Shown here in pieces: positions 1-36,384 of a stretch of DNA of 36,384 bases; within the stretch, counting starts at the first letter, position 1; each line of letters starts with the position of its first letter. Below the pieces are notes generated by a model. The model saw only the letters and a list, made by a program, of their open reading frames with translations, did not search any database and had not been told where the DNA came from. Source of the stretch: Comamonadaceae bacterium. GTDB lineage: Bacteria; Pseudomonadota; Gammaproteobacteria; Burkholderiales; Burkholderiaceae_C. Location: the NCBI GenBank assembly GCA_027485285.1, contig JAIXRH010000009.1, positions 1 to 36,384 of the forward strand, in the 5' to 3' direction. Made by a program: the position numbers and the translations under genes.

Positions 1-38
1 ATGAAGCGTAAGCTGTGTCTCTTGTTACAGTCTTGTTC

Positions 39-422
39 ATGAGCACATTCAACAAAGTCATCCTCTTCACCGACACCGACGGCTTCGCGCGTTTCCGCGA
101 GGAAACGGTCGAACTCTCCGAGGGCAAACCACAAGCGCGTTTGTCGCCCCTCATGGCCAGTGGCGGCATGCAACTGCGCCGCAGCCCCGTGGGGTTTCGC
201 AGCGACTTTCATTGCACCGACAACCCGCAGTGGTTGTTTGTGTTGGAAGGCCAAATGGAAATTTTTTTGCAAGACGGCACGTCCCGCATCTTTGGCCCGG
301 GTGAGCACTTTTACTCGGCCGATGTGCTGCCTGCAGGCGCTACTTTTGACGCCAAGGTGCACGGCCACTGGAGCCGCCAAGTGGGGTCTGACGAACTCGT
401 CACCTTGTTTGTGCGCGGTTAA
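39..422 (+). CDS. Cupin-domain protein
   Basis: A 127-residue single-domain protein that reads as one small cupin barrel. The stretch around residues 52-80 (GFRSDFH, then WLFVLEG and a DG turn) resembles cupin motif 1. Residues 86-110 (FGPGEHF, LPAG, VHGHW) resemble motif 2. The second His of the usual HxH pair is replaced (H-C-T at 58-60), so metal binding may differ from classical cupins. The start at ATG 39 was chosen because the fold begins directly after it; an in-frame start at 15 would add only eight unlike residues. The gene stands alone and converges with azlD. The specific function is unknown; it could be a small-molecule binding protein or an enzyme. Confidence 0.75.
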   Translation: MSTFNKVILFTDTDGFARFREETVELSEGKPQARLSPLMASGGMQLRRSPVGFRSDFHCTDNPQWLFVLEGQMEIFLQDGTSRIFGPGEHFYSADVLPAGATFDAKVHGHWSRQVGSDELVTLFVRG

Positions 423-443
423 GTTTCCGCGCTGAGTTGATGC

Positions 444-470
444 GCCACGCAGCTGCGCAGCCTGCGTGGC
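444..470. terminator. Hairpin between convergent cupin gene and azlD
   Basis: A 9-bp perfect inverted repeat, GCCACGCAG at 444-452 and CTGCGTGGC at 462-470, fills the 48-bp gap between two convergent stop codons. Its loop (453-461) can itself pair. No clear U tract follows on either strand, so it is a terminator-like hairpin rather than a textbook intrinsic terminator. Confidence 0.4.
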
Positions 471-821
471 TTACCAGCCAAGTCCCAAGTGGAGTGGCAA
501 ATAAACGCCCATGCCCAACACGATGGTCAGCAACACATTGCGCTTGAAAAAGTAAACCGCCACCCCCACCGCTGCTGCATAGATGCGCGCGTCTTGCCAC
601 GTGGCGATGAGCTCGCCTTGGCTCATCACAATTTCAGGCACCACCACGGCTGACAGGGCGGCAATGGGCGCGTACTGCAAGCCGCGCTGGGCCCAGTGGG
701 GCAAATGCCACTCGCGGTTGCTGAGAAAGAAAAAGCTGCGCGTGACGGCTGTGACGATGGCCAAGCCCACAATGACCCATAGGGTCCAGGCATCCGTCAC
801 GTTCAAGTCGGTGCTGTTCAT
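471..821 (-). CDS. azlD: AzlD family branched-chain amino acid transport protein
   Basis: A 116-residue, very hydrophobic small membrane protein with about three to four membrane segments (residues roughly 11-33, 48-66, 78-92 and 96-112). AzlD is the small partner of AzlC; known AzlCD pairs export branched-chain amino acids or their analogues across the inner membrane. I start it at ATG 821 because this gives the classic ATGA overlap with the azlC stop codon and removes a 15-residue polar extension that would lie inside azlC. The features are typical of the DUF931/AzlD family in length and topology. It is probably the last gene of a def-fmt-azlC-azlD transcript. Confidence 0.85.
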   Translation of the reverse strand: MNSTDLNVTDAWTLWVIVGLAIVTAVTRSFFFLSNREWHLPHWAQRGLQYAPIAALSAVVVPEIVMSQGELIATWQDARIYAAAVGVAVYFFKRNVLLTIVLGMGVYLPLHLGLGW

Positions 822-1549
822 GCCGGCCTTTCTTTCAAGGCCTTGAGTTGCTCCGCCATCAAGCACGCAAACACCGCCATGAGGATGGCCACCACGATGT
901 TGAGCTTCAAAGGCAAGTCATACGCCAGCACCGCGACCAAGCCTGCCACGATGGCCGACCACACACGCAAGCGAGAGCTGGCCAATGCGCATTGAATGCC
1001 CAACAAACACAAAATACCCGCAAAACCCAAACCCCATGAGGTGGGTATGGCGTTGGCCAAGGCAATGCCCAACAGGCTGCACGAAATCCAACTGGTCCAG
1101 TTGGCAAAACTCAATCCGGCCAAATAGGCTTCTTGTGTGAGGCGTTGTTCGTCGGTGTGTGCAGGGTGCGCAAAGCGAAGGGTGAACAACACATAAACCG
1201 GGTCGGTGGTGAAATACCCAGCCACGATGCGCGGCAAGCGCGGCAGATGCATGAGGTAGCCACGCATGTGCAAGCTGAACACCACAAAGCGCAAATTCAC
1301 ACAAAAGCCCGCGGCCAGCACCACCCAAGCAGGCGCACCCGCCATGATGAGCGGTGTTGCCGCCAATTGCGAGCTGCCAGCGTAGACCACCAAGGTCATG
1401 AAGACCGACTCAAACACACTCATGCCCGACTTGACCAAGGCGACGCCCGTCATCAGCGCCCATGCAATTTGTCCAAAGGCTTGCGGCGCGAGGTCGCGTG
1501 CCCCGACAGTGAACTCAGGATGCTGGTAGAGCTTGCGTTGCCAAAACAT
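818..1549 (-). CDS. azlC: AzlC family branched-chain amino acid exporter subunit
   Basis: A 243-residue inner membrane protein matching the AzlC (YgaZ-like) family in length and in recognisable blocks: G-QIAWALMTGVALVKSGMS near residue 30, VYAGSSQLAATPL near 55, and NLRFVVFSLHMR near 85, followed by FTTDPVY near 113. Known AzlC proteins, with AzlD, form a branched-chain amino acid exporter. The stop codon overlaps the azlD start by 4 bases, which indicates translational coupling and a 1:1 complex. It begins 16 bases after the fmt stop, so it is probably co-transcribed with def and fmt. The true substrate cannot be read from sequence. Confidence 0.88.
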   Translation of the reverse strand: MFWQRKLYQHPEFTVGARDLAPQAFGQIAWALMTGVALVKSGMSVFESVFMTLVVYAGSSQLAATPLIMAGAPAWVVLAAGFCVNLRFVVFSLHMRGYLMHLPRLPRIVAGYFTTDPVYVLFTLRFAHPAHTDEQRLTQEAYLAGLSFANWTSWISCSLLGIALANAIPTSWGLGFAGILCLLGIQCALASSRLRVWSAIVAGLVAVLAYDLPLKLNIVVAILMAVFACLMAEQLKALKERPA

Positions 1550-1565
1550 GTGTCAGTTTTTCAGG

Positions 1566-2564
1566 TCATTTTTGAGCGCTGTGCGTCTCAAAGCATTGGC
1601 CTGCGGTGAGTGCAAAACCGCGCAAAAAATCTGCCGCATTCAAGCGCTTGCCGCCTGCACGCTGAAGCTCGGTCACGCACAGCACACCACCGTCGCCGCA
1701 AGCCACGCGCACGCCGTATTCGTCAGCACTCAGCACAGTGCCTGCGGGCTTTTGGTGTGCGGTAGGTTCGACCGTGGCGCGCCACAGTTTGATGACGTCT
1801 GCCCCCAGTTGCGCCGATGCGGCGGGGAAAGGGTTGAACGCACGCACGCGTCGGCCAATGGCTTCGGCCGATTGCAGCCAATCCACTGCGGCTTCGGCTT
1901 TGTCTATTTTGTGGGCGTAGCAGATGCCATCTTCAGGTTGCTTCACTGGTTGCAACTTGCGCGCCTGCGCATCTGCCAAGGCGCGCACCACCAATGCGCC
2001 GCCCATGTCAGCCAAGCGGTCATGCAGGCTCGCTGTGGTGTCGTCTGCGACGATGGCCAGCTTATCCGTCAGCAACATGTCGCCGGTGTCCAGGCCTGCG
2101 TCCATTTGCATGATGACCACGCCGGTTTGCGTGTCGCCCGCCTCAATGGCGCGGTGAATCGGCGCGGCACCGCGCCAGCGCGGCAACAGCGAGGCGTGAA
2201 TGTTGAGGCAGCCCAAGCGCGGCGCATCCAGCGTCCACTGCGGCAAGATCAGGCCATAGGCGGCCACCACCATCACGTCCGCTTGGTGGATCGAAATAGC
2301 TTGTGCAATGGCCGCTTGTGCAGCGGCTGCATCATCTGGGTATTTACCGTCGAGGCGCAAGCTCATGGGCTGTGCCACGGGAATGTTGTGTTGCACAGCC
2401 AACTGCTTCACCGCCGAGGCTTGCAGCTTCATGCCGCGACCGGCGGGGCGATCGGGCTGGGTCAACACCAGGGGAACGGTGTGGCCTGCCGCCAAAATTT
2501 GGGCCAAGGCCACAGCCGCAAATTCGGGCGTACCTGCGAAGATGACGCGAAGCGGTTGACTCAT
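1566..2564 (-). CDS. fmt: Methionyl-tRNA formyltransferase
   Basis: A 332-residue cytosolic enzyme that formylates the methionine on initiator tRNA using 10-formyl-tetrahydrofolate. The N-terminal formyltransferase domain opens with [11 protein letters not shown] at residues 6-16. It carries the folate and catalytic block [15 protein letters not shown] near residues 120-135, with Asn and His of the catalytic triad, followed by [11 protein letters not shown] with the catalytic Asp. A C-terminal OB-fold domain occupies roughly residues 215-320. Length agrees with the family (about 315-335). The ATG lies immediately after the def stop codon with no gap, the classic def-fmt pair: Fmt adds the formyl group that Def later removes. 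Confidence 0.97.
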
Positions 2565-3071
2565 TTATTCATCGTCGCGCAAAGCTTTGAGTAATTTGGT
2601 TTTGATGCGGTTGCGCTTCAAGGGCGAGAGGTATTCGACAAACACCTTGCCCAACAAATGGTCCAACTCATGTTGGATGCACACAGCCAACAAGCCTTCG
2701 GCCTCCAGGGTGCGCTCTTGGCCGTGCTCATCCATCGCTTTGACCTTGACGTGTGTCGCACGTTCGACGCCGTCGTAAATACCAGGCACGGACAAACAGC
2801 CTTCTTCGCCTTTGACACGCACGTCCCCCATCCAAACGATTTCGGGGTTGATGAGCACGATGGGTTGGTCCCGCTCTTCAGAGGTGTCTATCACCACCAA
2901 GCGCTCGTGCACGTTCACTTGCGAGGCAGCCAAGCCGATGCCGTTGGCGTCGTACATGGTTTCCAGCATGTCGGCAATCAAGGTCTTGATGCGCGCGTCA
3001 ATCTCTTGAACGGGCTTGGCGACGGTGTGGAGCTTGGGGTCGGGAAATCGGAGGATGTCTAACTTGGGCAT
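2565..3071 (-). CDS. def: Peptide deformylase
   Basis: A 168-residue cytosolic metalloenzyme that removes the N-formyl group from nascent proteins. All three family motifs are intact: GIGLAASQV at residues 44-52, EGCLSVPG at 90-97 with the metal ligand Cys92, and HELDH at 134-138 giving the two His ligands and the catalytic Glu135. Length is typical of type I deformylases. It is the first gene of the minus-strand def-fmt-azlC-azlD run and is divergent from dprA across 98 bp. Confidence 0.97.
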
Positions 3072-3158
3072 GGCTTGATTGTCTCCGCTTTTGAAGTTTT
3101 CGATCGTTGGCCGCGCCTATTTTGGACACCCGTTCTGACAATGAATTCCACAATTCAC

Positions 3159-3166
3159 GGGAGGGG
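3159..3166 (+). promoter_or_regulatory. Strong Shine-Dalgarno site that sets the dprA start
   Basis: The purine run GGGAGGGG lies just ahead of ATG 3170; its GGAGG core (3160-3164) is 5 bases from the codon. No comparable site precedes the in-frame start at 3107, which lies 63 bases upstream. This fixes the dprA start at 3170. Confidence 0.7.
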
Positions 3167-3169
3167 CTG

Positions 3170-4312
3170 ATGGACACAAACGAGTTACGCGCTTGGCTGC
3201 GGCTGAGCATGACAGACGGGGTGGGCAACGACGCAGCGCGCAGGTTGCTGGCTTGCTTTGGCAGCCCACAAGCCGTGTTTGAACAAACCGATGCCTCCCT
3301 GCGCCAAGTGGCCACCCCTGCACAAGTGCAAGCCTTGCTGCGTGTGCCCAACGAGCTGGCCGTGCAATGCGTGCGCAGCCACCAGTGGCTGGTGCACCAG
3401 CCCGACACCCACACACACGCCCTGTGGACCTTGGGCGACCCACACTACCCGCCCGAGCTGCTGCAACTGGCCGACCCACCGTTGATGGTTTACGTGGCCG
3501 GCCAAACCGAACGCACGCTGGGTCATGCGGTCGCGATTGTGGGCAGCCGCAACCCCACGCCACAAGGCGCACAAACGGCCGAGCAATTTGGCGAAGCGCT
3601 GTGTGCGTCAGGCTTGTGCGTGGTGTCAGGCTTGGCGCTGGGCGTGGATGGTGCGGCGCACAAAGGGGCCTTGCGAGGGGGCGCTTCGAACGCACACTGG
3701 CACACCGTGGCCGTGGTGGGCACGGGGCTTGACCGTGTGTACCCGCGCCAGCACCAAACACTGGCTGGACAAATTGCCCTGAATGGTTTGCTGATCAGCG
3801 AATACCACTTGGGCACGGCACCTCTGGCCCACCACTTTCCCAAACGCAACCGCATCATCGCGGCGCTGGGCTTGGGCACGCTGGTGGTCGAGGCCGCGTT
3901 GAAATCGGGCTCGCTCATCACCGCCAAGATGGCGCTGGATTTGAACCGTGAAGTGCTGGCCATTCCCGGCTCCATCCACGCCACGCAATCGCACGGCTGC
4001 CATGCGCTCATTCGTCAAGGCGCCAAGTTGGTGGAAAACGTTCAAGACGTGCTGGAAGAGTTGCAGCTTGCCCCGCAACAACAAGTCAACTTATTTGCCG
4101 ATGCGCTCGAATGTGGCGATGATGCGGGGTCACCCAACGATGAACACCCGCTGCTCAACCACATGGGCTTTGCCCCTGTCAGCTTGGACGCCTTACAAGC
4201 CCGCTGCGGACTGGACACCGCCACGCTGCAAGCGCAGCTGCTCACCCTAGAGCTGGACGGGGCTGTGGGACGTTTGCCTGGCGGTTTGTTTCAACGCTTG
4301 GCAGCTGCGTGA
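3170..4312 (+). CDS. dprA: DNA-processing protein DprA
   Basis: A 380-residue cytosolic protein that loads RecA on incoming single-stranded DNA during natural transformation. A SAM-like N-terminal region (about residues 1-75) precedes the Rossmann-like DNA-binding core. The core shows AIVGSRNPTPQG near residue 121, the SGLALGVDGAAHKGAL block near 155, VGTGLDRVYP near 182, PKRNRIIAALG near 223 and SGSLITAKMALD near 245. A C-terminal winged-helix region is seen in the last 60 residues (LDALQARCGLDTATLQAQL). The start at 3170 follows a strong ribosome site. It is divergent from def and followed 61 bp later by smg, an arrangement common in beta- and gammaproteobacteria. Its presence suggests competence, although no uptake genes lie in this window. 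Confidence 0.95.
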   Translation: MDTNELRAWLRLSMTDGVGNDAARRLLACFGSPQAVFEQTDASLRQVATPAQVQALLRVPNELAVQCVRSHQWLVHQPDTHTHALWTLGDPHYPPELLQLADPPLMVYVAGQTERTLGHAVAIVGSRNPTPQGAQTAEQFGEALCASGLCVVSGLALGVDGAAHKGALRGGASNAHWHTVAVVGTGLDRVYPRQHQTLAGQIALNGLLISEYHLGTAPLAHHFPKRNRIIAALGLGTLVVEAALKSGSLITAKMALDLNREVLAIPGSIHATQSHGCHALIRQGAKLVENVQDVLEELQLAPQQQVNLFADALECGDDAGSPNDEHPLLNHMGFAPVSLDALQARCGLDTATLQAQLLTLELDGAVGRLPGGLFQRLAAA

Positions 4313-4373
4313 TTAAGGGACAACACCGATATGTGTGACAAATTGCGACATAAAAACCATGTATATTGGGTTC

Positions 4374-4856
4374 ATGTTTGAAGTGCTCGTATTCGTCTAT
4401 GAAAACTATTGGCGAGGCGATGCGTGTCCTGAGCTGGAGCAGCTAGGCCGCAAACTCAGTGCTGCTGGTTTTGAATTAGAAGACATCCAACAAGCTTTGT
4501 CGTGGCTCGACGAGCTGAATTTGGCGTCTCACAAAACCGAACTGATCGACATCAGCCAAGCCAAGCGAGAGCACCACACCGAATCCGCCCAAAGCATGCG
4601 CGTGTATTCGGTGGCCGAACAAGACCACCTCGGTGCTGCTTGCTTGGGCTTCATCAACTTCCTTGAGTCTGCCGACGTGCTGTCGCCTCACATGCGCGAA
4701 ATCGTGCTGGACCGCGCCATGGCCATCCCCGGCAACCCCATTCATTTAGACGATCTGAAAATCATCGTGCTGATGGTGTACTGGAGCATTGGCCTGGAGC
4801 CAGACGCCTTGATCTTGGATGAGTTGTGCGACGATGCAGACCGCGTCGCGCACTGA
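4374..4856 (+). CDS. smg: Smg family protein (DUF494)
   Basis: A 160-residue cytosolic protein beginning MFEVLVFVYENYW, the characteristic N-terminus of Smg/DUF494 proteins, with the usual length. The family lies next to dprA in many proteobacteria, but its molecular role is not established. The start at 4374 was selected from the family N-terminus; an in-frame GTG at 4335 would add 13 unrelated residues. There is no good Shine-Dalgarno site before 4374, only GGG at 4368-4370. An AT-rich TATATT box (4362-4367) sits where a -10 element for a nearly leaderless transcript would be. The neighbour usually found downstream (a topoisomerase) is absent here. Confidence 0.9.
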   Translation: MFEVLVFVYENYWRGDACPELEQLGRKLSAAGFELEDIQQALSWLDELNLASHKTELIDISQAKREHHTESAQSMRVYSVAEQDHLGAACLGFINFLESADVLSPHMREIVLDRAMAIPGNPIHLDDLKIIVLMVYWSIGLEPDALILDELCDDADRVAH

Positions 4857-4858
4857 TC

Positions 4859-4878
4859 GTCTCGGTTTGAAACGAGAC
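4859..4878. terminator. Short hairpin between convergent smg and livM
   Basis: GTCTCG (4859-4864) pairs with CGAGAC (4873-4878), and the inner TTT/AAA can extend the stem. It lies in the 34-bp gap between two convergent stop codons. There is no U tract, so termination is only inferred from position. Confidence 0.3.
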
Positions 4879-4890
4879 TGACCAGCAAGC

Positions 4891-5811
4891 TCAGTCTTTG
4901 CCGCCCAAGCGGTGCTCAATTTCACCCACGATGCCGCGGCGAAACAACAACACACAGACCACAAACGTGCAACCCATGATGATGGTGACCCACGAGCCGA
5001 GGCTGGACAAATAATTTTGCATCGCGACGATGACTGCTGCGCCGACCGCAGGGCCAATCAAAGTGCCCATGCCGCCTAGCAAAGTCATCAACACCACTTC
5101 ACCCGACATTTGCCAACCCACATCGGTGAGCGTGGCCAAGCCAAACGCAATGGCCTTGGTGGCACCTGCCAAACCCGCGAGCGTGGCAGACAAAACAAAC
5201 GCCAACAATTTGTAGTGGTCCACGTTGTAACCCAAGGACAAAGCACGTTGCTCATTCTCACGGATGGACTTCAACACTTGGCCAAACGGCGAATGCACCA
5301 CGCGGTAAATCAAGGCAAACCCACCCACAAAAATGCCCAGCACCATGTAATACATGGTGGTGTCGCTGCTCATGTCGAACAGGCCAAACAGCTTGCCACG
5401 CGGGATGCTTTGGATGCCGTCTTCGGCATAGGTGAACGGGGACTGCACACAGATGAAGTAAATCATTTGCGCCAAAGCCAAGGTGACCATCGCAAAGTAA
5501 ATGCCTTGCCGGCGCACCGCCAACCAGCCCGTGAACAAGCCAATGCAGGCGGCAGACAAAGTGCCCGCCAAGACCGCCACCTCAGGCGTCAAACCCCATA
5601 CTTTGGCAGCATGGCCCGACACATAGGCGGCAAAGCCAAAAAACATGGCGTGACCAAACGACAACAAACCAGTGAAGCCAATCAACAAATTGAAGGCGCA
5701 GGCAAACAAGGCAAAGCACAGCACCTTCATCAAGAACATGGGATAGCCCACAAAGGGCGCTACCAAGAGGGCGAGCAACAGCGCGCCGTATATCAAACGT
5801 TTGCCCATCAC
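4891..5811 (-). CDS. livM: Branched-chain amino acid-type ABC transporter permease LivM
   Basis: A 306-residue inner membrane permease with around eight to ten hydrophobic segments. The family block CAFNLLIGFTGLLSFGHAMFFGFAAY lies in residues 38-62, and the cytoplasmic coupling loop around residues 190-215 holds RALSLGYNVDHYKLLAFVLSA. The C-terminal EVVLMTLLGGMGTLIGPAVGA is typical of LivM. It pairs with LivH to form the membrane channel of a HAAT-type importer. The start overlaps the livH stop by 4 bases, which implies translational coupling. It is the last gene of the livG-livF-binding protein-livH-livM run. Confidence 0.93.
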   Translation of the reverse strand: MMGKRLIYGALLLALLVAPFVGYPMFLMKVLCFALFACAFNLLIGFTGLLSFGHAMFFGFAAYVSGHAAKVWGLTPEVAVLAGTLSAACIGLFTGWLAVRRQGIYFAMVTLALAQMIYFICVQSPFTYAEDGIQSIPRGKLFGLFDMSSDTTMYYMVLGIFVGGFALIYRVVHSPFGQVLKSIRENEQRALSLGYNVDHYKLLAFVLSATLAGLAGATKAIAFGLATLTDVGWQMSGEVVLMTLLGGMGTLIGPAVGAAVIVAMQNYLSSLGSWVTIIMGCTFVVCVLLFRRGIVGEIEHRLGGKD

Positions 5812-6695
5812 TTCTCCCGCCCGAACAAGCCTGCTGGCCGGATCAACAACACAATCGCCATGATGATGAATACCACCGTGGACGACGCTTCTGCAAAAAA
5901 CACTTTGGTCAAGCCTTCAATGAGGCCCAAAGCCAAACCAGTGACGATCGAGCCCAAGATAGAACCCATGCCGCCAATGACCACCACCGCAAACACCACG
6001 ATGATGATGTTGGAGCCCATCAATGGGCTCACTTGGTAGATCGGTGCTGCCATCACACCGGCCAAGCCAGCCAAGCCCACACCAAAGGCGTAGGTGAGCG
6101 TGACCATCAAGGGCACGTTGATGCCAAAGGCTTTCACCATATTGGGGTTTTCAGTGCCCGCGCGCAGATAAGCGCCGAGCTTGGTTTTCTCAATCACATA
6201 CCACGTGAAGAAACACAACACGATGGACACCACAATGACCCACACACGGTACTTGGGCAGCATCATGAAGCCCAAGTCAAACACGCCACGGAACACTTGC
6301 GGCAACTCATAGGGCAAGCCCGATGAGCCATAAAACTCGCGGAAGATGCCTTCCAAAATCAGCGCCAGGCCAAAGGTCAACAACAGGCCATACAAGTGGT
6401 CGAGTTGCTGCAACCAGCGCAACATGGTTTTCTCAATCAAAACACCAATCAAGGCGACACCGATGGGGGCAATGACCAAAGCCATCCAATAGTTGATGCC
6501 GGCATAGTTCAACAGCATCCATGCAAAGAAAGCGCCCACCATGTAAAGCGCGCCATGTGCGAAATTGACGATGTTGAGCATGCCAAAAATCACGGCCAGC
6601 CCCAGCGACAAGATGGCATAAAAAGAGCCGTTCACCAAGCCGAGCATGAGTTGCCCCATTAAGGCTTGTATCGGCACGCCAAAAATTTCAGTCAT
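5808..6695 (-). CDS. livH: Branched-chain amino acid-type ABC transporter permease LivH
   Basis: A 295-residue inner membrane permease of the LivH type. The N-terminal block GLVNGSFYAILSLGLAVIFGMLNIVNFAHG (residues about 19-48) is diagnostic. The coupling region ENPNMVKAFGINV lies near residue 180 and the C-terminal FAVVVIGGMGSILGSIVTG near 235. It forms the substrate channel with LivM. It lies 62 bp after the binding-protein gene; that gap carries a strong stem-loop. It ends in a 4-base overlap with livM. The family imports branched-chain amino acids, but related systems take up aromatic acids, amides or urea. Confidence 0.93.
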   Translation of the reverse strand: MTEIFGVPIQALMGQLMLGLVNGSFYAILSLGLAVIFGMLNIVNFAHGALYMVGAFFAWMLLNYAGINYWMALVIAPIGVALIGVLIEKTMLRWLQQLDHLYGLLLTFGLALILEGIFREFYGSSGLPYELPQVFRGVFDLGFMMLPKYRVWVIVVSIVLCFFTWYVIEKTKLGAYLRAGTENPNMVKAFGINVPLMVTLTYAFGVGLAGLAGVMAAPIYQVSPLMGSNIIIVVFAVVVIGGMGSILGSIVTGLALGLIEGLTKVFFAEASSTVVFIIMAIVLLIRPAGLFGREK

Positions 6696-6712
6696 ACAGT
6701 TCGATGCAATGT

Positions 6713-6737
6713 GACGGGCCGCACAATGCGGCCCGTC
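6713..6737 (-). promoter_or_regulatory. Stem-loop between binding protein gene and livH
   Basis: An 11-bp perfect stem, GACGGGCCGCA (6713-6723) and TGCGGCCCGTC (6727-6737) with a 3-base loop, sits between the binding-protein stop and the livH start in the same operon. No U tract follows on the minus strand, so it is more likely an RNA-stabilising or attenuating hairpin than a full terminator. Confidence 0.55.
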
Positions 6738-6757
6738 GGTTCAGTCAATGACTTGGA

Positions 6758-7987
6758 TTACTTCTTCAAGGCAGCGCAACGGCTTTGGGCCAGCGACTGG
6801 AATGCTTCATCACCCTTGATGGTGCCCTTCAAGTTGTAGTAGTCCCAAGCGCCTTTGGATTCGGCAGGCGACTTGACTTGGAACAAGTACATGTCGTGCA
6901 CCATGCGGCCATCCGGACGCAGCTTGCCGTTCTTGGCAAACATGTCGTTGATGGGGGTGTCTTGCATCTTCTTCATCACCGCAGCCGTGTCGTCCGTCCC
7001 AGCGGCTTGAACAGCCTTCAAGTAATGCATGGTGGATGAGTACACAGAGGCGTGGTTGGAGTTGGGCTTTCTCTTCATCTCAGCTTCGTACTTTTGAGCC
7101 CAAGCGCGTGTCTCGGGGTTCAAGTCCCAATACCAGCCTTCGGTCAAGTACAAGCCTTGAGCCGTGTTCAAACCAATCGCGTGCACGTCGGTGATCAACA
7201 TCAACAAAGCCGCCAGGCTTTGCTTCTTGGTCAAACCAAATTCAGCCGCAGCCTTGATGCTGTTCACGGTATCGCCGCCAGCGTTGGCCAAGCCCACCAC
7301 TTTGGCGCCCGAGGTTTGTGCTTGCAACAAGAAGGACGAGAAGTCACCAGTCGACAGGGGGTGACGCACGGCGCCACGCACCGTGCCGCCTGCGGCCTTC
7401 ACCACTTCGCTGGTGTCTTTCTCGAGCGAGTGACCGAACGCGTAGTCAGCGGTCAAGAAGTACCAGCTGTCGCCGCCGTCTTTCACAATGGCCTTGCCCA
7501 CCACGTTGCTCAAAGCAATGGTGTCCATCAAGTAATGAATGCCTGTGCCAGGGGCGCAGTCTTCGTTCGTCATGCGTGCTGAAGCTGCGCCTGTGACGAT
7601 GGTGATTTTGTTTTTCTCTTTGCCCAAGGCTTGCACAGCCAAGGCCACAGAAGAGTTCAAGTTTTCCACGGTCATGTCCACACCGTCGCGGTCAAACCAT
7701 TGCTGGGTGACGTTTTTAGCGACGTCGGGCTTGTTTTGGTGGTCGGCGTTGACCACTTCAATTGGCTTGCCAAACATCTTGCCGCCAAAGTCTTTCACCG
7801 CCATCTTGGCGGCGGCCACAGCACCTGGGCCACCGTAGTCGGCATACAAGCCAGACATGTCAGTCAACACACCAATCTTCACGGTATCGCCAGACAGCTT
7901 GCCCTGGGCCATGGCGCTGGTGGATACACCAGCCAAAAAGACGGCCGTCGCGGCTGCGATGGCTGAGGTCACGAAAGTACGCTTCAT
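6758..7987 (-). CDS. ABC transporter substrate-binding protein (Leu/Ile/Val-binding type)
   Basis: A 409-residue periplasmic binding protein of the type I fold. A Sec signal peptide is clear: KR at 2-3, a hydrophobic core, and an AMA cleavage site near residue 27. The mature protein opens KIGVLTDMSGLYADYGGPGAV, the usual start of this family, and the later GASSAR-like position reads GAASARMTN. It delivers substrate to the LivHM permease. A good ribosome site (GGAGC) precedes the ATG. It lies in the middle of the operon and is followed by a stable stem-loop, which would favour excess binding protein over permease. The ligand could be an amino acid or an aromatic or amide compound and cannot be told from sequence. 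Confidence 0.92.
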   Translation of the reverse strand: MKRTFVTSAIAAATAVFLAGVSTSAMAQGKLSGDTVKIGVLTDMSGLYADYGGPGAVAAAKMAVKDFGGKMFGKPIEVVNADHQNKPDVAKNVTQQWFDRDGVDMTVENLNSSVALAVQALGKEKNKITIVTGAASARMTNEDCAPGTGIHYLMDTIALSNVVGKAIVKDGGDSWYFLTADYAFGHSLEKDTSEVVKAAGGTVRGAVRHPLSTGDFSSFLLQAQTSGAKVVGLANAGGDTVNSIKAAAEFGLTKKQSLAALLMLITDVHAIGLNTAQGLYLTEGWYWDLNPETRAWAQKYEAEMKRKPNSNHASVYSSTMHYLKAVQAAGTDDTAAVMKKMQDTPINDMFAKNGKLRPDGRMVHDMYLFQVKSPAESKGAWDYYNLKGTIKGDEAFQSLAQSRCAALKK

Positions 7988-8011
7988 AGTTTGCTCCAGT
8001 TGAAAAAGGGC

Positions 8012-8716
8012 TTAAACGCCCAAATACTCGTTCAGCATTTGTGCTTTGTTATCGAGCTCATTCTTGTGAACTGTGGCCACAATCTGGCCATGCTCCATCA
8101 CATAGTGCCGGTCTGCCAGCGGTGCGGCAAAGCGGAAGTTTTGTTCGACCAAAACAATGGTCAGGCCCTTGGCCTTGAGTTGGCGAATCACGCGGCCCAG
8201 TGTTTGCACAATCACGGGCGCCAAGCCTTCGGTGATTTCATCCAGCAACAAAATGCGTGCGCCCGAGCGCAAGATGCGCGCCATGGCCAACATCTGTTGC
8301 TCCCCGCCTGACAAACGCGTGCCTTGGCTGTGGCGGCGCTCCTTGAGGTTGGGGAACATCTCGTAAATTTCTTCCACTGTCATGCCGCCAGGGCCCACTT
8401 TAGGGGGCAGCATGAGGTTTTCTTCGCAGCTCAGCGTCGAAAAGATACCGCGCTCCTCAGGGCAATAGCCCAAACCCAAGCGCGCAATTTGGTTGGTTTG
8501 CATGCCAATGGTTTCGACGCCATCAATTTGCACCGACCCTGTGCGACGGCCGGTCAAACCCAAGATGGACTTGATGGTGGTCGAGCGACCTGCACCGTTA
8601 CGGCCCAACAAGGTGACCAGCTCACCTTCGTGAATTTCAAAATTCACACCATGCAAGATATGCGACTCGCCGTACCAAGAATCCAGACCCGCAACTTTCA
8701 ACAGCGGCGTACTCAT
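8012..8716 (-). CDS. livF: Branched-chain amino acid-type ABC transporter ATPase LivF
   Basis: A 234-residue cytoplasmic ATPase that powers the LivHM permease together with LivG. The Walker A stretch reads GRNGAGRST at residues 38-46, with Arg44 (codon CGC) where the family has the phosphate-binding Lys. The rest is normal: the Q-loop region lies near residue 80-90, the signature RLSGGEQQMLAMARI near 133-148, Walker B ILLLDEITEGLAP near 155, and the switch His is within VLVEQNFRFA (changed to Gln/Asn, as commonly seen in LivF). The start overlaps the livG stop by 4 bases. I remember similar Arg variants in LivF of relatives, so this may be lineage-wide rather than damage. Confidence 0.92.
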   Translation of the reverse strand: MSTPLLKVAGLDSWYGESHILHGVNFEIHEGELVTLLGRNGAGRSTTIKSILGLTGRRTGSVQIDGVETIGMQTNQIARLGLGYCPEERGIFSTLSCEENLMLPPKVGPGGMTVEEIYEMFPNLKERRHSQGTRLSGGEQQMLAMARILRSGARILLLDEITEGLAPVIVQTLGRVIRQLKAKGLTIVLVEQNFRFAAPLADRHYVMEHGQIVATVHKNELDNKAQMLNEYLGV

Positions 8717-9477
8717 GCGGCCTCCTCGGCGGTGCCCACGTAGGCTTCGAGCACACGGGGGTCTTTGGACACTTGGGCATAAGGCCCTTCGGCCAACACC
8801 GAGCCACGCGCCAGCACCGTGATGGTGTCGGACAAGTCAGACACCACATTCATGTTGTGCTCCACCATCAGCACCGTGCGATTGGCTGAGACTTTGCGAA
8901 TCAAGTCCACCACACGGCCCACGTCTTCGTGACCCATGCCTTGTGTAGGCTCGTCCAAGAGCATCAGCTCTGGGTCCAGCGCCAAGGTGGTGGCAATCTC
9001 AAGCGCACGCTTGCGGCCATAAGGCAGCTCAACGGTTTGTGTTTGGGCAAAGCTGGCCAGATCGACCTGCTCCAACAAGTGCATGGCTTGCTCGTTCAAG
9101 CTGTTGAGGCTGTCCTCAGAGCGCCAAAAATGAAAGCTCGTGCCCAGCTTGCGCTGCAAGCCAATGCGCACGTTTTCCAACACGCTCAGATGCGGAAACA
9201 CGGCAGAAATTTGGAACGAACGGACCATGCCCATGCGCGCCACTTCGGCCGCTTTGAGCGCGGTGATGTCTTGGCCGTTGTAAAAAATCTGGCCCGAGCT
9301 CACCGGCAAAAACTTGGTGAGCAGGTTGAACACGGTGGTTTTGCCAGCGCCGTTGGGGCCAATCAAAGCATGGATGGCACCGCGCTTAACTTGCAGGTTC
9401 ACGCCATCCACGGCAATGAAGCCTTTGAATTCGCGTGTCAGCTGCTTGGTTTCTAAGATGAAGTCGTTGCGTGTCAA
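8713..9477 (-). CDS. livG: Branched-chain amino acid-type ABC transporter ATPase LivG
   Basis: A 254-residue cytoplasmic ATPase, partner of LivF. Walker A is canonical (GPNGAGKTT near residues 38-46). The LivG-type block RTFQ reads RSFQISAVFPHLSVLENV near residues 85-102. The signature is LPYGRKRALEIA, and Walker B is LMLLDEPTQGM. The switch region reads VLMVEHNMNVV with its His. The start is TTG at 9477: an in-frame TGA lies at 9490-9492 and there is no ATG or GTG between, so TTG is the only conventional option. The Shine-Dalgarno site is poor (AGG only one base away), suggesting modest initiation. It is the first gene of the liv operon. Confidence 0.92.
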   Translation of the reverse strand: MTRNDFILETKQLTREFKGFIAVDGVNLQVKRGAIHALIGPNGAGKTTVFNLLTKFLPVSSGQIFYNGQDITALKAAEVARMGMVRSFQISAVFPHLSVLENVRIGLQRKLGTSFHFWRSEDSLNSLNEQAMHLLEQVDLASFAQTQTVELPYGRKRALEIATTLALDPELMLLDEPTQGMGHEDVGRVVDLIRKVSANRTVLMVEHNMNVVSDLSDTITVLARGSVLAEGPYAQVSKDPRVLEAYVGTAEEAA

Positions 9478-9519
9478 ACCTAGGGGCTTTCAATGAGAGT
9501 ACGTCTGTCTAGGAAGCGC

Positions 9520-9548
9520 ATGCTAAACATCGATTGCCTCAGTCGCAA
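9520..9548 (-). promoter_or_regulatory. Candidate sigma-70 promoter of the liv operon
   Basis: On the minus strand TTGCGA (9543-9548) and TAGCAT (9520-9525) are separated by 17 bases. Each matches four of six consensus positions. They would start a transcript near 9513, about 36 bases before the livG start codon. This is the best pair I see between livG and the secF terminator. Confidence 0.3.
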
Positions 9549-9623
9549 AGGGGTAAACCCGTTTTGAAGTCACATGCAAGACAAATCAAGCACCACCGGC
9601 AAGGAACGCTGTCACGCAGAGGT

Positions 9624-9652
9624 AAAAAAGCCGGTTCGCAAACCGGCTTTTC
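9624..9652 (-). terminator. Intrinsic terminator of the yajC-secD-secF operon
   Basis: A 7-bp GC-rich stem GCCGGTT (9630-9636) and AACCGGC (9641-9647) with a 4-base loop. On the minus strand it is followed by six T (the A run at 9624-9629), 19 bases past the secF stop. This is a standard rho-independent terminator. The plus strand also carries four T after the stem. Confidence 0.85.
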
Positions 9653-9670
9653 CTTGCAAGACATGGGGGC

Positions 9671-10624
9671 TTACACCACGGCGCCTGAGTTTTCGTCATC
9701 CGGATCACCCGGCGCTTTGGGCGGGTGTTTGATGAGGTCTTCACGGCGAATGCCCAGCCACATGGCAATGGCTGCCGCCACGAACACCGAGGAATAAATG
9801 CCAAAGCAAATGCCAATGGTCAGCGCCAGCGCAAAGTAGTGCAGGGTTGCGCCACCAAACAGCAACATGGACAACACCATCAGCTGCGTGCAGCCGTGCG
9901 TGATGATGGTGCGGCTGATGGTGGAAGTGATCGCGTTGTCAATGATCTCGACGGTGTCCATCTTGCGGTAGCGACGGAAGTTTTCGCGGATCCGGTCAAA
10001 AATCACCACCGACTCGTTGACGGAGTAACCGAGCACCGCCAGCACCGCGGCCAACACGGGCAGCGAAAACTCCCACTGGAAGTAAGCGAAGAAGCCCAAG
10101 ATGATGATCACATCATGCAAGTTGGCGATGATGGCGGCCACCGCAAACTTCCACTCGAAGCGCATGGCCAAATAAATCATGATGCCGATGACCACGAAGG
10201 CCAGGGCCTTGAGCCCATCCACTGCCAATTCGTCGCCCACTTGCGGCCCCACAAACTCGGTGCGCCGCAGCACCACATTGGCGTCCGTCGTCTTGAGTGC
10301 GGTCAGCACTTGCTCGCTTTGCTGCGCAGAGCTTTGGCCCTTCACCGCAGGCATGCGAATCATCACATCGCGGGCCGTGCCAAAGTTTTGCACTTGGACG
10401 TCGGTGAAGCCAAGCCTGGCGATTTGGTCACGCACGGCATTGAGGTCAGCGGGTTGGCTGTAGCTGACTTCCATCAGCGTGCCGCCCGTGAATTCGACCG
10501 ACAGGTGCAAGCCACGGCTGAACAAGAAAAACACCGCGGCCAAAAACGTGATGAACGAAATGGCATTGAATGCCACCGCGTTCTTCATGAACGGGATGTC
10601 TTTGCGGATCTTAAAAAACTCCAT
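9671..10624 (-). CDS. secF: Protein translocase subunit SecF
   Basis: A 317-residue inner membrane protein that, with SecD, uses the proton gradient to drive late steps of Sec export. The N-terminal segment KNAVAFNAISFITFLAAVFFLFSRGLHLSVEFTGG (about residues 14-48) holds the first membrane helix and the FxGG motif. The five C-terminal helices include LAAVLAVLGYSVNESVVIFDRIRENFR near residue 190-216, the strongly conserved block of the family. A short acidic tail follows. It starts 12 bases after secD and is the last gene before the operon terminator. Length is typical. Confidence 0.96.
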   Translation of the reverse strand: MEFFKIRKDIPFMKNAVAFNAISFITFLAAVFFLFSRGLHLSVEFTGGTLMEVSYSQPADLNAVRDQIARLGFTDVQVQNFGTARDVMIRMPAVKGQSSAQQSEQVLTALKTTDANVVLRRTEFVGPQVGDELAVDGLKALAFVVIGIMIYLAMRFEWKFAVAAIIANLHDVIIILGFFAYFQWEFSLPVLAAVLAVLGYSVNESVVIFDRIRENFRRYRKMDTVEIIDNAITSTISRTIITHGCTQLMVLSMLLFGGATLHYFALALTIGICFGIYSSVFVAAAIAMWLGIRREDLIKHPPKAPGDPDDENSGAVV

Positions 10625-10636
10625 CGTGATTCCTCT

Positions 10637-12490
10637 TTATGCGCGCCACACAGTGCCAATAGACACGCTTTGCAATTTCTTTTGGCGGCCATACCAAAGG
10701 TTGACCAAGCCACGCGAGAAAAACACCGCAGAGAACATGCTGGTCAAAATGCCGAGGCAGTGCACCACAGCAAAGCCGCGCACAGGGCCCGAGCCAAAGG
10801 CCAACAAAGCCAAGCCCGCAATCAGGGTGGTGACGTTGGAGTCAAGAATGGTGGCCCACGCACGGTCGTAGCCGGCGTGGATGGCGGACTGGGCTGACGC
10901 ACCGTTGCGCAACTCTTCGCGCACACGTTCATTGATCAGCACGTTGGCGTCAATCGCCATGCCGAGCACCAAAGCCATCGCGGCCATGCCAGGCAATGTC
11001 AAGGTGGCTTGCAACATGGAGAGCACAGCCACCAAGAGCAACAAGTTCACCGCCAACGCCACGCTAGAAAACACGCCGAACAACATGTAATAAATGCACA
11101 TGAAAGCCGTCACCGCCACAAAGCCCCAAGTGACGGAGTCAAAACCTTTGGCAATGTTTTCAGCACCGAGGCTTGGGCCAATGGTGCGCTCTTCGATGAT
11201 TTCCATCGGGGCAGCCAACGAGCCAGCGCGCAACAACAAGGCTGTGTCATTGGCTTCTGTGGTGCTCATGCGACCCGAAATTTGCACCCGGCCACCGCCA
11301 ATTTCGCTGCGAATCACAGGCGCGGTCACCACTTCGCCCTTGCCTTTTTCAAACAAAATGATGGCCATGCGCTTGCCCACGCTCTCACGCGTCACGTCTT
11401 TGAAAATGCGTGCGCCCTTGGCGTCCAGCGTCAGGTGGACGGCGGCTTCTTGGTTTTGGGTGTCAAAGCCAGGCTGTGCGTCGGTCAGGTTTTCGCCGGT
11501 CAAGATGACTTGTTTTTTCACAATCACCGCTTGGCCACTGCGCTCCAAGAATCGCTCTGTGCCAAACGGCACAGGACCATTGCCAAACTCTGCCGCACGG
11601 GCTTCGGCACTGTCGTCCACCATGCGGATTTCCAGCGTGGCAGTACGGCCCAAAATGTCTTTGGCCTTGGCTGTGTCTTGCACACCTGGCAACTGGACCA
11701 CGATGCGGTCTAGACCTTGCTGCTGAATCACAGGCTCGGCCACACCCAACTCGTTGATGCGGTTGTGCAGCGTGGTGATGTTTTGCTTGATGGCTTGCTC
11801 TTGCACGCGCTTGGCCGCCGCAGGGTTGATGACCGCGGTGAGCTTGACGTCCGCGCCGTCAGAGCTGCTGGTGGTTTGCAAATCAGCAAACTGGTCTTGA
11901 ATCACGCGCTGCGCAGCTTCCAAGGTCGCCATGTCGCGAAAGCGAATCTCGATGGTTTGGTTGTTGCGGCTGATGCCGCTGTGGCGCACGTTCTTTTCGC
12001 GCAAACCGGTGCGAATGTCACCCGCCAAAGACTCGGCCTTTTTGGTCAGCGCCGCAGGCATGTCGACTTGCAACATGAAGTGCACACCGCCGCGCAAGTC
12101 CAAACCCAAATACATGGGCGACGCATTCAGGGCGGTCAGCCACGCAGGGGAGCGGGCCAACAAATTGAGCGCCACCACATACGAGGCGTCGTTGGCATCG
12201 GGCACCAAGGCTTGCTGGATGACGTCTTTGGCTTTGATTTGTTTGTCGGTGCTGTCAAAGCGCACTTTGAGGGAGCTGCCGTCCAAAGTCACCACATCGG
12301 GTGCAAGGTTGGCAGCAGCCAAAGCTGCTTGCACGCGGTCTTGCACCGCCAAATCCACCTTGACCGAGGGCTTGGCTGATGACACTTGCACCGCAGGTGC
12401 TTCACCAAAAAAGTTAGGCAGGGTGTAGAGGCTGCCGATCAACAAAGCGATCACGATGATCGCGTACTTCCAAAATGGGTAACGGTTCAT
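10637..12490 (-). CDS. secD: Protein translocase subunit SecD
   Basis: A 617-residue inner membrane protein, partner of SecF in the Sec translocon. It has one N-terminal membrane helix (YAIIVIALLIGSLYTLPNFFG, residues 9-28), the LGLDLRGGVHFMLQVD motif near residues 128-143, and a long periplasmic P1 region. Five C-terminal helices contain MAALVLGMAIDANVLINERVREELRNG-type sequence near residues 505-535. Length agrees with proteobacterial SecD. It lies between yajC and secF with short spacers (20 and 12 bases), the standard order. The queA and tgt genes that often precede yajC are not present; an oxidoreductase gene is upstream instead. Confidence 0.96.
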   Translation of the reverse strand: MNRYPFWKYAIIVIALLIGSLYTLPNFFGEAPAVQVSSAKPSVKVDLAVQDRVQAALAAANLAPDVVTLDGSSLKVRFDSTDKQIKAKDVIQQALVPDANDASYVVALNLLARSPAWLTALNASPMYLGLDLRGGVHFMLQVDMPAALTKKAESLAGDIRTGLREKNVRHSGISRNNQTIEIRFRDMATLEAAQRVIQDQFADLQTTSSSDGADVKLTAVINPAAAKRVQEQAIKQNITTLHNRINELGVAEPVIQQQGLDRIVVQLPGVQDTAKAKDILGRTATLEIRMVDDSAEARAAEFGNGPVPFGTERFLERSGQAVIVKKQVILTGENLTDAQPGFDTQNQEAAVHLTLDAKGARIFKDVTRESVGKRMAIILFEKGKGEVVTAPVIRSEIGGGRVQISGRMSTTEANDTALLLRAGSLAAPMEIIEERTIGPSLGAENIAKGFDSVTWGFVAVTAFMCIYYMLFGVFSSVALAVNLLLLVAVLSMLQATLTLPGMAAMALVLGMAIDANVLINERVREELRNGASAQSAIHAGYDRAWATILDSNVTTLIAGLALLAFGSGPVRGFAVVHCLGILTSMFSAVFFSRGLVNLWYGRQKKLQSVSIGTVWRA

Positions 12491-12510
12491 GGTCGCTTCG
12501 TCGTTTGATC

Positions 12511-12840
12511 TTAGATAGAGCCTTTGGGCAGCACTTGCACCACGGCTTGGCGTTGCAATTGCACTTCCACGCCCGCAGAGATTTCAATGGTCACGGTGGC
12601 ATCCGCCAAGGCAGTCACCTTGCCGAGCAAGCCGCCGGCTGTGGCAATTTCGTCGCCTTTGGCGATGGCTTCGATCATGGCTTTGTGTTCTTTTTGACGC
12701 TTCATCTGGGGACGAATCATCACGAAATACAAGACCACAAACATCAGCACCAAAGGCAACATGCCTTGCAGAGAAGACATCATGTCATTGCCTGCGGCAG
12801 CGGCAGGAGCGGTTTGGGCAAAAGCAGAAGAAATCAACAC
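12511..12840 (-). CDS. yajC: Preprotein translocase subunit YajC
   Basis: A 109-residue single-span inner membrane protein that associates with SecDF. The hydrophobic helix GMLPLVLMFVVLYFVMIRP lies near residues 26-44, followed by QMKRQKEHKAMIEAIAKGDEI and the GG(L)LGKV turn that mark the family. I choose the GTG at 12840 because it has a GGAG ribosome site about nine bases upstream and gives the usual YajC length. The open frame extends to 12897, but those extra residues are unlike the family. It is the first gene of yajC-secD-secF. Confidence 0.93.
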   Translation of the reverse strand: MLISSAFAQTAPAAAAGNDMMSSLQGMLPLVLMFVVLYFVMIRPQMKRQKEHKAMIEAIAKGDEIATAGGLLGKVTALADATVTIEISAGVEVQLQRQAVVQVLPKGSI

Positions 12841-12927
12841 GGTCAGACTCCAAATTGAGGGACTGCTGCCAGGGTACAAAACGCCCCAGCAGGCCAACCG
12901 CGAATTGTATGCGGCTGATTTGTCACC

Positions 12928-15900
12928 TCAATGTTGGGCAGACCACTGCAGTTTCAAGGCCTCCCACTTCAGACGGGCAGCCGCCAAGTGGCGCGCTTTG
13001 ACATGGCCAAAGCCTTTGATTTGTTCAGGTATTCGCGCCAGCTCTAAAGCCAGCGCATGGTTGCTGGTGTCAAGCTTGGCGATCACCATGTCTAGGCTGT
13101 CCGTGTACTGCTGGATGAGTTCGCGCTCGGTGCGACGCTCTTCGGTGTAACCAAACACATCCCATGCAGAACCTCTGAGCACCTTCAAATGTTTGAGCAG
13201 CTTGAAGCACGTGCGCATGAGCGGCCCGAACTTTTGTTTTTGCAACTCGCCTTTCTCGTTGGTCTTGGCCACGAGCGGCGGAGCCAAGTGGTAGTTGAGG
13301 GTGTAGTCGCCCTCAAACATGCCGCTGATTTTTTGCAAAAAGGCGGAGTCGGTGTGCAAGCGCGCCACTTCGTACTCGTCTTTGTAGGCCATGAGTTTGA
13401 ACAGGTTGCGCGCCACGGCTTCGGTGAGCGTGGTTTTGTGCAAGGCCGCTTCGGCGCTGCGCACCCGCGCCACCACGGCGCGGTAGCCATTGGCATAGGC
13501 CGCGCTTTGGTAGTCGGTGAGAAACGCCACGCGCTTGGCGACCAGCGCATCAATGCCATCGGGCTTGTGAAACTGCACCACTTGCGCGGGGGCGAGCAAG
13601 GCTTGCACCGCGTCCCCATGCGCGGCGCAGTGACGGCCCCATTCAAACGCGACCTTGTTTTGCGCCACGGCCATGCCGTTGAGCTCCATGGCACGCATCA
13701 AGGCCTCGAGGCCCAAAGGCACCCAGCCTCTTTGCCACGCAAAACCCAAGATCATGGGGTTCACAAAAATGCTGTCGCCCAGCACTTGTGTGGCCACGCG
13801 GTCGGCATCCAAGGTGCCCACGCCCTCTGCGCCCACGGCCTGCACGATGGCGGCCATGCATTCGTCACCTGGGTTTTGCCAATTCGCGTTTCGCACAAAA
13901 GCAGCCGTGGGTGCGCTGTGCGCATTGAGCGCCACATGGGTGCGGCCAGCGTGCATGCGTTGCAAAGTTTCTTTGCCTGCCACCACGATGGGGTCGCAAC
14001 CAATGATCAAGTCAGCGGCAGCAATGCCCACGCGGGTGGTGCGAATGTCGTCTGGGTGGTTGGCAATGAGCACATGGCTCCACGTGCTGCCGCCTTTTTG
14101 GGCCAAGCCAGCCGCGTCTTGCGTGACGATGCCTTTGCCTTCGATGTGCGCGGCCATGCCCAGCAATTGACCAATGGTGATGACACCCGTGCCACCCACT
14201 CCCGCCACCACCATGCCCCAGGCTTGGGTGGTGTCGGGCAAGGTGGGCTGTGGCAATGCAAGTGCGGGCAAGTCGATGCGCGACACGCCTTTGGCTTTTT
14301 TCTTCAGCTGTCCGCCCTCAACAGTGACAAAGCTCGGGCAAAAACCTTTGACGCAGCTGATGTCTTTGTTGCACGTGCTTTGGTTGATGGTGCGCTTGCG
14401 ACCAAACTCGGTTTCGAGGGGCTCCACGCTCATGCAGTTGCTTTGCACGCCACAGTCGCCACAGCCTTCGCACACCAGCTCGTTGATGAGCACTCGCGTG
14501 GCAGGGTCGGCCAGGGTGCCGCGTTTGCGACGGCGACGTTTCTCGGTGGCACAGGTTTGGTCGTAAATGATGACCGTGCAACCTTTGATCTCGCGCATCT
14601 CGCGCTGGATGCGGTCCAACTCGTCGCGGTGGAACACCGCCACGCCGTCGACCAAGCCTGCGCCTTCGTATTTCTCAGGCTCGTCCGTCACCACGGTGAT
14701 GCGTTGTGCGCCTTCGGCTTTCATGCTTTGTGCGATTTGCAACACGCTGTGACCTTCTGGTCTTTCTCCAATGCGTTGCCCACCCGTCATCGCCACCGCA
14801 TCGTTGTAGAGCAGCTTGTAGGTGATGTTCACGCCTGCCGCAATGCTTTGGCGAATCGCCAAAATGCCGCTGTGAAAATAAGTGCCATCGCCTAAATTGG
14901 CAAAGATGTGGGAATCGTTGACAAACGGTTGTTGGCCCACCCAAGGCACGCCTTCGCCACCCATTTGTGTGAAGCCATGCGTGTCGCGGTCCATCCAGAG
15001 GACCATGAAGTGACAGCCAATGCCCGCCATCGCACGCGAACCTTCGGGCACTTGGGTCGACGTGTTGTGCGGACAGCCCGAACAGAACCAAGGCAAGCGG
15101 TCGGCTTTGAGCGTCACCGCAGTCATGGCTTGTTCTTTGGCGGTGATGATGGCCAAGTGTGCGTTGATGCGGGCGGTGGTGTCGGCATCCACGCCGAGTT
15201 TGAGCACACGCTGCGCAATGGCTTTGGCAATGAGGGCGGGATTCAAGTCGGCATTGGCACGCAGCAACGTGTTGGCACTGGGGTTGGGCATGGACCATTC
15301 GCCACCGCCGCCACCGAAGGGGCCTTGTTTGCCGTCATCGTCCATCTCGTTGAACTTGCCCAACACATTGGGCCGCACATCGGCGCGCCAGTTGTACAGC
15401 TCTTCTTTGAGTTGGTACTCAATGACTTGGCGCTTTTCCTCGATCACCAAAATCTCTTGCAAACCCGTGGCGAACTCACGCGTGAGCTGCGCATCTAAGG
15501 GCCACACCACGGCCACCTTGTGCAAACGAATACCCAGGCGGCGACAGGTCGCATCGTCCAGCCCCAAATCGAACAGCGCTTGCCGCGTGTCGTTGAACGC
15601 TTTGCCACTGGCAATCAAACCCAGCCGGTCGTTCGCGCTTTCGATCACGTTGTGGTTCAAACGGTTGGCACGCACATAGGCCAAAGCGGCGTACCACTTG
15701 TAGTCAAACAAACGGGCTTCTTGCGCCAAAGCTGTGTCGGGCCAGCGGATGTGCAAGCCGCCCTCAGGCATGTCGAACTCAGGGATGACGATGTTCACGC
15801 GCTGCGGGTCGATCACGGCGGTCGAGCTGGACTCGACAATTTCTTGAATCGTCTTCATGCCCGACCACACGCCGCTGAAGCGGCTCATGGCGATGGCGTG

Positions 15901-16488
15901 CAAACCCAAATCTAAGATTTCTTGCACGTTGCTGGGAAAGAACACCGGCGTGCCGCAGGCTTTGAAGATGTGGTCACTTTGGTGAACCGCTGTCGAGCTT
16001 TTGGCCACGTGGTCGTCACCCGCAATGGCCAGCACGCCGCCCCAGGGCGTGGTGCCCGCCATGTTGGCGTGCTTGAACACGTCCGAGCAACGGTCCACCC
16101 CCGGGCCTTTGCCATACCAAATGCCAAACACGCCATCAAACTTGTTGCTGCCAGGCGGTGCAAAGCCCAACTGCTGGGTGCCCCACAGTGCAGTGGCGGC
16201 CAGCTCTTCATTCACACCGGGTTGGAAGACGATGTTTTGCGCTTCTAGGTAAGGCTTGGCTTTCCACAGCGATTGGTCATACGTGCCCAAGGGTGAGCCG
16301 CGATAGCCGCTGATAAAGCCGGCGGTGTTTTTGCCTTGCAGGGCATCGCGTTGGCGCTGCAGCATGGGCAGCTTGACCAGCGCTTGCACGCCGCTCATGA
16401 AGGCGCGGCCCACATCGAGGCTGTATTTGTCGTCCAGCGTCACGGTGTCGAGTGCGCGGCGAATGTGCTCGGGCAGGGGGGCGTTCAT
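12928..16488 (-). CDS. Indolepyruvate ferredoxin oxidoreductase, fused subunits
   Basis: A 1186-residue cytosolic enzyme that decarboxylates aryl or branched 2-oxoacids to acyl-CoA and passes electrons to ferredoxin. The N-terminal pyrimidine-binding part has GFISGYRGSPLGTYDQ near residue 57. The thiamine-diphosphate-binding half has CSGCPHNTSTQVPEG near residue 475 and GDGTYFHSG near 535. A cysteine cluster near residues 668-720 (CEGCGDCG, then C-N-K and C-V-K-G-F-C-P-S) would bind Fe-S. The gamma-type domain starts at GVGGTGVITIGQLLG near residue 757. The C-terminal part is the extra domain common to the fused proteobacterial form. It stands alone between yajC and mltA; function in 2-oxoacid or aromatic amino acid breakdown is known of the family, not shown here. 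Confidence 0.92.
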   Translation of the reverse strand: MNAPLPEHIRRALDTVTLDDKYSLDVGRAFMSGVQALVKLPMLQRQRDALQGKNTAGFISGYRGSPLGTYDQSLWKAKPYLEAQNIVFQPGVNEELAATALWGTQQLGFAPPGSNKFDGVFGIWYGKGPGVDRCSDVFKHANMAGTTPWGGVLAIAGDDHVAKSSTAVHQSDHIFKACGTPVFFPSNVQEILDLGLHAIAMSRFSGVWSGMKTIQEIVESSSTAVIDPQRVNIVIPEFDMPEGGLHIRWPDTALAQEARLFDYKWYAALAYVRANRLNHNVIESANDRLGLIASGKAFNDTRQALFDLGLDDATCRRLGIRLHKVAVVWPLDAQLTREFATGLQEILVIEEKRQVIEYQLKEELYNWRADVRPNVLGKFNEMDDDGKQGPFGGGGGEWSMPNPSANTLLRANADLNPALIAKAIAQRVLKLGVDADTTARINAHLAIITAKEQAMTAVTLKADRLPWFCSGCPHNTSTQVPEGSRAMAGIGCHFMVLWMDRDTHGFTQMGGEGVPWVGQQPFVNDSHIFANLGDGTYFHSGILAIRQSIAAGVNITYKLLYNDAVAMTGGQRIGERPEGHSVLQIAQSMKAEGAQRITVVTDEPEKYEGAGLVDGVAVFHRDELDRIQREMREIKGCTVIIYDQTCATEKRRRRKRGTLADPATRVLINELVCEGCGDCGVQSNCMSVEPLETEFGRKRTINQSTCNKDISCVKGFCPSFVTVEGGQLKKKAKGVSRIDLPALALPQPTLPDTTQAWGMVVAGVGGTGVITIGQLLGMAAHIEGKGIVTQDAAGLAQKGGSTWSHVLIANHPDDIRTTRVGIAAADLIIGCDPIVVAGKETLQRMHAGRTHVALNAHSAPTAAFVRNANWQNPGDECMAAIVQAVGAEGVGTLDADRVATQVLGDSIFVNPMILGFAWQRGWVPLGLEALMRAMELNGMAVAQNKVAFEWGRHCAAHGDAVQALLAPAQVVQFHKPDGIDALVAKRVAFLTDYQSAAYANGYRAVVARVRSAEAALHKTTLTEAVARNLFKLMAYKDEYEVARLHTDSAFLQKISGMFEGDYTLNYHLAPPLVAKTNEKGELQKQKFGPLMRTCFKLLKHLKVLRGSAWDVFGYTEERRTERELIQQYTDSLDMVIAKLDTSNHALALELARIPEQIKGFGHVKARHLAAARLKWEALKLQWSAQH

Positions 16489-16575
16489 GGGTAGCTCCTA
16501 AATCAGCGGCTTTGCGTTTTGAGTTTAGGACGAGATGTCACCCGAATGATGAACGTGCGTGACATGAAGCATGTT

Positions 16576-17775
16576 TTACTTGGGCCACAAGACCCACAAA
16601 CGCAAGCCTTGCTTCATGCGGCCCGCATAGTCTCCCGCCTCAGGGCCTGTGCCCGCAAAGTAATCGGCCCTCACCGCGCCCACGATGGCGCTGCCAGTGT
16701 CTTGCGCAAACACCAAGCGCTGCAAGAGGCCATTGGGCCCCGCGCTGGTGAGCCAGACCGGCGTGCCATAGGGGATGGAATCTTTGTCCACCGCAATCGA
16801 TCGGCCTGGCGTGAGCGGCACACCTTGCGCGCCTCGGGGGCCTAGGTCGGCATCGGCGGGGCTGCGCGTTTCTTCGCGGAAGAACACATAGCGCGGGTTG
16901 CTCCACAACATGTCTTGCACCAAACGCGGGTTGGTTTGTTGCGTGCTGACAATCCACGCCTTGATGCCTTGCCATGACGCATCTTTGATCAAGCCACGGT
17001 CCAGCAGCCAACGGCCCACACTTTGATAAGGCTGTTCGTTCGAGCCCGCAAAGGCCAAGCGCACCACCCGTGTGCTGCCGTCTGGGTTGGCCATGCGCAC
17101 ACGGCCCGAGCCTTGGATGTGCAAGACCAAGGCATCGATCGGGTCCGCGAGCCAAGCCACTTCACGGCCGCGCAGGGCATCACGCGCTTGGGGTTGGCTG
17201 TCGATCTCTTGGCGGCTGAACCACGGTCGGCCAGCGCGACGCGCCTCGGCCAAGCCCTCGGGCGGTGCATACAAAGGCACCTCAAAGCCGGGGCGCATTT
17301 GCGCCGAGGCATCAAACAAAGGCTCGTAATAGCTGGTCAGCAAGCCATCCGTCGCACCGTCGAGCGACTCGACGCGGTAGGGCTGCAAGCGGCTCATCAT
17401 CCACACACGGCGGTCGTCGTCGCTGCCCAGCATGAGCTGGCGCACGTCTTGGCACAGCGGCGCAAACAAGGGGCCAGGGCGCACGCAGTTTTGCAACCAC
17501 GCGTTCCATGCATCTTGCAAGGGGTCGTTTTGCCAATCGGGCACCTCGCTCCAAGACGTCGCCACCCAACGGCTGCGGTAGCTTTGTTGGGGCGTCGGTG
17601 TGCCCGGCATGCCCGCCAAACTGCCGGTGGCGCGTGGCAAATCCGCAGGCGCGCGTGGTGCGGGCGGGGCTGAAGGGCGACCCTGGTCGATCACGGGCGC
17701 TTGGCGTGATGTGCCGCACGCCACCAAGCTTCCTACAATCAGGACACCTGTCAAACGCCAAAGGATGTGTCTCAT
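16576..17775 (-). CDS. mltA: Membrane-bound lytic murein transglycosylase A
   Basis: A 399-residue outer membrane lipoprotein that cleaves peptidoglycan glycan strands to 1,6-anhydro products. I start it at ATG 17775, which gives a textbook lipoprotein signal: MRHILWRL, a hydrophobic core, and the lipobox LVAC with Cys20. The MltA domain spans about residues 115-290 (LTSYYEPLFDAS, VAWLADPIDALVLHIQGSGRVRM). The C-terminal 3D domain holds AQDTGSAIVGAVRADYFAG near residues 355-373, including the Asp expected in catalysis. Its start codon shares CATG with a divergent small gene on the plus strand, so the two cannot have separate promoters between them. A signal-less longer start at 17919 was discarded. 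Confidence 0.93.
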   Translation of the reverse strand: MRHILWRLTGVLIVGSLVACGTSRQAPVIDQGRPSAPPAPRAPADLPRATGSLAGMPGTPTPQQSYRSRWVATSWSEVPDWQNDPLQDAWNAWLQNCVRPGPLFAPLCQDVRQLMLGSDDDRRVWMMSRLQPYRVESLDGATDGLLTSYYEPLFDASAQMRPGFEVPLYAPPEGLAEARRAGRPWFSRQEIDSQPQARDALRGREVAWLADPIDALVLHIQGSGRVRMANPDGSTRVVRLAFAGSNEQPYQSVGRWLLDRGLIKDASWQGIKAWIVSTQQTNPRLVQDMLWSNPRYVFFREETRSPADADLGPRGAQGVPLTPGRSIAVDKDSIPYGTPVWLTSAGPNGLLQRLVFAQDTGSAIVGAVRADYFAGTGPEAGDYAGRMKQGLRLWVLWPK

Positions 17776-17914
17776 GTTGCTAATTTTGCTAGAAGCGCTG
17801 GGCGCTGGTTGCATCTTGGTGTTGATCGTCTGGTGGACCATGTTTTCAGGCCGCGCAGAGACTGAGGCTGAGCACGAAGCAGCGCAAAAAGAGGCCGCCA
17901 AAGAAGACAAGTGA
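17774..17914 (+). CDS. Small single-span membrane protein
   Basis: A 46-residue peptide with one strongly hydrophobic helix, MLLILLEALGAGCILVLIVW (residues 1-20), then WTMFSGR and a highly charged tail rich in Glu, Ala and Lys. This layout suggests an inner membrane anchor with the tail in the cytoplasm. AAAGGA lies 8 bases before ATG 17774, a good ribosome site; a start at 17765 would leave no spacing. I recall similar short hypothetical proteins in Comamonadaceae but no function. The gene opens from the same CATG as mltA on the other strand and stops one base before the convergent response-regulator gene. Confidence 0.6.
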   Translation: MLLILLEALGAGCILVLIVWWTMFSGRAETEAEHEAAQKEAAKEDK

Positions 17915-17915
17915 C

Positions 17916-18551
17916 TCACTCGCCGCGCAACAAGTTGGCCAGCTCCACGGCTGACTTGACATTCATCTTGTCAAACACGCGCGCGCGGTGCACCTCCACC
18001 GTGCGCACGCTGATGTCAAGCTGGTCTGCGATGAGTTTGTTGGGCAGGCCCTCGACCACCAAATACATGACATCGCGTTCGCGTTCGGTGAGGTCGGCCA
18101 AGTTGTGCTGCAAGCTTTGTTTGTTGCGCAGGACTTGCAAGGTTTGCGCGGAGCGCGCCAGGGCTTGTTCGATGCGGTCCACCAGCGCGTTGTCAGAAAA
18201 CGGCTTTTCACAAAAGTCAAACGCCCCCCGCTTGACCGAGTCCACCGCCGTCGGCACGTCGGCATGGCCCGTGAGAAAGATCACGGGCAGGGCATCCAGC
18301 AATTCGCGCTCGATGAGTTGCTCAAACAAGGCCAGTCCGCTCATGCCTGGCATGCGCACGTCAAGCAACAAGCAGCCGGGTTGGCTGGGCTGCCAGGCCA
18401 AACTGGTGGGGTTCAAAAACTCAGCAAACGCATCGGCGCTTTCAAACGATTGACTGGGCAAGCGACGTGAACGCAACAACCACGCCAAGGCCTCACGCAC
18501 ACCCGCGTCGTCGTCAACAATAAAAACCAAAGCGTCTTGTGTGGGTTGCAT
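17916..18551 (-). CDS. FixJ/DctR-like two-component response regulator
   Basis: A 211-residue cytosolic transcription regulator. The receiver domain (about residues 5-122) has the acidic cluster VDDD at 12-15, the phosphoacceptor Asp64 in LLLDVRMPGMSG, Thr94 in FLTGHADVPTAV and Lys116 in CEKPF. The C-terminal LuxR-type helix-turn-helix (about residues 150-208) carries LTERERDVMYLVVEGLPNKLIADQL and SVRTVEVHRARVFDKM. It starts 14 bases after the kinase gene stop and surely works with it. Size and layout match DctR of the DctS/DctR pair as well as FixJ and TtrR. Without transporter or nitrate genes nearby, the target regulon cannot be named. Confidence 0.9.
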   Translation of the reverse strand: MQPTQDALVFIVDDDAGVREALAWLLRSRRLPSQSFESADAFAEFLNPTSLAWQPSQPGCLLLDVRMPGMSGLALFEQLIERELLDALPVIFLTGHADVPTAVDSVKRGAFDFCEKPFSDNALVDRIEQALARSAQTLQVLRNKQSLQHNLADLTERERDVMYLVVEGLPNKLIADQLDISVRTVEVHRARVFDKMNVKSAVELANLLRGE

Positions 18552-18565
18552 GTGTCAGGCCTGAT

Positions 18566-20554
18566 TCACGATTGTGGCAGGGTAAAACTGAACACCATGC
18601 CTCGCGGAAGATTGGGCTCAAAGCGCAAGAGGCCTCCGTGCTGCTCCACCACGGTGCGGCACAAACTCAGGCCCAAACCCATGCCCTCTTGCTTGGTGGT
18701 GAAGAAGGGGGTGAAGAGTTGATCGGCCACGCCCTGCGCAATGCCGTGGCCTAAGTCGGCCACCACAAACTCCAACCAACGGCTGCTGGCGTGGGCGGCT
18801 GCGGGGCGCACCGCCAAGGTCAACACTTTGTTGGGCGTGTCGTCGGCCATGGCTTGCATGCCGTTGCGCGTGAGGTTCAACAACACCTGCTCCACCATGG
18901 TGCGATCACACAAAACAGCGGGCAAATCCGCTGGGCAGTTGACCACCACACGCACACCCAATTTGCGGGCTTGCAGAATCACCAAGGGCATCACATGGTC
19001 CAACAGCGCGCGCGGGGTAACGGCTTCGCGCGCTTGGTCGCGGCGGCGCACAAAGTCGTGCACGCTTTTGATCACCCTGCCGGCACGCTCGGCCTGTTGG
19101 CCAATGCGCTGAATGGCGCTGCTCAAGGTCTCGGCCAGTTGCGGGTCTTGCAGTGCCGCGTCTTTGAGCAAGTTCATGCTGCCAGTGGCGTAGCTCGAAA
19201 TGGCGGCCAAGGGTTGGTTGAGCTCATGGCTCAAGAGCGAGGCCATTTCGCCCACCGTGGCCAAACGCGCCGTGGCTTGCAAACGCTCTTGGCTGGCACG
19301 CGACACCTCTTCGACGCGGCGTTGCTCGCTCACATCCAAGACGGCCCCCATCCAACCGGTTTGTTCGCCCATGGCGTTGATGAGGGGGGCTTCAAAAATC
19401 ATCACTGGAAAGCGCTCACCGCTCTTGCGCATGAACACCGATTCAGCGCCTTCACGTGGCGGCGCATTGCCAGCCAACCGCAGGGCTTGACGTTGACCGT
19501 ATTCGTCCACCATCTCTGGCGGCCAATAGGGCGCAGGCAGGCCTTGGCCAATCAACTCATGGGCCTCAAATCCCACCATTTCACAAAACGCGGGGTTGAC
19601 ATAGGTAATGCGGCCTTCGCTGTCACGCGCACGCAGGCCGGTGACGAGTGAGTCCTCCATCGCTTTGCGAAAAGCCAGGGCATCGGCCAGGTCCAGCTCC
19701 ACGCGTTGGCGGCGGCGCATGTCACGCGCCAGCATCACCAACACGGTGACCAACGCAATCGCCATGGCCATGACCAAGGCGGTCAAGACGTTGGGAAACA
19801 CATCGGGCGCACCGTGCCAGCTGTCCATGCGCAACACCATGGTGTGGCCGGGCAAATCCAACAACTGTTTGGCAATGAAGACGCGCGTGCCTCGGCTCGC
19901 CGTGCCGTGCATGGCCAAGCGTGTGCCATCGGATTCGGTGAACGACACCTCTTGGCTGCGGGTGAGTTGCGGGCCCACCATGTTGACCAACACTTCGCTC
20001 AAGGAATACGTGGCCACGGTGTAGCCTGTCAACACGCCGTCGTTGATGACTGGCAGGCACAAATCCATGATTTCCAAACCCAAGCCATCGGCTTGCGGCA
20101 CAAAGGCACTGGCCCCGTAGCCGGGGCCGCTTTGGCGGCGAGCCACGGTGCAGGCTTGCACCACTTCGGGCTGCGTGGCGGAGCGTCCCAAGCGATTGAA
20201 GGGCGGCGCACGAAAGGGGGTGTCCACACTGCTGACCACACGCAAATCGATGTCGCGCAGCTCCAAGCGCAACCACTCCCGGTGCTCACGCAGCATCTTG
20301 CTGGCTTCTTGCGTCCAAGGCACGGTGGCATGGTCGGCGTATTGCAAGGCCTGCAAAGTTTGCACATTGCGGGTCAGGGCCGTGCGAATGTCGCTGACGG
20401 CATCCGCAGCATCGCGCTCGATTTGGCTTTGCACCTGTGTCACTTCATAGCGGCCCGCCAGCCACACCAAGGTGCTGAGCATGGACAACACCAAAAGGAC
20501 CAACGCCGCCCACAAAAGTCGGCGGCGGCTGCGAGGCGCAAGAGAAAAAAACAT
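18566..20554 (-). CDS. PAS-domain sensor histidine kinase (DctS/FixL type)
   Basis: A 662-residue inner membrane sensor kinase. TM1 is near residues 13-34, a periplasmic sensor domain spans about 35-254, and TM2 is near 255-277. A PAS domain follows at about 295-412 (GRITYVNPAFCEMVGF). The HisKA H-box is LATVGEMASLLSHELNQPLAAI with phosphoacceptor His443. The ATPase domain has EQVLLNLTRNGMQAM, DLGHGI and TPFFTTKQEGMGLGLSLC. It phosphorylates the regulator encoded 14 bases downstream. I start it at ATG 20554, which overlaps the yhdP stop codon as ATGA; the frame extends to 20587 inside yhdP. The architecture matches DctS (dicarboxylate sensing) but the ligand is unknown. Confidence 0.9.
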   Translation of the reverse strand: MFFSLAPRSRRRLLWAALVLLVLSMLSTLVWLAGRYEVTQVQSQIERDAADAVSDIRTALTRNVQTLQALQYADHATVPWTQEASKMLREHREWLRLELRDIDLRVVSSVDTPFRAPPFNRLGRSATQPEVVQACTVARRQSGPGYGASAFVPQADGLGLEIMDLCLPVINDGVLTGYTVATYSLSEVLVNMVGPQLTRSQEVSFTESDGTRLAMHGTASRGTRVFIAKQLLDLPGHTMVLRMDSWHGAPDVFPNVLTALVMAMAIALVTVLVMLARDMRRRQRVELDLADALAFRKAMEDSLVTGLRARDSEGRITYVNPAFCEMVGFEAHELIGQGLPAPYWPPEMVDEYGQRQALRLAGNAPPREGAESVFMRKSGERFPVMIFEAPLINAMGEQTGWMGAVLDVSEQRRVEEVSRASQERLQATARLATVGEMASLLSHELNQPLAAISSYATGSMNLLKDAALQDPQLAETLSSAIQRIGQQAERAGRVIKSVHDFVRRRDQAREAVTPRALLDHVMPLVILQARKLGVRVVVNCPADLPAVLCDRTMVEQVLLNLTRNGMQAMADDTPNKVLTLAVRPAAAHASSRWLEFVVADLGHGIAQGVADQLFTPFFTTKQEGMGLGLSLCRTVVEQHGGLLRFEPNLPRGMVFSFTLPQS

Positions 20555-23500
20555 CAGTCGACCTTGGTCACCCGAGGGTTGGTCCACGTGCCATCCACCA
20601 AAAACTCATTGGTGCCTGCGCGCACCAAAGGTCGGCTCAGAATCATTTGTGCCAAGTAAGAGGTCAAACCAATCAAGGGGTTGATGGTGGCCACATACAG
20701 CGAGGCAGTGCCTGCATTGATTTCGGGCACCACCACCACTTTGAGTTTTTGAGTTTCACGCACCAAATCGGCGCTGCCCTCAATCAAGGCGCCCGCCACC
20801 ACGCCCTTCATTTGCAGGTTGTTGGTCGAGGCAATGCCTTGGTCAATGGCGATGTCGCCACGCACAAAATCAAAGGCAAAGCCGTCGCTGAACAGGTCGC
20901 TGAAGTCCAAGGTCAAGCGCCTTGGCAGCGCTTGCAAATTGAGCACACCCAGCAAGCGTGCGGCGCCTGGCTCCGTTTTTAGAAATTGGCCTTTTTCAAT
21001 TGCCAAATTCATCTTGCCGTTCATGCTGGCGAAGTCCAAGCTGATGGGTGAACCCTGCCAAGACACTTGGCCTTCTAAACGACCTTCGCCATGGCGAATC
21101 GCGCCAGGCGTTCCCAAGCGGGCAAGCAAGTCACCGCTGTCACGGATGTTCAGCACAAAGTTGAATTGGGTTCGGCGCACCAACGGTCCGTCGGTCGCCC
21201 AGCTGCCAGAGGCCGCCAAGCTGGCCTCGGGCAGTGAGACATTGAATTTGTTCAACCGCCACTCACGCACGGCGTTGGCGCCCACGCGGTTGACGGCCTC
21301 GATGTCTAGCCGACCCAGATGTTTGCCGCGCAAGGTCAAATCATTCACCACGATGTCTAACCCGGGAATGCTGCTGGGCTGTTCGGTCAACAAGCGTTCG
21401 ACATCGGGGACCAAACTGGGGGGAATATTCAGATACGCCAAGCGTGCAGACAGCTGCCCAGGCACGCTGCCATTGGAGGGGCGCACCTCGGCTGAGCCAT
21501 TGAGCTCATCGGCACTGATGTTCAAGCGCCACACATCCCCCAGCTGCGTGCCGCCCACCACCACCTTGTGAATCAGGCGGTCGGTCAGTTTGATTTGGTC
21601 GGCTTGCAAGGCGGCAAAGGTGGGCATGTAGTCTTGCGCATCGTCACTGCTGGCCTCGTTACCGACCATGACTTTAGAGGTCGACTTGCGCGCCATGGGC
21701 GACGTGCCTGTTAGCTGCGTGACGACGAGCTGCCAAGCATCCACATCCAGCGCTGGCAGTTGCAGGTTCAGGCTCACCGCGTTGTCGCGCAGGGGCAAGA
21801 CGTCCATCACCGATGACCCCACGGCAATGCCGCCGCGCAACACACGTGGGCGCGGACCACTCACATCGCGCACATACGTCACCGAGGCGGCGCGGTCTAA
21901 GGTGACGCTGATTTGGTCTTGCAACACCCGCGACTTGGGTTGTAGCGATTGACGCGTGAGCTGCGACTCAATGCGCAAAGGCATCTGTGTTGCCGCGGCT
22001 TTGGTCAAAGGGGCGGGCAGATTCAAGGCCATGCCTTTGAGGTCGCTGGTGATGAGCAGCTCAGGCTGGCCGCGGCGCAGACCCAAGGCAGCGTTGTAGC
22101 TGGAGGTGCCGGATGCGCGTTGTGCCAGGCGCGAAACAAAGCCAAGTTCACGCGCCTGTCGCAAGCCCTCGGCGGTCGCCGTGCCCCGCAGTTTGAGCTG
22201 CAAGGGCGATGGCCCCTCGCTCACCGCAAACGACAAGCCGCCCTCCAACACCGCGTCGCCGCCCAGCAGCTGGGCTTGAACGGATGAGAGTTGCAAGCCT
22301 TGGTCACTGAACTGCAAGGTGCCTCGCAGGCGGTTGAGCACTGGCGTGCCTGGCAACACTTGCAAGGCGTTGTCGGCAAACACCACGCTGCCTTCCACCT
22401 TGGATTTGTCCAGATGGTCAATCGGCAAGGTCAGGGCCAGTTTGTAAGTGGCGTCTCCTGTGGCTTGGCTTTTACTCAACATCGCGCCCGTTACATCATG
22501 GAGGGCCGACTTGGCAATCAGATCCAACATCTGCGTCATGGGCCCGCGGGCTTCACCCGTCACTCGGACCACGGGCGCGTCGAGTTTTGGAATCGTCGCC
22601 ACCACTTTCTGCCATCTCAACTGGGGCGCACCCGCCAACTGCGTGCTGCCTTTGAACTGCAAGGTGTTGCGCTCAAACACCAACTCCCCCGTCAATTCGG
22701 TCAGCGCAGGCCACGTGGCCGTGGGCACAGGTTTGCCCTTGGATGGCTCAGGGGCCACATAGGCGTATTTGACTTGCGTCACAGGCGCAACGATGCGGAA
22801 CTCCCCCAAGGCGGGGTTGTCAAAGGGCATGTCGTTCAAGTCGCCCCTCAGACGCAGCGTGACTCGGCTGGCCTCGCCCGCTTGCACCGCAGCGCGCACA
22901 TAGGCACGGACATCGCCAGACAAGGCGTTGGGCAAGTAGCGGTGAACTTGCGCCATCTTCACGCGGCTCAGCGTGGCTGAGAGATCCAACACACCGGGCA
23001 AGCGTGCTTGGGCTTCGCCTGTTTTCCAATTGCCGCTGAATTCAGCGGCCAAGTCAGCATTCGCCATGCGGCCTTGGGTGAACTGCACCGCCAACGCATC
23101 CCCCTTGTTTTGCCACACCAGTTGCGCAGACGCATCATCTAAGGCCACGAGCGGCTCGTCCAGCCCCACAGGCAAAGTCAGGCTGCCGTTGAGAACGCGC
23201 ACACTTGCTTTGCCGCCTTTTTGCGTCAGGTCAAAATCAAGCTGCGCGCCTTGCAAGCCGGGCATGTCGGCCAAGGGGCTGTCGGGCTGGTTGTCGCGTC
23301 GCATCGCCAACTGGCGCACTTGGCCTTTGGCGCTGAAGCTCAACGAAGCATCTGCGGCGTGTTGCCATGTGGCTTGGAGTTGGTTGACTTGACCTTGCGG
23401 TTGGACGCGCGACAACAGGGCGCGCCACGCCTGGGGCAAGGGCAAACGCTGGCTGACTTGGGCGAGGGCCTCTAAGTCCAAACGGTCGGCATTCAAAGTG

Positions 23501-24612
23501 CCCGCTTCAAACGCATCGCCACGCCAACTTGCGCGCACCACACCGCCTGGCCAGTGCTCGCCCTCTTGGGTATCAAACACCAAGTCTTGGCTGCTGATTT
23601 CTACGTTCCCGTTGTGCCACTGCACGCCAACTCGGCCGTTGACGCGGCGCAAGGCCAATGGCAACAGATCGGCGCCCAAACGTGCATCCATTGTGTCCAA
23701 AGCCACATCCGCCGTGACCCCGACCGGTGCACCTTTTTTGACATCGGCCCACACGCGCAAGGCCCCTCGGCCTTCTTGCAAAGACAAGCCTTTGTCCATC
23801 GGCACCCACAGCCGCAGCGTGGCGAGATTGACATAAGGCAACTCCGAAAACAACTCACCCGACCATTGCGCGGTGTCGCCCGCGCGCTGCCACGGCGGAT
23901 GGTGAAACTTGCCACGCACAGACAAACGCTGGCCCAAACCCTCGGGCGGTGTGAGGTCGGCACGCATCTCGTGTTGGTACAAGTGGTTCTTGACCGTCAG
24001 GTCAACGCCTTGCAGCGTCAACACGGGGGCGCTGTCTTGCGCAACGCTGGGACGGCTTTCGTCCCGCCAATGAATCAGGCCACCACGCACCACAAATTCG
24101 GGCTGCGAAAAAAACCAATCAGCGACCAGGCCATCGCCTGCCGCGCCGGTGTCTATGCCCGCCACCCACACATGGCCGGTGGTGTCGCGGCGGATTTCTA
24201 ATTCGGGTTGTTCAATCTCCAGCTGCTCAAACTGACCCAACAACAGCGAACGGGGCGACACCGCCACCTTCACACGCGGCAAAAGCAAGGCCTCGCGGCC
24301 TTCGCGGTCAAAGAGTTGCACTTGCATGAGCTCAAAGCTGGGCACCCACCAGCCACCTTGGCCGCTGATGCTGCCGACTTCTACACGCAAGCCCAAAGCG
24401 CGCGTGGCCTGCGCCTGCAAACCTTCGCGGTAGTCACCAATTCGCGGCACAATGAAAACGTGCAAAGCGCTCCAAGCTAGGCATACCGCTACCCCAGCCA
24501 ATGCCAACACACCCAAAGCCCAGTGAAACGCGCGTCGCCAAGCAGACTTGGTTTTCAAGCCAGCCGTGAAGCTTTGAGGGGTGGGATTGACGGGGTCTGA
24601 CAAATGTTTCAT
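20554..24612 (-). CDS. yhdP: YhdP/AsmA-family envelope protein
   Basis: A 1352-residue envelope protein of the YhdP (DUF3971/AsmA-like) family. One N-terminal membrane helix (about residues 31-53) anchors a very long periplasmic part. The family opening IGDYREGLQAQATRALGLRVEVG lies near residues 57-79, and the C-terminal AsmA-like block (TEPGAARLLGVLNLQALPRRLTLDFSDLFSDGFAFD) lies near 1240-1275, followed by LVGL-type NPLIGLTSYLAQ near 1315. Relatives form bridge-like proteins thought to move phospholipid from inner to outer membrane. It overlaps the downstream kinase gene by 4 bases and overlaps the divergent glnE start by 9 bases. Length is in the usual 1250-1400 range. Confidence 0.93.
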   Translation of the reverse strand: MKHLSDPVNPTPQSFTAGLKTKSAWRRAFHWALGVLALAGVAVCLAWSALHVFIVPRIGDYREGLQAQATRALGLRVEVGSISGQGGWWVPSFELMQVQLFDREGREALLLPRVKVAVSPRSLLLGQFEQLEIEQPELEIRRDTTGHVWVAGIDTGAAGDGLVADWFFSQPEFVVRGGLIHWRDESRPSVAQDSAPVLTLQGVDLTVKNHLYQHEMRADLTPPEGLGQRLSVRGKFHHPPWQRAGDTAQWSGELFSELPYVNLATLRLWVPMDKGLSLQEGRGALRVWADVKKGAPVGVTADVALDTMDARLGADLLPLALRRVNGRVGVQWHNGNVEISSQDLVFDTQEGEHWPGGVVRASWRGDAFEAGTLNADRLDLEALAQVSQRLPLPQAWRALLSRVQPQGQVNQLQATWQHAADASLSFSAKGQVRQLAMRRDNQPDSPLADMPGLQGAQLDFDLTQKGGKASVRVLNGSLTLPVGLDEPLVALDDASAQLVWQNKGDALAVQFTQGRMANADLAAEFSGNWKTGEAQARLPGVLDLSATLSRVKMAQVHRYLPNALSGDVRAYVRAAVQAGEASRVTLRLRGDLNDMPFDNPALGEFRIVAPVTQVKYAYVAPEPSKGKPVPTATWPALTELTGELVFERNTLQFKGSTQLAGAPQLRWQKVVATIPKLDAPVVRVTGEARGPMTQMLDLIAKSALHDVTGAMLSKSQATGDATYKLALTLPIDHLDKSKVEGSVVFADNALQVLPGTPVLNRLRGTLQFSDQGLQLSSVQAQLLGGDAVLEGGLSFAVSEGPSPLQLKLRGTATAEGLRQARELGFVSRLAQRASGTSSYNAALGLRRGQPELLITSDLKGMALNLPAPLTKAAATQMPLRIESQLTRQSLQPKSRVLQDQISVTLDRAASVTYVRDVSGPRPRVLRGGIAVGSSVMDVLPLRDNAVSLNLQLPALDVDAWQLVVTQLTGTSPMARKSTSKVMVGNEASSDDAQDYMPTFAALQADQIKLTDRLIHKVVVGGTQLGDVWRLNISADELNGSAEVRPSNGSVPGQLSARLAYLNIPPSLVPDVERLLTEQPSSIPGLDIVVNDLTLRGKHLGRLDIEAVNRVGANAVREWRLNKFNVSLPEASLAASGSWATDGPLVRRTQFNFVLNIRDSGDLLARLGTPGAIRHGEGRLEGQVSWQGSPISLDFASMNGKMNLAIEKGQFLKTEPGAARLLGVLNLQALPRRLTLDFSDLFSDGFAFDFVRGDIAIDQGIASTNNLQMKGVVAGALIEGSADLVRETQKLKVVVVPEINAGTASLYVATINPLIGLTSYLAQMILSRPLVRAGTNEFLVDGTWTNPRVTKVD

Positions 24613-27348
24613 GGTGCTTGCAACGTGACCGGAATTATCCCCTCCTCTGTGCCTGATCTGAGTACTTATTCACGCTTCGTCCAGCGCCTGCGCCGTCGTT
24701 ATGCGAATGAGCTGCAGGTGTTGCCCGAGGGCGCGCCAGAGTGGGTCACGCTGCAGGCCTGTTTTGAAGCGCTGCGCCTCACCCACCCCTGCGCCGATGC
24801 CCTGCGCGTGTTGCGCCAGCTGGTGATGGAGCGTTTGGTGGTGCTGGACTGCGAACAAGGCGCTGACTTGAACGTGATCACCCGCGCCATGACCAAGCTG
24901 GGTGAATTCACCCTCGACATCGCTTTTCATGAAGCCCAGGCCCAACTCGACGCCAGCTACGGCATGCCCACCACCCCCAGCGGCACACGCGCCACGCTGT
25001 GGATCATTGGCATGGGCAAATTTGGCGCACGCGAATTGAATGTGTCCAGCGACATTGACCTGATTTATGTGTACGACGAAGACGGCGAGACCACCGGCTT
25101 GCCCGATGGACGCGGACGCATCAGCAACCACGACTACTTTGCCAAAGCGGTCAAACTGATTTACAGCTTGATCGGCGACACCACCGACCACGGCTTTGTG
25201 TTTCGCATGGACTTGGCCCTGCGCCCCAACGGCAACTCGGGGCCGAGTGTGGTGTCGCGCCAAGCACTGGAAGAATATTTTCTGGTGCAAGGCCGCGAGT
25301 GGGAGCGCTTCGCGTGGCTCAAAAGCCGCGTGGTCGCGCCTTTGAGCGCCAAAGCGAATGCGTTTGAGCTGCGCGACACCGTGCTGCCTTTTGTGTTTCG
25401 GCGTTATCTGGACTACCGCGTTTTTGAATCGCTGCGCAGCTTGCACCAGCAAATTCGCAAACACGCCAGCGCTCAGAGCGCAGGGCGACCCGAGCGTGCC
25501 AACGATGTCAAGCTGTCACGCGGTGGCATTCGAGAAATTGAGTTCATCGTGCAGCTGCTGCAAGTGGTGCGCGGCGGGCAGTTTCCCGAACTGCGCACAC
25601 GGCCCACGCTGGCGGCCTTGCCACGCTTGAGCCAAGCCAGCCTCATGCCCGCCGCCACCGCCGAGGCACTGGCCCAGGCCTATGTGTTTTTGCGCCAAGT
25701 CGAGCACCGCATTCAGTATTTGGACGACCAACAAACCCATGTGCTGCCCACCCACGACGAAGACTTGAATTGGCTGGCGTTGACCATGGGTTTTGGCGAG
25801 CGCTGCGATTTTTTAAGGCAACTGGATGCCCACCGCGAACTGGTGGCCCAAGAGTTTGACCGCTTGTTGGGCTTGGACGACAAAACACAGACCCAGCCCA
25901 GCGGCGACGGCAAAAGCAGCGCAGCGACCAGCGGGTATGTGGACCTGATCTCGCTGCTGCCCGACTTGAATGCGCGCCTGCGCGAGCGCGTGAAGCCCTG
26001 GTGCGAACAGCCCGTCATCCTTGCCCTGCGCGACGACAGCTTGCAGCGCCTGCTCAAGCTGTTGCAACGCACCAATGCGTGGATCGCAGACGGGCGCATC
26101 ACCGAAGAGGCGGCGGTGCGCTGGAGCGATTGGGTAGAACCGCTGCTGCGCCGCGAAAGCTACTTGGCCTTGTTGATTGAGCGCCCGCGTGTGCATGAGC
26201 AGCTCATGCGTTTGCTGGGTCTGGCGCGATGGCCCGCCAAGTATTTGCAACAACACCCCGGGGTGATTGACGAGCTGGCGGGTGATGCCTTGTTGGCCGA
26301 ACGCTTTGTGCCTGACGAGTTTGAACAAGAGCTGGAGCGCCGCTTGGCCTCTTTGCAATCCACCGGCCAAGCCGACGAAGAAACCTTGCTCAACCTGTTG
26401 CGCCGCGCCCACCACGCCGAGGTGTTTCGCACCTTGGCGCGTGACGTGGAAGGCCGCATCACGGTAGAGCAAGTGGCCGACGATCTCAGCGCCTTGGCCG
26501 ACAGCCTGTTGAAGATCACCAGCCGCTGGGTGTGGCAACACTTCAAGCAACGCCACCGCGACGCGCCGCAATTTGCCATCCTCGCCTACGGCAAATTGGG
26601 CGGCAAGGAGCTGGGCTACGGCAGCGACCTGGACATTGTGTTTGTGTACGAAGACGGGCATGAACGCGCAGGCGAAATCTACGCCGCCTATGTGCGCAAG
26701 CTGATCAACTGGCTGACCGTGAAAACCGGCGACGGCGATTTGTACGAGATTGACACCGCATTGCGACCCAACGGCAGCTCAGGTTTGCTGGTCTCCACCT
26801 TTGACGCCTACGCCGACTACCAAGGCCAACGTGGCGACAACACGGCGTGGACCTGGGAACACCAAGCCATGACGCGGGCACGCTTTTGCCTGGGCGCGAC
26901 CGATCTCAAAGCACGCTTTGACAGCGTGCGTGCCCAGGTGATCAACGCCAAACGCGACCTGGCTGCTTTGCGCCAAGAAATTGTGGCCATGCGTGACAAG
27001 ATGCGCAGCGCCCATCCTGTGAAGCCCCATTTGTTTGACGTCAAACACAGCCCGGGTGGCATGGTGGATGTGGAGTTTGCCGTGCAATTTTTGGTGCTGG
27101 CCCATGCACAACACCACCCATCGCTGTTGGCCAACGTGGGCAACATTGCGTTGTTACTGAACGCTGAGCGCGCAGGCTTGTTGGCCCCAGGGGTGGGCGA
27201 AGCAGCGGGCAGCGCTTACCGTGAACTGCGGCGCGTGCAACACCGGGCGCGTCTCGATGAGCAGCCGACCCAAGTGCCTGAAGCCGAGCTGGAAAAAGCG
27301 TGTGCCGCCATTCAGTTGCTTTGGCATGCCGTGTTCGGCGCACCTTGA
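24604..27348 (+). CDS. glnE: Bifunctional glutamine synthetase adenylyltransferase/deadenylase
   Basis: A 914-residue cytosolic enzyme that adds and removes AMP on glutamine synthetase in response to PII. Two nucleotidyltransferase domains are present: the N-terminal one with GMGKFGARELNVSSDIDLIYVY near residues 138-159, and the C-terminal one with AYGKLGGKELGYGSDLDIVFVY near 660-681. Linkers include HSPGGMVDVEFAVQF near residue 815 and its counterpart RGGIREIEFIVQ near 308. Both GS-D-x-D metal sites are intact. The ATG at 24604 has a GGGG run upstream; a GTG at 24649 is an alternative that would avoid overlap with yhdP. Homology to the family begins at about residue 22, so it does not decide. 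Its adjacency to yhdP is common in related genomes. Confidence 0.95.
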   Translation: MFHGACNVTGIIPSSVPDLSTYSRFVQRLRRRYANELQVLPEGAPEWVTLQACFEALRLTHPCADALRVLRQLVMERLVVLDCEQGADLNVITRAMTKLGEFTLDIAFHEAQAQLDASYGMPTTPSGTRATLWIIGMGKFGARELNVSSDIDLIYVYDEDGETTGLPDGRGRISNHDYFAKAVKLIYSLIGDTTDHGFVFRMDLALRPNGNSGPSVVSRQALEEYFLVQGREWERFAWLKSRVVAPLSAKANAFELRDTVLPFVFRRYLDYRVFESLRSLHQQIRKHASAQSAGRPERANDVKLSRGGIREIEFIVQLLQVVRGGQFPELRTRPTLAALPRLSQASLMPAATAEALAQAYVFLRQVEHRIQYLDDQQTHVLPTHDEDLNWLALTMGFGERCDFLRQLDAHRELVAQEFDRLLGLDDKTQTQPSGDGKSSAATSGYVDLISLLPDLNARLRERVKPWCEQPVILALRDDSLQRLLKLLQRTNAWIADGRITEEAAVRWSDWVEPLLRRESYLALLIERPRVHEQLMRLLGLARWPAKYLQQHPGVIDELAGDALLAERFVPDEFEQELERRLASLQSTGQADEETLLNLLRRAHHAEVFRTLARDVEGRITVEQVADDLSALADSLLKITSRWVWQHFKQRHRDAPQFAILAYGKLGGKELGYGSDLDIVFVYEDGHERAGEIYAAYVRKLINWLTVKTGDGDLYEIDTALRPNGSSGLLVSTFDAYADYQGQRGDNTAWTWEHQAMTRARFCLGATDLKARFDSVRAQVINAKRDLAALRQEIVAMRDKMRSAHPVKPHLFDVKHSPGGMVDVEFAVQFLVLAHAQHHPSLLANVGNIALLLNAERAGLLAPGVGEAAGSAYRELRRVQHRARLDEQPTQVPEAELEKACAAIQLLWHAVFGAP

Positions 27349-27365
27349 AACGCATGCGCGATCTG

Positions 27366-27394
27366 AAAAAACGAGGCGGCGCGCATTTAGCGCC
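27366..27394 (-). terminator. Possible terminator of rfaE2
   Basis: On the minus strand a GGCGC/GCGCC stem (27378-27382 with 27390-27394) is followed six bases later by six T (27366-27371). It lies in the gap between convergent glnE and rfaE2. The stem is short and the T run is offset, so support is moderate. Confidence 0.35.
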
Positions 27395-27415
27395 ACGCTG
27401 TTGGCGTCCGCTGCT

Positions 27416-27919
27416 TCAGCCTTGACGAATCTTCTTCACCAGCGCCGTGGTGGAGTAACCCTCGACAAACGGAATGGCTTGGGCGCGGCCACCGTAGCCC
27501 AGCACCACCTGCGTCTCCGCCAGCTGGCTCATGTCGTAATCACCGCCTTTGACCAACACATCGGGCCGCAGCTCGGTGATGAGCGCGAGCGGTGTGTCTT
27601 CGTCAAACCACGTCACCAAGCTGACCGACTCTAAAGCGGCCATCAAGGCCGCACGGTCCATCTCGTTGTTGAGGGGGCGGTCTGGGCCCTTGCCCAAGCG
27701 GCGTGCGGAGGCATCGCTGTTCAGGGCCACCACCAAACTGCCACCCAGGCTGCGGGCTTGCGCCAAATACGAGGCATGGCCACGGTGCAACACATCAAAC
27801 ACGCCATTGGTAAACACCACGGGGCCCAGCGCACGCAAGCCAGCCATGCATTGCACCGCGTCTTGGCGCGAGGCCAGTTTGGACAGAAAGACAGGGGGCA
27901 GCAGGGTGGTATCGGTCAT
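27416..27919 (-). CDS. rfaE2: D-glycero-beta-D-manno-heptose 1-phosphate adenylyltransferase
   Basis: A 167-residue cytosolic nucleotidyltransferase that makes ADP-heptose precursor for the lipopolysaccharide inner core. The cytidylyltransferase fold is evident from VVFTNGVFDVLHRGHASYL near residues 34-52 with the HxGH motif, ALNSDASARRLGKGPDRP near 65-82, and the late DVLVKGGDYD near 128-137. It corresponds to the C-terminal half of bifunctional HldE; here the kinase half is not fused and not nearby, as in many betaproteobacteria. It lies 35 bases downstream of the litR-like gene on the same strand and may share its transcript. Confidence 0.93.
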   Translation of the reverse strand: MTDTTLLPPVFLSKLASRQDAVQCMAGLRALGPVVFTNGVFDVLHRGHASYLAQARSLGGSLVVALNSDASARRLGKGPDRPLNNEMDRAALMAALESVSLVTWFDEDTPLALITELRPDVLVKGGDYDMSQLAETQVVLGYGGRAQAIPFVEGYSTTALVKKIRQG

Positions 27920-27954
27920 GGTCCAGCCATTCTAGGCGGCACGCCCCCAGCACC

Positions 27955-28941
27955 TCAGGCCAGCAAGCCTGGCGCTGGCGGGTTGGCCACTGGTTTGGGT
28001 GAGCGGCGGTGTTGGCTGACAGCGTCTGAAATGGCTGCCAGATCGTGCAACACCCTCACGCCCTCGATGTGCCGCCGACGCAACGCAGGCGCGCTGCCAC
28101 CGGCCCAGATGGCCACCTCATTTGGCAACAGGGCTTTCAACTCGGCCAAGCCATCCACCACATGGTTGGGGTTCATGTTGGCGCTGAAGCTCAACGCCAC
28201 CACCTCCACCTTATGGGCCGCTGCCGCTTGTGCAATGTCGCGCACTGGGGTTTGGGTTCCTAAAGAGAGGCAGCGGCAGCCCTGCAAAGCCAACACACTT
28301 TCAACCATCAGCAAACCCAAACCATGGGCCTCTTGCGGAAAGGTCGTCAACAGCACTTTGGGTCCTGCACCCTGCGCCACTCTTGGAATGGCCGAGATGG
28401 CTTGGCGCATCAAGGTGCCCACACACTCGGTGTACAGGTGCTCTTGGTGCACCGCCAAATCGCCTTGGGCCCAAAACTCCCCCACCCAATGGGTGAGAGG
28501 CGACACCACTTCCGTCACAAAACCTTGCAAGCCAAGCGTTGACAAGGCTTGGTGCAAGGCCACACGAATGCCCTCGTCATCTTGTGACTGCAACAGGGTC
28601 AGGTAGCGCTGCAACTCGGCGGGCACTTGCTTCGCTGTTATCACTTGGGTGGGGTGTGCCGCCTGCACACCAGCCGCGCCTCGGCTCAGTTGCTGCAACA
28701 CCGCCAGGGGTTGTGACACCACACGCCCTGGGCGGTGGCCTTGGTCCATCAACCGTTTGATGACGCGCAGCTGTTCGACCTGCGCCATGGGGTAAGTGCG
28801 CTCGTCGTTGGCATCACGCCCGGGTGTGGGGAAACCATAGCGGCGCTCCCACACGCGCAAGGTGTCTTTGCCAATGCCTGTGTCGCGTTCGACGGCTGCA
28901 ATTGACAGCGTCATGTGTGCGTGTTCTTCACGTGAGTTCAT
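27955..28941 (-). CDS. litR: MerR-family B12-binding light-responsive regulator (LitR/CarH type)
   Basis: A 328-residue DNA-binding regulator. The MerR-type helix-turn-helix (about residues 11-80) has the hallmark LRVWERRYGFPTP. A helical region and a cobalamin-binding Rossmann region (about 195-308) follow. Two signatures of adenosylcobalamin photoreceptors are intact: W157-x9-E167-H168, which caps the upper face of B12, and E204-x-H206-x-x-G209, which supplies the lower axial His. Known CarH/LitR proteins repress as tetramers in the dark and release DNA when light breaks the Co-C bond. It is divergent from the gpx-flavoprotein-cfa operon across about 100 bp. A shorter start at 28914 is possible. 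Light control is inferred from the motifs, not proven. Confidence 0.85.
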   Translation of the reverse strand: MNSREEHAHMTLSIAAVERDTGIGKDTLRVWERRYGFPTPGRDANDERTYPMAQVEQLRVIKRLMDQGHRPGRVVSQPLAVLQQLSRGAAGVQAAHPTQVITAKQVPAELQRYLTLLQSQDDEGIRVALHQALSTLGLQGFVTEVVSPLTHWVGEFWAQGDLAVHQEHLYTECVGTLMRQAISAIPRVAQGAGPKVLLTTFPQEAHGLGLLMVESVLALQGCRCLSLGTQTPVRDIAQAAAAHKVEVVALSFSANMNPNHVVDGLAELKALLPNEVAIWAGGSAPALRRRHIEGVRVLHDLAAISDAVSQHRRSPKPVANPPAPGLLA

Positions 28942-28960
28942 TGATAGGAATCCCCGTCAT

Positions 28961-29000
28961 TGATCGTGGAGAATGTTTCCGTCCAAGACAGTTTGTCTGG
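28961..29000. promoter_or_regulatory. Candidate operator and promoter between litR and the lipid-oxidation operon
   Basis: The intergenic region holds an inverted repeat AGACA-GTT-TGTCT (28986-28998), flanked by CC and GG and offset by one base. Just upstream, TGATCG (28961-28966), a 17-base spacer and CAAGAC (28984-28989) resemble the TGATC...TAAGA pattern I recall for RpoE-ChrR type promoters. A start near 28996 would leave room for the AGAAGGG ribosome site (29028-29034). Both are pattern readings only. Confidence 0.35.
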
Positions 29001-29044
29001 AGTTTGACATGATCGACCTGCTTCTAAAGAAGGGCTTTCCCGTG

Positions 29045-29641
29045 ATGTACCGTTTCGTATTCGTTTTGTTCGGCTTGTTTTTGGGGCTTGGCTCCGCACA
29101 CAGTGCAACAGAAAGCGCCGCCACTTCGGCCAATTGCCCACGCGTGTTGCAACACACGGTGGCGCGTCTGCAAGATGAAAAACCACAAGCGCTTTGCCAA
29201 TACGCCGGCCAAGTGGTGGTGGTGGTCAACACCGCTAGTTTTTGCGGCTTCACGCCGCAGTACAAAGGCTTGGAAGCCTTGCACGCCAAATACAAAGACC
29301 GTGGCTTGGTGGTGTTGGGCTTTCCCAGCAACGACTTCTCCCAAGAGCCCGACAGCAACGCCAAGATTGCCGACTTTTGCGACAACACCTTTGGCGTGAA
29401 GTTCCCCATGTTTGTGAAAACCACGGTGCGTGGGTCGGAGGCATCGCCCTTGTTCAAGCAACTGGCAGAACAAACTGGCACAGCGCCGAAGTGGAATTTT
29501 TACAAATACATCATCAGCCGCGACGGCAAAGCCATCAAGAGCTTCAGCAGCATGACCGGCCCCCAAGACAAGAGTTTTGTGCAAGAGATTGAAAAGCAAT
29601 TGGCAGACAAACAGATGCCTACCAAAGGCGCTGCGCTATGA
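29045..29641 (+). CDS. Exported glutathione peroxidase-like protein
   Basis: A 198-residue thiol peroxidase that should reduce lipid or organic peroxides in the periplasm. A Sec signal peptide is clear (MYRFVFVLFGLFLGLGSAHS-A), which with AGAAGGG at 29028-29034 selects ATG 29045 over upstream in-frame starts. The core shows the peroxidatic Cys67 in NTASFCGFT and Trp150-Asn151 in WNFYKY. The usual Gln of the catalytic tetrad (FPCNQF in the family) is Asp97 here (FPSNDF). Cys111 may serve as a resolving partner. It is the first gene of the operon facing litR, and its stop overlaps the next start (ATGA). With its neighbours it fits removal of peroxidised fatty acids. Confidence 0.88.
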   Translation: MYRFVFVLFGLFLGLGSAHSATESAATSANCPRVLQHTVARLQDEKPQALCQYAGQVVVVVNTASFCGFTPQYKGLEALHAKYKDRGLVVLGFPSNDFSQEPDSNAKIADFCDNTFGVKFPMFVKTTVRGSEASPLFKQLAEQTGTAPKWNFYKYIISRDGKAIKSFSSMTGPQDKSFVQEIEKQLADKQMPTKGAAL

Positions 29642-30930
29642 AGCCACGCATCGCCATTGTGGGCTCGGGCATTTCGGGCCTGTCTGCCGCGCACCATTTG
29701 CACGGCAAGGCCGAGGTCACCTTGTTTGAGGCGGGTGACTATTTTGGCGGCCACACCCACACGGTAGATGTGACCTTGCCCACCGCCACAGGCCTACAGA
29801 CGCACGGCGTGGACACCGGTTTTTTGGTTTACAACGAGCGAACATACCCTGGCTTGATTGCTTTGTTTGAAGCCTTGCACGTGACCACCGCCAAGTCGGA
29901 CATGTCGTTTTCAGTGCAAGTGCCCCACAAAAACGGCAAAAGCGCTTTGGAATGGAACGGCGCCAACCTCAACACCGTGTTTGCCCAGCGCCGCAATTTG
30001 TTCAAGCCCAGCTTTTTGCGCATGTTGCGTGATGTGGTGCGCTTCAACACCCTCGCCACCGAGTTGGCCGAGCGCAACCAAGACGAGGAGCTGGCACAAC
30101 CTTTGAGCGGCTTTTTGTTCTCGCACAAGTTCAGCGACGTGTTTCGCGATTGGTATTTGTTGCCCATGCTCGGCTGCATTTGGAGTTGCCCCACCGACCA
30201 AATGCTGAAGTTTCCTGTGGCCACCATGATTCGGTTTTGCCACAACCACGGCCTGATCCAAGTCAACAACCGGCCACAGTGGTACACGGTGGCTGGCGGC
30301 GCACGCCACTACGTCGAGAAGATTTTGGCAAACGTGCCAGACCAACGTTTGAACACGCCGGTGCTGCGCATCGCGCGCGACGCCCACAGCGTGACACTGC
30401 AAACACACCAAGGCTCTGAACGGTTTGACCAAGTGATTTTGGCCACCCACGCCGACCAATCGCTGGCCATGTTGGCCGAACCCACGGCTCAAGAACACGC
30501 CACCTTGAGCGCCATTCGCTACCACCCCAACCGCGCCGTGCTGCACACCGACACGTCGGTGATGCCCCAGAAAAAGCTCGCTTGGGCCGCGTGGAACTAC
30601 GAACGTGCCGCGCACAGCAACACCGAGTCGGCCCGTGTGTGCTTGCACTACTGGCTCAACCTGTTGCAACCGCTGCCGTTCACGCAAAACGTGATCGTCT
30701 CGCTCAACCCCTTGCACGAGATTGACCCCGCACACATCCTGGGCGAATACGACTACGCCCACCCCGTGTTTGACTTGGCCGCCATCCAAGCCCAAACCCA
30801 AATGCCACAACTCCAAGGCCAGCACCACACCTGGTTTGCCGGTGCGTGGATGGGCTACGGTTTTCATGAAGACGGTTTCAAGGCTGGGCGCAACGCCGCC
30901 CAAAGCCTGCTCGCCAGCTTGGCCCAATGA
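29638..30930 (+). CDS. FAD-dependent amine oxidase-like protein
   Basis: A 430-residue flavoprotein. The N-terminal Rossmann fold opens RIAIVGSGISGLSAAHHL (G9-x-G11-x-x-G14), followed by Glu32 in FEAGDYFGGHTHTV, the ribose-binding Glu and the GG of the amine-oxidase superfamily. Near the C-terminus FAGAWMGYGFHEDGFKAGRNAA is the typical FAD-closing motif. Members of this group are usually annotated as amine oxidase or NAD/FAD-dependent oxidoreductase and are found beside DUF1365 and cyclopropane-synthase-like genes. They are likely fatty-acyl oxidoreductases rather than true amine oxidases. It overlaps gpx upstream and the DUF1365 gene downstream by 4 bases each. The substrate is not known. 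Confidence 0.88.
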   Translation: MKPRIAIVGSGISGLSAAHHLHGKAEVTLFEAGDYFGGHTHTVDVTLPTATGLQTHGVDTGFLVYNERTYPGLIALFEALHVTTAKSDMSFSVQVPHKNGKSALEWNGANLNTVFAQRRNLFKPSFLRMLRDVVRFNTLATELAERNQDEELAQPLSGFLFSHKFSDVFRDWYLLPMLGCIWSCPTDQMLKFPVATMIRFCHNHGLIQVNNRPQWYTVAGGARHYVEKILANVPDQRLNTPVLRIARDAHSVTLQTHQGSERFDQVILATHADQSLAMLAEPTAQEHATLSAIRYHPNRAVLHTDTSVMPQKKLAWAAWNYERAAHSNTESARVCLHYWLNLLQPLPFTQNVIVSLNPLHEIDPAHILGEYDYAHPVFDLAAIQAQTQMPQLQGQHHTWFAGAWMGYGFHEDGFKAGRNAAQSLLASLAQ

Positions 30931-31691
30931 ACCCCATGACGCAAGCCATGATTGGTTTTGGGCAAGTGCGCCACACGCGATTGCGGCCCACGCCGCACGC
31001 GTTCCACTACAGCACTTTCTTTTTGATGCTGCCCATGCGCACACTGCAGACCACTGGCGATGCAGCGCTGCCCATCAACCGCGCGGGGGCCATCAGCTTT
31101 CATGATGTCGACCACGGCGATGGCCGCAGCACGCAAGACGGTGGCGCACTCGGATGGCTAGACGAGGTGCTGCACCAACACGGCATCGATGACGCCACGG
31201 GCGAAGTCTGGCTGCACTGCTACCCGCGCGTGCTGGGCTACACCTTCAAGCCCGTGAGCTTTTGGTATTGCCACGCCGCAGACCACACACTGCGAGCCAT
31301 CGTGGTGGAGGTGAACAACACCTTTGGTGAGCGCCATTGCTATTTGTTAGACCGCCCGCAGTTCGGCGTGGAGCAACGCGCCAGCAAGGTGTTTCATGTG
31401 TCACCGTTTTGTGCGGTGCAGGGCGACTACCGCTTTCGCTTCATGCGCACAGCAGACCACACCGTCGCCCGTGTGGACCACGACGATGCGAACGGCCCCT
31501 TGATTGAAACCAGCGTGAGCGGCCAACTCAAGCCCATCACCCCCGCCGAGTTGCGCCACGCTTTGTGGGGTTACCCACTGATGACTTTGATGGTGATGGC
31601 GCGCATCCATTGGCAAGCCTTGAAGCTGTGGCTCAAGCGCGTGCCGTTTTTTTCCAAACCCGCACCTCCGCAAGATTTTGTGACCCGTTGA
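30927..31691 (+). CDS. DUF1365 family protein
   Basis: A 254-residue protein of the DUF1365 family. It shows the family opening GFGQVRHTRLRPTPHAFHYSTFFLMLPM (about residues 10-37), YPRVLGYTFKPVSFWYCH near 100-117, VVEVNNTFGERHCYLL near 124-139, KVFHVSPFC near 150 and the C-terminal ARIHWQALKLWLKRVPFF. No catalytic motif is established for the family. It always seems to travel with the flavoprotein and cyclopropane-synthase-like genes, which suggests a role in the same fatty acid modification. The ATGA overlap with the preceding gene implies coupled translation; a second ATG at 30936 is possible. Confidence 0.88.
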   Translation: MNPMTQAMIGFGQVRHTRLRPTPHAFHYSTFFLMLPMRTLQTTGDAALPINRAGAISFHDVDHGDGRSTQDGGALGWLDEVLHQHGIDDATGEVWLHCYPRVLGYTFKPVSFWYCHAADHTLRAIVVEVNNTFGERHCYLLDRPQFGVEQRASKVFHVSPFCAVQGDYRFRFMRTADHTVARVDHDDANGPLIETSVSGQLKPITPAELRHALWGYPLMTLMVMARIHWQALKLWLKRVPFFSKPAPPQDFVTR

Positions 31692-31706
31692 TGTTGAGAC
31701 CTGCCC

Positions 31707-32936
31707 ATGAATAGCACCACCTCCACCCGCTCCACCCAAGCAGAGCCCATGCCCGCAGCCGCACGCCGCGTGCTGAGCCTGCTGCAACGCTTGCAACACG
31801 GCACGCTGCATGTGCAGTGGCCCGATGGCCGCGTGGAGCAATTTGGTTCAGCGCCCGCGTCGGGCAAGTCGCTCAACGCCACCTTGCATTTGCACAGCTA
31901 CGCGCCACTCACACAAGCGCTGAAGTCGGGCGACATTGGTTTTGCCGAAAGCTACATCGCGGGTGAATGGACCACCAACAATTTGTCTGAGCTGCTTCAA
32001 CTCTTGCTGGCCAACCGCCGCGACATGGACGCGCTGATTTTTGGCAGCTGGCTGGGCCGCTTGTATTACCGCGTGCGCCACCTGTTGCATCGCAACACGC
32101 GCAGCAACAGCAAGAAAAACATCCACGCGCATTACGACTTGGGCAACGCGTTTTACGAGCTGTGGCTAGACCCCACGATGAACTACTCATCGGCTTGGTT
32201 TGACAACGACCGATCCAAACCCATGGCCGAAGCGCAAACCGCCAAAGTACGCCGCGCCCTGCGCATGGTGGACGCCAAAGCGGGTGACCGCATTCTTGAA
32301 ATCGGCTGCGGCTGGGGCGCTTTGGCCGAACTGGGCGGCACAGAGTTTGGCGCACACATGAACGGCGTGACCCTGAGCCACGAACAGCTGGCCTTTGCCA
32401 ACCAGCGCATGCAGCGCTTGGGTTTGGAGAGCACCAGCAACCTGCGCTTGCAAGATTACCGCGACATTGACGATGGCCCGTATGACGCCATTTGCTCCAT
32501 CGAAATGTTGGAAGCTGTGGGCCAAGAATATTGGGCCACATATTTTGAGAGCGTGGCGCGCTTGCTCAAATCCGGCGGCAAAGCGTGCATTCAAACCATC
32601 GTCATTGATGACGCGCTGTTTGACCGCTATGTGAAGAGCACCGACTTCATTCAGCAATACATCTTCCCCGGCGGCTGCTTGCCTTGCCCGCGAGAATTCC
32701 GTGCGCACGCCGAACGCGCAGGCTTGAACGTGGTGGACGAGTTGGCCTTTGGTTTGGACTACGCCGAAACGCTGCGCCGCTGGCGTCACCAATTCATGGC
32801 CGACAAGACGCAGGTGTTGCAGCTGGGCTTTGACGAGCGCTTCATGCGCATTTGGGAGTTCTACTTGGCTTACTGCGAAGCCGCATTTGATCAGCACAGC
32901 ACCGACGTGGTGCAGTTCACCTTGGTCAAACCATGA
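31707..32936 (+). CDS. Cyclopropane-fatty-acid-synthase-like methyltransferase
   Basis: A 409-residue S-adenosylmethionine-dependent enzyme that would transfer a methyl or methylene group to unsaturated acyl chains of membrane phospholipids. The N-terminal lipid-binding region runs to about residue 125. The catalytic part begins HYDLGNAFYELWLDPTMNYSSAWF (142-165), with the SAM loop ILEIGCGWG at 196-204 and SIEMLEAVG near 265. The C-terminal FPGGCLPCPREF and the RRWRHQF region follow. The WLDPTMNYS form differs slightly from the classical Cfa DPxMxYSCAYF in lacking the Cys. It could make cyclopropane acids or, like related proteins linked to singlet-oxygen response, a methylated furan-acid precursor. 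It overlaps the next gene by 4 bases. Confidence 0.9.
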   Translation: MNSTTSTRSTQAEPMPAAARRVLSLLQRLQHGTLHVQWPDGRVEQFGSAPASGKSLNATLHLHSYAPLTQALKSGDIGFAESYIAGEWTTNNLSELLQLLLANRRDMDALIFGSWLGRLYYRVRHLLHRNTRSNSKKNIHAHYDLGNAFYELWLDPTMNYSSAWFDNDRSKPMAEAQTAKVRRALRMVDAKAGDRILEIGCGWGALAELGGTEFGAHMNGVTLSHEQLAFANQRMQRLGLESTSNLRLQDYRDIDDGPYDAICSIEMLEAVGQEYWATYFESVARLLKSGGKACIQTIVIDDALFDRYVKSTDFIQQYIFPGGCLPCPREFRAHAERAGLNVVDELAFGLDYAETLRRWRHQFMADKTQVLQLGFDERFMRIWEFYLAYCEAAFDQHSTDVVQFTLVKP

Positions 32937-33517
32937 CCACACGCCGCGCTGCTTTGACCCTCGGCTTGCGCACGGCCTTGGCAGGCGTGAGCGTTTGGCC
33001 CATTGGCCTGGCGCAGGCCGACGTCAACCGCGAGCCCCCTCAGCCCAGGCCCGCTTTGCAAGCCGCGTTGCGCACACCGCGCTTGGTGGGCCAACACCGC
33101 TTCACCTACTGGGGCTTTGAGGTGTACGACGCCAGCCTGTGGGCGAGCGCCCCGTTTGCTGCACTGGATTGGGCCAAGCAAATGTTGGTGCTTGAGCTGC
33201 GCTATTTGCGCGACTTCAAGGGCGCAGACATTGCGCAACGCTCCATCGACGAGATGCAAGGCCAACGCCCGCTGAGCGCTGCCCAACTGCAAAGCTGGTC
33301 GGCCACGCTGCAAGCCCTCATCCCCAATGTGCGGGCGGGTGAACAAATCACCGGCATTTACACACCAGACAAAGGCATGCAGCTGTTGCACCAAGACCGC
33401 GTGTTGGGCGAGTTGCGCGACACCGAATTGGCCCAACGGTTTTTAGGCATTTGGCTGGCCACCGAAACTTCGCAACGCAAACTCCGCCAAAGCCTCTTGG
33501 CTGGCGCTCAGCCATGA
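32933..33517 (+). CDS. Exported chalcone isomerase-like protein
   Basis: A 194-residue protein with a predicted signal peptide of Tat-like form: TTRRAAL at residues 2-8, a hydrophobic stretch, and an AQA site near residue 29. The mature domain has HRFTYWGFEVYDASLWA near residues 57-73, LELRYLRDFKGADIAQRSIDEM near 83-104 and GELRDTELAQRFLGIWLA near 162-179. These are typical of bacterial chalcone-isomerase-like (Chalcone_3) proteins. Plant relatives include fatty-acid-binding proteins, so lipid binding is a reasonable guess here. The start overlaps the methyltransferase stop by 4 bases; a 68-bp gap then separates it from the dehydrogenase gene. Confidence 0.82.
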   Translation: MTTRRAALTLGLRTALAGVSVWPIGLAQADVNREPPQPRPALQAALRTPRLVGQHRFTYWGFEVYDASLWASAPFAALDWAKQMLVLELRYLRDFKGADIAQRSIDEMQGQRPLSAAQLQSWSATLQALIPNVRAGEQITGIYTPDKGMQLLHQDRVLGELRDTELAQRFLGIWLATETSQRKLRQSLLAGAQP

Positions 33518-33585
33518 AGCGCGTTTGTAGGGGCCTTGGTGAATGGTATGGTGAAGCCTGATCAAGTTCGCACGGGGTTTTTGAT

Positions 33586-34368
33586 ATGCACTTTTTAAAA
33601 CCATTCAACCCACCCATCGCCGATTGGCACGGCCGCAGCGTGTGGCTGATTGGGGCCTCCAGCGGCATTGGGTTGGCCACGGCCAAAGCCCTGCACGCCG
33701 CTGGTGCACGTGTGGTGGTGTCGGCCCGCAAAGCCGAGTTGCTGCAACAGTTTGTAGACACGCATCCCGGCGCACAAGCCGTGGTGATGGATGTGAGCGA
33801 TGCCGCCGCCATTGCCGAAGCCGCCAAGTACGTGCAAACGCATCAGGGCTTGGATGTGGTGATGTACTGCGCGGGCTACTACCAAGCCATGCGAGCGAGC
33901 GACTATTCACTGCTTGAAATGCAGCGCCACCTCGACATCAACTACACCGGCGCTCTGCGTGTGTTGGATGCCGTGATGCCCACCCTCATTGCCAATGGCG
34001 TGGGTCACCTCAGCTTCATCTCCAGCGTGGCTGGCTTTCGTGGCTTGCCACAGAGCTTGGCGTATGGCCCCACCAAAGCCGCCCTCATCAACTTGGCGGA
34101 GGCCTTGTATTACGATTTGACGCCGCACGGCGTGGGTGTGAGCTTGATCAACCCTGGCTTTGTGGAAACACCCTTGGTCGCAGGCAATGACTTTCCCATG
34201 CCGGCCCTCATCTCGCCTGAGACGGCGGCGACTGAAATCCTCAAGGGTTGGCGCAAAGGGGACTTTCACATCCACTTTCCCAAGCGTTTCACGCGTGTGT
34301 TGCTTCTCCTTCGCTTGCTGCCCTACCGTTGGTACTTTGCCTTGGTGCGCGGTGGGACGGGCATGTGA
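33586..34368 (+). CDS. Short-chain dehydrogenase/reductase
   Basis: A 260-residue cytosolic NAD(P)-dependent oxidoreductase. The cofactor loop GASSGIG lies at residues 23-29, the CAG of the NAG position at 95-97, and the catalytic Ser147, Tyr160 and Lys164 in SSVAG and YGPTK are all present. The basic residues after the second strand (SARKAE) suggest NADPH use. A hydrophobic C-terminal stretch (RVLLLLRLLPYRWYFALV) may associate with membrane. It sits in the lipid-oxidation operon and shares one base with the following gene (TGATG). The natural substrate is unknown, perhaps an oxidised fatty acyl chain. Confidence 0.88.
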   Translation: MHFLKPFNPPIADWHGRSVWLIGASSGIGLATAKALHAAGARVVVSARKAELLQQFVDTHPGAQAVVMDVSDAAAIAEAAKYVQTHQGLDVVMYCAGYYQAMRASDYSLLEMQRHLDINYTGALRVLDAVMPTLIANGVGHLSFISSVAGFRGLPQSLAYGPTKAALINLAEALYYDLTPHGVGVSLINPGFVETPLVAGNDFPMPALISPETAATEILKGWRKGDFHIHFPKRFTRVLLLLRLLPYRWYFALVRGGTGM

Positions 34369-34817
34369 TGACAGACACACCCGAAGCCGCCCTGCAGCGT
34401 GTCGTGCATTTCTTTGAGCAGTTGCAGCCTGCGGATGTCTCGCGCATGGCCGAGATCTACACCCCCGATGCGCAATTCAAAGACCCATTCAACGCGGTGC
34501 AGGGCTTGCCCGCGATTGAACAGATCTTTGCCCACATGTTTGAAGCGCTACAAGCGCCACGCTTTGTGATCACCACCCAAGTGCTGCAAGGGTCACAGTG
34601 TTTTGTGACGTGGGATTTTTTATTTGCCATGCCGCGCATGGACAGCGGCCAAACCCAAACCATTCGCGGGGCCACCCACTTTGTGCTGCGTGAAGAGGCC
34701 GGGCTGTGGCGCGTGGCCGTGCACCGCGATTATTGGGATGCGGCGGAAGAGTTGTACGAGAAGCTGCCCGTCGTGGGCAGTTTGATGCGCTGGCTGAAAA
34801 AACGCGCCAACAGTTGA
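34368..34817 (+). CDS. NTF2-like/SnoaL family protein
   Basis: A 149-residue small alpha-beta barrel protein. The opening ALQRVVHFFEQLQPADVSRMAEIYTPDAQFKDPFNAVQG (about residues 7-45) and the later ATHFVLREEAGLWRVAVHRDYWDAAEELY are characteristic of the nuclear transport factor 2-like fold used by SnoaL and ketosteroid isomerase. The start at 34368 overlaps the dehydrogenase stop by one base. It is the last gene of the operon before the palindromic terminator. These proteins bind small hydrophobic ligands or catalyse isomerisation, but no specific activity can be assigned. Confidence 0.85.
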   Translation: MTDTPEAALQRVVHFFEQLQPADVSRMAEIYTPDAQFKDPFNAVQGLPAIEQIFAHMFEALQAPRFVITTQVLQGSQCFVTWDFLFAMPRMDSGQTQTIRGATHFVLREEAGLWRVAVHRDYWDAAEELYEKLPVVGSLMRWLKKRANS

Positions 34818-34840
34818 GCCTGCTTTTGTTGGCTGCACCC

Positions 34841-34875
34841 ATGAAAAAAGCCCTTCAGTGAAGGGCTTTTTTCAT
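34841..34875. terminator. Bidirectional palindromic terminator
   Basis: A 17-bp perfect inverted repeat centred on a single G: the left arm starts ATGAAAAAAGCCC at 34841 and the right arm ends GGGCTTTTTTCAT at 34875. Six T follow the GC stem on each strand, so it can end both the plus-strand operon (stop 34817) and the minus-strand glutathione transferase gene (stop at 34890). Confidence 0.9.
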
Positions 34876-34889
34876 CTGACAGGCTGGCC

Positions 34890-35504
34890 TTATTCAGGCA
34901 GCGTGTCTTTGAAGCTTGGGCGCTGAGACAAGCGTTCGTACAAACCGCCCAGGTTGGGGTGTTGGCCACGCCAATCGATGGCGGGGAAACGGAAATCCAA
35001 ATAACTCACCGCCACGCCAACCGCAATGTCGGCCAAGCTGACTTGGATGCCCACGCAGTGGCTGCGCTCGGCCAAGGCTTGGTCCAGGGCCATCAAGCTG
35101 TCGTCAATTTTTTTCATTTGACGGTCAATCCATGCTTGGCTACGTTCGCCTTTCTTGCGACCAGGCCATGACGCTTCGAGGCGGGCCAAAATGGCGGCGT
35201 CCAACAAGCCATCGGCCAGGGCTTCCCAAGTTTTGACTTCGGCGCGCTCGCGGCCGCTGCCGGGAATCAGCTTGCCCACAGGCGACAAAGTGTCCACGTA
35301 TTCGACGATGACGCGCGAATCAAACAGTGCTTCGCCGCCCTCCATGATGAGGCAAGGCACTTTGCCCAACGGGTTGGAAGCTGAGATGCTGGTGTCTGCT
35401 GCCCACACGTCTTCGGTCACAAACTGATAGTCCAGTTTTTTTTCGGCCATGACGATGCGAACTTTGCGCACATAGGGGCTGGTGATTGAACCAATCAGTT
35501 TCAT
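34890..35504 (-). CDS. Glutathione S-transferase (YibF-like)
   Basis: A 204-residue cytosolic glutathione transferase-like protein. The N-terminal thioredoxin-like domain opens MKLIGSITSPYVRKVRIVMAEK, with Ser9/Pro10 in the glutathione site, cis-Pro in GKVPCLIM near residue 50, and the ALFDSRVIVEYVD block near 59-71. The helical C-terminal domain has the N-capping SLADIAVGVAVSYLDFR near 155-171. Length and motifs resemble YibF. It is divergent from purB across 83 bp and shares the bidirectional terminator with the lipid-oxidation operon. A link with peroxide detoxification by its neighbours is possible but only by position. Confidence 0.9.
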   Translation of the reverse strand: MKLIGSITSPYVRKVRIVMAEKKLDYQFVTEDVWAADTSISASNPLGKVPCLIMEGGEALFDSRVIVEYVDTLSPVGKLIPGSGRERAEVKTWEALADGLLDAAILARLEASWPGRKKGERSQAWIDRQMKKIDDSLMALDQALAERSHCVGIQVSLADIAVGVAVSYLDFRFPAIDWRGQHPNLGGLYERLSQRPSFKDTLPE

Positions 35505-35587
35505 AAGCTTTTCACAGTTTTGTTAGCGCTGTAGTTTATCTGGCTTGCGTGGCCATGGCACTTGAGCCCTGCACCTAAAATTAAGTG

Positions 35588-36384
35588 ATGAGCAATCCCA
35601 CCCCAACATCCCAGAGCATTTCACAAATCATGGCTTTGTCGCCACTCGATGGCCGCTACGCAGGCAAAGTCGCCCACCTGCGCCCCTTGATGAGCGAGCA
35701 GGGCTATATGCACCGCCGCGTTCAAGTGGAGGTTGCGTGGTTCATCGCCTTGAGCGATGCGGGCTTTGCCGAATTCAAACCTTTGAGCGCTGCCTCACGC
35801 ACGTATTTGATCAGCTTGGTGACGAACTTCAGCACCGAAGACGCCTTGGCCATCAAGGACGAAGAGAAGGTCACCAACCACGACGTGAAAGCGGTGGAGT
35901 ATTGGATCAAGAAGAAATTCAAAGGCCACCCCGAGCTGGAAGCAGCGGCTGAATTTGTGCACTTTGCCTGCACCAGCGAAGACATCAACAACACCAGCCA
36001 CGCCTTGCAACTCAAAGCGGGCCGTGATGACGTGATCTTGCCTGGCCTCGACGGCCTGATTGCCAAGCTGCGCGAGATGGCCCACGCGTATGCCGACGTG
36101 CCCATGCTCAGCCGCACGCACGGCCAAACCGCCAGCCCCACCACGGTGGGCAAAGAAGTGGCCAACGTGGTGGTGCGTTTGAAACACGTGCGCGAGCGCA
36201 TAGCGGGCGTCCACATCATGGCCAAGATGAACGGTGCCGTGGGCAACTACAACGCGCACCTGAGTGCTTGGCCCGACTTCGACTGGGAATCCTTCAGCCG
36301 TCAAGTCGTTGAGACGCCTGCACCTCTGGGCCTGGGCCTGAGCTTCCAGCCCTACAGCATTCAAATCGAACACCACGACTACAT
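35588..36384 (+). CDS. purB: Adenylosuccinate lyase, 5' part
   Basis: The first 265 codons of purB; the frame stays open to the right edge. The enzyme acts twice in purine synthesis, splitting SAICAR and adenylosuccinate to release fumarate. Visible blocks are ALSPLDGRYAGKV near residue 17, TNHDVKAVEYW near 96-106, FACTSEDINNTSHAL near 125-139 and RTHGQTASPTTVGKE near 177-191 with the catalytic His. The signature loop SSxMPxKxNP lies beyond the window. The start ATG 35588 matches the E. coli-type enzyme, about 456 residues in full. The 3' end cannot be judged. Confidence 0.95.
   Translation, partial: MSNPTPTSQSISQIMALSPLDGRYAGKVAHLRPLMSEQGYMHRRVQVEVAWFIALSDAGFAEFKPLSAASRTYLISLVTNFSTEDALAIKDEEKVTNHDVKAVEYWIKKKFKGHPELEAAAEFVHFACTSEDINNTSHALQLKAGRDDVILPGLDGLIAKLREMAHAYADVPMLSRTHGQTASPTTVGKEVANVVVRLKHVRERIAGVHIMAKMNGAVGNYNAHLSAWPDFDWESFSRQVVETPAPLGLGLSFQPYSIQIEHHDY

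Follow-up and report, generated by a model that had tools for sequence, protein, structure and literature searches.

Furan fatty acids have been proposed to act as antioxidants and signals, and in Rhodobacter the enzymes UfaD, UfaO and UfaM suffice for their synthesis. Control of this pathway has been described in the literature via ChrR or LOV systems. In R. sphaeroides the pathway is raised by loss of ChrR. In Pseudomonas, the class II LitR proteins PplR/PmlR and a short LOV protein are already known to control ufaM, and PMC9758184 describes a MerR-type repressor acting through two promoter binding sites on a light-induced cluster that includes ufaM, a photolyase gene and genes for an FAD oxidoreductase and an SDR. 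These repressors have no need of B12, use the LOV partner, and bind the operator T(G/A)TACA-N12-TGTA(C/T)A. Class I LitR/CarH proteins, such as T. thermophilus CarH and B. megaterium LitR, combine MerR HTH, four-helix and B12-binding domains, and according to PMC9758184 their targets lie mainly in carotenoid production. PMC11796333 gives their light signature as GxxW, EH, GxxH and GxxxP, and W and EH are among the elements that it assigns to light response around AdoCbl.

We analyzed a 36,384 nt stretch of DNA from a Comamonadaceae bacterium (contig JAIXRH010000009.1; the window), in which a regulator gene (27955-28941, minus strand) diverges from seven plus-strand genes. All eight open reading frames lay where a first-pass annotation of the sequence had placed them. 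The first plus-strand gene, gpx (29045-29641, with ATG 29045 taken as the start), encodes a glutathione-peroxidase-like protein (GSHPx, 7e-31) with an N-terminal stretch that by eye resembles a signal peptide. It is followed by genes for a UfaD-like FAD desaturase (29638-30930; Amino_oxidase/NAD_binding_8), a UfaO-like DUF1365 protein and putative furan-forming oxygenase (30927-31691; DUF1365, 1.1e-80), a UfaM-like SAM methylase of the CMAS family (31707-32936; CMAS, 1.4e-82), a chalcone-isomerase-like protein (32933-33517; Chalcone_3, 3.5e-11), a short-chain dehydrogenase/reductase (SDR; 33586-34368; adh_short, 4.9e-39) and a SnoaL/NTF2-like protein (34368-34817; SnoaL_2, 4.9e-16). The annotated coupling by overlaps holds at four junctions, with 4 nt shared at gpx/ufaD, ufaD/ufaO and ufaM/chalcone-like and 1 nt (TGATG) at SDR/SnoaL, but fails at ufaO-ufaM (15 nt gap) and chalcone-like-SDR (68 nt gap), so coupling along the operon is not continuous. 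As annotated, the operon closes with one strong terminator, a predicted 16-bp intrinsic hairpin (34841-34875) that was missing from the output of a simple terminator scan; the segment 34838-34878 folds at -22.3 kcal/mol (z -6.2 against shuffles), and the hairpin possibly also serves a convergent GST gene. The putatively exported Gpx resembles the periplasmic PgpD of Shewanella, which PMC4336711 places in an oxidative stress regulon that includes phrB and cfa. Unlike the window gpx, however, pgpD is RpoE2-dependent and lies in an operon with hemH2, outside the cfa operon.

The regulator contains MerR_1, B12-binding_2 and B12-binding Pfam domains and has the MerR HTH, four-helix and B12-binding organization of class I LitR/CarH. 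Its B12-binding domain (2.5e-11) does not fit a class II LitR, in which the C-terminal B12 domain is lost. The best PDB match was CarH (5c8d, 5.9e-26). The NCBIfam CarH model scored 120.3 bits, under its cut-off of 400, which denies only that model's equivalog and leaves the wider class I LitR/CarH assignment standing. A structure model (pLDDT 90.6, pTM 0.72) had the CarH fold by Foldseek, T. thermophilus CarH taking the first twelve rows, at 25-28% identity to full-length CarH chains; superposition on full-length CarH was poor (TMq 0.42-0.53), and chains of the CarH cobalamin domain fitted with TMt of ~0.8 and rmsd mostly 2.7-3.2 A. The motifs W157-x9-E167-H168 and E204-x-H206-x-x-G209 were found at the annotated positions, are conserved among relatives, and align with T. 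thermophilus CarH; W-x9-EH, ExHxxG and GxxxP are common to the window regulator and its class. Read against the published light signature, GEFW, EH and GTQTP are present, whereas GxxH reads QEAH, giving QxxH with the axial His in place. The window regulator retains the full set of nine signature residues, as do 72 of 77 regulators, whose starts for this and the operator counts were set by rule, not evidence; in a second scan, which overlaps the first set, they were present at 79 of 80 loci. These observations support a regulator that is probably of the AdoB12 kind, and the genome itself carries a PduO-type adenosyltransferase gene.

The annotation had left the product as cyclopropane or furan. 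The FAD enzyme, the DUF1365 protein and the Cfa-like methylase are counterparts of UfaD, UfaO and UfaM, the three families of the Rhodobacter/Rhodopseudomonas furan pathway (PMC7380195); the link between UfaO and DUF1365 comes from PMC10940516 and PMC7380195. Among 60 surveyed Pseudomonadota loci, a UfaD-like match was listed beside ufaO in all 60 and a UfaM-like match in 55. The window ufaM is the sole full-length CMAS-family match in the genome, which has three partial ones besides. For UfaO, a fold search with the model gave zero matches at E<=0.001, and a profile search of PDB sequences gave nothing convincing (best E 0.074). An operon making a cyclopropane or other modified acyl chain would agree with the match of the CMAS protein to cyclopropane synthase models (NF053839, 282.6 bits, under the cut-off of 600). 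However, the UfaD- and UfaO-like neighbors act in steps later than methylation and accompany each other across the surveyed loci, and we regard such a product as highly improbable; a cyclopropane-only pathway ranks under furan because UfaD and UfaO homologs are present. With three core genes matching UfaD-UfaO-UfaM and a single full-length CMAS match, the predicted product is better called a furan than a cyclopropane acyl chain, which settles the annotated choice in favor of furan.

The pairing of regulator and ufa genes recurs among relatives. The annotation had proposed a co-occurrence search for this gene set with W-x9-EH MerR proteins. Here, ufa genes lay opposite the regulator at 61 of 76 loci fetched from genomes of the same family and, in a second, overlapping scan, at 69 of 71 loci with room for them. 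Loci of the cultured relatives Rubrivivax gelatinosus IM 151 (L160), Curvibacter delicatus NBRC 14919 (L180) and Methylibium sp. Root1272 (L168) were among those retrieved. The remaining 15 of the 76 lacked ufa genes opposite the regulator, some of them stopping at a contig edge, and gpx was counted in 35 of the 61 paired loci as read from the locus listing. Of 200 family genomes, 82 had a strong regulator match (E below 1e-37), and DUF1365 occurred in 75 of these versus 79 of the 118 others (p 3e-5, kinship ignored), leaving seven regulator-positive genomes with no DUF1365. DUF1365 lay within 6 kb of the regulator in 65 of the 82, with gene positions transferred by hand from the search listings. 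The operon does not require the regulator, since 79 of 154 DUF1365-positive genomes had no strong regulator match. In other families, the B12 signature was missing from six of the nine MerR neighbors of ufa genes that were aligned. Gene order in most relatives examined therefore supports a regulator seated opposite the operon, and synteny together with the operator counts below indicates an association beyond chance. We found no description in the literature of a conserved pairing of a B12 photoreceptor-type regulator with ufa genes.

Comparison of upstream regions yielded a candidate palindromic operator, TTTGTC-N3-GACAAA, distinct from that of PplR/PmlR. Upstream of the regulator, 50 of 74 regions (the window included; three of 77 were dropped as shorter than 200 nt) had a site with at most one mismatch in 12 positions, compared with 2 of the 1378 control windows. 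In a second scan, 44 of its 78 regions had such a site. When up to three mismatches per site were allowed, a spacing of 62-64 nt, roughly six helical turns, separated the sites in 25 of 46 pairs. Both genes were present at 61 of 76 loci, 59 of them signature-positive, and 39 of these 59 had a site with at most one mismatch in the 280 nt preceding the operon, compared with none of 12 operons from family genomes that had no strong regulator match (p 2e-5); the 12 were hand-chosen from 79 such genomes, and some had weak HTH-only matches. The other 20 of the 59 had no such site in the 280 nt, some having one nearer the regulator. In a search of 120 family genomes for a wider regulon, the exact pattern turned up at 31 places, spread over 24 of the genomes, versus one for a reversed control: as read from coordinates, 13 were upstream of the regulator and one was inside it (G010), one lay ~1.2 kb past its end (G038), and 16 were elsewhere, three of these upstream of a gene read by eye as iscR.

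In the window, the predicted operator copy TCCGTCCAAGACAGT (28978-28992) keeps the GTC-N3-GAC core. It is a single site with 4 of 12 positions mismatched, which counts against a light switch. Its offset of 39 from the regulator start is the same or nearly so in close relatives, whose operators at that offset have 0 to 4 mismatches. The genome contains no copy of TTTGTCYWRGACAAA, and only two places in it fit TTGTCNNNGACAA. A putative operon promoter read from the sequence, AAGACA-N17-CATGAT (28985-29013, plus strand), is weak (8 of 12 consensus bases) and a promoter scan of the window reported none; its -35 falls within the right half of the operator. A -35 at operator +7 was seen in 26 of 92 scored regions, a count with no control, from a pool of both overlapping locus sets in which 122 regions had a site and 92 a scorable promoter. 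The comparison supports a shared operator placed at the operon promoter.

The regulator looks like a light-sensing, B12-binding repressor of protective furan fatty acid genes. In the dark, the AdoB12-loaded protein would occupy the TTTGTC-N3-GACAAA-type operator over the divergent -35 and keep the operon off; light would break the Co-C bond, release the regulator from DNA and allow expression. UfaM would then methylate an unsaturated acyl chain (cis-vaccenate where the pathway is known) in a membrane phospholipid, UfaD would convert it to a methylated diene, and UfaO, with O2, would close the furan ring. The product would scavenge reactive oxygen in the membrane while exported Gpx would reduce peroxides, perhaps lipid hydroperoxides, and the SDR, SnoaL and chalcone-like proteins may be accessory. 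The adenosyltransferase gene fits this reading, as does a photosynthesis cluster with bacteriochlorophyll genes in the same genome. We put the probability of this explanation as a whole at about 70%.

Other controls were weighed against this dark repressor. ChrR was rejected since the ChrR-type cupin (Cupin_7, PF12973) had no match anywhere in the genome, which extends genome-wide the absence annotated for the window and sets this organism apart from R. sphaeroides. The same result agrees with the annotated "compact version" of a light-stress regulon, but photolyase genes lie on other contigs, as does a second MerR gene without a Pfam B12 domain. Sensing of B12 supply or redox state instead of light is quite unlikely: B12-binding domains have other uses in many proteins and position 203 departs from the light-signature Gly, as it does in 45 of 77 regulators (G in 32, Q in 24), whereas the W and EH elements assigned to the light signature in PMC11796333 align with CarH and are kept in 74 of the 77, and the neighboring genes belong elsewhere to photo-oxidative stress regulons.

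A switch decaying in this lineage deserves more weight, although we still think it doubtful. Here the regulator may still bind B12 while a weak operator leaves the operon largely constitutive, which would suit a phototroph always facing light and O2. The operators of the window and L035 have four mismatches, yet L136 and L140, which are more distant, match the operator in full. The regulator also diverges fast, with 59-70% identity to four near relatives compared with 85-92% for UfaD and UfaM. Among the 77 regulators, only L087, L103 and L074 have lost W157 and H168, and in L087 and L103, both facing ufa genes, the operator is gone too (five mismatches each), a joint loss that also speaks for the pairing of regulator and operator. 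However, the window, L035 and L134 have all kept the site in position with its GTC-N3-GAC core, the window signature is complete, and a regulator dN/dS of 0.12-0.23 indicates that purifying selection persists.

In a bacterium that carries bacteriochlorophyll genes as well, direct B12-type control over the furan pathway as a whole seems to be new. The defined operator, with its pairs often 63 nt apart, could serve regulon prediction and optogenetic use, and natural regulators without the photosensor residues provide a comparison set. We lean, somewhat less firmly than on the switch itself, towards a view in which UfaD-UfaO-UfaM has been wired by lineage to three unrelated sensors: ChrR for singlet oxygen, LOV with class II LitR for blue light, and in Burkholderiales a B12 photoreceptor with its own operator, operator and photosensor having been lost together in a few lineages. 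Furan fatty acids would then serve as an anticipatory response to light, including in a host with bacteriochlorophyll genes. If the light-released repressor is real, the timing of furan fatty acid synthesis in Burkholderiales would be testable with green light, and CarH-type sensors would gain a target beyond carotenoids.

The regulator gene (27955-28941, minus strand) and the seven plus-strand genes of the operon (29045-34817), comprising gpx, ufaD (FAD protein), ufaO (DUF1365), ufaM (CMAS) and chalcone-isomerase-like, SDR and SnoaL genes, were confirmed in the region with the strands and domains named in the first-pass annotation. The flanking genes identified by domain search encode a cytidylyltransferase-like protein (27416-27919) and a GST (34890-35504), both on the minus strand. 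Within the operon, 4-nt overlaps join gpx to ufaD, ufaD to ufaO and ufaM to the chalcone-isomerase-like gene, and SDR and SnoaL overlap by 1 nt. Gaps of 15 nt (ufaO-ufaM) and 68 nt (chalcone-isomerase-like-SDR) also occur, and a 16-bp hairpin with a U tract lies at the operon end.

By homology and predicted fold, the regulator is CarH-like. Its top PDB matches were T. thermophilus CarH/LitR, and the first twelve Foldseek rows for its AlphaFold model (pLDDT 90.6, pTM 0.72) were CarH, with domains that fit but a relative domain placing that does not. The SignatureFinder light signature, as given in PMC11796333, comprises GxxW, EH, GxxH and GxxxP; the window regulator has GEFW, EH, QEAH (at GxxH) and GTQTP. 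In an alignment of 77 regulators (76 family loci and the window), G154, W157, E167, H168, E204, H206, G209, G228 and P232 were all retained in 72. W157 and H168 were absent from three (L087, L103 and L074), and two (L061 and L108) had single changes outside this core. All nine residues were retained in 79/80 loci of the second scan, which shares some genomes with the 77-regulator set and is not independent of it; among its titled records the closest regulator was from a Comamonadaceae MAG (72%). The three regulators without W157 and H168 are 313-333 aa long; L087 and L103 retain ufa genes in an operon but have no operator; at L074 gpx and SDR were seen without ufaD-ufaO-ufaM.

The adjacent FAD, DUF1365 and CMAS proteins are assigned to the UfaD, UfaO and UfaM families of the furan pathway. 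Published work describes an NAD-FAD-binding domain in UfaD of the Rhodobacter furan pathway, and, in PMC10940516, an Arabidopsis DUF1365 protein similar to UfaO (26% identity) and a cyclopropane-synthase-type protein similar to UfaM and UfaD. DUF1365 was present in 94 of the 299 surveyed Pseudomonadota genomes. Among 60 fetched DUF1365 loci (57 outside the family and three from family members without a strong regulator match), a UfaD-like match lay beside ufaO in all 60 and a UfaM-like match within ~7 kb in 55. Apart from the window CMAS gene, the genome has no full-length CMAS match and three partial ones. The AlphaFold model of UfaO (30927-31691; pLDDT 91, pTM 0.89) resembled lipocalin/nitrobindin/fatty-acid-binding-like barrels only weakly (best E 0.0086). 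H16, H63 and H137 were invariant among 32 UfaO, and could possibly form a metal or haem site for oxygenase chemistry.

Regulator matches at E<=0.001 were found in 116/200 family genomes, and strong matches (below 1e-37) in 82. The regulator was divergent from ufa genes in 61 of 76 fetched family loci, with gpx first in 35 of the 61 by manual count; the other 15 lacked this divergence, some of them lying at the edge of a contig. Of the 80 loci in the second scan, 71 extended at least 2.5 kb past the regulator and 69 of these faced ufa genes (41 with gpx), although retaining only the closest regulators biases this set toward the ufa-facing pattern. Its titled records include Polynucleobacter, Rubrivivax, Polaromonas, Thiomonas, Curvibacter, Methylibium and one Limnohabitans MAG. 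DUF1365 occurred in 75/82 strong-regulator family genomes versus 79/118 others (n=200), and within 6 kb of the regulator in 65 of the 82. Outside the family, signature-positive regulators lay near ufa genes in 3/57 loci (L270, L281 and L299), and six other aligned MerR proteins near ufa genes had no signature.

The regulator-operon intergenic stretches share the palindrome TTTGTC-N3-GACAAA, found with at most one of 12 mismatches in 50/74 regions versus 2/1378 control windows, and in 44/78 regions of the second scan. Paired sites were 62-64 nt apart in 25/46 cases, versus 1/15 pairs in 5109 control windows. In 26 of 92 scored regions the -35 of the best sigma-70-like promoter fell within the operator (offset 7), and in 25 it lay 17-18 nt from the operator start; both counts are uncontrolled. 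Operator presence tracked regulator presence: an operator lay within 280 nt of 39/59 operons facing a signature-positive regulator versus 0/12 family operons without a strong regulator match (Fisher p 2e-5, uncorrected for relatedness). Seven of the 20 misses (L039, L054, L056, L064, L068, L069 and L073) had a site with at most two mismatches closer to the regulator. The fetched stretches of L265-L267, family loci without the regulator, held no site better than 3 mismatches; better sites were found at L270 and L281, where the regulator is present, but not at L299 (regulator present, best 2 mismatches). The ufa operons of family or order members L266, L267, L268, L269 and L271 had neither a recognised LitR-type regulator nor an operator with one mismatch or fewer in their fetched stretches. 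In L238 (4075), L239 (4032) and L244 (836), perfect operator-like palindromes lie downstream of uvrB and upstream of a gene interpreted as iscR; the L238 genome is one whose regulator no longer carries the signature, so a different factor may act at these sites.

In the window, the position of the operator copy TCCGTCCAAGACAGT (28978-28992) coincides or nearly coincides with that of relatives' sites, which have 3 (L134), 2 (L135), 0 (L136), 0 (L140), 1 (L184), 4 (L035), 2 (L036) and 3 (L137) mismatches; at L188 the one match, with 4 mismatches, is located elsewhere. The window copy is overlapped by a weak putative promoter (AAGACA-N17-CATGAT). Given the state of this site, the weak promoter and a regulator evolving faster than UfaD and UfaM, the proposed light switch may be weak in the window strain. 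That rapid evolution would also suit a switch decaying in this lineage, but the regulator is still under purifying selection (dN/dS 0.12-0.23) and we consider decay rather unlikely.

We conclude that the regulator and the predicted furan operon form a real, conserved module. The proposal of a light-switched pathway modifying membrane acyl chains holds as a prediction, now backed by the operator, with the predicted product narrowed from "cyclopropane or furan" to furan fatty acids. PMC9758184 reports light control of ufaM by a LitR in Pseudomonas and a PplR/PmlR operator that differs from the motif described here. V. cholerae ChrR and MerR are treated in PMC5241685, and Shewanella PgpD in PMC4336711. 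The literature searched contained no paper linking CarH with furan fatty acids, and work outside that search might mention related loci.

The host genome is 98% complete (2.35 Mb, 132 contigs). It carries a gene for a cobalamin adenosyltransferase of the PduO type, with no CobA-type enzyme found, and a B12-domain ORF of 942 aa taken to be MetH. A second light-type locus (L327, contig C62:8500-24000, 2219-12849) carries a MerR gene whose product has no Pfam B12 domain, followed by genes for a photolyase and a DPRP-type photolyase-related protein; a further photolyase is in L328 (C128). At L095 (contig C51:1-20000, 8679-19339), genes read as bchH, bchB, bchN, ppsR-like and two B12-binding aerR-like genes would constitute a photosynthesis cluster, with Pfam support for nitrogenase-type subunit, PAS/HTH_8 and B12-binding domains. 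The ppsR-like gene and the second B12 gene flank a palindrome, TTGTCATAGACAA at 18363, that could serve as a further regulator site. Bacteriochlorophyll production in air would yield singlet oxygen, and such a host would thus fit the proposed role of furan fatty acids in protection.
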